Shown here one piece after another: positions 1-64,000 of a stretch of 64,000 nt of DNA; the first letter of the stretch is position 1; each line of letters begins with the position of its first letter. Origin of the DNA: Arabidopsis thaliana. Its lineage: Eukaryota > Streptophyta > Magnoliopsida > Brassicales > Brassicaceae. The position numbers were made by a program, and so were the translations under genes. Where the stretch lies: positions 20,591,261 through 20,655,260 of the forward strand of contig NC_003074.8 of NCBI RefSeq assembly GCF_000001735.4. The letters are read 5' to 3'. A model generated the notes under the pieces. That model did no database searches. It saw nothing but the letters and a program-made list of their open reading frames with translations, and was not told the DNA's origin.

Positions 1-2281
1 ACTTCTGGTTGTAATTTAGATTTGAATGTTTGTGTTTGTGTTTGCTTTTGGTCATCACTCATCAGTTTCAGTGTATGCACTTGAACATGTAGAGGATAGA
101 AAGCAATTAGTATAAAATGGTGAATTAGATTCGTTTTTCTTATTATTGTCTTACGCCGATATGTTCAGATCACGAGTTATGACTTAAATGTGTCAAGACT
201 AGAGTAAAGATTATTAAAATATAATCAAAAGGGTTCAAATCTAAAAAAAATCAAATGTGATTAGGATTTTCGAACATCATTGAAGTCAATGGACAATTAT
301 GGTAACTTCGAAATGTTCTAAAAGAATAATGTTGTTATACTATAGTGGATTGAACATGCGAAGTATAAAAGATTATCTTTTTAAAGTAATACAATTCAAA
401 GAATCTTCTTCTTTTTAGCCAGAAACAAAGATTAGCTTACATAAATATGAAGACACTTATTTTATACAATGGATTATGCTCTGGATTACGTAGTCCAACA
501 TTACATGAAATAGCTGCCTCTTAAATACTACAAGAAGAAATATTTTAAACAAGAACACATATTCAGATTTATAAAACCACTACGTAATATTTGGTCCCGC
601 AATTTCCATTGTAATCACTATGACCAGATTAATTATTGTTCTTAATAGGCTAATAGCTACAATAAATAAATGATTAAATAAACAGAGCTGGTGCTAGAAC
701 GATGGAGTTTCTTTAAGAAAGAATGTCACTACTGCTAGAGTCCTCCCCATCGAGCTACTGCTGAAGAAGTGATGATATTTTATAGAAAATATGTTTCTAG
801 ATAGTTCTCATCAACTTATTTGTTTACATAGAGGTATTTTATTGTTTTTTTTTTCACTTACAAGTGCAAGGCAACTATCGCGTTCAATGATATTTTCCAG
901 TAGCACAACAATTTTGGGATTCGCATTTGGGAGGCTAGATTGAAAAGAATGATTGGTACTTTAAACTATATGTTTTCGTCATCCGATTAAGTGATTTTTG
1001 GTTTAGCAGTTTCTTTAGAAGAGAATTATCTAGTTCGAGTCCACCTAGAGGACCCGGTATTCTTAAAAGGAATATATTAATTAAAGAATGATCCCATGTC
1101 TACAAAAATTAGGACTTAGATCTGAATTTCTCGAACTTTTTTAAAAAAACATGTGAATACCTTTTACATTTGTCATTTATACATGATACAATCGAAAAAA
1201 TAAATTATGTAGGTGTATATTTGAGTGTGTTGGAATCTTTTCTCTTTGTTCCTTTGTACTACATTATTCGTGTTTTTCTAATCGTCGAGTTTCTCGATGT
1301 AGCTATTGTTTTACTTTTGATACTTAGCTTTGTGGTGACATTACGATTAATTAGTAGGTTTTCAAAAAATTTAGGTTTTTTAACGTTTGACCTTCAATGA
1401 TCTCTTTTTTTTTTTTTAATTAAGAATCTTTCAATTATTCTGGCAATGATTATACAGATGAATTTTGGGTGTTCTATATATATATATGACCACTATCTCA
1501 ACATATCTGCTCACATCAGTTTTTGAATTATGTACAACTACCATCCTAAATTATATTTTTGTTATTCATGTATATAGCACACCACATACAAGTTTGGGAC
1601 TAATCAAGTTTGACAAGAAGGGTTTAAATATTCAAGTCATGTCGTTATTTATAGTCTACAAATTTTATGGATTATACCTACACCTCTCTATGAAGAAATT
1701 GGCTGCCTTTAAACATATAGAGATTCAAATGGGTCCGATTTAATTTTCCTATTAAAATTTTCAATATATGGTGGATGTTTGATCATTGCGACGGTGAATA
1801 ACACTTTTTTCCTAAATTGTGTATACTTAAGAAAAGAGTAATGGCGGCATTGAACAATTATAAAAAAGATAGTATATAATAAGTATATTTCAATTCCACT
1901 ATGTATAAAGAGACAAATTAAAATAGTTTAGTCACTGATTGGAAAACTAGACTTTATGAGCCATCCCCCACAAATCGGAAGGGATCTATGATAAATGATT
2001 ATAAAAAAAAATTGATTGTTCATTAGCATGCTTGATTTTGATTTGTTTATCAGCTCTCTCTTCTTAGACAACAACACGCCGACGATATTCCGTTTTGACT
2101 TTCACTGTTAAATTGCACTTTGGGGACTCTTTTGTACTTTAAGTTCACTCCTAATTATTGGAGATTACAAATTTACAACTTATAATTTTTTAAAAAGTGA
2201 CAACTGACGTGAGATTTGTTTAGTCTTAAGACAAAAATAAATAAATAAGAGAACGAGCAGCATATTGGCCAATAGAAATAT
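1..2281. other. Intergenic, no gene seen
   Basis: AT-rich sequence with no convincing coding region on either strand. Two open frames (1170-1400 and 1465-1743) translate to hydrophobic, low-complexity peptides with no recognisable domain or splice partners. No tRNA-like fold, long terminal inverted repeat or LTR pair was seen. Confidence 0.6.
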
Positions 2282-2366
2282 AATGGGCCTAATGGGCTAA
2301 CTTCTGTTGTTGCTCTTCAGTTAAATAGATAAGACCTCTTGAAAACATGATGGGCCTAATGGGCTA
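2282..2366. promoter_or_regulatory. Twin site II (TGGGCC/T) blocks upstream of FKBP20-1
   Basis: The 17-base block atgggcctaatgggcta occurs at 2283-2299 and exactly again at 2350-2366, giving four TGGGCY cores about 50-130 bases upstream of the probable transcription start. Site II elements of this form are known TCP-factor targets in promoters of ribosomal, mitochondrial and housekeeping genes, often paired. The exact repetition is seen; function is inferred from position. Confidence 0.6.
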
Positions 2367-2405
2367 CAAATATGAATTTTAGCACCGGTCCCTAGAGAAC
2401 AATAA

Positions 2406-2417
2406 CACGTGACGTCA
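2406..2417. promoter_or_regulatory. G-box/C-box overlap (CACGTGACGTCA)
   Basis: A perfect G-box (CACGTG) overlaps a perfect C-box (GACGTC) just upstream of the GAA-repeat leader of FKBP20-1. Both cores are bZIP/bHLH binding sites. It lies between the site II blocks and the predicted 5' leader, so it is probably part of the core-proximal promoter. Confidence 0.5.
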
Positions 2418-2494
2418 AAAGCATCGGATTAGAGAAAGAAGAAGAAGAAGAAGAAGCCGATTCTAGGAAAAATCCGATACTCTTTGGACAGTCT

Positions 2495-2912
2495 ATGGCC
2501 ACCGATCTCTACGGCGATCTCTTTCCGGTTATCACTTCGTCACTACACATTTGCTTCTTCCGTTTTCGTATCGGATCGAATACTATTCATCTTTCTTCGA
2601 ATCGGGTGAGTTCGAGAATCTAAAGCTTACACCTTTAGTTACGATTCGTCTGCTGTTTGATTTTGAATTCATATATTTGTTTATCTGCAGAACTATCCAT
2701 TCACTCAATTTATAAGATTTTACTGATTTTGTGTTGGTGAGCTGAGATAATGATAAACTCACTCAGAAATGATTCTACACTTTAGTTGATGTAATTGTGT
2801 ATGTGTTTATGAGTACTGAAACGTATCTGTTTATATTCCAGTTATCCAGTAATTGTTATTTTATATGAAAAGGTTTGTTTTTTATGTGAATTAGGTTTCT
2901 TTGAACCTTTGA
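2495..2912 (+). promoter_or_regulatory. Upstream ORF in the FKBP20-1 leader, spanning the 5' UTR intron
   Basis: An ATG at 2495 in good context opens a frame of 37 codons beginning MATDLYGDLFPV that reaches a consensus donor (gt at 2606). Joined to the acceptor before 2895, it continues VSLNL and stops at 2910-2912, four bases before the main start at 2917. The uORF is therefore 42 codons and ends just before the main start. The frame and splice signals are seen; translation and the exact transcription start are inferred. Confidence 0.45.
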
Positions 2913-2916
2913 AGCT

Positions 2917-3868
2917 ATGGGTGATGCAATCGATTTGAGTGGAGATGGTGGCGTCTTGAAAAAGATTGTAAGGAGTGCCAAACCTGATGCTATTTCACCC
3001 TCTGATGATCTTCCTGTTGTCGATGGTATGTTCTTAAGATTGACTAGTGATCAGGGTCAATATATTGTTCATCTACTGCTTATGCTACTCCTAATTATAT
3101 GTGTTGATGAAGGACCATAACCTTGTTTGATTTTAACTTAGTTCATTATGAGGGTATCTTGGCTGAAGACGAAAAGGTTTTCGACACTACTCGCGAAGAC
3201 AATCTTGTTTTCTCCTTTGAGTTAGGAACAGGCAGTGTTATCCGTTCTTGGGACATTGCTCTTAAAACCATGAAGGTTTCTACAATTTTGAGTCTTTCTT
3301 CTATCCTTATAATCTGAACGCTTCAGTTATTATATACAACTGATTTGATTTTTTTTACAGGTTGGAGAAGTTGCAAAAATTACATGTAAGCCAGAATATG
3401 CTTACGGAAGAGCCGGGTCTCCTCCCGACATCCCACCTGAGTATGTTATGTTCCAAACTTCTTGCATCTCGTTCAAGGGAGTGTGACAGTTTTTTTTTTG
3501 TTTTTGTAATTGAGATTTTTGGTAATTGCAGTGCAACTTTGATTTTCGAGGTGGAATTGGTTGCTTGTAGACCGAGGAAAGGTGCTAGTGTTGGAAGTGT
3601 TTCTGAAGAGAGAGCCAGGCTAGAGTAAGTATTATAAATACCATTTGGACCTAACTTTTGACTTGTTATCATGTGTGTAAATATGAAAACTTTTTTGCTT
3701 CATGGTTGCAGAGATCTGAAGAAGCAGAGAGAGATTGCTGCAGCTGCGAAAGAGGATGATAAGAAAAAGAGAGAAGAAGCAAAAGCTGCTGCAGCTGCTA
3801 GGATTCAAGCTAAGCTAGACGCTAAGAAAGGTCCAGGCAAAGGAAAAGGCAAAGGCAAAGCTAAATAA
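2917..3868 (+). CDS. FKBP20-1: FKBP-type peptidyl-prolyl isomerase, FKBP20-1
   Basis: Five coding exons (2917-3025, 3142-3275, 3361-3440, 3532-3624, 3712-3868) join in frame to 190 residues, the length I recall for FKBP20-1. One FKBP domain lies at roughly residues 28-125: the core VHYEGILA, the FDTTR strand, the aromatic pocket with the Trp of IRSWDIALK, and the PEYAYG loop are all present. A basic/acidic Lys-Glu-Ala helix follows and the protein ends in Gly-Lys repeats (GPGKGKGKGKAK), suggesting nuclear or nucleic-acid association. FKBPs catalyse cis-trans isomerisation of X-Pro bonds. There is no signal peptide. A 5' UTR intron (2606-2894) and a uORF precede the start. The stop is about 170 bases from the stop of the convergent SDIR1 gene. 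Confidence 0.95.
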
Positions 3869-4039
3869 GTCGAATGCAAAAGACCTGTCACTACTATTTC
3901 ATGATGAATCTAAATCAAACTTTTGGAAAGGGAGAGTCATCAGTTACATCATATTGAGTTATTGACCATTACATGATTTGTTTGGGGTTTAATTCGCACG
4001 CACATTAATAACATAAACAAGTGTTCGAAACCAAACTTT

Positions 4040-5928
4040 TCAAACCATGTCGGAAGCATCATCATCAATCTCATCTTGTTCTTGCCATCCTGAATGAGCT
4101 CTAAATTTACAGACAGGACATGTTCCTTGCTGTCTCAACCATGGATCGATACATCCTGCATGAAACTGAGCAAACGGATATATGTCTGAGTCGTGACACA
4201 GTAAAGAGCTGGAAGATTTTCAGTTTAAGATAAAAGTAAAAATGGAAACCTGATGCAAACAAGGTAAGGTGCGAACGATTTCCCCTACGGTAACTTGTTC
4301 TAGGCAAACACTACATGTGAGCTCATCTTCTGTTCCTTTTTTACTTTCATTGGCAGAATCTAGCATCTTCTGCTTTGAATAAGAGGAAAACGACATGAAA
4401 AATTAAGACATTGTTAGCCACTTAGCAAGAACTTTTTACCGAGCATATGAGTATTGACCAGTTCAAATGTGATTTTTGTATATCGGCTATTTTTTGTGTG
4501 TGGGGTGGGGGGAAATGTAAATATGTCATATACCTCAGCTGAGGATGAGGTTGACGCTTGCTTTGCCAAAGAGCAACCACTGTCAACAAAAGCGAACGCA
4601 AGACAAAAACCATGAATACAGATTCATTCACAATAATTAGAAAGAAAACAAAAAGGCGTTGAGCTATGAAAACTGAGAAAAGTTTCACTCAGTAACAAAT
4701 TTTAAATGTTCATTCCACAATAAAACTAGCGCCTGACGATTAACCAAAGAAGTGATGGGATCAACGGAACTCATGATTTTAGAAGATTCTATTGAAAAAC
4801 AAATCTTTAGTAACTCAATGGACAATCAATACCTTACATGTTCCGTTTAGCAAAGCAAACAATAAACCTAAGTACAATATCAGTTTCTAACTTATTAAGT
4901 TGTATATTCTACCACCCCACCTTCCCCTGTTAAGGAAGTTAAGGTCTATACAAGTTGCTATATCACATCATCCTAACTTACTATTTTCTTAATTCCTCAA
5001 TGTTTCCACATTTGAAAGCATTTTAAACTGTTAAAAGAGAAACAAGGTACAATATTGACTCACTTTTCAGGATCCAACACCTTGTACTTGTGAACTGGAA
5101 GTGCATTTATCTCTTCCTCGCTCATAGAAGTTGTGGAAACATTATCAGAATCAAGTGCTCTTAAAGTTTCATAATCTGTTGCAGCAGAACAACTTTTGTC
5201 TCAGACTTCAACCATAGAAAGCAAACTACTAAACTATAGACTAATAAAAAGGAACAAGCGGATGATACTGACCTAAGTCATCAAATTCCCGATCAAGAAG
5301 AGCCAGCTGGAGCCTAAGTCCCTGAAGACGCCCTCTCGTAGCAAGAGCAATGGAAGGAGGCACATGCAACCTCAGCTCAGTATGGCTAAAGAGGCCACTT
5401 GCTGCTGCAGCCTGAGCCTGAGCATGAGCTTGAAGTTGTTGGCAAGTAGCATACATCCTAAGCGTCGTTGCCATCAAAAACACCCCAAGCACAAGCCACA
5501 GCTACAAAATTAATGGAAATGTCAAACTCACACCCGAAAGACGACTAACTCAAAAGGAAAAAACTTTAACTCACGTATTTAATCATACCAGGAAATTAGG
5601 AGGCATCTGATGCGAATTGAGAATCATAAACAGCAAAAGAACTGAAATACACAAACCAAACACAAGTATTAACAACATCACAACTGAAGATAACATAGAA
5701 GGTGAAAGTTTGAATTTACCTGTAACCAGAAAAGCGAGGGAATTAGAATTAACTGGTCGAGCTCCATGAACACGCTGATACCAAAAGACACTTGCAATAA
5801 GTATCATTCTAACAAAAACCATTGTATATGTTTTCAAGAAAGCATACCATAGCTCGTCTTTCGGGTAGAAAACCACCCGAGAATCCGCTTTCTAAATCTC
5901 CTCTACTTCCCCGGAAAACAAAGCTCAT
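4040..5928 (-). CDS. SDIR1: SDIR1, membrane-anchored RING-H2 E3 ubiquitin ligase
   Basis: Eight coding exons on the minus strand (5848-5928, 5720-5774, 5589-5641, 5273-5501, 5064-5175, 4534-4579, 4250-4369, 4040-4165) join to exactly 273 residues, the length known for SDIR1. The start MSFVFRGSRGDLE is followed by two hydrophobic segments (about residues 37-60 and 65-85). The C-terminal RING-H2 finger (about 211-252) reads CSVCLEQ, then LPCLHQFHAGCIDPWL and CPVC, with every zinc ligand present. SDIR1 is known as a positive regulator of ABA and salt/drought signalling that ubiquitinates SDIRIP1. A further 5' UTR intron is likely between about 5953 and 6200, with the leader starting near 6240. 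Its 3' end faces that of FKBP20-1. Confidence 0.96.
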
Positions 5929-6957
5929 GTCTTCCAAATTCACAAGAGAGCCTGCAAAAGAAAACAATTGCCACTGAATCTATATTTGGTTCTATCAAAT
6001 TAATTCAAAACTCTATAAACTAGAATTCGAGAAACCATGTTGATCACAGCAATAAAGGAGAGGCATTTAAACCCTATGCTGATCCAAACAAAACAATAAC
6101 ACGAATCTTTTCACATAAGCCAAGAGATTGAAAATGAGAAGGTTTCATTCATGGATCAAAAAAATTGAACGGAGCTAGAGATCGGAGGAGAAATTCACCT
6201 GAAAGTAGGAGAAATCTCTACGGAGAAGAGTCGGATTTACTCACTTAACATAGGCGTGGTGACGACGGAGTCACGAAAATCGCTTGTCGGACCGAGTCGA
6301 CTCGGACCGAGTTATCGCTAACCTGAGGATATAGTTTTTGTCTTCATTAACACAGACCATTAACTTCATATGGTTTAACTGTTGCTGACGCACTAGCTTA
6401 AAAACGTCGTCGTTTTGATGTTGCCACTTATTACTTTCTCTCCTACTCTCATGACTTTATGTTATGATGCAATAATTTCACCACAAGAATCTGACTTAAC
6501 GTTGGATATGTTTCAAATCGAAATTAGATAAATATGGAAAATTCACAAATTAACCATCCAAATTAGATAAAAGGGACTTCTCCTTTTATTTTTATTTTAT
6601 AAAGATTTATAGTAATTCCTATCCGTATATTATTTAATTTAATAATGTATTAAAGATATATATATATATATAATTTTTTTTTTTTTTTTTATAAAGATAT
6701 TACTATATCCCATAATGAAAAACCAATATATAAAGAAGTTCAATGGAACGTAGGTTTCCAAAATCCAAACCGTCTCACAAGTCACAACTTCCGCCTCTTT
6801 CCTCTCTCTCTCTCTCTTCCGGTGATTCCTTTAGCCTATAGATCAGCGGTTGATCTCAACAGAGAGATAAGTTTGTTTTTAAGAGATTTTGATATCTAGC
6901 TAGGGTTTACTTTGGATATTTCTTCGTCTCCCCTAGGGCATAATTACTGGTGCAGAT

Positions 6958-8354
6958 ATGGATTCCATGATCAAAGATGTTGATCCTTCCGTATTGTTAG
7001 CCAATGGCTTTATTCAATCCCACTTCACGAACTTAAATACTTCCGAAGCATTAGCCAATTGCTTTCTCCAATCTTACTTCCTGAATCTAGGAGTCTATCC
7101 CGAGGTAGTTCAGATGATGTGGTATGCCGACGACAGTGTTATGACTAGACCCGGTCCTGATGGTACAATGATGTCTTTTACATCGCCTGAGGTATTGTCA
7201 TTAATCAGATCAAATCTTTCTCATGAGTTTCTGTTTTTAGTTTGATGTTCTGGTTGGGAGTAATTATATTTTATAACAATAATTCTTTTAGTTATATTTT
7301 TAACGTTTTCAAAACGTATAAACTTGAAAAAAGCTGTAAACGATTTATAAGGACAAACAATTTTTTGATGGTGCAGGCAATTCAGGAGCAAATCGTTTCA
7401 TGCGACTATGAAGGTGCTTCGTTTGATGTGATGAGTTTTGCTGCTCAGAGTTGCAATACCAGTTCTGAAGATGGAGCATTTATCATGGTTACTGGTTTCT
7501 TGACTTGTAAAGACAAACAAGTGAGGAGGAGATTTGTTCAATCTTTGTATTTAGCTCGTCGTCAAGATAGGTCTTATGCCATTGTCAATGATTTCCTCCG
7601 CTATATCGATTCAATACCAGCATTACCTTCTGTTCCTGAATCCGGTAAACAGCTGTATAAATTGTGTTTGATATTCAATTTTAGAATAGTAAGTGTTTAG
7701 CTTCATGAGATTACAAAACTTACTAACTTAGTTTTGGTGTGACTATATATATAAGCAGATTTTGCAGCTGGATTTGTCAAGGTTTACTACGAGTTGCCTA
7801 TGCGTGAGGAACTTGGTTTGATGTATGTCAATGAAAGTATTATGAGCAGACCGACTTCGACTTCTGGTAGAACAATGGTCGAGATGCCTGGCCTCGATGT
7901 AAGTTGCAAAAGTTCCTAATTCCAATGTATTTCTAGAGAAATTTTAGTGGAATAAATCTAAGGGGTTAGTTTTTTGGTGCAGGCAATCAACAAGAGGGTC
8001 TCAAATGAGCATAAGAGGGCTTCTAATTTTATATTGAATAGTGTGGATTATCAGATCAGCAGATCCTTTAAAGATAGAATGTTTATCATGGTTTGCGGTT
8101 TCGTGACTCTAGACGACAAAACAGAGAGAAAGTTCTTGCAATTTTTCTATGTGACACGTTGTCACAATGGGTCTTATGTCATCTACAATGACATCCTCCG
8201 TTATGTTGATGTTACCCCTCGAGACACACTTGAAAGCTCGAGCCAGTCCGCTGCAAAACCTAGTACTGATGTCGAGCTTCCTTACTTCATGGTTAAGAAG
8301 GGGAAGCTACTCTCTTATTTTAACAACATAGACACGCAAAATTACCCCCACTAA
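6958..8354 (+). CDS. Two-domain NTF2-like family protein
   Basis: Four exons (6958-7191, 7377-7644, 7759-7898, 7983-8354) join in frame to 337 residues. The protein is two tandem NTF2-like units: residues about 22-150 (FLQSYFLNL, SFTSPEAIQEQI, MVTGFLTCKDK, NDFLRYID) and about 165-295 (FVKVYYELP, MPGLDAINKRV, MVCGFVTLDDK, NDILRYVD). Both units are split by a phase-0 intron at the same point, before the AI-Q/N helix, so the unit was duplicated with its intron. In plants NTF2-like folds usually occur in Ran import factors or G3BP-like RNA-binding proteins; here no RRM follows and the function is unknown. The residues that make NTF2 a RanGDP binder cannot be judged by eye. The promoter stretch 6650-6950 is AT-rich and contains a TA/T run. 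Confidence 0.85.
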
Positions 8355-8758
8355 TAGTTTATGCTAGTGTTGTTCTTTTTTTAAATGCATTTAATTTTGT
8401 TCCTTTATGTCCTTTTTTTATATACAAAACCTTATTCGTCTATGTTCTTTTTATTTGAGCTTTATAAATTTCTTTTTTTCTCATAGAAGAATCCTTGTTC
8501 TCTGTTCCGAGATATTTGTTCTATGAGACTATGACTGAAAAATGATTTATCTCTATTTCGTGTTGTAATCTTGAACTTATGCAATGAATTGTTCAAAATC
8601 AGGTTACGCTAACCACAAGATTTGAGACCAACGATCAACTCAAAATATTAAGCAACAGCATATGATAAAAATATTTTACATTTTAACATTCAGATTACTT
8701 GTTTTCATGGTGAAATATTATGCTTGAAACGTTACTAAAACATGGTTAAAAGAACCAA
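8355..8758. other. Convergent 3' ends, no gene
   Basis: AT-rich 3' flanks of the NTF2-like gene (+) and LECRK-S.4 (-), which converge here. Only polyadenylation-like T/A-rich runs are seen. Confidence 0.6.
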
Positions 8759-10816
8759 TTATCTTGGATCAGTTCTTGTTTTACCGGAGAAGGAAAATAT
8801 CGACGAAGTAGTAGTTTCATTCGGTCCGCTATAAAACCTAGCTGAATCCACAAAATCTTCAAACTCGCCTGCACTACCGCTGCGCTCATCAAGACACATA
8901 CTATCATTTGCATCTAGAAAATCCGGTGCAGGAACAACTTCAGGCGACGGAAACTGCTTTTCGAGATACATAACTACTTGTCTCATTGTAGGTCGAACCT
9001 CGGGTGAATTATTTGAGCATAGAAGCCCTAATTTGATCACCATAACCACTTCCTCTTCGTCAAACTCACCGTTCAATCTCCTGTCCACAACATCTCTAAT
9101 GTCTCCGCTTTGCCACCTTGACCAAACCCAATCAACCATTACAAGCTCCTCTGGTAACGCACTTGTTTCGATAGGTCTTCTTCCGCAAGCTACTTCCAAT
9201 AAAACCGCTCCAAACGCATAAACATCGGTGCTTGTTGTCAGTTTTCCGGATTTTGTGAGTTCTGGTGCTAAGTACCCAAATGTGCCAACCACTCTTGTAG
9301 CCCCCGGATCCGATCCATGCTCATATAACTTAGCAAGACCGAAATCTCCTACCCGTCCGTTCATTTCGCTGTCCAACAAAACGTTTGCAGCTTTAATATC
9401 GCGGTGAATAACCGTTTGTTCCCATCCTTCGTGTAGGTAGAGTAAACCGGAAGCAACCCCTTTTATGATTTTGAATCTTTGCTTCCAAGTCAAGATAACT
9501 TCAGGGTTTTCGTCGAACAAGTACATGTCTAAGCTTCCATTAGGCATGAAATCATAGACAAGAAGCAAATCATCCCGCCTTCGACACCAACCGAGCAACT
9601 GAACAAGATTCCTATGCCGGAGGTGACCAATGCTTGAGACCTCAGACATAAATTCTCGTACACCTTGTCTTGACTCATGAGAGATTCTCTTGACGGCTAC
9701 AAATTCGTCTGAACCCGGGAGCTTTCCTTTGTATACTTTACCAAACCCGCCAGACCCGAGAAGCTCTTTGTCCCCAAAACCATTAGTAGCTTTCTTGAGC
9801 TCTCTGTAAGAAAATCTATGCGGACCAAAATCAAGCTCCCATTCTTCAACTCTGTCTTCATCTTTCACCTTTCTTACCACGAACAACGATGCAGCGACAA
9901 GAACCGCGAAGATCAAAAGGGAACACAAGAGAGATACTCCAAGAATCAAACTCTGTCTCTTCTTCTTCCTCTTCTTGATTGAACTAGGAATCCGAGGAAG
10001 AGATGGCAAAGACAGAGAAAATGCTTCTCCACTCATGTTAAAGTTCCAACCTAAGATGTAATGTGAACTAGCTAGCAAACCGGTGGAAGCAGAGAATCCA
10101 ACATACATTTCATCTCCCAAAACAGAGGATAGGTCAACATCGTAAGAGAGAAGAGACAACTTTGGTTTCTCTGAGAATGGAGAAAGTTTAACATCTAACC
10201 TTTTCTTGTTTGAATCGTAATCAATCCAAGCTTGAATCACTCTACCACCATCAAGGAAAAGCTCCTTTTTGGTTGAGTTAGCGAGGAAATAGCCAGCAGG
10301 AGTCGAAATACTCGATTCCATACTGTTTATATCGATTCCTACATGGTTATCATTAATGTCCTCAAACTCCAAATCCCTGACAGTATCGAATTCCACAGCG
10401 AAGAAGTGGCTAGAGAAGTTAACTCTGCTTGAATTCAACAGGCCTAAGTACTGGCTAGGAAGAGAACCTCTGAGATCTGGAGTTGGAGTGATGGCGAAGG
10501 CAAGTCCGTGGCCACCAAGAGTAACAAACTCTGGAACCATGGCGATTGCAAAAGACGTGGAGAAAGACAGAGCTCGGTTTACACCGATTGGCTTGAACCG
10601 TATTGGTAAGGAGTAGAAAGCGTGACCAATCACGCGCTGTGTCTCTGTTGTGAGCCTGATTGCTCCAGTGGGGGCGATCTCTGCAACTCCGTTTAACGTT
10701 AAATTTGGTGAGGCTTTTTTGAAGCCAATGAAGGAGAAGTCTTGAATTAGAGATGAAACTAAGTGTGTTAAGAAGATGAGTAGTAACAAGATGACAGCAA
10801 AGGTTTGAGACATCAA
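8759..10816 (-). CDS. LECRKS4: L-type lectin-domain receptor kinase S.4
   Basis: A single uninterrupted frame of 685 residues, typical of this intronless family. Order of parts: signal peptide (about 1-22), legume-lectin beta-sandwich (about 24-272, with [18 protein letters not shown] and the FAVEFDT strand), basic stop-transfer stretch KKRKKKR, membrane helix (about 288-314), then an intracellular Ser/Thr kinase (about 350-625). Kinase motifs are intact: glycine loop [11 protein letters not shown], catalytic Lys in VAVKRIS (about 376), [12 protein letters not shown] (about 471), DFGLAKL (about 491) and the [10 protein letters not shown] activation segment. It is an RD kinase, so it is probably active. 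L-type lectin kinases act at the plasma membrane in defence and cell-wall signalling; the ligand of this one cannot be read from sequence. Confidence 0.96.
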
Positions 10817-12840
10817 GAATTGTTTTCTTGGGAGAGAAGTAAAAAGAGTAAGGGCTACTTAGGTACTAGGGTTATAGTTCTAATATATGATCTATTTGGA
10901 GGATAGGTCAAGAAGATGGTGAGGATACGAAAGCATGTGATACTGTTTATAATGTTGGTGATACAGGAACATGTTATTATTTCTAGACTGATGATACTTT
11001 ATGATATCTAATATTTAAACAGAGAATTCAAATCTACCATTAAACTACGATTATACGAGGTTAGTACGTACCATAATTATAGGTTCTGGGTGTTGTTAAT
11101 ATCAATTGAGATCGTCGGTATTGATTAGTTTAATAGATAAGAAAGTACGTATAACTGTATAAGTAGTAATCAAACGATCTACCAGTTTCCACTTATAATT
11201 CTTTTTTTTCTTCCGACGGATACAACTGTATTACTAGAGGTTATCGGGGGTTGATCATGTTTCATAATTTAATTTTTCTTAACGGTATAAATGATAATTT
11301 TCGCACTAAAATTTGTTAACTAAATCAAAACTCCAAATAATCTATCTTCTTTTACATCTTTGGATTGATAAGATCCGATCGATATTCAATCTTATGGTGA
11401 CTATATTTGTTTTTTAAAAATATATTTGTTTTCAATAAAAATAAATTACCCTACACAGGTTAAAATCTAGTTAGTGTTGTAAATACATAATTTTGTTGGG
11501 TAACTCCAAAAGCATTACAGTCTGGACACAATTTTAGTAATGTGGTTCAGCACCAATGACGATATCTTGGAATAAGTACTATACTAAAACCAATAACTTT
11601 ATATATTTTCACCATTCGATAAATATTCATCAATTAGATATGCTAAGTAGCTAAAGTATCGTCATGACTCAAGTTTTTATACAGATGTAGTATTGATTGT
11701 GTAAATGATCCACTTGACATTGAAAATTATTGGATTGGAACAAATTATCATTCAGAAACGATAAGTAAGAAGAATATTCTTGGATAGGAAGAAAAAGTCA
11801 ATTAATCAATCAACTAAGACACTGGAAAAACAAAAAAGAAATGAGATAAGTCTATGTTTTGGATTGATGATTGACGGCCAAACTAAGGATAAAAGTCCTT
11901 CGAGAAAAAGGGTTGTTGGAAAAAATGGTTAAAAGATAATAAAAGCTGAAGAAAATGGATTACGATTTCCGTTGATTGTGGTTGATATTGAAATGTAAAT
12001 AGTAGGATGATGAAATAACGAATATTATATACTAGGAACATGCTTAAGTAAAAAATTTAGTGAATAATCACAAAATTCGAAACTTTTCTATATTTCATAA
12101 CTCTTCATTAAGCACATAGTGGAGAATTATGTCGGTCGAAATTGGCTCAGTAAACTCCTCATTGTGCCGGCCAACTTAGAAGCTGAATCCGTACCAAAAG
12201 ATCTAAACCTAATTTAACCACATTATTTTATAATCAAACAAAATAAATCAATCTGAACCAAGAAATTAGATATCCTCTCCTATTAGCAACTCGAGCACTC
12301 GGTTTTGAATATTTTGTATACAAGAAGTACAGATATATAGTTACACTTAAACCTTAAATCCGAATTAGTTCTTAGTTTTCATATCAATAAGACAATAACC
12401 ACTATTCCACTAATAACGAAAATGTACCAGAGAAATACAAATTCAGATGAGCGAAATTTTCTAAATTTACTGTTTTGAGTTCAAAACAATTAAATTCGAA
12501 ACCGGGACAAGGACAACAATTTTTCACAAATATCACCTTATTATGTCACAAAAGTAGCGGTGAACAGAAAAACAAATTTGTACTTAGCCGTTGACATACA
12601 AAATTGCTACGGAGTTTAGTCATCATGGGACCATATATTCCGTACTCATGTTTTTTTGATATACCATAAAAGGGATATTTAAGACCAGAGACAATGCCAA
12701 AGATCCAAACATTTTGGGAAAAACACAGTTTTGATAAATCATGCTTTTTGGGACCAAAGAAATCAACTTTGTTGAAATTCCTCAGCTAACAAACAATGCT
12801 CACTAGAAGAGTAAAACAACAAACACATGTCAATGAGAAA
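10817..12840. other. Intergenic; LECRK-S.4 promoter side
   Basis: Upstream region of LECRK-S.4 (transcribed leftwards). AT-rich with no coding signal, tRNA-like fold or clear transposon ends seen. Confidence 0.55.
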
Positions 12841-13125
12841 GCTTCTCTACAAGTCTCTTTTAAGCACATAAAACCTCATCAACATTAATCCTCCACAAAG
12901 CTAAAATCCGGTTTTGTATTGCTCTATTCTTATGTCATAAGGACTAAGATTCAAAATGCAGCATAAATAAACTTTCTATTAGCAAAATATAAAGTTTCGC
13001 TACAAGTCTCTAAGTACATAAACGATAAACAACATTATTCGCCCGCAAAGCTAGAATCCAGTGTTGTACTCTAATCTTATGTCAAAAGCACTAAAGATTC
13101 AAAATGCAGAATATTTAAACTATCT
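12841..13125. repeat. Imperfect tandem duplication of a roughly 150-bp unit
   Basis: Copy A (12841 to about 12980) and copy B (about 12994-13125) share in the same order the blocks ctacaagtctct, a taagcacata/taagtacata block, an aacatta block, caaagctaaaatcc/gcaaagctagaatcc, attcttatgtca/aatcttatgtca and gattcaaaatgcag. The period is about 153 bases and many differences suggest an old duplication. No open frame or terminal repeat explains it. It lies downstream of the AHL15 stop. Confidence 0.75.
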
Positions 13126-13643
13126 TCCTGCATATCTCCTTAATGCATACAAGCTCAAGAAGAACAAAGTAATAGAGCCAAATACAAAAAGCTAATCTAA
13201 TCTAATCAGCCTCAACAAGTAAGAGTATGAAGACTGAAGAGTAAAGATCTAAGAAAGGTATCAAACAATTAAAAGACACAGATTAACAAACAGCAGAATA
13301 TCGAAAAGAATCACACTTACTTACCGACATTAAGAAAGGAATGATAGTCGTAATTGCTTCCATTGCAAAGGCCACACACCATTGCTTGGTTTTTTCCAAC
13401 ATCAAAATTCAAAAGACGATTCTACAATCAATTCACTTTCATACAAAGCTATCCGCGATCAAAATAGTCAAGTCAGAAAAGCCGCCACAAAACAAACAAA
13501 CAAACACTAGCTAATTGTCATCCGAATTATCCGTAAAAAAAAAAGAAACTTGATAGCTTTAATAAACAAAAGCCTAACCATCCTAATGGAAAATATAATC
13601 ATTCCAGTAAAAAGAACGCACCAACCACCGCCTATCTAACTAA

Positions 13644-14576
13644 TCAATACGAAGGAGGAGCACGAGGCGGAGGACCACCCCAATACACGTCGTGTTGAGC
13701 CATTTGATGACCATTTGGGATAAAATTAGGAGGCATATTATACATCGGCGGCTGCATCGATCCTTCGTTTCCGTTATTCCCACTCTCGTTATCATCATTC
13801 TCTTCTTTCTGCTTCTTCCCATCTTCTAGTTGAAGCGGCTGCTCTTGCTGTTGTTCTTCCTCAATCGGTAACCTCTCATAAGTGGCATTGCAAAACGTAG
13901 CAGCTATCACAATAACGGGTCCAGAGGCAATAAGCGGGCCAGCAACTCCACCTCCCACAACTTGACCTTGAGCTCCAGCTAAGTAAATGGTTAAACCAGC
14001 GGCTGCAGCAGGAGAGCCAGACGTAGGAAGAAAAGCCCCACACATAGACAAGATCTCAAACTGACCACGTAAACTAACAACTCCACCGGATGCAGCAGGC
14101 TGACGCAGAGTAACATTAGTAACCAAACCACTACCGCTCAGCACCGAAACGCCCCGGCCGCGTCTACGAGCAAAGGCGTTTAAGCTTTCCGCCACGTCAG
14201 CTCCCGTAGCAATCTCAAGAACATGGCTCTGGAGAGAGTTAGGGCTTTCTTTGGTAACAACAACTGGACTCTTTGGTTTGTTCTTGGAACCAGGAGGTCT
14301 ACCTCTAGGACGACGACCCGTAGACCCGGATCCGGATCCGGGTTCAACAGCTGGTTGCTCGTCTCTGCTGTTCTGTTCTTCTTGGCTCTGAGTCTGGGTA
14401 TTAGGGCTTCCACTGTTGTTGGTGGTGAAGTCATGGTCCAATCTTGGATCCGAACGAGTCATAGTCGGTGGGTTGTTGTTGTTACTGTTTCTGTGGTGCA
14501 AAGAAGGAGCTGATGACGTCACTGGACTCTCAACTCCACCGATCGCAACATTCCCTACCCACCAAGGATTCGCCAT
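13644..14576 (-). CDS. AHL15: AT-hook motif nuclear-localized protein AHL15
   Basis: One intronless frame of 310 residues, as usual for clade-A AHL genes. A low-complexity N-terminus rich in Asn, Ser and Gln is followed by one type-I AT-hook (about residues 88-102, core [12 protein letters not shown]) that inserts into the minor groove of AT-rich DNA, then a PPC/DUF296 domain (about 114-235) with the oligomerisation motif in the variant GQFEILS and hydrophobic strands [14 protein letters not shown] and [10 protein letters not shown]. The Gln/Glu-rich tail ends in [14 protein letters not shown] trimers bind AT-rich nuclear-matrix DNA; AHL15 is known from work on ageing and axillary-meristem longevity. 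The long leader upstream is described separately. Confidence 0.95.
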
Positions 14577-15450
14577 TCTTTTTTTCTTCTCTAATGGAAA
14601 TAAAACGAGAAAGAGAATCTTTTTCTTTTTCTTGTTTTTTTTGTTGAAGTTGGTGTTGATGGCTCTCCGACAAGAAACTATTACAAGACAGGAAGAGAAT
14701 CCGAAAACCTTATCTTAAACTTTTAGATTAACCAAATCCAAACCAACATGTTGCATGAAGCAGACACACAAGACATGGGGGTATCATTTGTTTGCTATCA
14801 TCATACCTGAGAGAGAGGAAAAAAAAAGAATCAGATCTACAAGAAGAACAAGAAAACGCACAAAATAAATTTTCCTTAAAGCAATATTCCCCAAAAAGCT
14901 AAGATCAAATAAGGAAAAAAAACCAAATAAAATCCTCCAAAAAAAGATACAAAAATCTTCCCATTCGAATATAAAAAACTTACCTTTATCATAAAAGGAA
15001 CTTCTTTGTCTGTTTTTTTTTTTTGGCTTGCTACTGAAAAAAGGTTAAAATCAAAAGAAGTAGAAGACAGAGAGAGAAAGATAGACCCAACAGGGTTTTT
15101 TTTTTTTGGCAGGGGAGGAGGATTTTGTACTTTGAAAGTCATGAAGTCTTTTTATTATTACCGTCTCTTTCTATATTGTACTTTGGAAAATATTGAGAGC
15201 ATGCGTACGTTAAAAAGGACTGAAGGAAAAGAGGCGTACGATAAGGGGGTTGTGATTTGATCTTTCGTGATTGAAGTTCTCTGAAGCGGTCCTCTCTTCT
15301 CTCTCTCTCTCGACCAGAGCCGTCCTTTTGGACCATTGAACTTTTAGGTGTTCGTGCAAAAGTTTTTGAGCGAGCTTCTCTAGACGCCTGTCTCTTCTTC
15401 CTTCTCTCTCACTACCCCTGGATTGCTCACTTTTGTGGACCCGTTTAAAA
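14577..15450 (-). promoter_or_regulatory. Probable leader and 5' UTR intron region of AHL15
   Basis: Read on the minus strand, this stretch carries CT/GA-rich leader sequence and two good donor contexts: AAAG|GTAAGT near 14985 and CTCAG|GTATGA near 14807. Clade-A AHL genes often have a 5' UTR intron although the CDS has none. A purine-rich GAGA tract (15295-15320, seen as tctctctc on the plus strand) lies near the probable transcription start. Splicing is inferred. Confidence 0.4.
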
Positions 15451-17040
15451 TTACTATAATACCCCCAATACCTCAATTGTCAATTTCTTGGTTCTGGACT
15501 TCTGGTATTGCAACAAGTTGTCTTTTGTTTTGGTTTAATAATGGTGAGAAATCAAACGAAAACACAACTTGAGACAAAGACTTCTAATACTATAAGTTTA
15601 AGCTATAAACATTGTCAACTCACACTAAATTAGTTGCTCTTTTTTTTTGTCAAAGCTAAATTAGTCGTTTAATTTTCGAGTTTCATCAGTTATAAGTTTA
15701 GAACTAGATTAACATGTTAAAAACAGACAATAAAAAAAAGATGCTGTAACGTTTGAAAATAATGGTTACTGAAAACGTACATTTATTGTAAGATCCAAAT
15801 AAGGGCTGTTATTTTTTGAAAATTCATTAACCCATATATGTTTTGGATTATATGCAAAGAGAGTGGTGTGACATTTGACTATCTGTTATGAATGCTAAAG
15901 GGATAAACCCATTACCAGAAAGAAAGAAAAAAATTGCTAAAGAATTTAGAGACATTGAATTCGATGACGACAATTTGATGACAAAAACTTCACATATATA
16001 CCCTATCTTGAAATTTGATTTCCCGCTTGAGAAATTGGAATTTTAATTCCTTGTATATTTTGTTTGACTATATCAAATACTAAAAATAATACTAATAAAT
16101 TAGGTTTGATGTCAAAAAGAAAATAATATACTACTAAAAATAATGAATTTGGTTCACTTCTTTAATGAAGTGAATAAAAAAGAAGGACACCACCGGCCCC
16201 AATGGCCACTAGAACGGAACGTTACATTATACCATATATTTATGTCTTTTTGTCGCCTTTTAAATTCATCTATTTATTAATATACCTACCTCTATATCTC
16301 TCTCATTTATGTATCTTCTTTCTCACCCAATCTAGATAAAATGCCATTTAAACACCTAGCAAGAAATCCAAACATAAATGTTCGATTTGTTAAATCCAAA
16401 CAAATAATTCATAGCACATTTCAAAGGTAGTTTTATAGCAAATGTTATTCCATAAGAATATGAACAACTACTATATTTGTTTATATATTAGGGTACAAGT
16501 AAAGTAATTATTATTTTTCTCATAAAGATTCTTAAGTATTACATTTGAAATGTGCTATGAAAAGAAAACACGTGGAAATCGTTGGTGTTAATAGTTTGCA
16601 GATATAATATATGCAAGGTAAAAAACATAAATCAAACAAATAAGGCCACATGAGTTATATATGGACTGAAGTTGATGATTGTAGTTGTAGATCAGTTTTA
16701 TATGAGTTATAAATTATATTTTGTTATTTTATCGTCAACTTCTTTCACAATACTGAAAAAGTTGCAAGAAGATAACTCATATCATACATAAAATATTCAT
16801 ACATAATGTTTTACACTAATTCAATTATTATTATTTGGTACACTAATATAGTTCAATTATTGTTTGGAGCAGATTTGGGGTTGTGACCAAATTTCTTTAC
16901 TCAGGTATTCTTCTATTTAATGTTTTAAGGGAAATATATGCTTATTTGATTAAATGCCTACCAAAAAAAAAAATCTCTATTAATTATATGTCTATCAAAA
17001 AAAATCTCTATTGATTAAATACACATGCACTCATTATCTT
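15451..17040. other. Intergenic with small inserted elements
   Basis: AT-rich upstream region of the secreted-peptide gene. It holds a T-run mini-insertion flanked by direct repeats (15625-15665) and a 154-bp inverted-repeat element (16408-16561). No other gene seen. Confidence 0.55.
16408..16561. mobile_element. MITE-like element with 18-bp terminal inverted repeats
   Basis: The 18-base sequence TTCATAGCACATTTCAAA at 16408-16425 is matched perfectly in inverted orientation at 16544-16561, enclosing about 118 AT-rich bases without coding capacity. The size and perfect ends fit a non-autonomous DNA transposon. No clear target duplication was found, so the superfamily is not assigned. Confidence 0.6.
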
Positions 17041-17047
17041 TATAAAT
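17041..17047 (+). promoter_or_regulatory. TATA box of the secreted-peptide gene
   Basis: TATAAAT lies 77 bases upstream of the ATG at 17118 and is followed by a short A-rich leader, the spacing expected for a plant TATA promoter. Confidence 0.6.
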
Positions 17048-17117
17048 TGGCTTCTTCTTCCCCCTCGTAACATAATATAGAGTCATAGACAGATACAATT
17101 ATTAACACAAAAAAGAA

Positions 17118-17580
17118 ATGGCAAAGACAAACTTGCTTCTAGCTGCAACTTTACTTCTGTGCTTCATCGTTATTACTTCCTTTGCTCCGGCCAGATCCGA
17201 ATCTTTACTCACAGGTATTAACTCAATTAGATCGATTTTCACATCTATCTTTTTTTATTTATATATAAAAACATTGAACACACACGTAAGTCTTCAAAAC
17301 AATATTTCAAAGACTAATGATGAACATTAAAACTAAAACATAACAAAGATATATATATATATGTGCATGCCGCTTCCCGTAGATTAGTTAGTACTTAGTA
17401 TAGAATTACACTAATTCTATTATGATTTTTGTTGTATAAAAGGGATTGGAAGTGAAGGGGAAATGTGGCACAGAGGAGTGTATGCTAAAAGGTTCGTTGT
17501 TTGCTCATGTGGATTACACTAGTCCCGGTGACAGACCGCCAAAGAGTTGGGGAAGACCACCCCATGCGCCCCAAATCTAA
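17118..17580 (+). CDS. Secreted peptide precursor, phytosulfokine-like with diverged core
   Basis: Two exons (17118-17214 and 17453-17580) join in phase to 74 residues. Residues 1-26 form a signal peptide (MAKTNLLLAATLLLCFIVIT, cleavage near APARS). The second exon gives GKCGTEECMLKGSLFAHVDY, which follows the conserved pre-peptide block of phytosulfokine precursors (from memory, PSK4 has [21 protein letters not shown]). The YIYTQ pentapeptide is absent: after Asp53-Tyr54 comes TSPGDRPPKSWGRPPHAPQI. DYTSPGDRPPK instead resembles the sulfated RGF/GLV core (RGF1, DYSNPGHHPPRHN). The acidic residue before Tyr fits tyrosylprotein sulfotransferase, and the prolines could be hydroxylated. Using the AG at 17441-17442 instead of 17451-17452 puts exon 2 in another frame that stops after about 22 residues. 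The gene model is fairly sure; bioactivity is inference. Confidence 0.7.
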
Positions 17581-18905
17581 AATAATTGAAATTTTCAATT
17601 TGCTTATGATGATCTTATACTGTGATATGTTACTTATTATAAACCGACTTCATTAATAAAAATCACAATTTTATTTTATTTTGGACCAAAAACTATTTAC
17701 ATATAACAAGTTAACAACAATAAACAACGTACATCATGATTTCTTGGATTATCTGTTAAGTTTGCGATTGAAACCCTTTAGTGGTACGTAGTCAAATGCT
17801 AGAAACTCATTTCTAATAAATAATGTTAGAATCAAATTAGAAGGTACCTATTATCTAAGTAATTAATGATGTGTCCAAAATAAAAGTAGTGTTGATTAAA
17901 CTAAAAAACTCGAGATCTTAAGATGAGTCATCGATTCATGGATCATATCACTTGATAAAATGAATTATAATTGGGTTGTATAATTGCTTGTGAGTTATAA
18001 ACTGAAGGTTGATGATTTATAGATAAGTTTTATACTATGAATTTAATTACAAGAAAGATAAGCCTATTAAAAATAGTACAAACTCGTGATATGGTTTGAT
18101 GTACTCTCACAGATTAAAAAAACAGACAAAGGATGCTAAAATTGGAGAAATCACTGTCTATAAGATACACATATATATTACGGTTTCAATCTTAAATAAA
18201 TTAAAATCCAAAACGTAAATGAAGAACTACCTAAAAAGCCTGTGTTGTTCAAGAATTGAGAAAGCTAAAAAGGAGTATCAGCTTTGTTTCGTAAAGAAAT
18301 GCTTTTAACTTTTCTTAATTCACTAGGATATAAACGCGTAGGTCTATTTTTGCAACTTTTAATAAAATTTTGTAAATCATTGATGGGTTTGGTTAGAGTA
18401 TGTGCTGCTTCTTGGGCCCTGAAAACCCAAAATACTTTTTGTTCCCATTTTTAATAAAATTGCAGAAAAAACTTGGAACAGATGAGGGAGAAAAAAGCTT
18501 GAACTGGTGACACTGAAGACAATTAGACCAAGAACAAATCGTCCTAGTGAATCATTAAGAGAATTAGTCTGAAAGTTTGATATATTATTATAGTCGAAAA
18601 TCCTAAAAATTCTGAAACTCCTAGTTTAGACTCTTAAGACCAGCCTTGCGGTTCTGTTGTCACCCTCAAGTAGTTTCTGTTCTGGTTTGTTCAAGAGCGA
18701 TATTCTAATGAAGATATATAAGACTTTGAAATTGTTTTCACAAGGCGATAAATTACCACTTAACTTCCTTGACCCTTGTTATTAACTGCTTCCAAACATT
18801 GCTCTACGAGACTCTTGATTTACATGTTTATTACATCATATTGGTAAGCATAACATAGACCAATTTGGTTATCGCCAACACCTAAGCTTAGTAGTAGTAA
18901 AAACC
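17581..18905. other. Intergenic, no gene seen
   Basis: Shared 3' flank of the peptide gene (+) and the DUF7722-like gene (-). AT-rich, with no coding frame with conserved features and no clear repeat. Confidence 0.55.
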
Positions 18906-19181
18906 TTATGCATGAGCTGATTTTGTATCTTTCTTCAGTTTGGAGTTGATGGACTTTTCTTGATAAAGCTTTGGATTACGAGTTGAAATCCAGAGAAAAG
19001 CTCCAATAGCAAAGTCACGCTTATGAGCCAAGTCACCATAAGTAGACAAACCGTAATCTGCTAAAACCCTGTCGAGCTTCCACTCTGGCATGTCTTGGTA
19101 ATCTTCTTTGGAGTATCTTGGGTAATGAAGAGGCATGCGAAACACACTCCCTTCACCGTTCTTGCCATTTTCAACATCCAT
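18906..19181 (-). CDS. Small DUF7722-like hypothetical protein
   Basis: An intronless 91-residue frame. The middle reads RMPLHYPRYSKEDYQDMPEW, then KLDRVLADYGL and KRDFAIGAFLW, the signature I recall for a plant family of about 90-120 residues (DUF7722) with no known function. There is no signal peptide or membrane helix; the C-terminus is basic. The start MDVENGKNGEG is the only in-frame Met before the conserved block, and a TATA box stands about 100 bases upstream. Confidence 0.8.
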   Translation of the reverse strand: MDVENGKNGEGSVFRMPLHYPRYSKEDYQDMPEWKLDRVLADYGLSTYGDLAHKRDFAIGAFLWISTRNPKLYQEKSINSKLKKDTKSAHA

Positions 19182-19280
19182 ATATACTGTACAATATTAT
19201 TATTTGAAGAATACTCTTTCCTGTTCTGTTCTTGCTTCTGGTGTGTAAATATGCATGTGTTTATATATGTTCTTGAGGCT

Positions 19281-19290
19281 TATTTATATA
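19281..19290 (-). promoter_or_regulatory. TATA box of the DUF7722-like gene
   Basis: On the minus strand this reads TATATAAATA, 100 bases upstream of the ATG at 19181, the expected spacing for a TATA promoter with a leader of about 70 bases. Confidence 0.55.
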
Positions 19291-20047
19291 AAGGTGTTGC
19301 AAGCGGTGGTTTAACTACACACTTAACGTGTGAGTTTTTGTCACACGGATCCGTTTGTTTACCTTCTTCATTGCCTTTGTTAAACGCATGAACATGTGTA
19401 AATGGAAACATTGTTGTGATCATAACTTTGGATAACACTAATCATTCACACGTACGGATGGAGTTTAAAATGTAAACAAAACTTCGATTCACATACGTTC
19501 TAAATTTATTAAGAATACAGATTACTGTAAACTTATATGCCTAAATCTATGGTTTTAACTTTTAAGTATATCATGATTCATGAGGTGTTGTACTGTTGTT
19601 TTTCTTCATTAGCATGAATTGAAATTTAGGTAGTTCTTCATACAAAAAGTTAAAGCAAAATTATTTTTAAAAATTTTTGTGAATGTGTCATCATACTAAA
19701 TACTATGAATTTTTGTGTTTCCGTTTATGGGTATGATTTTTCTTAGTTAATATTACGAAAATATACAAAATCTTGAAATAAAAATGTAAAACCTAATTGG
19801 TTTAAAGTAAAATTTTGTTAGGTTTGTATTAAAGTGTGTACACTGTGTTGTAGGGTTAATTTACAGTTCTCATCTACAAATAACATTCTAAAGAATAAAA
19901 TCACCCATAAACCCAAACACATTGTTCTTGGCTAATTGCATATGTTGTTCTTCACAAAAAGAAAAAAACTTAAGAAAAAAATAAGACAAAGCAGTGATGG
20001 CTAGGATCAGGTTCTTGAGAGGTCCCACATGGTGACTCAAAGCCTGC

Positions 20048-20232
20048 GACGTGTCATCACAATCATTAAACGAACCCCACTGGCTAATTTAGCCGACATA
20101 TGAAGGACCAAAACCACACTTCTACTTCCAGAAACTTCGTCACAAACTCTTGGCTTAGATTTCGTCATAAACTTAGTGGTTCACATTTTGCCACCTGTCT
20201 GTTTAGTCCCCACGTGATTTATCCTACGTGGC
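20048..20232. promoter_or_regulatory. ABRE/G-box cluster
   Basis: Three ACGT-core elements in 185 bases: GACGTGTC (20048-20055), CCACGTGA (G-box CACGTG at 20211-20216) and TACGTGGC (20225-20232). These match ABRE/G-box forms bound by ABF-type bZIPs and PIF-type bHLHs. The cluster sits about 1.3 kb upstream of the TCF1 start and about 0.9 kb upstream of the divergent DUF7722-like gene, so the target gene is uncertain. Confidence 0.45.
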
Positions 20233-20489
20233 TACTCTCGTTCCTAAATAATGATACTTTTTTGTTGGAACCAACCCCAAACTTATTGATACTTTCGTAA
20301 CTCGCCCCTATTCTTTGATCCAAGTATAAACTCCTTTGTCATTCCTTATCAATCATTCGTCAATAGAATTAAGGTCGTGTCTTAACACACTTTCTAAAGG
20401 GAAAGCCTATTTCTGGAAATATATTTTTAGATAACGTTTTAACAAAAATGGATTTGATCAAGTGAAAACTTTGGTCCACATACTCCACT

Positions 20490-20560
20490 GAGATATTTAC
20501 TTGGCTTACAACATATGTCACAAGATATATATTCCAAAGAGATATTTTACTTGGCTCACA
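20490..20560. repeat. Short imperfect direct repeat
   Basis: gagatatttacttggcttac (from 20490) recurs as gagatattttacttggctca (from 20539) with a period of 49 bases, and each copy is followed by an aagatat motif. Minor and without known function. Confidence 0.5.
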
Positions 20561-21505
20561 TAATTCCCAAGATATTTCATATGTTTTGGTTTTGTTTTCG
20601 ATGAAGATAAGATATTTCAAATGCTTCTCCACCTAAACCCAACAACTTTTGAGAATTCCAAATTCTGATCAAGATAGAAATTTTTTATATTGTTTTTCGA
20701 ATTAATTGTTTTTCATATCACTACAAAACAAAAATATTATATTAATTAAAGTATAAAAAATGGTACTAATTTAAATTACTCAAAATAAATGATACACATA
20801 TACATGGTGTTATATCAATTACAATAATTGACACTATTATTGAATTGTTTGACATTGATTTAATAAAATCGGTACAAATTCACATTAATTTGCATCTTTT
20901 TCAAAATATTATTACAACAACATTTAAATCACTATGTTCTTAATCGTCTTTTCGTAATAATAATTAAATTTTGAGGTTTTTCGTTTTTTTAGATAAGAAA
21001 AAAATAATGTAAAAAAAATTGACGAGATCATATTTTGGTTGATCACAAGTGAGGAAAATGAAGTTATTATGTAAAGAAGGATTCTATAATCGATTGACCA
21101 ACATTCCTCCAAAGAAATATATTTTATTTTATAAAAAAATCTAATAAATAATTGGAAATAAAATCATCATTCACCAAACTTTATACTGTTTTACAAATCT
21201 ACGTTTTAGTCAATTTCTTCCCCATACTTGACCTCATGAAGCAATGAACACAAATCTATGTTTCGATTTTACCATGGAAGAGGGTCTTAGTGATATGAAT
21301 TTAAATGTCGGGATAAAATATAAGATTATAAAACTATAAAGGTTTATTTTGAAATACAGCACACACAAGAAAAAAGGCCCATCAACCTCGCAGTCCTAAT
21401 TAGATAAATACACGTCAACTTCTCTGGGAACAAAAAAACTGATATTTTCTGATTCGTCGTTTCCTTTCTACTTTCTTCTTCGTCAGGTTTTCAAAACTGA
21501 GAAAA

Positions 21506-24470
21506 ATGAATGGCGAGGGAAAATTGGAGACTGGTGGAACTAGCGCCGCCGCCACACCAAAAGAGGAGAAGGAAGAAGAAGAAGTAGTTTCCCAGAGAGT
21601 AGTGTACATGTGGGGTTACTTACCCGGAGCTTCACCGCAACGGTCTCCTCTGATGTCACCAGTCGAAGTAAAGATTCCTCCGGCAGTCGAAAGTTCATGG
21701 AAAGATGTCTCTGGTGGTGGATGCGGTTTCGCAATGGCTACTGCAGGTGATAGAATGTTTTCAATTGAAAAGTTCTTCACATTTCGAATCAATTTCATAA
21801 AATGTTATCTGATTTGAAATCATGAGTAATTTTTTGAAGTTGAATGATATGGTTTTTGTTAAAACAGAGTCAGGGAAGCTAATTACATGGGGTTCTACAG
21901 ATGATCTAGGTCAAAGCTACGTCACATCTGGGAAACACGGGGTTAGATTTTCTTAACTTAAGTGTGAAATTTTGATTTTCTTTTCTTTGTGAAATTTGAG
22001 TTTTAGTTAGTTTCGATTTTATTGGTTTATAGGAGACTCCAGAGCCATTTCCTCTTCCTCCAGAGGTTTGTGTACAGAAAGCTGAAGCTGGATGGGCTCA
22101 TTGTGTGGCAGTAACAGGTAACATTTTCATGAGCTTACAGAGACATTTGTGTCCAAGTTCATAGCTTTAATTGTCTTATTGAATACAGAGAATCAACAAG
22201 TTTATACATGGGGATGGAGGGAATGTATACCCACTGGGAGAGTCTTCGGACAAGTAGATGGAGATTCTTGTGAAAGAAACATATCGTTCTCGACAGAGCA
22301 AGGTCAAATTTTCTTTGATTCTTTCTTGTAAATCTATCTTCTTTTTTAACATTGAGGATGAATGTGAAGGATGGTGACTCTTTTTGCAGTGAGTTCTAGT
22401 TCTCAAGGGAAAAAATCTAGTGGTGGAACGTCTTCTCAAGTTGAAGGTAGAGGTGGAGGGGAGCCAACAAAGAAAAGGAGGATTTCACCGTCAAAGCAAG
22501 CTGCTGAAAATTCATCACAGTCTGACAACATTGACCTCTCGGCATTGCCTTGCCTTGTATCGTTGGCCCCAGGAGTTAGGATTGTTAGTGTTGCTGCTGG
22601 TGGTCGTCATACTCTAGCATTATCAGGTGAGATTTTTAGCTTTTCACACACCATGTCACTAATGAGGTACATTGGTTATCAATTATGAAAAAAATATCAG
22701 TGGCGGTATCCATTAAGCTAAAGAGCTTTTGGTGTGCTATAATAATCACTTGATGCATCCTAATTTTTTTTCTGAAGTCCAGATATTGGACAGGTGTGGG
22801 GTTGGGGTTATGGAGGAGAAGGACAGCTTGGATTGGGCTCTCGTGTACGTCTAGTCTCCTCTCCTCATCCTATTCCATGCATTGAGCCTTCTTCTTATGG
22901 AAAAGCCACCAGTTCTGGTGTAAACATGAGTTCAGTAGTGCAATGCGGCCGAGTTCTTGGAAGTTATGTAAAAAAAATTGCATGTGGAGGGCGACACAGT
23001 GCTGTGATTACAGGTATTGTTCTCACCATATTGCTTTTGTGGTTAGTCATTTATTTTATGATTGTTTAAATCCAAATCACTGAAACCAACGCATTTCAAC
23101 CTTAGATAAATCTTTATACTCTGTCATCAGGATTTAGGATTTTGAAATATGATCTCATTTCCGCACTATGCCTTGGTTAAGGTTCACTTGTTAGCCTTCT
23201 CGGGGTCCTTTATATAACTATGAACAGACCCCAATAATTCTCGACCCTTTAACCTGGAAAAGATTGACAATTTGACATATCTTATCTGAGGATTTATCAC
23301 AAGAACAATACTTGCTTTGCATATAATACGAATGAGTTTTTTTGTGGACAGATACTGGAGCGCTCCTTACATTTGGTTGGGGGCTTTATGGACAGGTGAG
23401 CACGATCGATCCCTGGCTTTATTTATTACAGTATATGCTTGAAACTTGAATGAGTTAAGATTCTTGCTTCCAGCTGAACACACATGTTGAGGAAAGCTAA
23501 TCATCATAGTGTTGAACTAATTCTCAAAATGTTTTTTTATATATACCAAAACATAGATTCAACACAGGATTCAGGTTTGATAAAACATAGAATTAGGGAA
23601 AAATGCTAGTCTGCATTTAAAATAAGACTGGAAAAGATAATTGAAACTTTCATTTGTTATACATCCGCAGCTAATATTTTCACTTTCTGTTGGGTATGTG
23701 GAAGTAATTGATTTTTTTTATTTTTGTTGCTCTGTGAAGTGTGGCCAAGGAAGTACAGATGATGAACTAAGTCCTACATGTGTGTCGTCTTTGTTGGGAA
23801 TCCGAATAGAAGAAGTGGCTGCAGGTCTATGGCACACGACCTGCGCTTCATCGGATGGTGATGTTTATGCGTTTGGTGGAAACCAATTTGGCCAGTTAGG
23901 TACTGGTTGTGATCAAGCTGAGGTAAAAAATCTTGAACTATATTGTTTCCCTGGCTATTCTAGTAAATGCTAATCTGATTATTTCTAGAGGCCCTGCCAC
24001 TAAACTTGAAGTCATTTGATCTTTCAGACTCTTCCAAAACTATTGGAGGCTCCAAATTTGGAAAACGTAAACGTCAAAACCATCTCCTGCGGGGCTCGCC
24101 ACACAGCTGTAATCACAGGTAACCCATTTAACCAAAGACTAGATTCAGTTTCATGTTAGCTAGGAAAGTGATTCATCTTAAAACTTAAAAAAACTGCTCT
24201 GTGTTTTTGTTTGTTGTAGATGAAGGGAGAGTATTCTGCTGGGGATGGAACAAATACGGACAGGTAAAAAGAGAAAGACCATATGGAGTTTCTGAATTGT
24301 TATTGTCGTTCCATTGAATGACGTAGTTTGTGTCTTGTCTGAAACAGTTGGGTATAGGAGATGTGATTGACAGGAATGCACCTGCAGAGGTTAGAATCAA
24401 AGATTGCTTCCCCAAAAACATTGCATGCGGTTGGTGGCATACTCTGCTTCTAGGCCAACCAACTCTATGA
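21506..24470 (+). CDS. TCF1: TCF1, RCC1-repeat protein
   Basis: Eleven exons (21506-21746, 21868-21941, 22033-22117, 22189-22302, 22390-22626, 22783-23013, 23352-23395, 23740-23922, 24028-24118, 24220-24263, 24348-24470) join in frame to 488 residues. The protein is a seven-bladed RCC1-type propeller: blades carry W/FGxGxxGQLG variants (WGWGYGGEGQLGLG, FGWGLYGQ, FGGNQFGQLGTG, WGWNKYGQLGIG) alternating with AAGGRHTLAL, ACGGRHSAVI and CGARHTAVI. A basic, Ser-rich insertion (about residues 172-215, with KKRRISPSK) may be a nuclear localisation signal. TCF1 is known as a nuclear, cold-induced protein limiting lignin through BCB; RCC1 in general is a Ran exchange factor, which is not established here. 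Confidence 0.94.
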
Positions 24471-25127
24471 ACACATCCGAATTTTTGTTAGGGTTTAATT
24501 AGAGCAAATGCCAGATTTTTCATTCTTTTTTTTTGTTCTTTTGTCAAGCTTTGACCTTTTTCTACATACACGTAGACCTTTAGTATCGCATTGTACATAC
24601 ACAAGTCAGTTTTCATTTGTTAATTGTATGAGAAAATGAATGTTTAGCTTTTATTCATCCAACTTAGTATTATGCATGAAGTATGAACATACTATCCTAT
24701 CTCCATAAAAGAAATATGTAAATATACGATAACGAGTTAACTTATTAAAAAAACATTAACCAAACATACTATCCTAACTTAAAAATAAGAATAAAAGATG
24801 AGACTTGTATTTGTATATAAGCATAAGTAGTATAAAGTTAACCCAACATTTCCGGCTACAAATAAAAGTATAAAACATAACCATTCACCAAATGAAATTC
24901 CTTGGAGAAAAACAAGGCTCCATGGGCCATGTATACTCTTCTTCTTCTTCTTAGTCGTCCTCTAGATGCTCATACGTTCTTCATCAACTTCTTCTTCTTC
25001 ACTTTATTATCCTCTTATATGTGTGTCATAGCTGTTTCAGTAAAAGACAGCAACTCAAGCCGATTGAATATATCTAAAAACTAGTAATATGTAGTATAAA
25101 AAAAAGATTAGAAGAAGAAGAAGAAGA
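24471..25127. other. TCF1 3' flank, no gene
   Basis: AT-rich 3' flank. The open frame at 24902-25084 is a run of Leu and Phe from cttctt repeats and is not credible as a protein. Confidence 0.5.
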
Positions 25128-25409
25128 TTAACGACGATAGGATTGGTTAAGAATGATTCCAGTGGAAGAGAGTGCTCGCAGTACGTGCTCTTGGGTTTTT
25201 TGTAGCTCGCCACATGCAGAGATGGTGACAGGACCAGTGTAACCTAAATTCCGCAACTTCCGTTCTATACACTCACGGATCTGACCAGCAATCCAGCATC
25301 ATACCCACTAGGATCCGGAAAGCTGTCCATGTCCCACCATACCGACGTTTTAGCCTCCGCCTCCTCCTTGCTTAGCGCCTTCTTCGGCAGCATTATCAAA
25401 ATTGGACAT
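25128..25409 (-). pseudogene. NYN-domain nuclease remnant (N-terminal half)
   Basis: On the minus strand, three frames in turn give MSNFDNAAEEGAKQGG, then KTSVWWDMDSFPDPSGYDA, then QIRECIERKLRNLGYTGPV followed by TISACGELQKT and RALSSTGIILNQ. In this order they match the first half of the plant NYN (PIN-like) family once labelled putative endonuclease or glycosyl hydrolase: the K-T-x-V-W-W-D catalytic strand, the GYxGPVxISAxG strand and the ALSSTGI helix. At least two frame changes separate the blocks, and the second half of the domain (metal-binding Asp and the FW..DNP.P strand) does not follow, so it is a broken, truncated copy. No rescuing introns were seen. The family assignment is from memory. 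Confidence 0.65.
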
Positions 25410-25828
25410 ATAATCTCAATAATCTTCGATACGTAGCAGTTAAGGCATTTAGGGTTTCTTTCAACTTTTAACTATATACACGAAACTTATAGGCATAGCC
25501 GCATAGGCCTATTTATTTCTATTATATATGTTCTTTTTTTTTGCCTTAATACAGTTGACAATGTTTAATTTTTTGTAACATTAATTACAATAATTAGATA
25601 ATCTTGTAAAGATGAATAGAAGATAATTCATATTTTCACTAATAGTAGAAAATATTTTACTTTTATATTTTGGTTTAATGAAATTATCAAGTTTTGTAAC
25701 ATCTGTTTTACCAAAATTTCTAAAAAAATAAGAGTTACACAGCTAGTCAGTAGATCCTTTAATCCTCCCAAAATCGCCTCTTCATCTCAGGGCTTAGTTT
25801 ATCGACGATCCTGTGAGATCTCGTATAG

Positions 25829-26191
25829 GTAAATATGACTTTCTCTTCTCTTCACGGTAACGACTAACGAGCACGAATCTAATCCGTTTCCTTGACTTGT
25901 GGTGCATATGATTTTATTTCTGGAGTGGTTTTGTGCGATTTGTCTGTATTGATTTGTTTTGGCCTACGTAATTTGGGTCTTCGTTTCTAGGGTTGTGGAT
26001 TAGGGTTATGCGTTTAAAACCTTTTCAGTGATGATTGTTATTTTCCTAAATGTTTATTTTCTTTAGTTGTGAGCTTTGTCTTAATCTGGACTTGCCTACA
26101 AGAATTTACATTACTGCCGTGACATGTTCTCACAATAGATGCATGTTGTTGTGATTTTCTCTGCTTTTTCTCTTGACTATGTTCTCTACAG
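25829..26191 (+). promoter_or_regulatory. 5' UTR intron of the GMPP gene
   Basis: A donor at 25829 (ATAG|GTAAAT) and an acceptor at 26190-26191 (CTACAG) bound a T-rich stretch ending 27 bases before the ATG at 26219. Leader introns are common in plant housekeeping genes. Inferred from splice signals only. Confidence 0.45.
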
Positions 26192-26218
26192 GAAAAGGGA
26201 AGTTAGTAGTGCATCAAG

Positions 26219-27621
26219 ATGAAAGCTCTTATTCTTGTTGGAGGTTTTGGCACTCGCTTGAGACCATTGACTCTCAGTCTCCCAAAGCCGCTTGTCGATT
26301 TCGCTAATAAACCTATGATTCTACATCAGGTACTATGTTCTTTAATTAATTGATTTTGTAATTGTGGTTCTTCTTGCTATAGTGTCATGGTCTTATTTTT
26401 GTATTTTGTTGTTTATGAGCTATATGCTCTTTTAAGTGATGGGAAATGTTGTTGCAGATAGAGGCACTAAAGGCAATTGGAGTGGATGAAGTCGTCTTGG
26501 CCATTAACTACGAGCCAGAGGTAAAAAGACTTCAAGTCTTTAAAACTTTCCTTTGGAAAGCTATATTTGATTTTTTTAATAGAAGATCTTAAAATATTGT
26601 TCAATGTTGAATAATCATTCAGCAACTGCTAGTGATGTCCAAATTCTCAAACGACGTTGAGGCAACTCTCGGGATCAAGATCACCTGCTCACAAGAGACT
26701 GAGCCTTTAGGTACAGCTGGTCCTTTGGCTTTAGCCAGGGACAAACTGGTTGATGGCTCTGGCCAACCATTCTTTGTCCTTAACAGCGATGTTATTAGCG
26801 ACTACCCGCTTGAAGAGATGATTGCTTTTCACAATGCTCATGGAGGAGAGGCCTCTATAATGGTGACAAAGGTAAATTATTTTTGATGAAACCTTTAAGC
26901 ATTTGTGTTCATGTTTTTTTTACTCATTATGATATAATTGGTTTAAAAGGTAGATGAGCCTTCGAAATATGGAGTTGTTGTTATGGAAGAAGCCACAGGG
27001 AGAGTGGAAAGATTCGTCGAAAAACCGAAACTATTTGTTGGTAACAAGATCAATGCTGGGATTTATCTTCTAAATCCTTCAGTTCTTGATCGGATTGAGC
27101 TAAGACCAACATCAATAGAGAAAGAGATCTTCCCTCAAATCGCAGAAGCGGAAAAGCTCTATGCAATGCTACTTCCCGGATTCTGGATGGACATTGGTCA
27201 ACCACGAGACTACATTACTGGTCTAAGACTTTACTTAGACTCTCTGAGGAAGAAATCTCCTTCAAAGTTAGCCACTGGTCCACACATTTTGGGAAATGTT
27301 CTTGTGGATGAAACCGCAGAGATTGGTGAAGGATGTTTGATTGGCCCTAACGTTGCTATAGGCCCTGGCTGTGTTGTTGAGTCCGGGGTTAGACTATCGC
27401 ACTGCACGGTAATGCGTGGGGTACACGTGAAGAGATATGCGTGTATCTCGAGTAGTATCATTGGGTGGCACTCGACGGTCGGACAATGGGCTCGGGTCGA
27501 GAACATGTCCATACTTGGGAAAAATGTTTACGTGTGCGATGAGATATATTGTAATGGAGGGGTTGTGTTGCATAACAAAGAGATCAAATCAGACATCTTG
27601 AAACCAGATATAGTGATGTGA
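26219..27621 (+). CDS. GDP-mannose pyrophosphorylase (mannose-1-phosphate guanylyltransferase) paralogue
   Basis: Four exons (26219-26329, 26458-26520, 26623-26871, 26950-27621) join to 364 residues. The N-terminal nucleotidyltransferase shows [11 protein letters not shown] (8-18), [11 protein letters not shown] with its phosphate-binding Lys, [13 protein letters not shown] (metal site), FVEKP and [12 protein letters not shown]. The C-terminal left-handed beta-helix has hexapeptide rungs such as [13 protein letters not shown] and [17 protein letters not shown]. The enzyme makes GDP-mannose from mannose-1-phosphate and GTP for ascorbate, cell-wall and glycoprotein synthesis in the cytosol. It is a close relative of CYT1/VTC1, which from memory is 361 residues. 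All catalytic motifs are intact. NYN remnants lie on both sides. Confidence 0.93.
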
Positions 27622-27708
27622 TGACAATTTGGTTGATTTGTCCGTATTTTTCATTTTTTTGTGCGAATACGATTTCTAATTTAAAGTCATGAAAAAGTAA
27701 AATTTTCA

Positions 27709-27894
27709 ATGTTTTATAAGAGTCTAGCTCCTAGTAAGCCTTTCGACAAGTTTCCTAAGAATATCAAAGACGCTCTTGAGATTGAAGGTTATATTAGTGA
27801 TGTGTCAATCTTGACATATGATGCTGGGAATATATGTTGTTTGAAGTTAGATCTAATTAATTTATGTGTGTCTCTTGAGTTAAAAGATGTTTGA
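27709..27894 (+). pseudogene. Possible NYN-domain fragment
   Basis: The frame gives PSKPFDKFPKNIKDALEIEG then YISDVSILTYDAGN, which resembles the family segment before and through the V-S-I-x-A-Y-G strand (NIKxALExxGYxGDVSI). No catalytic strand precedes it, and the following sequence loses similarity after a stop. It is on the opposite strand to the two clearer NYN remnants. Support is similarity by eye only. Confidence 0.35.
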
Positions 27895-28302
27895 TCTAAG
27901 TGAAATCATGAGAAGAGGTCGTGATCTTGTTCCTCCTTTTTGTACGTGCCATGGCCTTGGTCGTGATTCTGAATTTTTCTTAGGTACATTGCTGACAATT
28001 GAAGGTCAGGATGTAGCAAATCAATGTATCATGCGATTTGGATTACTTAAGAAGTAAAAGAGATATCAGTCTCAGCGAGCAGATAAAACTTTTGTTCAAA
28101 ATGATCCACAGAGCAGACGTACGATTTAATCTTTCAATTAATCATACAAATACTAGGAAATGAGAAATCATTAGCAGAGATTATAAAACCTAGGGCATTG
28201 ATGGGAAAGGGATTAAAACAGCAAAACACTAAACAGAGTTTAAGAGAACAAAAACCAAAGTCTTTTGGACAGAAGAGATTATAAAAGTGAAAACCACACG
28301 CC

Positions 28303-28767
28303 CTAGCATAGCCTTCCCCGCGGTAAGCTCCCAAGCAGTGGGAGGAGCCCTGGGCACCCTTCTCCACAATATGGACAAGGAGTATCGTCGCCCTCGTCAT
28401 CTTCTTCGGATCTGAAAGTCTCTTGTTTGACACGAGATATTAGGCTACGTAATTGGATCCAATAGGCTTTCCCAAAACCATACAGTGTTTACATACGGAA
28501 TTTGCGGCGCTTCTGGTGACCAGTCATTAGCCACAACTAAGATAACATTGTAACTCATAAACATCCAACAAACTAAGATGTTCTTCGAACTTGGTCTCTC
28601 CTGGGATGCTTTTGGCGATTACCATCAGATTTGTAGATGTATAATGGGGAGCAGGATTTTCCACTGACCAAAATGCAATTTCCACTAACATCTTGTTTAG
28701 TCTCTCACTCTTACCCCCTAAAAAAATGTATATATCAGTTATCAACTAACATGTAAAATTGCACTGC

Positions 28768-28798
<31 letters not shown>

Positions 28799-28931
28799 AT
28801 ATGTAATAAAAAAGAACTAGGGTTTAAGTAAAGGACAATCACTTTTGGGTTCGAAGTCGATTACATCATCCAGACTGTCAGGTTTCTTCTCACCATAAGC
28901 AGTGATTGACACCTCACCATGATAACCTACA
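28303..28931 (-). pseudogene. NYN-domain nuclease remnant (C-terminal half)
   Basis: Minus-strand blocks in order: after an acceptor-like ttgtag, YHGEVSITAYGEKKPDSLDD; then after a TA-rich stretch KMLVEIAFWSVENPAPHY with TSTNLMVIAKSIPG; then VMSYNVILVVANDWSPEAP with VNTVWFWESLLDP; then SLISRVKQETFRSEEDDEG with TPCPYCGEGCP. These follow the family order V-S-I-x-A-Y-G, K-x-L-V-(D/E)-x-x-F-W-(A/S)-x-x-N-P-x-P, G-Y-N-V-L-L and W-x-W-x-S-L-L. The K-T-x-V-W-W-D exon is missing, the canonical I-S-G-D strand is replaced by I-A-K-S, and the blocks lie in different frames, so it is a decayed copy. A Cys-rich tail may be a former zinc finger. Confidence 0.6.
28774..28798. repeat. (AT)n microsatellite
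   Basis: About 12 AT dinucleotides, inside the spacer between two blocks of the NYN remnant. Confidence 0.9.
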
Positions 28932-29051
28932 AATCACAGAGATCGAGATCTCTGGGCATGGTGGTTTCGACGGAGATCGAGAAAACAGAAAATTAGATTT
29001 AGAAGTAAGAGGCCTATCAATGTTTTACATTTAAGCACAGTAAACATTTAA

Positions 29052-29070
29052 AGCCCAGCCTAGCCCATTA
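29052..29070. promoter_or_regulatory. Paired site II cores upstream of SEC20
   Basis: AGCCCA (29052-29057) and TAGCCCATTA (29061-29070), the reverse complement of TGGGCT-type site II elements, lie about 360 bases upstream of the SEC20 start and just before the predicted leader. Pairing at this spacing is typical of TCP-bound housekeeping promoters. Confidence 0.45.
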
Positions 29071-29421
29071 AGAGGTAAATCTAATTTGCTACGAATTCGG
29101 TTGTTAATTATTAAACCATCGGTTTAGTTCATCAAACGCAAACCAAAGCCAATAACCGAATAATTTCTCGAGAAAAAATAATGACTTTCCGGTGAAGATT
29201 TTTTTTTACGACGGCTTCTCCTGACAACGGAAGGTGTTGAGAAAGTGGCGGAATTTGATTTTGTTTCCTCTCCTCTCCTATCTAAACAAGGTCTGTTTTC
29301 GTGAGATCCAGATATTCAATTTGGATTCAAAATCGTGAATTGGGTTTTGGATTGATTTCTGTTACTGGTCTGTGTGCTTTGATCTGAATGTTGTTTCATT
29401 CTCTAGTTGTCAGATTTACTG

Positions 29422-31081
29422 ATGATGGGAATAAGCAAAACGGAGATCAATTTGCGGAGATTGCTTTCCGCTGCACCTAACCAGCAAAATCAGTCGAAGC
29501 TTATGCATGTACGTTTCTTTTGATCTTCATTATATGTAAACTATTAGTCTCGTGTTTATGTTGATGTATGAAACAAAAAATCTGCAGTATGTTGCTACAT
29601 TGAGGGAACAATTAGAACAACTCTCCGAAGAAAAAACCCCTGAAGGCCTTCCCAGGTTTACTTACTCTCTTGTTGATTCACCATTGCCATTAAAAAGATT
29701 CCTGCTTTTTGGTGTCTCTTTCTAGGATCAAGGGTTAGAGATTTGAACTGGATTGCTTCGTATTATAGTTGTTGTTCTAAAAGTACATGTTTTTTGGTGA
29801 AATACCCTTGCAACCATTATGAGAATGTGCTTATTTTCTCCTTTGATCTCTTTGTCCAGAGTTACAAAGGCTAAGGTTAATGAGTACTATGAGAAGATTG
29901 AAGCTGTTGCTTCCAAGATAGCTTCTCAAGAGGTAAGTCACCTGAACTAGAAAGGGACACTTCTTTTCACTTGTCTAGCTAGGACATTAGGCTCTTGTTG
30001 ATATGATACTTTGTTAGTTACTTCCCCAATTTTTACTAGATGTATTGGTCTCAGGAATTAGTTTCAGGAACGCACATTTTGGTTGGTTCCTGCGTAGAAC
30101 CATTGTTTAGCTGCAAGAATTTTCAAGTTTTACTTCTGTAACTTATACCAAATTTTTGATTTTTGCTAAATTTACAGCCTGAGACAGAGGTATCTGATGA
30201 ACCCTTTGCAAAAGATTCGACTAGTGGAAGCTCACCAAAAATAGAAGATGAGCCTCGAAGCCCCACTTCGCCACAGCTGAGAAGAAGAATCGTGTACGTG
30301 GAATACTAGATTCACATCCTTCTCAAGTTGTAGTAAATTCTTTCTTTTAGTACTTATCAACTTCCTTGATTGAGTTAGCCCTGCAAGTTCCAAGGAGCAA
30401 AGCTTTGATGCTGCTGATGCTGATTCATCAAAACCAATAAAACTAGACACCGCAGCTCAAGCGCACATTGACAAGCACAGGTAGATGCATTGATCACCAA
30501 GAAGAACTAGGAACTCATTTCTATCTATGCACTTTCGTTAGTAGAGAGAAAAATTTATCGCAAAGAGTAGAGCTTTATTGATTTTAATATAAGTTCAATT
30601 TTGCCACTTCATGCCAAGTTGGTGATTCATTTGATGACAGAAAGCTTCAAGAGGATCTAACCGATGAAATGGTGGTACTTGCAAGACAACTCAAGGAGAG
30701 AAGTCAAGCGATTAGTCAATCTGTGCAAAATACAGAAAAGGTGAGATGCTAACCATTTCCTCACAAAACCAATTATTCTTACTTTTTTAATCAACAACTA
30801 TGTAACAAGAGAAGAATCTATATTGGTTCATATATCCTTTTAACCGGCTTCATTGCTCCTAACATTTTTCTTTCTTTCTTTTCTTGTGGATTCATTAACA
30901 AAAGATACTTGACTCTACCGAGGAGGCCATTGAGCAAAGCCTAGCGAGCACAGGACACGCGACAACAAGAGCGACAAAGATATATTCACAAAGCTCAAAG
31001 ACAAGTTGCTTCCAGTGGCTCTTGATCTTCGCCATGATCTGTGTGTTCATAATGGTTGTTCTGTTGATCCGGGTCACATAG
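29422..31081 (+). CDS. SEC20: SEC20-type SNARE (ER, retrograde Golgi-to-ER traffic)
   Basis: Seven exons (29422-29508, 29588-29655, 29860-29932, 30178-30293, 30379-30480, 30641-30740, 30905-31081) join in frame to 240 residues. The N-terminal half is helical and charged ([44 protein letters not shown]), followed by an acidic Ser-rich linker. The SNARE-like coiled coil [20 protein letters not shown] reaches the C-terminal anchor [20 protein letters not shown]. This tail-anchored plan is that of Sec20, the Qb SNARE of the ER syntaxin-18 complex that receives COPI vesicles. A second ATG (29425) follows the first, so the N-terminus could be one residue shorter. Confidence 0.88.
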
Positions 31082-31348
31082 AAATTGTTCAGATTGTAAT
31101 ACCAAATTAGTGAAATCCAAAAAACATTTCAGTCTCTTTATCATACAGTTTGTGAAAGTTCTTTTGACTTTTGTAAATTCTGAGTTTTTGATATGTGAAA
31201 CTATACTTCTAAAAGATATGCCAGAAATCAGTACAATTTGTTTGTGAAGAGGAATTGAGAAATGAAGAATTGTAATTTAACCGGTTTGGTTTGAAGACCG
31301 GTATGATTTGGTTAGTATAGTTTGTCTTCTTCGTACACTTAAAAGTTA

Positions 31349-31357
31349 AAACCCTAA
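31349..31357 (+). promoter_or_regulatory. Telo-box (AAACCCTAA)
   Basis: A perfect telo-box about 50 bases upstream of the ATG at 31408. Telo-boxes near the start are frequent in plant genes for translation and mitochondrial or ribosomal functions. The gap from the SEC20 stop to this gene is only about 330 bases. Confidence 0.5.
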
Positions 31358-31407
31358 GGAAAGGCCAAAACCCAGAGACTGAGAGAATCCATTTTCTTTT
31401 AATCGCC

Positions 31408-32629
31408 ATGGGTTTCGCTTTGTGCATTCGTAGATCAGCTTCTACTTTAGCTTCCGTGTGTGGTCGTGTGGCTCGAGCTCAAGCCGTCTCCGCTATCGTT
31501 AATCGCTCGTCTCTTGTTCCCAAGCCATCTCTGCTTCGGCCCTTCGTCTCTCGTGGCTTTCCTTATTCGACGGCCACTGAGCCGTTAAAGTCCGATCAGA
31601 CGCTTATACAAGTGATTGACTCTGAGATCAAGGATTCTTTCGAAGCAGATGATCACGATGCGGTAATAACTGATCTTTATCACTTGATTCCTGGGAAAAT
31701 AAACGAATCTGTGGGATTTGTTTTTTTCTTGGTTTTTGATAGAGAATTGTAGAAGCAGTGTTGAAAATTGGACTGAATCTGTGAGTTTGCTTACTCTGTG
31801 GAAGCCATAAGCTTTAGTGGGAACTCATGGTTGAATCTAACTGGAGACTTTCTATGCCTTAAATCGCATTTCTTTCAGAATTTGTTGAGTAAAAGTTCAT
31901 ACATTTCGGAATTTGATCATGAACCTGTTTTGATTCTGAGCTCACACAAATTGCATGAACCTGTTTTGGTTATAAGCTTATGAGAGACTACATGGTTCTT
32001 CTGGTTATATATTTCAGGATGAAGAGACGATAGACTCTAGTGACTTTCCTTTCAAAATCGAAGATAATCCTGGACACAGGACTGTGACATTGACTAGAGA
32101 ATACAATGGAGAGCAGATTAAAGTAGAAGTAAGCATGCCTGGTCTTGCCATGGATGAAAATGAAGATGATGTGGATGACGATGAAGATGGTGATGGTCGT
32201 CATGAGAAATCGAATGAATCAAGCATTCCACTTGTTGTCACTGTGACCAAGAAGAGTGGACTTAGCCTAGAGTTTAGCTGCACTGCTTTCCCTGATGAGA
32301 TTGTCATTGATGGTTTGTCTGTGAACCGTCCAGATGATTCTTCTGAAGAACAGTTGACTTATGATGGGCCAGATTTTCAGTAAGCAACATACTGTATATC
32401 CCCTCTGTTTTAACCATATGATAACCCCAAGAAAAAACTCATATGTTGTTTCTTTCTTGTGCTTTGCAGGGAGTTGGATGAGAATATGCGCAAGTCGTTC
32501 CACAAGTTTCTAGAGACGAGAGGAATCAAAGCAAGCGCAACGGATTTCTTGTATGAGTACATGATGAAGAAAGATAGCAGAGAGTACTTACTATGGTTGA
32601 AGAAGCTCAAAACCTTTGTCCAAGAATGA
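31408..32629 (+). CDS. Mitochondrial p32/MAM33 (mitochondrial glycoprotein) family protein
   Basis: Three exons (31408-31662, 32018-32379, 32470-32629) join to 258 residues. The N-terminus is an Arg/Ser/Ala-rich presequence with almost no acids (MGFALCIRRSASTLASVCGR to about residue 50). The MAM33 fold follows: FPFKIEDNPGHRTVTLTREY, an acidic loop DEDGDGRHEKSNES, PLVVTVTKKSGLSLEFSC and DEIVIDGLSV. It ends with the long helix pair ELDENMRKSFHKFLETRGI and DFLYEYMMKKDSREYLLWLK. The family forms acidic doughnut-shaped trimers in the mitochondrial matrix, linked to oxidative phosphorylation and mitoribosome assembly; no glycosylation is implied by the old name. Confidence 0.92.
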
Positions 32630-33017
32630 AGGAGACACGCTTAAGTAGAGTAAGAGCTAGATTGTTTTATGTTTGCAGATTTCATTTGTAATGACTTTTG
32701 AGTTCACAATGGGGTTTTGAATGTGAAATGCCGATTTGTATCTTTGTCTAGACCACAAATTAGAAAAAATATAACTTATTCTGCATGGAGAAATGATACA
32801 AATAGTTGTGGTAAATCAAAGGTTGTGGACATGTATGGAGCTTTTTTGACATGAAGAGAAGCTGCTAAACATTTCACTATTATCAAAGACCACTTAAGTA
32901 ATGAGATCTTCTTATGATGGTACAAACCTCAAGGAACACTATATCCTATGTAAAAGGGGGAAAAAACTTCAATCATAATTGTAAAACATAATATGACATC
33001 AGCAGAGAAAGAGAGAA
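32630..33017. other. Convergent 3' ends, no gene
   Basis: 3' flanks of the MAM33-type gene (+) and P5CS2 (-). No coding frame or repeat seen. Confidence 0.55.
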
Positions 33018-36000
33018 CTAAATTCCATTCTCAACAGCCTCTGTCCTTTGTAAGACAGGAAGATCCTTATGGGTGTAAACGATTCCATTGTCTCCATCCA
33101 CAACTTGTCCCTTTCCTCTCATTATCCTGTCATTCATCACCACAACCATTTAAACTTCACAGCTTTTGACAAATCAGTGAACTATGGAAGAGAGAGAAAC
33201 AAAATAACTCAATTGTAGTACCATCTTGTTGTCAATAATCCTTCAACTCCAACTGGACCACGGGCATGAATCCTGCTTGTGCTTATTCCCACCTATACAT
33301 AAGAACAAATCACATTGGCCATTTATTCATTGACACTTCTCCATTTGTTTGGTTTATATATGTGATATTATTGGTAACTCTCTCTCTTCCCTACCTCAGC
33401 ACCAAGTCCGAACCTAAAACCATCAGAGAATCTTGTGCTTGCATTGTGGAAAACAGCAGCACTGTCGAGAACACGCAAATATTAGAAGAATTAGTTTTCC
33501 CATATATCCAACTACAAACATTCTATGGACTGGAAAATCAACAGCAGAAAATGTTTTAGTATATATGGTTATTACCTGTCCACTTGGCGGAGGAATATTT
33601 CTGCTACTTCACTATCTTCCGTCACTATGCAATCAGTGTGTGCACTGCTCTCATAAGATAAGACAAAGGAGTGACCACACTTTCAGCACATGCATGGAAT
33701 ACAGAGCGGTAGGTCCTTTGAAAAATTTGAAATCAGCAGTAATTTTACCTTCCATGTTGGTGAATATGATCTATAGCACCATATACGTCTTCTACAATTT
33801 CAACGGTGCAGGCCTTGGAACTGTACTCGTGGTGAAATGATTTTGTTTCCGGAATATTCAGTTTTGCACTTGCTCTTGGCCCACCATACAAAGTGACGCC
33901 TGCAATTTGACACGTACACTTCAGACAAGTCTCTTTGAAAACGGTCAACAAACAAAACACTATCTTAATTTCAGTGTTTATGGTTTGAAATACTCTAGTT
34001 TAGTATTAAATATAAAACAACAGTTGTAAGGAAATCCAGATTGGAAGATAGATCCAAATAATAAAAAAAAAGAATTATTTTCCCAAGCTACTATACTCAC
34101 CTTTGGTTTGCAGAACATAAATAAGATCATCGAGAAAACCATTCTGCTCCAAATCTTTATGTACAAGAAGGGTTTCCTGTTAGGACCAAATAAAAAGAGA
34201 AGGTGAAGTGAGACAAAAAGTACTAAGTGAGAACCAAAAACGAAATCACTTCGCATAAGTGAACAGTAGTGAAAGAGACAAGAATCTCTAACCATCGCAT
34301 TACAGGCTGCTGGATAGTCCAACTTTGCATCGGAAACAATGCGCTTTGCCATGTCCAGTTTACCAGACTTATCAACATATACATGACAGATTCCATCTGG
34401 AAACACCCAAAAAATAAGCCATGTTCTCTCTAGGCCAATCCAACTTAAGAACTTAATGGAACTGAACTTATAAACATACCAGCATGGCCTAGCACTGGGA
34501 TTTTCGTCGAGTTTTTTATTTGAGAAACAAGCTTGTTGCTGCCTCTTGGGATCACAAGATCAATAACGTCATCAAGCTGTACCAAAAATGTAAATGGTGG
34601 GTTCCAGTATAAGTGAAAAAAGCTAATCACTTCTGGGGACTTGCCATTCATATGTATCTATCTGCTTACCTTGAGCAAATCAGGAATCTCCTCTCTTGAG
34701 GTCACAAGTCCTATGAGTTTACCTCCAACAGTCTCCGGAATTGCATCAGTGATCACCTTTAATTTTCCCATGTATTTCAAAAATTAGCCAGACGAATTTT
34801 GGGAAGCAAGCAAATGACTAGATTGAAGTTTACACCAATCTATGAAAAATGAGATCGATGTACCTTGTGTAAGATAGCATTTGATCGACGAGCCTCCTTT
34901 CCACCCTTCAGCAGAAGACCATTTCCACTCCGGATTGCAAGCGAAGCTATCTGTTTTATTTATTGATAGAGCATGGTGTTCAGCGATCAGAACTCACATC
35001 TAAGAGTATAAAGGACAATGACACATGACATACCTGAACAAGTGCATCAGGCCGGGATTCAAAAACAATCAGAAGAACACCTATTGGTGATGAGGTCTTC
35101 TCTAAAATAAGATCATCTGCAACCTGTTACATTATAAATGTCAAGGATAATATGAATTAGACAAAAAATGTCATATTAAGAGGAGGAGGTTTTACATCAT
35201 ATGAGGATATCTCTTCCCTGTATTTAAAATCTAGTTTGGAATTTGGTGGTAAAGTATTGTCGTCAGATTACCTGAGTTTTCTTTAATACACGGCCTATTG
35301 GATCTTCCATTTCGGCTAGCTGGCGAACGGAAGCTGCAAGGCTTGAGATCTATCAAGCACAAAACAGTGTAAAAAGAGAAATAAATACACCATATGAAGA
35401 CAAAAAAAATGGTACAATAAATTAAATCACGCAGTGAATATACTGTCTTACCTTCCCAGGCTTCATAACTAAGCGAGCTACCAAAGACTCTTCATATCCA
35501 GCTTCTTGTGCTGCAGCAACATCTAAATCATTCTCAGCTTTAATTGTTTTCTCATTTACTTCAAGGGCATTGGCAATGTCGTGTAGAATTTGTTTCCTAT
35601 CTTCTGAAGATAAGGCCTGTAAGCAAATTGCATACAAGTTGAGTACACTGGCATAACAAGAAACAATATCTGAATTTGAGTTCACTTGCAATCAAAGCCT
35701 TAACATTACCTGAAGCTTTCTTGAGCTTTCCCTTGCAGCAACTGCCATGTCACGAGAAGTAGTATCTACGACCGGAGCCCATAAATGAGCATCTTGATGG
35801 AACAGGGTACCAACACGCAGTCCTCTAAGGACTTTACTTATATTCTCAGCTGCATATCCACTTCATGAAAATAGCAAAAAAAAAAAAAAATCACTCTTCC
35901 ATCCAACATTATATGTTGTTAGCTTATTGATCAGGGCCTTCTATATTCTGAAATTTCAAGGGAAGACAGGATTCTAAATATTCAGGGAACAAGCTACGTG

Positions 36001-37729
36001 GAGAGAAAAAGATGTGGTAAAGTAGAGAACTTCAACAGTGCTACAATCTTGAGCTTACAATATCGCTCATTTTTTTAATTCCCATACTTTACATTGCAGC
36101 AGAGGAAGAAAAAGAATTATCTGTTTCAAAGTTGGAGACTAAATTTTTTACAACATAGAGTTATGCAGTATAATTACAGATTATGAGTACGGAAGGGCCT
36201 TTTACCTGGTTATGATAACAGGAACGCCACCATAAGCTGCATTAACAGCAGCTTTAACTTTTGCAGTCATACCCCCTCGTCCTAATTTGGACTTTTCGCC
36301 AAAAGTAATCTCGTCCTGGTGTTTTTCTTTAATGAATGTGTGTATTAATTTTGAGGTAGAATCACTTGGAGGGCCAGTGTAAAGGCCCTCAACATCACTT
36401 AGAAGAATCAAAAGATCAGCTTTCAGCTCTAGCGACAGAAGAGCGGCTAAGCTGTCATTATCCCAAAATATACCAGTAGAATCCTGTATACGTTGAAGTA
36501 CAGTGAAGCTGTAAGTTAGTAGACTAAAAGATTCAGAGGAACTAGGAAATTACTTGATTCTAGTTTCATCATGTACAGTCAATAAGTATCGCTTTACAAT
36601 TTCTCACATCTCCAAAGTTAGTAGAACTCTATGTCAAAGAGCAAAAGAAAGGCAATCAACAAACCTTGTAGGGGGCTCTGCGAGTGCTTATAGCATCATT
36701 CTCATTGAAAACTGGAATAACCCTCATCCTCAGCATCGCTTTGACAGTTTCACTAAGTTGCTTCCTGAAATCCTTATCTCTAAAACTGCTATCGGTCACA
36801 AGCATTTGAGCAACCGTCACATCCAACTACCACACAAAAAGACGAAAAAAGCAACACATCAATATTTGAAATGCTTGCCAATAATCAAGACACAACCAAA
36901 AAAAAAAAGCATCGCATCACCTGGTCAAACATAGTCTCATAGTAAGCCATGAGACTGCTCTGCCCAACACCAGCACAAGCCTTCCCATCAAGTTCCATTT
37001 GTGGCTTCTGTAAATCTGCAAAACTGAAAATCCGAAGAGAACAAAAATCAGCACAGAAACACTAAAAACAAAAAAAACTTTAAACTTGTTCCAATAATAT
37101 AACCTGCTGTTGACTAATTGTCTGTATCGAAGCCTTTGTCGACCAAGACCAACGGCACCAGATGACACCAAAATGACCTCAAATCCATCTGAGTTTAACT
37201 CCGCAAGCTGATATTATATTACACAAGTCCTTCAAAAACCATTTTTTCGATTCTGTTTTTAAAGCAAGAACATATATTGAGTATATCAAAATACCTGTTC
37301 ACAGATAGCTCCTAAACGTCCAAGAGCCAATCTTCCACCTTTCCCAGTAACAACTGCAGTCCCAACCTGTAAACAATAACAAAAAATCGATCAAATAGAG
37401 ATAAGGGTAGTGAGAAAAATCGAAAATTTAGGATTGAAAGAAACAAAATTGTCATTGTTTTTCAACATTACTCCAGATTTCTCCGCCGCCAAAAAACAAA
37501 TGTTAAAAAACTTAAGAAAGCAATCATTGAAAAAGTACGGATTAATACAAATACCAATTGACATCAACCAACAACACAGACGAAGCTCCGATGAAAAAAA
37601 AGTCAAACCCAGGAATGTTTTTGAAGACAATCATCAATCAACAAAAAAAATTCACAGAGAATTTCAAACCTTGACGACGATACGCTTAACGTCTTTGGCG
37701 AACGCGCGTGAACGATCGATCTCCGTCAT
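33018..37729 (-). CDS. P5CS2: Delta-1-pyrroline-5-carboxylate synthase 2 (bifunctional)
   Basis: About 20 exons on the minus strand, from [20 protein letters not shown] (ATG at 37727-37729) to TEAVENGI (stop 33018-33020), giving about 726 residues by recall. The N-terminal glutamate 5-kinase shows [45 protein letters not shown] and the [13 protein letters not shown] exon with [12 protein letters not shown]. The C-terminal gamma-glutamyl-phosphate reductase shows [41 protein letters not shown] and the catalytic Cys in [10 protein letters not shown]. It phosphorylates glutamate and reduces it with NADPH, the committed step of proline synthesis, feedback-inhibited by proline. P5CS2 is the housekeeping, embryo-essential paralogue of P5CS1. 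Exon 1 is short and ends at VVK. All motifs are intact. Several antisense frames within it are shadows. Confidence 0.96.
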
Positions 37730-38453
37730 AGTTTGTGTCTATCGAAAACACGAGAGAACGAGTCAACTTAGTCGGACTCAGTTGAAGGAAGAAGCGGACG
37801 TGGAGAATATTGGATAATCCGGTGTGGAGAGATTCTACTGTGAGGAAGCGAACGGGTTTTTAAGAGCGTAGGACAACTTGTCAAAATAGTCAAATAAGTC
37901 CTTAATCTTTGTAATCATCAAGTAATAATACCCAAGTTGTTAAAACTAACATTTAAGTCCTAATCATAGTGGTTTATGTTAAAGATTCCAATTATCAATA
38001 GATAACGTCTATAGTTTTTTTTTTGTGGATTTGAGAATTGTCTGCATTTTGTCTTGTGTGATTATTTTGTTGTCGGTTGTTCTTAGCAAATGATTGCCAA
38101 CTACCATGTAAACAATTTATTTTGTGTTACTTATGACTAAAATACAAAGATTATAATGTATATGGTATTGTGCCTATATAGAAATGTATCAGAAATCTGT
38201 TGTGGTTATTTATTTGATATTTTTTGTCTGTAAAGTGTTTATTATATACCTTAATTATTCTTAGTATCAAAAATTCAAAAACTCATCGCAATAGCACTAA
38301 TTTCAAACTAAAATTTGTGGCAAAATTGTTTTTAATTCTTTGTAAAATCATTTGCACTTTACTCAGTAAAATTTGTTAAGGTTAGAAGTTTTAACAAATT
38401 ATATGGCCGAATTGTAAAATAGTTATAAGTTAAGATTCATTTTGTATTTTTCT

Positions 38454-38507
38454 GAACCTTTTATAAAATACTTTTTTTTTTGGATAAGAACCTTTTATAA
38501 AATACTT
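38454..38507. repeat. 20-bp direct repeat flanking a T-run mini-insertion
   Basis: gaaccttttataaaatactt at 38454-38473 is repeated exactly at 38488-38507, enclosing eight T followed by GGATAA. A long target-site-like duplication around a homopolymer tail is the footprint expected of a poly(A)-primed retroposition carrying almost only its tail. Repair slippage is the alternative. Confidence 0.7.
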
Positions 38508-38508
38508 A

Positions 38509-38775
38509 GATCATCTCCATTGGTAATCTCTCAAAAGAGTTTCTCACTACTAATATAATAAAAATAATAAAAAGAGAAGAGAGAGAGAGTGTAGAAAGTT
38601 TCTCAAGTGAGAAACTATGAGATACTCTCTACAAGCCATCATTATATTTCTCTTATCTCAATTGGTTCAATTTTTTCATTAAAATAAAAATTTAATTATA
38701 TAATAAAAATTTAGTAAAATACTAATATTTTTTTTGTTTGAGAAACCAAAAGGTTTCTCCTTGATGGAGATGCCT
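38509..38775. mobile_element. PIF/Harbinger-like MITE with TTA target duplication
   Basis: A 267-bp non-coding element begins GATCATCTCCAT and ends ATGGAGATGCCT, so the ends are inverted copies sharing CATCTCCAT. It is flanked on both sides by TTA (38506-38508 and 38776-38778), the target duplication of PIF/Harbinger elements. Inside are two further small hairpins (AGTTTCTC-AAGT-GAGAAACT and GAGAAACC-AAAA-GGTTTCTC). Non-autonomous; the subfamily is not known to me. Confidence 0.65.
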
Positions 38776-38834
38776 TTAGGTTTACTTTATATTATTATTC
38801 ATGTTTTTAACTAAATTTTTCCAACCACATGGCG

Positions 38835-38852
38835 CCACGTGATGACGTGTGG
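38835..38852. promoter_or_regulatory. G-box plus ABRE pair (CCACGTGATGACGTGTGG)
   Basis: Two ACGT cores nine bases apart in a near-palindrome, about 1.1 kb upstream of the P5CS2 start and just outside the MITE. A close pair of ABRE-like elements is what ABA-responsive promoters usually need. Which gene, if any, it serves is unknown. Confidence 0.4.
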
Positions 38853-39616
38853 TGGTGCAGGCTAAAAGAATCAGGGTGTGGCGCAGTGGATTAACTCTAT
38901 GGTGGTGGGGTATTTTGGGTAATTTAAAAATTGGCGGCTGAGAGAGCTTCGTGAACGTGAACAACACAAAGGTTTTTGGACAACAAAGCAAGTTTACTTG
39001 GCAATATCTCCATGAAACTTATCAATATATTCCTAATTCATACGCGGCGCCACAACATTTCTTTATCATCATTAGTTTTTTAATTTGTTATCGTTAAGTC
39101 CAAATTTCATATGATTTTGACACAATATGTGACATTTGCTCTATTTAGTAATAATAACAATCGTCCATATATTTACAAGGAAATGTTTATTTTATAGATA
39201 TGGAGAATTTCAGTGTATTTAGAGACGAGCACTTGTGTTTTGTCTTTTGTTTTCATCAGTTTATTCTTAATTTTAATTTTCTATAGTCATTGGTAGATCC
39301 CACGGTAATCACTAAAAGGTCAGTTGCCTCCCAAAGTTTTTTATTTATAAATCTTTTTAAAGGTCCAAGGGTCCATCTAAATGCCTCGAGTGTCGAGTCT
39401 AATTAGTCTTTCGCACAAGTTTCAGTTATTTATTTAGTTCTCTTTAAAATATTACGTAACGCTTACTAGTTTTGTTTCCTAGTAATCTATATGTGCGGGT
39501 AATGATGAAGTATTCATTTATATATACAAAAATCTATAATCATGTAATCCATATGTTTTTTAGATTTTAGCACTAGAAATCTGAGTCTTCGGCCAAGTGT
39601 CCGACTAATTCAAAGA

Positions 39617-39684
39617 TGAATCTGTTATTTGATGAAGAGTTTTCTGCACATCAAATAACTTGAATCTATTATTTGATGAAGAGT
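39617..39684. repeat. Direct repeat with internal hairpin
   Basis: A 24-bp unit tgaatct(g/a)ttatttgatg continuing aagagt occurs at 39617-39640 and 39661-39684 (one mismatch). Between them, gttatttgatg (39624-39634) pairs perfectly with catcaaataac (39649-39659) across a 14-base loop. No known element was recognised. Confidence 0.6.
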
Positions 39685-41908
39685 CTACCACAGTCCACAG
39701 ATATTTCATCTAAATGATCAAATGGTTCACACATAATATTTATATACATAGGCAAGCTACACGAATTAGTCTTAGATCTAATACTATCGGTACCACACAC
39801 ATAGTGAAATCATGTATCCCATATTTATACTTAACTTTTTCTTAATCAATTCGTTTTTCTTAGTAATCATGTATCGGACTCATGACGACAGTCTCTTATA
39901 AAGTTGTTACTTTCGCTAATACTGAATCCAATTACTTGTAGTAGTGTATAACACATGTAAATCTTAGACACGCATGTTTTTTTTCGTTTTTTTTTTTTTT
40001 TTTTATATAACTAACATGTTGTGGTTGATAGTAATTCACAAAAAACATATCTTCAGAAGTTTTCTTCTATATGAAAAGTTATGGGACACACGCGTCTTCC
40101 TCTATAATTCTAGCCCAAAAAATTTCGCTTGTGAGGCTAAGAGCCAAACAGTATAAGCCTATATAACAATTGTCCAAACTCATGTCAATTATCAATATAC
40201 GTACGTCTTTCAAGCTCCAACTCTTGTCCAATCTCCATCACTTTTTAACAGGATCCGTTATCTAGATTACGTACGCTACGAATAAACAATTTCACACGGC
40301 AGTAAATGATTATAATCGGTAATATTCTTCTTCTGCTAGTCGTTTGCCATGATACCATTTTTGTCACCAACCAAAAATGATGGCAAATGATGTACTACTA
40401 AAAACTATGTGAAAATGATTTAACAATAGTTTTTTACAATTAAAATGAATATTTAAACAATTTAGATACTATAAACCTTTATAAAGAAGAAGCAATTCTT
40501 TCTCTTACTACTAGTTTTGAAATTCTTGTATAAATGCTGAATATATTGGATCACGTTCCTTAACCACAAAGAGAATTCGAAGAACGTAGTGTCGTAATCT
40601 GGCCCATGGTTTCTTCTATGGATCATGCAAAATTAACAATTTGGCCGACGTGCAAAACAAAAAAAGAAAGCAAACGAATATTTATGTGTACGATTATGAT
40701 TATCTATATATGTATTTTAACTATTATTGTATATATTCATTCGTGGGGTCGAATGGTCACTTCCAAGAATTTATGCCACATTTCAAGATATATGTTCAGC
40801 CGCATGGCCGACATCATCGTTATAGTTTGATATCTTATAAGGGTTCACGATCCAAATTTTTGGTACATGACAAACTGACGATAATAATCAAATTAGTATA
40901 CGAATTTTCGCTATGTGGATTTAAATTAGGGTTCAAGTGCAAAGATGTTGTAAGTATAGTTAATCGAAATCAGAGAATCTAAATTACTTTAAATTAATGT
41001 CTGATCAATATATGCCGCACATTCTATTTTCTATAACATAAGGAATTTTATTATTATTTCAAAGTAAGATGAGATACTTTGTCAACCCATGCACACAAAA
41101 TATGAAATATCTTATCTTTTCTTTCTTTTCTATTTTTAGCAAAAGAAAGAAAGAAAGGGAAAAAAAAAAGAATAATATCTTTTGTGCACTACACTATCAT
41201 AAGAGTTCAGCCAATATGCAACACGAGCCATTTGGATTTTGGTAGGATGGTTTCAATGGAGTTACTAATTAATTTCCGTATAATGGAATTAACTATATAG
41301 CGTTTCTCGACTCAATAGTGACCTCCGAATTTTTATAAAACAATAATAATAATTAAAGGCAAATTTTGATTGGTACTGTTTGAATTAAATTGTTAAAAAT
41401 GTATTTTGAAGAAAAAGAGGTCATCACGACGAGCTTCCAAAAGTGGAAAAGTCTAGTGCCGTCACGTTCAGAGACTATATAATACAAGCAAACAAGAAGT
41501 TACACTTATTTCTTTTTCCTTTTCTGCAGTTTTCTTCACGAACTGGAAAATCTCGTAGCCGTTTAGATATTTTCCTTGCATCCTTTTCACGAGAGTTTTA
41601 AAAAACTTGAACAACACCGGCTAAAAAAGGTTTCTCTTTTGTTTGGAACGACTCTATTAGAAAAACGTTTGATTGTTCTAAAAGGTTGGTTAAAATTAAA
41701 ACTCTTGACATAATAAGTCTTCTATTTTGTTTTATTTTAATATACGTGGTGACAAGACGACGCATATAGAAGAAGAAAATCCAAAGAATCATTATCACTG
41801 TGCTATTAAAAAAATTTCATCGATTAAAAGTTAATAGAGACATGTCGACAAGAAATAAAAGTTAATGTAGACATAAGTGAGCTATAGACCGACAGGAAAA
41901 TAAAAGAA

Positions 41909-41957
41909 AAACAGTTAATACATTTTTTTTATTTATTTATCAAACAGTTAATACATT
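41909..41957. repeat. 16-bp direct repeat flanking a T-rich mini-insertion
   Basis: aaacagttaatacatt at 41909-41924 is repeated exactly at 41942-41957, enclosing a T-run with attt repeats. Same architecture as the insertion at 38454-38507. Confidence 0.6.
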
Positions 41958-42915
41958 ATTAAAGTTAATTCAGTCATCGTGAAAAATGCTTTGAGTGATA
42001 ATCAAAACGAGATTTAGCTTAATACAAACCAACTACTATAGAAGAAAGAAACAGAACCCTTTATTAAACATAAAAATAAAGATACCATTCGTGCTACATC
42101 AGGAAAAGTATTCGACAATAATTGAATGGAGACACTGCCCATTATGTTTGATATGCATATGTTCTCGAGATGTTGTGAAGTTCTAAAAAATCGAATAGAG
42201 ATATGCAGATGTTTTTTAAAAGATTTATATTCCAATAATGGGCTTTAGCTGCCCTCTTTCCTTTGCAATAATGGGCTTTTACTCTAATTTGTAGTAGTTT
42301 TTTTTTCTATACCACTAACTTGTAGATTATTTCAAGTAAGAGACATAAACAAATACAGTATAACCACGTTTGTAAATTTTGGTTAAATTCTGCTTAGCAA
42401 AATGCCCCCCAAATAAAATTAAATACTATAAACACCAAGTTTACAAGCCAAAACCAACTACACTACTACAGTATTTTTAATTTTAAAGAATCCACAACAT
42501 ACACCATTAATATCATAATCTCAAACCCAACTTTAATGACTTTTGATTGCCACTTAAAACATCTCTACAATACCTCATTTTACATGCTCCAATTCCCCAT
42601 TACCAACTATAATCTTACTCCATCTCTTATTCACCACTTACATTTTTCCAAATCACATTCTCACCAAAAAAAAACTGATTTCATTATAAAAACTCTCAAC
42701 ATTTTTTTCCAAATATAATCAAAATAGTTTTCAAAAGTAGTCTTGACTTTCAACATTACTTTTTTTTTTTTTTAACATCTTCATTTTATTGATATTGTAC
42801 TTTCAACATTCCTTTTCCTCCAAGGCTTTCAAACAAGATAATTTGTCTTCTTTTTTTTTTAATTTATTTAAAATCTTTTTTTAATGATGTATAATTGGAG
42901 CCTCCTTTAAATTAG

Positions 42916-42921
42916 GGCCCA
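42916..42921. promoter_or_regulatory. Site II core (GGCCCA) of eIF6A
   Basis: Part of ttagggcccaaac, about 100 bases upstream of the CT-rich leader of eIF6A. Together with the telo-boxes in the leader intron this is the usual promoter pairing of plant ribosome-biogenesis and translation genes. Confidence 0.5.
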
Positions 42922-43002
42922 AACGGTGGCTTCTTTTAGATTATAACCCAGGGCCGGCGCAACCCTTCTTCTTAACAAAAACCTTTTGATTCCAATTGTT
43001 CT

Positions 43003-43050
43003 TCTCTCTTCTTCTTCTTCTTCTTCTTCTTCTTCTTCGCCGCTTCTTCT
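43003..43050. repeat. (CTT)n tract in the eIF6A leader
   Basis: About a dozen near-perfect CTT units in the presumed 5' UTR exon. Read on the minus strand it yields a poly-Lys open frame that is an artefact. Confidence 0.8.
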
Positions 43051-43073
43051 CTCTCGAATTCACCCCATCTCAA

Positions 43074-43296
43074 GTAAGCTTCTCCTATTTCCTTGTTATA
43101 CCAAACAAACACCATCTTCAAGTCAATTGATTTTGTTACCCTAATTGTTCCCGTCCCCGTCTTGTAATATAATCGAAAAATCGAAACTTTCTGTTTTAGA
43201 GACATGGATTTTGTGAACCCTAATTGTTAACGAATCGTTGATATCTGTGACGTATATAAACCCTAATTTCGTTTTCATGTTTCTTTATCTACGCAG
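43074..43296 (+). promoter_or_regulatory. 5' UTR intron of eIF6A with telo-boxes
   Basis: Donor CAA|GTAAGC at 43074 and acceptor TACGCAG ending at 43296 bound a leader intron that contains AACCCTAA (about 43217) and a perfect AAACCCTAA telo-box (43258-43266). Telo-boxes near the start are typical of translation-machinery genes. Splicing is inferred from consensus. Confidence 0.5.
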
Positions 43297-43320
43297 GTGT
43301 ACGTTAGCCTCCTCCCTCTA

Positions 43321-45052
43321 ATGGCGACTCGTAAGTTTTCTGCAGAGCTTACTTATGATATTGTTGTGTTTACTCTTCTGTGTATTTGACCTTAATGGGA
43401 TTTGTGGGTAATACGCAGGTCTTCAGTTTGAGAACAACTGCGAAGTTGGTGTCTTTTCCAAACTCACTAATGCCTATTGCTTAGTCGCTATAGGAGGCTC
43501 TGAGAACTTTTACAGGTACCTTTTTTTTTTTTCTCTGTAAAGTTTTCAGTATTGTTTTTGCTTCTTCTATTTCACTTTTTTGATGTTTTTGGTTTGATGA
43601 TTTGTGTAGTGCTTTTGAGTCGGAGTTAGCAGATGTTATCCCTATTGTTAAGACCTCTATTGGAGGAACACGAATTATTGGGCGTCTTTGTGCTGGTTAG
43701 CTTTCTCAACTAGCTGTTATATTTTCTTGCTTCAAATCATCGTGATTATTTCATTACTTTAGCGTAGTGAATGTGGTTTTGTGTTTCTTCGTATAGGAAA
43801 CAAGAATGGGCTTCTTGTACCTCATACAACAACTGACCAAGGTAATTTTATACTTCTTTCCTCAGATCGTTTCTCATAACAATTAAGAATTGATTGTTTA
43901 ATACCAGCATGATCCAGTTGTCTGAGATAGAGATTGTAGAGTTTTTGGTGAATATCTTTTATGTAACTTGCCTGAAGCATCTACTCTGCGCCTCTGCCCA
44001 TACCTGTTTCATTTCAGTTTATGAGTGGACTTTTTATAACTGAATAAGCTTTTGGTGAAGATGATTTTCCTCCTTAACTTGTTGATGATTTTGTAATGTT
44101 GCAATATTTATTGAGTCTCTTGTTCTTTTATATTAGAAATCTATATAGGTTTTAGGTCTGTAATTGGTTGCATCTCCTGAGTCCTGCTTATTTTTTTATG
44201 TTTACTCGTCCAGAGCTTCAACACTTAAGGAACAGTCTACCTGATCAAGTTGTGGTCCAGCGAATTGATGAACGTCTGTCTGCTCTTGGAAATTGCATTG
44301 CCTGCAATGACTATGTAGCTCTTGCCCACACCGATCTTGATAAGGTAAAGATTCATGTCATACTTTATTTTTCTAATGAAACCTTTTCAAAAACATATAC
44401 TCTTTTCATGACTGGCAAGAAATGGTGAAAGAATAAGTGCGCATTTTTACAAAAGTTAGCAGAAATGTAATTAAGCCTTTGTAATCACCATGAATCTTAT
44501 ATCTTCTGATGATGATGATAACGATAACAGAGTTGTACGTATGGCGTTTGGTTTGATGCCTCTGGTTCTTGTGTTTTTATTTTGCTTTGATAGGAAACCG
44601 AGGAAATAATAGCGGATGTACTTGGCGTTGAAGTTTTCCGTCAGACAATTGCAGGCAACATTCTCGTGGGCAGTTACTGTGCCCTATCCAACAAAGGTGG
44701 AATGGTAAGAGAATGAAAAACATAACTTCCCTTCGGAAATGGATGGCATTGGCATTGGTCTCTCATTAGAATTTGAATGTCTTTTCTCAAATAGGTCCAT
44801 CCTCACACCTCAGTGGAAGACTTGGAAGAACTCTCAACACTTCTTCAAGTCCCTCTCGTTGCAGGAACCGTGAACCGTGGTAGTGAAGTTATCGCTGCGG
44901 GTATGACCGTTAATGATTGGACCTCTTTCTGCGGTTCAGACACAACTGCGACTGAGCTCTCTGTCATAGACAGCATCTTCAAGCTAAGGGAAGCCCAACC
45001 CAGCTCTATCGTCGATGAGATGAGGAAGTCATTGATCGATACCTATGTTTAA
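43321..45052 (+). CDS. eIF6A: Eukaryotic translation initiation factor 6A
   Basis: Seven exons (43321-43330, 43419-43515, 43610-43695, 43797-43841, 44214-44344, 44594-44704, 44795-45052) join in frame to 245 residues, the full eIF6 length. The sequence covers the five-fold pseudo-symmetric eIF6 barrel: [91 protein letters not shown] and the tail [17 protein letters not shown]. eIF6 is required in the nucleolus for 60S biogenesis and in the cytosol keeps 60S from joining 40S until released. This copy is the essential gene recalled as EMB1624. The first coding exon is only 10 nt. Confidence 0.96.
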
Positions 45053-45524
45053 ATTTTGTTTGTTTGGATGACACACACATCCCAACATCGCCAATGTGTC
45101 AATGTCAGAAAATTTTCATACTCTACTGTTTGCAAGAATTAGCTGTTTTATTTTATTTTTGTGTGGTTTTTAACAGTTTAAAGGAAATCTGTTGATGTCT
45201 CTTTGAATCTTTCTGAGTAAGTGATAAGAAAATTCTCCTTAATACTACACACATTTTCAATTTTCAATTTGGGGTCCACATTAGGTTCAAATTTTAGTGG
45301 AGAAGAAACCATTGGTGAATGGATAACGGTTTTGTTCGGTACAAATCCGAATTCTGCAATTATATGTGTGTAGATAAAGTTAACACCTTTTTCGTTTAGA
45401 TAGTTTGAAGATTAAACTGAAAGTTAGGACCTTTCATTTCCAATCTCTAAACCCATTTCTCTACGATTAGAGAAGCTGACATCAAAATTGAAACTTGGGA
45501 AATTTTTGGATTTGTTCTTCTTCT
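45053..45524. other. Spacer and promoter of FPGS3
   Basis: About 470 bases holding the 3' UTR of eIF6A and the promoter and leader of FPGS3. No other feature seen. Confidence 0.5.
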
Positions 45525-48135
45525 ATGGCAACTGGTAAATTTTCTGTTTCTCTATAACTGATTTATGACTTTTTCTGACTTTGTGTGTTCATTCTTTTAC
45601 GTTTTCTGTTTGTTTGCCGGGAAACAAAATGAAGAAGACGATGGTGAATTGTCAGCTCGTTACCAGAACACGTTGGATGCATTGTCGTCTTTGATCACAA
45701 AACGTGGCCGTTTAGCTAGTAACAACCAATCTCACCGATTCCGTTTGCTCTTTCATTATCTCAAGGTTACAAATCACTTAAGCTTTTTTGTGTGTCGTGC
45801 CAAAATTTACGAGGTTTTTGAAAGATTCATGAATCTCTTAAAAGGTTCTTGAGCTTGAAGATGCAGTTTCACAAATGAAAATCATTCATGTGGCCGGAAC
45901 TAAAGGAAAGGTACAGACTTTAAAGTTCCTTGAGATTATGCAATGAAGATTTTCAAGTTTTGTGATCGTTTTGAAGGGATCAACATGTACATTTGCGGAG
46001 TCTATTCTTCGTTGTTACGGTCTTCGAACTGGTCTCTTCACATCTCCTCACTTAATCGATGTCCGAGAGAGATTCCGTCTTAACGGGTAAGCTTCTGAAA
46101 ACATACACTCATCTCAACGATTTTATCAAAGAAAATGTTCAAAAACATAATTTCTTGCTTCAGCATTGAGATAAGCCAGGAGAAATTTGTGAACTACTTT
46201 TGGTGTTGCTTTCATAAGCTCAAGGTGAGGAGTAAAAACAGAACATTCATATAGATACCTTTCCGGTTTTTCTGTCTCTCTCATTTCGTTATATGGTTCC
46301 ACATTAAAGCGCAGGAGAAAACCAGCAATGAGGTTCCAATGCCTACTTATTTCTGCTTCCTTGCTTTATTAGCTTTCAAGATTTTCACAACAGAACAGGT
46401 TCTTAAATCTCTTTTCTACTAAGGTAAACTTAACTCATGTGATTTAATTAGACATATATGTCATTGATGGTATGTGCAGGTTGATGTTGTTATACTAGAA
46501 GTTGGCTTAGGTGGGAGATTCGATGCGACTAATGTGGTAAGAAAAGTCATTTTTCGTCAGATTAAGATTTGTTTTACCAGGTTTTGTCACTAACAAAGCA
46601 TATGTTAATATAGATTCAGAAACCTGTCGTCTGTGGTATTTCTTCTCTAGGGTATGACCATATGGAGATTCTTGGTTAGTCTCTTTTGCGCCATTTTCCC
46701 AAAAATGGATCCAGTGTGTGTGTTTTAATCACTCGGTTTTATATATCTAGGATACACACTTGCTGAAATTGCTGCAGAGAAAGCCGGTATCTTCAAGGTG
46801 CAGACTAAAAGCTTCCAAGTTATTCGAGTTTCAGTTTCCTTCTTAATTGTTCTCTCTGTTGTAGAGTGGAGTTCCTGCTTTTACAGTGGCTCAACCTGAT
46901 GAAGCAATGCGTGTACTCAATGAAAAAGCTTCAAAATTGGAGGTAAGGCTTCACAAAACAACCAAATCATTAGATGGTTGAGATGACATAAGGTTATCTA
47001 TGAATTAGTACTTGTTGTGAAGGTGAATCTTCAGGTGGTGGAACCGTTGGACTCAAGCCAGAGACTCGGGCTTCAAGGCGAACATCAATATCTAAACGCT
47101 GGTCTTGCTGTTGCGTTGTGCTCTACATTTCTTAAAGAGATTGGTATTGAGGACAAGAATGGTTTGGATCAGACAGTAAGTTGAATTAAAAAAAACATTC
47201 TTGAGTTGTGAATTTCTTCTGTTAACAAGTAACGGTATTTTCTTACATGAAACAGAACGGTTTACCCGAAAAATTCATCTCTGGATTGTCAAATGCTTAT
47301 TTGATGGGACGAGCTATGATAGTGCCTGATTCAGAACTCCCTGAAGAGATTGTGTATTACCTTGATGGAGCTCATAGTCCTGAAAGCATGGAAGCTTGCG
47401 CTATATGGTTTTCAAAACAGATCAAACAAAACCAAGAAAGAAACCAGAAAAGATCAGAGCAGGTAAAGATTTTTAAAATTGTGTCTTAAAGATTTCAAAA
47501 AATTCTGAAAAAGTTTTGCTAATGTTGGTATGTAATATGATGCAGATACTCTTGTTCAATTGTATGTCTGTTCGTGACCCGAGTTTGCTTCTTCCGCGAT
47601 TAAGGAGTAAATGCATTGATCAAGGTGTTTTTAACTGTTTATGTCATGATAGAAACTTTATAAAGATGTTACAAGAAATATCATTTGAGAGTTTTTTCAA
47701 ATTCTCAGGAGTTGATTTCAAGAGAGCCGTTTTTGTGCCAAACGTATCAGTGTACAACCAAGTGGGATCTTCGACAAACGTTGGCACACGTGTCGAGTCG
47801 ATGTCGTGGCAGTTCGGTCTTCAGAGGATTTGGGAGAGTTTAGCTCGAGGTGAAGCAAAATCTAATTCAAAAAGTGATTCTAAAGGCAAAGAAGAAGAGA
47901 AGAGTTTCGTTTTCTCGTCACTTCCTGTGGCTGTTGACTGGCTCCGGGACAATGCTCGCCAAAGTAAACAAGTTCGTTTTCAGGTAAATTCAGTGTGTTA
48001 CTTTTTACGTATAATGTTGGTTTCAGGTGACAACAAAGCGGCCTAAGTGGGATTTTGTTATATTTTGGGTGTTAGGTGTTGGTAACTGGTTCATTACATT
48101 TGGTGGGTGATCTCTTGAGATTTATCAAGAAATGA
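45525..48135 (+). CDS. FPGS3: Folylpolyglutamate synthase, cytosolic isoform
   Basis: About 14 exons, starting with a 10-nt exon (45525-45534, MAT) and ending with [19 protein letters not shown] (stop 48133-48135); the last intron is about 47983-48075. Motifs in order: [20 protein letters not shown]-loop VAGTKGKGSTCTF (an intron splits it after GTKGK), [57 protein letters not shown] and [13 protein letters not shown]. The enzyme adds gamma-linked glutamates to tetrahydrofolate with ATP, retaining folates in the cell. There is no transit peptide before the conserved block, in line with this being the cytosolic one of three Arabidopsis isoforms. Confidence 0.93.
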
Positions 48136-48787
48136 ATATGTTTCTGCCATGTATTCTTGGCCAATCTTTGCCTGTAATGACTATATATCTCACAACATGA
48201 TTTAACAAAAGAAAAGAAAAGATATTTCGACATGATTTAGCAAAACACAGAACACGTGCTGAATAAAACTAGCAAGGGTCCAACAAAATCTTACAAGATA
48301 CAACGTTTTCAATTGTGTAACACCGAAGACACCGATTTTAAAGTACTAGTGGCCAAGCTTTCAAAGAGTAGATGTAGCAATGGAAAAGGAATCTCACCAG
48401 TCACCAGAAAAAGAAACAAGGAGAAAGAAATAAAAAAGAAGAGGTGAATCACGTGGCGGTAAAACGTTCGTTGCATCCAAAACGCTGTCGTTTTTAAAGT
48501 GTTTAGTGTTGCCGTGTAGGTGTGGCGTTGGAACCAAGCGTATACAACAAAGTCTTGAAGCAGAGAAAGAAAAAAGAAAGACGAGAGGCACACAAAAAGA
48601 GATACAAAACCAAAACTTTCAAGCAAAGCAATTCAATTTCAATCAAAAACCAAATCGAAGATCTTTGAAAGTTTCCTTTTTTTCCGAAATCTGAGCTTGG
48701 GTATTGTTGGATAAGCTTCTCGGAGATTGAGATTGAGGATTTTGATAGGTGAGGAGATTGAAAGATTTGGATTTTTGGGCGGCAAAA
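48136..48787. other. Spacer with the carrier-gene promoter and leader
   Basis: 3' flank of FPGS3 and promoter of the mitochondrial carrier gene. It contains CACGTG within aacacgtgct (about 48251) and CACGTGGC (48450-48457), both G-box/ABRE-like, then an AG-rich leader. Confidence 0.5.
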
Positions 48788-51151
48788 ATGGTGATGCAGA
48801 CGGAAGCTAGGGTTGGTGTGAGCTCAGGACATGGCGTAGCTTCGTCTTCTCATCGTTTAACGCAGGACCAGAGATCACATATCGAATCGGCGTCGCAGCT
48901 CTTAGCCGGAGGACTCGCTGGTGCTTTTAGCAAGACTTGTACTGCTCCTCTATCTCGTCTCACCATTCTCTTCCAGGTTCGTCATTTCATCGAGCGAGAA
49001 GAAGAAAAATTCAACCTTTTGTTTCATTACAACCCAATTTGTTGGTTTATTGAACTAAGACCAATTCAAAATTTCAAGTTCAATGTGTAATGGGATAATC
49101 AAACAATTTGGGGATCTGTGGAAATGAGAAAGCTGAATTGAGCTCTGCGTAAAGATAGAAAATCTATTAGTGTTTGATTATACCAAATCTTCTTAGCTGC
49201 ACTTGTTTCTAACTCTGAATGCTTAAAAAGGGAAATTTTGTGTTAAAGCTGAGTTTTTTTTGGACAGCTTCTTGATTGTATACACTATGTTGTATTTAGG
49301 TGCAAGGTATGCACACAAATGCTGCAGCTTTAAGAAAGCCAAGCATATTACACGAGGCTTCACGGATATTGAATGAAGAAGGATTGAAAGCTTTTTGGAA
49401 AGGGAATCTAGTTACTATTGCTCACCGGCTTCCATATTCTTCTGTTAATTTCTACGCATATGAACACTACAAGAAGGTCTGAGAATCTAAACTAAATTCT
49501 TAGTGTGACATTACTCTCCACTGAGCCTATTTCTGATTTTGGACTTTTTTACTCGATTATTTACAGTTCATGTATATGGTTACTGGGATGGAAAATCACA
49601 AGGAGGGTATAAGTTCAAACCTTTTTGTACATTTTGTAGCCGGTGGTTTGGCTGGAATCACAGCTGCTTCTGCCACTTATCCACTTGATCTTGTTAGAAC
49701 TCGTCTTGCTGCTCAGGTTGGAGTTTTTGAACATAAGTATTTGTCTATTTGATATGAACTTTGTTACACAGCCTTGTTTTCTAATTTTACTTGTTGAGAT
49801 TTCATAACTGAAGCATTGTTGCATTAGCTGTCTGTTGACATTATTCTTTGCATCAATGGTAGACAAAAGTAATCTACTACTCGGGTATCTGGCATACTCT
49901 GCGCTCTATTACAACCGATGAAGGTATCTTGGGCCTCTACAAGGGACTAGGAACAACGCTTGTGGTATTTTCCACAGAAAGATGTATACATCATAAATGT
50001 TGTATCCTTTCACTTTCCTAACTATCCTGACTAAGGTTTTGTTTTTTGAAACAGGGTGTTGGGCCTAGTATTGCCATTAGCTTTTCTGTGTATGAATCAT
50101 TGAGATCTTATTGGAGGTCAACTAGGTAATAAGTCGATCTCGATATTACAGTTTTGCAGTTTAACTATGCCACTTATCATTTATAATTACTCCTAAAATG
50201 ATTTGTTGGTTTTCATTTTCTTAAGGCCCCATGATTCCCCTATCATGGTCAGTCTAGCTTGTGGAAGTCTTTCAGGAATAGCATCTTCAACAGGTAAGTT
50301 ATCTTAGCTATTCGTTGGCCTTTTGCTTTCTTGTTTGCCATGAGACTCACTGTTTGACTGTAATTTGTCATTCTATGCCTTGCTCATAAACACTGATTGA
50401 CTTAGCATGAGCATCAATCAGTTTCGTATTGCTGACAAGCATCACATCAATAGTCTCAAACTCAAAATTCTCTGTACTATGCTTTCAATTCACAATAGCT
50501 GAACATGGTGCATTCTAAGTTCCACTTTTGCTACAGAATGATAAATCTGTTGCTCCTTCTCATATGTATGCTTCTGTCTTTAGCAAATAGATATGATTAC
50601 CATGATCTTTTCTAGTTGATTTTTCTCTGCAAGCATTTAACACAGTCTAATGTGAGGAATTTACTTCTATAAAGGTAGTTACTCATATAGTGTCTCATTT
50701 ACTTAATCAAACACAAACAATGTTTACCTATATCACTCCATTTGTGGATAATATCTCTTTTGGCCCTTATATGAGTTTCACGTCGGGTCTTATTGTTCAC
50801 GGCTGGTCTCATGCTGCATTCATAGGCAAGTAGAACCACTTCATAGCATTGATGCATTGGTCAAATTTCATATAATGTCATATCTAATGTGAGAAAAACA
50901 AAACTGCAGCTACGTTTCCATTGGATCTGGTGAGAAGAAGGAAGCAGCTGGAAGGAATAGGCGGGCGAGCGGTAGTGTACAAGACAGGTTTGTTAGGCAC
51001 ATTAAAGCGTATTGTTCAAACGGAAGGAGCGAGAGGCCTGTACAGAGGAATTCTTCCAGAGTACTACAAAGTGGTACCTGGTGTAGGGATTTGCTTCATG
51101 ACCTACGAGACACTCAAGCTTTACTTCAAGGATCTTTCTTCGAATCTATAA
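48788..51151 (+). CDS. Mitochondrial carrier family protein
   Basis: Seven exons (48788-48976, 49300-49476, 49567-49716, 49863-49964, 50055-50125, 50226-50293, 50910-51151) join to 332 residues; intron 6 is unusually long (about 616 bases). The three-repeat carrier plan is complete: repeat 1 QLLAGGLAGAFSKTCTAPLS with FWKGNLVTIAHRLPYSSVNF; repeat 2 VAGGLAGITAASATYPLDLV with LYKGLGTTLVGVGPSIAISF; repeat 3 CGSLSGIASSTATFPLDLVR with LYRGILPEYYKVVPGVGICF. Repeats 2 and 3 have the normal PLDLVR gate; repeat 1 has PLSRLT, without the usual acidic residue. This variant resembles a small plant subgroup near the ATP-Mg/Pi and CoA carriers; the substrate cannot be told. ATG 48788 is chosen because the frame upstream has no ATG. 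Confidence 0.92.
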
Positions 51152-51522
51152 CGGTTTAAAAGGTTGGTAGATTTGTTTAGGTCTATTTTTGGTGAGAGGA
51201 AAAAAACTGTAAAAACCAAACAGCGGAAAATGATAATGTATACGAAATGTAGAATTATATATGTAGTTGTTGGATGTAGCTTATACGAGATTAACATTTG
51301 TATTGGTACAATCCTTTTCCATTGTTACATGGCTTATACGAAATGTAGAATCATTATGTATATGTAGTGTTGGTTAATACGTATATCAATTGAGGGCCCA
51401 ATATACGAAGTGAACATTGTACAGTCCTAGTTAATGACCCATATAAATGGTGGAGAAATTTCGGATGGTAATGGGCTTGAGTATCCGAGAAAGCCTTTTA
51501 ACAAGGAGCTTCAACCTCAAGT
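51152..51522. other. Spacer between the carrier gene and U5
   Basis: 3' flank of the carrier gene. It contains an exact 17-base repeat tatacgaaatgtagaat (about 51240 and 51336). No gene seen. Confidence 0.5.
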
Positions 51523-51575
51523 ATCCCACATCGGAAAGCTAAGAGACTTTGATAGAGGAATTGATAGTATAAATA
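51523..51575 (+). promoter_or_regulatory. Plant snRNA promoter: USE and TATA box
   Basis: The upstream sequence element ATCCCACATCG (51523-51533, consensus RTCCCACATCG) is followed after 34 bases by TATAAATA (51568-51575). In plants a USE-TATA spacing of 33-34 bases directs RNA polymerase II, while about 24 directs polymerase III, so this is a Pol II-type snRNA promoter. Confidence 0.9.
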
Positions 51576-51589
51576 CACTTCACTCTGTA

Positions 51590-51728
51590 GGGAGTTTAAA
51601 ATCACGCAGCCATGTGGTAAGCACAAAGCGAACTATTCTTTCGCCTTTTACTAAAGAATACCGTGTGCTCTCCACGCTAAGTGGCATACGCCTATTTTTG
51701 GAGGGCTCTCACTTTACAGTGGGACCCA
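51590..51728 (+). ncRNA. U5: U5 spliceosomal snRNA
   Basis: The invariant U5 loop 1, CGCCTTTTACT, is closed by ATTCTTT/AAAGAAT, then AGCAC/GTGCT, then an outer stem near GCCATGTGG/CCAC...GTGGC. The Sm site ATTTTTGG (51694-51701) and a 3' terminal hairpin (gggctctcac/gtgggaccc, 51703-51727) follow in the right order. Loop 1 aligns the two exons during splicing in the U5 and tri-snRNP particle. The 5' end is placed from the TATA box to within about 10 bases. The upstream promoter and downstream 3' box are complete, so the gene is probably active; I recall a U5 gene at this locus. Confidence 0.92.
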
Positions 51729-51729
51729 A

Positions 51730-51747
51730 CATCTACCCTAGTGTAAA
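51730..51747 (+). terminator. snRNA 3' box
   Basis: catctaccctagtgtaaa fits the plant snRNA 3'-end signal CA(N)3-10AGTNNAA and begins two bases after the end of the U5 terminal hairpin. It directs 3'-end formation of Pol II snRNAs. Confidence 0.8.
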
Positions 51748-53826
51748 CTTTTTATGTGTGGCTAACGGTCTATCAATGGGCTCAAGGCACCAAAGCTCAT
51801 AAAATGTGGCTATATATGTTTGGCAATATCTTCTTAATTTCTTAAATGTGGCTATGTTTCTCTCTCCAATATTTTGAGAATTACCCTTATGTTATTATGT
51901 ATTAACGATCTATCGAATGATATATCCTTTTCTTCTTTTTATGTCGCGTTGATTCCACAACTTGCAAATCCTTTGTTTCGTTTTTTGGCTGTTGTTTCTT
52001 TTGAATCACAACTTGCAAGTTGCGAAGACAACCTATAGAGTCAACCCTTTGTTGTTGATGAATATTATTAGTTATTACATCAATATATGGAATCTATCTT
52101 TGACCTTATCAATCTTCTGGTCCTTCAGATACTTATATTCTCCAGTTGAAGTAAAGCTTATAACAACAGTTACGTTATAGAGATGTAATATTCATCAATA
52201 ACGGTATATATCGATCCGCTAATTCGTTTAAGACTTCCATCTAAAACGTTTTTGTTTACATATTAAAACGTCATTTTTGGTGTTTCCTTTTCTTTCATGA
52301 TTTCATAAGCTAAAAAAGAAATGTTGTTGTTGGCCATATTATAAGTTTCTTTATTTTTCATCGAAGATCCTGATTTAATTATTCATATATCTTTCTGCCA
52401 ATCAACTTAAATTGTTTTTCAACTAATACTAGAGGCCTTCTATAAAAATTTATCCCCATTCATATAAAACAAAACTATACTAAAAAAAGCTATTACTTTG
52501 AATTATAAATCTTATCTCCAAATCTAAGCTAATTAATGTACAAGGTTGATTACTAGTCCTACAAACTATAATATTATAGAACATTTATTTGTTAAGATGA
52601 ATGAATATATTGATTCCTTTGAAACAGGACACGGTTATAGAACTATATATAATGTTCTAGAACGACAAAAGTTATTTACAAATACTTTGGAAAGCATTTT
52701 GCATATTATTTGCCTCATAAACCTTCGTTGACTTTAGTGTGGGCACGAAATTAGGTCACTCACGGGAATTGTTTCGAGGATTCTACTTCATTTGATACGA
52801 TCACCACTTTTAGTAGCGTACGTACCGCGTAACGATTTCGACAAGTTTTCTCCTTTTTCATATATAGGAAAATATATAAAATTAGTTTGGCTTTACAAAA
52901 GACAGAAAATGAACCATATGGGCATATGTATTCTTATTTTAATATTTTTTTATCGATATGGGTATTGCTTGAAGCCTGAAACTCCTTGCGAGTTTTTGAT
53001 GAATTGATCTTTTTTTTTTTTTCCACTTGATGATCAATAGATCTTATTTTAAAATTTGAGGATGGTCGTCTTTGGTTGAAACCAAAACTGAGTAATGTTG
53101 TTGTCACATTTGGAGCCTTGTCGATTGAGAAAAAAATGCTATATATATTAATTTGGTACTGACCGTTACATTGCTCAGCGGTTCAGCCGTTTATTTATTC
53201 CTCTAACATTTTTAAATAAGCTATTTATAAAGAAATTTATAGGATCGGGCAAGGAGACTTCTGCTAAAATCGTCGAAGATGTTGAAGAATTTTTAGTGCC
53301 ATACAAATTTAGGGTTAACGAAACTACACTCAATCCGAAAAACAAGCTATAGAACCGATCTTAGAAAGGATCTCCAACTGTTTTCAGATTAAAAAACAAA
53401 AATGTCTCTAACTATATCATAGCCAAAATAATTACTTTTTAATCTTTCCATATTTCATATTTTTCTTAAAAACAAAAACAAAACATATATATTCATGCAC
53501 ATATGATAGATAATATCAAGAAATTTTTAATAAATAAAGTCAGATATAATAGATGTGACAAATAATCTAAAAGACCGATCACATGTAGTCAAAGTTTTCA
53601 ACTATAAATATGCAGAGATGACAGTTATAAGAGTCGCACAAAAAACTGCAAATCTTCACGTGTCTTCTCTTTTGTTTCATCACATGTTCTCTCCTTTCTT
53701 CACCTCTCTCTACAAATTTAATCCTTTCTCTTTTCGGCATCCCTAGGCCCCTTTGGCCTTTTCTTAAATACATCTCTCAGAAACAAAAAGTTTGTATACA
53801 TACATTTCCACCTACACATCTTTGGC
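51748..53826. other. Intergenic, no gene seen
   Basis: AT-rich, with only short random frames. The last 200 bases hold the promoter of the Ser-rich gene with CT-rich leader sequence. Confidence 0.55.
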
Positions 53827-54074
53827 ATGGACAAGAACAAGAACAAGAAAAAGATTGTTTCCGCTTCATCTTCGTCCTCATCTCTTTCGTCATTCGATCA
53901 TATATTTGGGCCAAGAGTCTCTTCTTCGTCTTCTTCATCGGCCACTGGATTGTTCAAATCCATCTTCCCACCACCCTCTGCAGTACGTCATCTCAAGATT
54001 TCAACATTTGTGGGATACGTTAATCATTGTAAACATCTGCATGTTACATATACATGGTGTTTAGGAGCTCTTAC

Positions 54075-54133
<59 letters not shown>

Positions 54134-54888
54134 CAATTAAGTTGAACTACTCTCTAACTTTCTCTTATTGTGAACTAAAAGGATCAGTTGGGGAGGCAAG
54201 TGGACTTTGCAAGTCAAGGTGGACATGTGAAGTATCAATCTCCAAGTAATTAAACTTTCTCGAGTTATTTTTCGTTAAAGATTCGTTATACGTTAGAACT
54301 AGTCTATGCTCTTTTTAGCATTAAGACCTTAATTAGTGTGTCTATAGAATGTTATTTTCACTAATTCTAACTCAGTTCAAAACGTAGTCTTTTTCTGTCA
54401 TATTGAAACTTATATACCTTAATTTGTGGGCTTACAATAATACGTAGATGCGAAAGGAGAAAGAAGCAATAAAAAGGAGAAAAAGAGTTACTATAATGAG
54501 GAAACAGAACCACCATGCCACTTGAGCTCATCCCTTTACTATGGAGGCCAAGAGACTTATTCCTCAACAACGACTACCACCCATGATACTGTAAGTCATA
54601 GTCGCATTATATATTACATACATATATAACACCTACATGACTAAACTTATATTCTCTACTTTCAAGATTTTGCTTTTCATCATATTTTTTTAATATATGC
54701 AGTACAAAAAGGATGGAGAGGAAGGCGATTCCAAACGCGCATCAAGAGGAAACTGGTGGGAAGGTAACTTTTAATATACTCCATCCTCTAACTTATTACT
54801 TTTATTTTGTGATAAATTCTTTCATTATATTTGTAAACCAAATTATACTTTTATTTTCCTACTTGGTGCAGGTTCGCTTTATTACTAG
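53827..54888 (+). CDS. Small Ser-rich plant-specific protein ending WWEGSLYY
   Basis: Five exons (53827-53982, 54182-54245, 54448-54590, 54703-54763, 54872-54888) join in frame to 146 residues. It starts MDKNKNKKKIV, then poly-Ser stretches separated by FDHIFGPR and TGLFKSIFPPPS, a middle DQLGRQVDFASQGG, a Lys/Glu stretch, and ends RGNWWEGSLYY. The last exon is 17 nt and encodes only the end of that motif, which fixes the splice choice. I recall a plant family with the same conserved C-terminus and the FGP..SS..TGLF.SIFPPP block, annotated vaguely as TPRXL-like; function unknown. No signal peptide or membrane helix. Intron 1 contains a 54-bp (TA)n tract. Confidence 0.78.
54079..54132. repeat. 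(TA)27 microsatellite in intron 1
   Basis: An uninterrupted run of 27 TA units ending about 50 bases before the acceptor of exon 2 in the Ser-rich gene. Likely polymorphic in length. Confidence 0.95.
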
Positions 54889-55711
54889 CAATCCTGGTTT
54901 ACGAGCACCTGTTAAGGTACTTATAAATATTACATGGATTTTTTTTTCTACGAAATATCCAATGCTTTTCGCAAAAAATTTACTTAGATTAAAAGGAAAA
55001 ACGTAAATTTTATTATTTGTGAACATTTTGCAGGTGCATGCATGGTCTTATCTTTATACGAAATCTGAAGGGTCGCTAGATAATAAAAAGAAAGCAAAAT
55101 TTCCAAATGTCCTTAATTACAAATTTAAAAGAGTTTAGTATATTGTCTAAAAGAAGAGGGGCTTGTTCTTTACATGTTGATTCATTTTGTTTAACGACAA
55201 ATGCAAACAACACGAAGAGAAGTCTCTTCCTGATGAAATTAATGTTTGGCTCCTTTTTAGTCAATTAATGTTTGTCTAATAGTGTATGTAAGGGAAAAAA
55301 TGATATGTATAACAGTGTCTACTACAATGTACTTAGCTTACTTTAATAAATAATGGATACAAATATTTTGCTCTTAGTAATATTATGTTTCGATCATCAT
55401 CTTCCCGATCGAAACCGAGTTATCGGTGAGGTCGTTTCGAAGTTTCCGAAATTTCTAATTTCTAATTTCAATACTATACTTTTTTTTCATCTATCATTTA
55501 ACATTCTCCTCAAAATATTTGCTAAATTAGAAATAGAAAAAAACATTATTGCCAGAACCATAGAAAAGGAAACTAAACCGTCGAACGAAAAAAAGTTAAA
55601 TGGAAATTCGAACAATTTTTTTTTTGGCAAATAGAAATTCGAACATGAAAATGGGAAATTCGATAATGTAAACAACACAACGTAAAATGGAAAACCTCAA
55701 ATCGCTCCTTC
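54889..55711. other. Spacer between the Ser-rich gene and pyruvate kinase
   Basis: AT-rich, without a gene. A T-run insertion is bounded by the repeat gaaattcgaaca at 55603-55614 and 55634-55645. Confidence 0.55.
55603..55645. repeat. 12-bp direct repeat flanking a T-run mini-insertion
   Basis: gaaattcgaaca occurs at 55603-55614 and exactly at 55634-55645, enclosing a T-run followed by GGCAAATA. The pattern matches those at 38454, 41909 and 15625. Confidence 0.6.
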
Positions 55712-55719
55712 TATATATA
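55712..55719 (+). promoter_or_regulatory. TATA box of pyruvate kinase
   Basis: TATATATA lies 113 bases upstream of the chosen ATG. Its position inside a longer in-frame open stretch (ATG at 55687) argues that the upstream ATG is not in the mRNA. Confidence 0.6.
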
Positions 55720-55824
55720 CGTTTCCCTGCTCATCATAATTTTCATCAAGCAACTCTTAATTTCCTCTGTCTTTCAAAGTTCAATCTCTTAATTTTTCTT
55801 TGCGATCTTTCGAAAGTTTCCACA

Positions 55825-57357
55825 ATGGAGATGTTACTTGGTGGACAAGCAACCAATGGAGCTCTTCGTTCAAAGACGAAGATAATTTGTACTCTTGGAC
55901 CGGTTTCAAGATCGGTGGAGATGATTGAGAAGCTTCTCAAGGCTGGTATGAACGTAGCCCGGTTCAATTTCTCTCATGGTTCTCACTCTTACCATCAAGA
56001 AACTCTCGATAATCTCCGAACCGCCATGGACAACACTGGTATTCTCTCCGCCGTCATGCTCGACACAAAGGGTCCTGAGATACGAACCGGGTTTCTCAAA
56101 GAAGGCAAACCGATACAGCTAAACCAAGGTCAAGAGATCACCATCTCAATTGATTACATGATAGAAGGAGATTCAAACGTTATCTCCATGAGCTACAAGA
56201 AACTTGCAGAAGACGTCAAACCTGGTGATGTGATTCTCTGTTCAGACGGCACAATCTCTTTAACTGTCTTGTCCTGTGACAAGTCTTTCGGTCTTGTTCG
56301 TTGCCGTTGCGAGAACTCTGCAATTCTAGGAGAAAGAAAAAACGTTAATCTTCCTGGAATTGTAGTTGATCTCCCAACACTTACTGAGAAAGATAAAGAA
56401 GATATCATCCAATGGGGAGTTCCGAACAAAATCGACATCATCGCTCTTTCTTTTGTTCGTAAAGGATCTGACCTAACTGAAGTTAGGAGGTTACTTGGAG
56501 AACACTCAAAGAACATCATGCTCATGTCAAAGGTGGAGAATCAAGAAGGGGTCATGAATTGTGAAAAGATTCTGGAGAATTCTGATGCTTTCATGGTGGC
56601 TAGAGGAGATCTTGGAATGGAGATTCCGATCGAAAAGATGTTCCTTGCTCAGAAAACAATGATCAAGATGGCTAATGCTCTTGGGAAACCAGTTGTCACA
56701 GCCACACAGATGCTTGAATCCATGACAGTATCTCCTCGTCCGACTAGAGCTGAAGCCACTGACGTTGCAAACGCTGTTCTTGACGGGACAGACTGCGTTA
56801 TGCTTAGTGGAGAAACCGCTGCTGGAGCTCACCCTGAGGCTGCCGTGCTAACAATGTCAAGGATCTGTAAAGAAGCAGAGGATTTCATCGATTACGACAT
56901 TCTCCACAAGAAAACCCTAGGAATGGTTTCGTTACCGTTATCTCCGATCGAGAGCTTAGCTGCTTCAGTTGTTTCGACGGCACAGAGTGTTTTTGCGTCG
57001 GCGATCGTTGTTCTCACCAAAGGCGGTTACACGGCGGAGCTTGTGGCTAAATACAGGCCGAGCGTTCCGATTTTGTCAGTGATTGTGCCAGAGATTGCTC
57101 AAGGGAATGATATGGAGATGTCGTGCTCAGACTCGGTGGCTCATGCGGCGAGACGTGGTTTGATTTACCGTAGGATTATTCCGGTGGTGGCGACGGGATC
57201 TTCGGCTAGGGATTCAAACAAAGATGCAACGGAGGAGATGATTAATTTGGCTATCGGATTCGCGAAGACGAAGGGAATTTGCAAGAATGGAGATTCGATT
57301 GTGGCGTTGCACAAGATTGATGGTTCCTCTGTTGTTAAGATAGTGACCGTGGAGTAA
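55825..57357 (+). CDS. Pyruvate kinase, cytosolic type
   Basis: An intronless frame; starting at MEMLLGGQATNGALRSKTKI it is 510 residues, the usual length of plant cytosolic pyruvate kinases. An in-frame ATG at 55687 is rejected because the TATA box lies downstream of it and its extra residues are unlike the family. Motifs: KIICTLGPVSRS, ARFNFSHGSH (active-site Arg), VMLDTKGPEIR, the signature MSKVENQEGV with its catalytic Lys, VARGDLGMEIP, TATQMLESM and LSGETAAGAHPEAAV. The C-terminal allosteric domain is complete (VVLTKGGYTAELVAKYRP). It transfers phosphate from phosphoenolpyruvate to ADP at the end of glycolysis. No organelle transit peptide. The lack of introns could reflect an old retrocopy or intron loss. 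Confidence 0.94.
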   Translation: MEMLLGGQATNGALRSKTKIICTLGPVSRSVEMIEKLLKAGMNVARFNFSHGSHSYHQETLDNLRTAMDNTGILSAVMLDTKGPEIRTGFLKEGKPIQLNQGQEITISIDYMIEGDSNVISMSYKKLAEDVKPGDVILCSDGTISLTVLSCDKSFGLVRCRCENSAILGERKNVNLPGIVVDLPTLTEKDKEDIIQWGVPNKIDIIALSFVRKGSDLTEVRRLLGEHSKNIMLMSKVENQEGVMNCEKILENSDAFMVARGDLGMEIPIEKMFLAQKTMIKMANALGKPVVTATQMLESMTVSPRPTRAEATDVANAVLDGTDCVMLSGETAAGAHPEAAVLTMSRICKEAEDFIDYDILHKKTLGMVSLPLSPIESLAASVVSTAQSVFASAIVVLTKGGYTAELVAKYRPSVPILSVIVPEIAQGNDMEMSCSDSVAHAARRGLIYRRIIPVVATGSSARDSNKDATEEMINLAIGFAKTKGICKNGDSIVALHKIDGSSVVKIVTVE

Positions 57358-57428
57358 TCAAGTTTTACGCTAGTCAATAATAAAGTCATTAAACTTTAAT
57401 TTCGGTTAAGCTTTTTGGTTTAACCATT

Positions 57429-57515
57429 GTTTTTGGTCACATGATAATAAAGTTTTAAACAGATTCATTATTTGTTTTTGGTCACATGATAATAAAATTT
57501 TAAACAGATTCATTA
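57429..57515. repeat. 45-bp tandem duplication in the pyruvate kinase 3' region
   Basis: gtttttggtcacatgataat continuing to gattcatta (57429-57470) is repeated at 57474-57515 with one visible difference and a period of 45 bases. It lies 70-160 bases after the stop and may be transcribed. It duplicates an AATAAA-like stretch. Confidence 0.85.
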
Positions 57516-57790
57516 CAAATTCGAATAACACCCAAAGACACTAATAATTTTATTAACATTTTACCATTCCTGGTGTTTATCTTAAAAGAAGATGGTCTTT
57601 TGACTCTTGTTTGATCTAATAATAAGATATGAGATTGTGTATCGATCAATCAACAAATACATTATATAAAAACGAATTGTGCTTGGTTCTTAACTCCTTG
57701 AGACAGGACAACAACAACAACAACAACATAAAGAACGTGTTGTGTGATACAGACAGAAAGAATCTAAATCCAAATTTTTTAACTTAACAT

Positions 57791-60030
57791 TCAACCCCGG
57801 AGATAATTGGCCAATGCTTTCTTTGGACCAAACCCGCAACGTTCTCTAATGTTCCTCCCAGAGAGAAACGGAGCTCTTTCTCCTCCTCTTCCTCCGTTGA
57901 TGGGGCTTATCAACGGCATTGGTGAATAACTTGGAGTCGATGCAGAGAAAGATAGAGTTCTGTACGGAGTTGACGTGCCTGAGAATGACACAGAGAACAG
58001 CGATGGAGCAGAAAGTTTCTCCCTTAGAGAGCCTGAACCACCACTAGCTGCTTCTTTAGACAACAATCTCAACTTGTCTGAACAAGAATCATCATCACCA
58101 TCACCATCATCTTTGCTGATGTCATCCATGAACAACACTTCCTCTATGCGTACACCAATGCTATACGCTAAACTCTCTAATACCCTTGAGTAGCTCTCAA
58201 GTATAGACTTTCCTACATCCTGCAAGAACAGTTTAGATTTCATTCTTTCGTGTTTTAAGTGTGTGATGTGAAAAAGTCAATGAATCAAACCTTGTTGTAT
58301 TGGATCTTGCTTGTGTCTAAAGCTGTTTGTCTAAGTCCCGGGAAACGTTGCTTGAGACGGATCAATAAGCTTTCTGCTCTCTCCGCAAATATTTCCCTTT
58401 TGTCACCATCGGTTTGATGCATCATCATCTCCTTCACTATCATCCCCCATCTTGTACTTGTGGATCGATACAGAGATATCAGATGCCTCGAGTGAGCTCT
58501 TCTCCTCCAAACGTACATTGATGCTTCTACTCGGTTCGCCATTTCTACAACCGCAAGCTCAGATGAAAGATCTATTGATTCTAGCAAGTGATCCGCAGAG
58601 AAGTTATCCGATGTGATGTTTCTATATAGAAAATCTCCAAGACAAGATCTTCCGTTCTGCAAAATAGGAACAATTCAGCTAGAGGAAATTATATTAAGTT
58701 TGGCTCTGAGATTAAGTTTGGCTCTGAGATTAAGTTGTTTCTTACCTTTGGAAGGGCTTCAAGGTATGATTGTGGAACTTCCATTTCAGCTAAAGCAATG
58801 CTGTTGATTGACATACAAGCTTTCAAGATTTGGTTGGTGAATTCGCGAGTATGATCCAGTTTCTTCCTAGTTTGTTCGGTAAGTCCATCGGATGGCACAC
58901 GCGGCAGCGGAAGCCACCATTTGTCTCCGTCTTCACGGAAAGAGTTAGACCTTGCAGATTCCGCAGCTACAATCCCTTGATCAACGTACCAGAACTCTGT
59001 TTCTCCAAAACTATCTAATATTTCCTAAAGACGTCAAAAACAGAACTCTATTAAGAACTCACATTTGAAACCCCTCATGAGAACAGAACAACAAGGAAGG
59101 ATCAGATTCTTACAATAAGCATATTGTCTAGCTTCCTAAGAGCAGGAAGACAAGTAAAGAGATCTGATCTTGGTCTGCAGTTCATCACCTTAAAATCCAC
59201 CAAATCATCAATGAAACAGAACACAATCACTAAATGCTTAAGCTTGAAAATGAAATTACCTCAATCTTGTTTCCATTGGGGAAATTCTGAAAGGAAGGTA
59301 CCAATTCAACAATGTGATCACTAACAGAAAGAAGAACTTCGATTTCTCTTCTCCACATTAATTTTTTCTCACTAGGGATTGGCTCTAGCCTCCATTGTTG
59401 TCCCAATATTGCAGCTTTCATCACATTGAAATCAAAAGTTAGACTCATAAGTAAAGTAAGATATCAAAGAAACATCAAACTAAAGTATGGAACTTCGAAA
59501 TAAAACTACCATAGAGATTGGTAATGGCATTAGAAATAGCCAAAGCAGGACAAACTCCTTCACCAGAACCAGACATGTCTTCACCAAGCAACAACTTCGC
59601 CATTCTCTCTTTCAACAACTCAATCTCTACAAAAACAAATCAAAATGTCAAAACTTTAAGTCGTCTTCGAGAGAGATTGATTATTAGCTAATGTTCACGA
59701 TTTTCACAAACCTGAAGTCTCTGTTCCAACTCTCTTAAACCCAAAATCATCGATCTTTGTCGGAGTTTTCTTCTTCATTTTACCAGAACTCTTCCTCCAT
59801 GAACCTTGTCCTAACGGCCATCCAAGAATCTGCGATTTCGTCGGAGGTGATGAAACAGATCTCTCAGCTACAGAAGACCTCCCGGAGCTCGATCCAACAC
59901 CAGAACTTGAGCTGCTAAGACTTGAATCAGTCGTTGACTCAGTCACTGAGTCAATCAAACCAATGATACGTTTACTAGTCTCACCAAATCTTTTCGATCC
60001 CTCAAACCCGATACAGCTATTATCCTCCAT
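57791..60030 (-). CDS. ROPGEF6: ROPGEF6, PRONE-domain exchange factor for ROP GTPases
   Basis: Seven exons on the minus strand; the first is 59712-60030 and the last runs to the stop at 57791-57793. The N-terminal region is Ser-rich and variable ([20 protein letters not shown]). The PRONE domain begins at [20 protein letters not shown] and includes [36 protein letters not shown], the WW loop [32 protein letters not shown] and [15 protein letters not shown]. The C-terminal tail [20 protein letters not shown] is followed by a Ser/Thr/Pro-rich end finishing [10 protein letters not shown]. ROPGEFs load GTP on plant Rho GTPases at the plasma membrane in polar growth, usually downstream of receptor kinases that act on the tail. 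The ATG at 60030 is used; upstream in-frame codons lack an ATG. Confidence 0.95.
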
Positions 60031-60909
60031 TTTCGCTAACAAAAAGAAATAAAGATTGAGTTTTTTTAGATACCCAGAAAAAAGGAAGCAGAGATCATAG
60101 AGAAGAAGAAGAAGAATAGTAATTATTGTGGTCCATGAATTCGAGAAAAATTCTGATTGTTTTAATTGTTTGTGTTGTTTTTTGTTCTGTCTTCAAAAAA
60201 TTTGAATCTTAACGTCTCTCTTCGATTTTTATAATATTAAAAAGAAATAGTGAGTCATCAAAGTAGCCGTTATAATCTGCCACGTCAGATTTCGGACAAA
60301 AAGTGTTCCGTGATCTTCCCGCAGTCTTAAGTCCAAAAACTCAAAACCAAGAGAGTCCATTGGAATTTCTCCATTTCATTTGTTTGGTGAGATATTAATT
60401 ATTCTTTTTTATAAATGTTTCCGTTAAACTTCTTTTGATCGCATAGATAATTTTCTACTGAATAAAGTATGTTATCGTGATACTGATTTAAATATTTTAA
60501 GAGGTAACTTCTTTGGTTTTTTTGCTTAAGAGTTGTTGTGAATAGATATTATTATTATTTGACGGTATGTTAACACATTTACAAAACTACATTGATTGGT
60601 CTATAGATGCATATATTCCATTTTGGATAAATTATTGTCACGTTCGTTTCGCAAATTTCTGCCACACTGATTATCACAATTAAGAATATGTTCATTTTAT
60701 AGTTGCGAACAATTTGATTACCGTGAATCGGGTTAATTTTGTAGTTCGTAGTGATAACGATTCAACAATATAAATTTTATAATGTTAAATCTCTTACAAA
60801 TTAAAATTTGTAAACCGTTTTTGCTAAAAATTACCGTTGACCAACCAATTATAAAAACAAACAAGGTTTAGTTGAATAGTTAATAACAATTGCAAAAAAA
60901 AGAAGAACA
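60031..60909. other. ROPGEF6 promoter and spacer
   Basis: Upstream region of ROPGEF6 with a GA-rich leader. It contains ccacgtcagat (about 60279), an ACGT-core element. No gene seen up to the TRIM element. Confidence 0.5.
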
Positions 60910-61481
60910 TAATGAGTTTTGTAAGCCTATTCTAATTTCTATTTAGTATGATATTTTCTTTTTGAGTTTACATGTTTAAGTCCACAAAAATTTGTTATTG
61001 AACTTTTTTCAATAGGCTTTATATTAGTTGGAGTTGGATTTGAGTTATATATTAGAAACTTTTTTTCTAAACTTCCGATGAGAGACCTTTGGTTTGTATC
61101 CAACAATCTTCCTTTCAAACTAAAGACCACGAACTAATGCCTCCTCTTCAACAAAATTTTGGCACTTTCTTATTCGTGAAAATTTTGAGATACCTTCTTA
61201 TCGTGTCATGCTTGAGAGGTTTTCCCACACCGATCATAGTCCAAGCCATAGATCTACTTTTTCGACATATATTCTGATACCATTTAACGGGTTTTCTAAG
61301 GCCATTCCAACTCTCATTTAATATGATATTGTCCTTTTTGGGCTCACATGTTCAAACCCGCAAAGATTTGTTATTGGACTCCTTCCAAAAGGCCTCATAC
61401 TAGTTGGAGTTGAATTTAGTTTATATATCAAAAACTCTTTTTTCAAACTTTCGATGTGGAACCTTTGGTTTGTATCCAACA
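60910..61481 (-). mobile_element. TRIM (terminal-repeat retrotransposon in miniature)
   Basis: Two direct terminal repeats of about 196 bases (60910-61105 and 61285-61481) flank about 179 internal bases. On the minus strand each repeat begins TGTTGGATACAAACCAAAGG. Just inside the upstream repeat on that strand stands a TGGTATCAG primer-binding site complementary to initiator tRNA-Met (61274-61282). There is no coding capacity, which is normal for TRIMs. Flanking 5-mers are gaaca and caaca, an approximate target duplication. The two terminal repeats have diverged clearly from each other, so the insertion is old. Treated as a fossil. Confidence 0.7.
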
Positions 61482-62401
61482 CAACATATATCGAATATTT
61501 CTAACTAAACATTTTATTACTCGAATGTTGCCAGAAACTAAAAAAGCAAAAAACTATCAAAATTATATTTTTGGATCGTTTTAAATTAGTATAATTTACA
61601 ATGTCGTATAGAAGTGAGATATAAGTCATGTAACAACAAAAATAAACCGATTGGTCTTTGTTTTCTGGATACTCCGTACGAATCTTTCCATTTGATTAGA
61701 GATCCATTTGATTATTTAATTTGGTATGGTGACTGGTGAGGTAGTCTTATTAGGCGTATATTTTATACACACAAAACAAAAATCATAGTTATTTACGTAA
61801 TTTATTTAAATTTATGGCTATTTATAAAGTAGTCTTTCTTTCAACTATATGTAAACGGTTATATCAATATCCTTTTTAGATTAGTAAGTCTATATGTTTA
61901 GTCAACCTTCCTTCGTTTAAATAAATATTCCAATAATATATATATATATATATACATACCACATACGCACAAAGTGAATGGTCAACAAACAACATTTCAA
62001 AACTTACAAAATAAGGCTTAAAAATCTTCTAATAAAGTGACAGTTAAAAGATTGATTTACTTCCAAAACTGTAAATTAATATATAATATATACTCCGAAT
62101 TGTATTTCTTACCAAACATATGAATTTTATTATTGCAGAATATTTGAATATGAAATTTATGACTTGTTATATATGTATGTTTAGTCATACTTCTTTAACA
62201 ATGACAATTTTTGTTCAAACTTTCTTCATTTAGTATATTCATTCATATACTTTGAAGGAAAAAATAGATATTTTCATAATTTATAATATATATTCATATG
62301 TATGTTCTTGTCAATATATATTATTCATAATTTATTTACACAGACTAAATTCAATGCACTAATTAACGTTACCTAAACTAATCACCTCTCTTCTTCGGGG
62401 T
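61482..62401. other. Intergenic, no gene seen
   Basis: Very AT-rich, with short TA runs (61938-61954). It ends in the promoter of the S1-family gene. Confidence 0.55.
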
Positions 62402-62409
62402 TATAAATA
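62402..62409 (+). promoter_or_regulatory. TATA box of the S1-family gene
   Basis: TATAAATA lies 50 bases upstream of the ATG at 62452, giving a very short leader. Confidence 0.6.
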
Positions 62410-62451
62410 GCGAGCTTATAAGTTCTACTTAACCATTCCAGCCTAATTTAC

Positions 62452-62958
62452 ATGACCATGGCTTCCATTACCAATTCTCATCTTACATTGTTGTTTCTAA
62501 TCTCTTCTACTTTTATTATTTTTACGTTAGCACTAGAATTTTCAGATGTTACAGCAGAAGCACCAGACGGCTTCTTACCTTTAGCCAAAAAGCATGTTGT
62601 AATTCGCAATACTGTAAAAAATGGAGAAGAGTTGAATATACATTGCAAATCCAGTGAAAATAATTTGGGGCATATCCATCTTAAACATGGGCATACTTGG
62701 GATTTCAGATTTCTTGTTAACATATCAAAATCTACAAAATTTCGTTGTCATTTTTGGTGGTATGCAGGCAATAAGAAATTTTTTAATTACTGGTTTGATA
62801 TATTTACAGTATCCAGAGATGATAAACCATCCGGAAGATATCCAGTTTGTCAAGAATGCATTTGGGATTTAAGCGATTACGGTCCTGAAGGCTATATTTA
62901 TCGTATAAATCGTGATAAATCAGAGCCTTGGTGTTTTCCAATGGACGATGAACCCTAA
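62452..62958 (+). CDS. S1 self-incompatibility-family secreted protein (SPH type)
   Basis: An intronless frame of 168 residues. A signal peptide (about 1-28, ITNSHLTLLFLISSTFIIFT) is followed by the S1 domain: KHVVIRNTVKNGEELNIHCK, a charged loop, HLKHGHTWDFRFLVNISKST, KFRCHFWWYAGNKKFFNYWF, SGRYPVCQECIWDLSDYGPE and GYIYRINRDK. Conserved cysteines are present. Poppy PrsS, the family founder, is the stigma self-incompatibility ligand; Arabidopsis has dozens of SPH genes with mostly unknown roles. A second ATG two codons later could also start translation. An acidic tail (MDDEP) extends beyond the domain. Confidence 0.9.
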   Translation: MTMASITNSHLTLLFLISSTFIIFTLALEFSDVTAEAPDGFLPLAKKHVVIRNTVKNGEELNIHCKSSENNLGHIHLKHGHTWDFRFLVNISKSTKFRCHFWWYAGNKKFFNYWFDIFTVSRDDKPSGRYPVCQECIWDLSDYGPEGYIYRINRDKSEPWCFPMDDEP

Positions 62959-63112
62959 AAAAAAGAAAAAAATAGTCTTGTTCAACATATTTTATCTAAT
63001 AAATGTTGTCATTATAATTTATTGAATAAAATAATGTCATTAATACTATTCGAGCTCTCTTTAATTGAAGTGTTTATATCCACAAATGCAAAAAAAAAAA
63101 GAAAAGAAAAAG

Positions 63113-63114
<2 letters not shown>

Positions 63115-63147
<33 letters not shown>
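63115..63147. repeat. (AT)n microsatellite
   Basis: Sixteen AT units after a long A/G-rich run, 160 bases downstream of the S1-family stop. Confidence 0.9.
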
Positions 63148-63148
<1 letters not shown>

Positions 63149-63307
63149 GTTTATGTTGATGAATCATTTGCAACCTAAGTTTCTAACCCTATGTGCCAAC
63201 TTTTTAGAATGTCGTTGTTCCAAATTTCAAAAGTCTAATGAATCTAAGAAACATGATGAGCTAATTAATCAATCCAAATTCTAAAATCATCTTCAACAAG
63301 TCCTCAA

Positions 63308-63398
63308 ACCCTCAAATTTGAGGGTATTTTGAATTCTAACAAGCCCTCATATCCTTATTTTTTAAGGGTGTGAATAATGCACTATTCACACCCTTAAA
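63308..63398. repeat. Two perfect palindromes 35 bases apart
   Basis: accctcaaatttgagggt (63308-63325) is an 18-bp perfect palindrome. tttaagggtgtgaata (63361-63376) pairs perfectly over 16 bases with 63383-63398 across a 6-base loop. The sequence upstream (atcatcttcaacaagtcctc) resembles Harbinger/hAT-type ends, so this may be the inside of a MITE whose right end I could not find. Confidence 0.6.
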
Positions 63399-63769
63399 GT
63401 CTTTCTTATATTTCATTTTACTCCTTCTAATTTATATATCTTACGTATAGTTATATTCAATTCAATTATTTCAAATATAACCATATAATTCAAATACATT
63501 GAAATTAAAACTGAAATTATTAAGAAAAATTCTTTCTAATGCCCTTTTCATGATGCCACTTTTCAACTCTACCATTTTTTTAGCCATTTTTATTTTTATC
63601 CTTTTTAAAATTTTAATGACCATTTTACCCTTATTTGGAAATGTTTTAGGTTAACAAAATGAAATATTAATATTTTTCGCCTGAAATATTAATATTTTTT
63701 TGCCTAAAATATTCCAAAACAAATTTCCCGACAAAATTTTTTGAAAAAAAAAATTTCCTCCAAAATGTT
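63399..63769. other. AT-rich repeat-like sequence
   Basis: No gene. T-rich stretches such as ctctaccatttttttagcc and a duplicated aaatattaatattttt (about 63662 and 63684) look like transposon or spacer DNA. Confidence 0.45.
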
Positions 63770-64000
63770 TAAAAAGATTTACAAAGGATTTTAAAAGAGT
63801 TTAAAAAGATTTACAAAGGATTTTAAAAGAGTTTTAAAATATTTATAAGGGATTTTAAAAGGGTTTTAAAAAATTTACAAGAGATTTTAAAAGGGTTTTA
63901 AAAGATTTACAAGAGATTTTACAAGGTTTTAAAAGATTTACAAATGCTTTTTAAAGATTTTAAAAGGGTATAAAATTGTTTTAAAAATATTTTAAAATAT
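63770..64000. repeat. Minisatellite with a period of about 32 bp, running off the window
   Basis: At least six variant copies of gatttacaaggattttaaaa followed by gggttttaaaa (starting near 63777, 63808, 63841, 63873, 63904 and 63935), spaced 31-33 bases. Copies degrade to the right and may continue beyond the window. No coding potential. Confidence 0.8.

Follow-up and report, generated by a model that had tools for sequence, protein, structure and literature searches.

What does a gene make when it carries the propeptide block of a phytosulfokine (PSK) precursor directly before a peptide that is not PSK? The question is raised by a locus in the window considered here, the whole stretch of 64,000 bases that was analysed (G+C 35.3%). 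The small protein encoded there appears to be a PSK-like precursor with a different core. Its product contains neither the pentapeptide YIYTQ nor the alpha, gamma, delta and epsilon variants of PSK that are described in passages of PMC10796568, and no hidden YIYTQ was found in the three forward frames of 17509-17620.

The coordinates, frame and sequence given for this gene in an earlier note are right, and its 74-residue splice model was reproduced, with a junction whose acceptor, GGAAG, is weak-looking (Table 1). Among the GT..AG pairs tested (donors 17118-17259, acceptors 17300-17519), GT 17215 with AG 17451-17452 is the sole pair that leaves exon 1 whole and spares the KCGTEEC stretch. Splicing to another in-frame acceptor, AG 17472-17473, would give 67 residues and lose the first Cys, and a third at 17490 would give 61 and lose EEC. 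Because GGAAG is weak-looking and in-frame alternatives exist, the exact junction of exons 1 and 2 is provisional. The acceptor at 17472-17473, CACAG, is in frame and better looking than GGAAG, and alternative splicing at this site is possible.

The frame runs through its 74 codons free of stops and frameshifts, and the start context around the ATG, AAAAAAGAAATGGC, is of plant type. Exon 1 encodes a hydrophobic signal peptide, predicted from hydropathy (11-residue peak 2.98) and not from SignalP. The G+C content shifts sharply at the exon borders, with 0.433 in exon 1 and 0.508 in exon 2 against 0.256 in the intron; the 500-base flanks of the gene stand at 0.256 and 0.254.

Table 1. Features of the candidate gene, whose product of 74 residues is read from 17118-17214 joined to 17453-17580 (positions in the window)
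Feature	Position	Strand	Remark
TATA box TATAAAT	17041..17047	+	ends 71 bases upstream of the ATG
Exon 1, coding part, MAKTNLLLAATLLLCFIVITSFAPARSESLLT	17118..17214	+	hydrophobic signal peptide (predicted)
Intron, 238 bases, GT-AG, phase 1	17215..17452	+	G+C 0.256, acceptor GGAAG
Exon 2: propeptide block, DY core, C-terminal tail	17453..17580	+	stop codon 17578-17580
PSK-precursor-like block TEECMLKGSLFAHVDY	17470..17517	+	profile similarity
RGF-like 13-residue stretch DYTSPGDRPPKSW	17512..17550	+	without terminal Asn
Whole candidate C-terminal peptide DYTSPGDRPPKSWGRPPHAPQI	17512..17577	+	22 residues, one Tyr
Poly(A)-signal-like AATAAAA	17655..17661	+	sequence motif

Fifteen neighbouring frames (14 of the 32 frames of at least 110 aa, and one shorter frame) were scanned with Pfam, and 13 of them matched. 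The matches before the candidate are, in order, two NTF2-domain frames, an L-type lectin receptor kinase and a PCC-domain (AHL-type) protein; past it come, again in order, DUF7722, RCC1-repeat, GDP-mannose pyrophosphorylase type, MAM33 and amino-acid-kinase frames, and next a mitochondrial carrier, a pyruvate kinase, a PRONE RopGEF and an S1-type protein. We take this order to be that of At3g55540 to At3g55672 on Arabidopsis thaliana chromosome 3, which would presumably place the candidate near At3g55560. The two consecutive NTF2-domain frames (7227-7700 and 7962-8354, plus strand) may be tandem domains or belong as exons to a single gene, and the S1-type self-incompatibility protein homologue (PF05938; 62422-62958, plus strand) is another small secreted protein. 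Just downstream of the candidate lies the DUF7722 frame (PF24847; 18906-19196, minus strand); since At3g55570 has an eggplant counterpart, our guess is that the DUF7722 gene is At3g55570. That number was the only one of At3g55561-55579 found in open-licence main texts, where it is labelled an 'unknown protein' by an array study and appears in a list of eggplant markers.

The 16 residues that end in the DY pair, TEECMLKGSLFAHVDY, match the PSK propeptide block beyond chance. On a five-row profile of AtPSK1-5, whose sequences were entered by hand and two of which were shortened by one residue by hand for a gapless fit, they score 25.7 bits, and the five themselves score 28.7-45.5 when each is left out in turn. 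None of 100,000 shuffles of the exon-2 protein reaches this value (best shuffle 14.4), and among the 50,827 stop-free six-frame 16-mers of the window the runner-up scores 9.8. The earlier note had seen a PSK-precursor block in this product and had proposed a profile comparison with PSK; on these figures the similarity is real. All five AtPSK sequences pass the Pfam PSK model with 42-69 bits (cut-off 25), and their lengths agree with Table 1 of PMC11534595. With the DY columns removed from the five-row profile the score falls to 17.5 bits and still lies, narrowly, above all 100,000 shuffles (best 17.1), while a profile of the three AtPSK rows that need no hand-made gap gives 27.2 bits, again with 0 of 100,000 shuffles as good. 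Identity to AtPSK1, 2 and 4 is 7-8 of 16. The AtPSK4 decapeptide of PMC2667306, used alone, is matched as well by 11 of 100,000 shuffles; the same test minus DY, where 1639 of 100,000 are as good, speaks against the PSK reading.

That decapeptide holds the published SBT1.1 site of AtPSK4, to which KGSLFAHVDY aligns gaplessly with 5 of 10 residues identical, the equivalent of the cut falling between Ala and His. According to PMC2667306, Arabidopsis conserves a dibasic pair at this site, together with P3 Leu, P1' His and P3' Asp. The candidate keeps P3 Leu, P1' His, P3' Asp, P4 Ser and a basic P6; the second basic residue of the pair is Gly, so half of the pair is kept. Its P2 and P1 differ from AtPSK4, and P2-P4 are the most sensitive positions in the alanine scan of that paper. 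Because cutting of the AtPSK1, 3 and 6 sites by SBT1.1 is reported there as barely or not detectable, cutting of the candidate by SBT1.1 itself cannot be assumed. A block of the form EEC..basic pair..L..H.DY, with the basic pair half kept, precedes the core in a product that also has a signal peptide by hydropathy, a small size and one intron, and the sequence statistics support a PSK-type scaffold with a non-PSK core.

Other properties set the product apart from PSK precursors. It has no match to Pfam PF06404 (PSK) up to E 10 and does not attain the gathering score, a null result to be read with the fact that HMMER filters hide most weak matches. In PMC13074997, PSK precursors are described as markedly acidic and PSY, RGF and CIF precursors as mostly basic; the candidate (pI 8.99, or 7.80 without the first 26 residues) sides with the latter and not with PSK. 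The Asp at -1 of Tyr, reported as essential for PSK sulfation in PMC10796568, is present, a point in favour of the PSK-type reading. Passages of a 2026 survey of B. napus (PMC12841938) give YIYTQ as present in all 19 PSK genes, 15 of which, as derived from one passage, have one intron and two coding exons, like the candidate. A search based on AtPSKs with a check for YIYTQ, as in that survey, would probably not have kept a gene such as this one.

The locus is best rated as a diverged PSK-type gene that would probably make a secreted, possibly sulfated peptide of 13-22 residues. In its fuller form, to which we give about even chances, the best explanation is a real small secreted-peptide gene that would descend from a PSK precursor and in which the hormone segment has given way, by replacement or by drift, to another single-tyrosine, proline-rich peptide. 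It is favoured because of the intact two-exon gene, the regulatory context, the coding-like composition and the PSK block. If the gene is expressed, the signal peptide would bring the propeptide into the secretory pathway, TPST in the Golgi would sulfate the Tyr of the DY pair, and prolyl hydroxylases might modify the PP pairs. A subtilase would then cut in the retained PSK-type site (KGSLFA/HVDY), by analogy with AtPSK4, and trimming would leave a peptide of about 13 to 22 residues whose first residue lies at or beside DY and which would be perceived by a leucine-rich-repeat receptor kinase other than PSKR. The PSK pathway, as outlined in the relevant passages of PMC10796568, likewise consists of secretion, TPST sulfation of a Tyr after Asp, subtilase cutting and a leucine-rich-repeat receptor kinase. 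Action of the candidate on PSKR is unlikely, because it has one Tyr and another sequence.

The main rival is a decaying copy of a PSK gene, with the scaffold kept by descent, the hormone lost, and a neutral tail without a receptor. It would explain the loss of the core about as simply as the best explanation does: YIYTQ is gone together with one of the two basic residues, AtPSK6, with YIYTH, may itself be a pseudogene (PMC11534595), and the Thr that directly follows DY is the remnant expected if a two-codon loss of Ile-Tyr had struck DYIYTQ (leaving DYT-), as judged from the sequence. Against decay stand the 74 codons without a stop or frameshift, the intact start context, signal peptide and poly(A) signal, and a tail strongly G+C-rich compared with the flanks. 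The 60 bases after DY have a G+C content of 0.60; none of 3317 flank windows of equal length exceeds 0.55, and just 0.26% of all 60-base windows in the 64 kb reach 0.60. With a G+C content so far above that of the 3' flank, the tail does not have the appearance of a recent read-through into neighbouring untranslated sequence. Only the intact frame and the tail composition hold this rival back, and we regard it as doubtful, though a serious contender.

A second rival is that the gene encodes a functional RGF/GLV-type ligand acting on RGFR/RGI receptors, by convergence or by exchange of the core. The fit of DYTSPGDRPPK, the core, to RGF is weak to moderate. The earlier note's alignment with RGF1 is correct, with 6 identical and 9 positive positions (identical included) of 13 (PMC11534595). 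On a profile of the 10 listed 13-residue RGF motifs (RGF4, GLV8 and GLV9, with 15-16 residues, left out) the core scores 11.6 bits over columns 3-11 (11-column version), with 861 of 200,000 shuffled tails as good (p 0.0043), and 6.1 bits over columns 3-13 (13-column version), with 2098 of 200,000 as good (p 0.0105); four comparisons were made and these p values carry no correction for that, and the choice of 11 columns came after the sequence had been seen. Arabidopsis RGFs, each left out in turn, score 10.3-28.8 bits over 13 columns and 1.4-23.1 over 11, and five non-Arabidopsis RGF motifs 6.6-30.2 and 2.9-21.2. The 11-column score therefore lies inside the Arabidopsis range and above the 9.5 bits of Marchantia MpRGF1, which is reported to be active with a weaker effect, whereas the 13-column score falls below every Arabidopsis value and below all five of the others. 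Among the 133 DY/EY 13-mers in the window, that of the candidate is the best on the RGF profile, and its basic precursor accords with what the passages of PMC13074997 report for RGFs.

The spacing DYxxPxxxPP is shared with RGF1, 2, 5, 6 and 10 (half of the 10 listed 13-residue motifs), with K or R as the next residue in RGF1, 2 and 5. Of 200,000 shuffles of the tail, which is proline-rich, 3545 (1.8%) place P at 5 and PP at 9-10. The DY with xxPxxxPP is present, with p 0.004-0.018 according to the measure used, uncorrected. All 13 listed Arabidopsis RGF/GLV/CLE18 motifs, however, end in Asn (PMC11534595), while the candidate has W at position 13 and a tail devoid of Asn; according to a review (PMC6749341), it is the last Asn of RGF1 with which the RXR motif of RGFR1 makes contact. 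The terminal Asn is not absolute in RGF, as one published monocot RGF domain ends in His. The RGF likeness of the core, which the earlier note had proposed, thus stands in part, on the uncorrected p values of about 0.004-0.01 and the first rank among 133, and falters at the missing Asn; it is suggestive only, a lead and not a membership, and a working RGF-type ligand seems to us quite unlikely.

It is very unlikely that the locus is not a gene, that is, a chance open frame beside a chance signal-peptide-like exon: the acceptor is weak-looking, but the PSK block score, the composition and the gene signals combine against it. Least credible of all is a CIF/TWS1-like ligand of GSO1/GSO2, for although the 22-residue tail ends the protein, lies within the 21-24 residues given for CIF peptides, shares RPP with CIF1 and CIF2 and holds two RPP (587 of 200,000 shuffles, in a test prompted by the sequence), its score on an ungapped profile of CIF1-3 (CIF4 and TWS1 left out for length) is at chance (p 0.38), it lacks the G after DY of 4 of the 5 listed CIF/TWS1 peptides, and it lacks the terminal N or H of all 5. 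PSY membership was also rejected, with a profile score at chance (p 0.32) and a sequence that departs from the published motif DYXXXX[AP]NXXHXP. Of the family comparisons proposed in the earlier note, then, that with PSK gave a positive result and that with RGF the uncorrected values above, while CIF and PSY are at chance, and the CIF resemblance read from the RPP repeat finds no support. Nor is the 'evolutionary bridge between families' of the same note borne out: nearly every plant sulfopeptide listed has DY, and the proline pattern is the one that 1.8% of tail shuffles produce.

A Pfam GLV1-2 match to the signal peptide is sub-threshold (15.3 bits, cut-off 28.1) and was taken as composition. 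A tblastn search for a tandem copy gave no second match in the window better than E 0.8, and no PDB sequence matched the product up to E 10. Pattern searches gave 130 stretches in bacterial/archaeal contigs and 8 in viral ones, none of them a relative, as expected because the candidate is a plant gene. Fragments of the product, searched as strings, were not found in open-licence main texts (as distinct from supplements and figures), 'PSK-like' and similar names had other uses in a sample of open-licence texts, and the candidate is missing from a published list of 34 Arabidopsis sulfopeptide precursors (PMC11534595).

The best explanation, a diverged PSK-type gene, admits a bolder version in which a PSK gene has taken on a new cargo, its scaffold for secretion and cutting delivering a different, tyrosine-sulfated, RGF-like peptide. 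This is speculative, and we think it rather improbable. If it were true, one plant sulfopeptide family could give rise to another when the core is exchanged within a retained scaffold. Beyond the DY pair and TPST, the four known families have little in common. A PSK scaffold with another core in what seems to be a model plant would offer a case of ligand replacement that is easy to test, and such a gene would be missed by YIYTQ searches or by the Pfam PSK model.

Set beside known systems, the candidate resembles the PSK precursors (AtPSK1-7, PF06404) in being a small, predicted secreted precursor with one intron, in the EEC..[KR].[ST]L..H.DY block directly before the tyrosine with Asp at -1, and in the position of its peptide near the C-terminus. 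It differs from them in having one Tyr instead of two, without YIYTQ or a known variant, in its 22-residue proline-rich C-terminus and the loss of the second basic residue, and in being basic, not acidic, and without a Pfam match. Its core shows the DYxxPxxxPP spacing of RGF/GLV/CLEL, a likeness that is suggestive only, but it lacks the terminal Asn, continues for nine more residues past position 13 and has a PSK-like pro-region. With CIF/TWS1 it shares the DY start, a length within 21-24 and the RPP triplets, whereas positional similarity is at chance and neither Asn nor His ends the peptide. With PSY, finally, it shares the DY start and, as in several PSYs, P at 5, but not DYXXXX[AP]NXXHXP.
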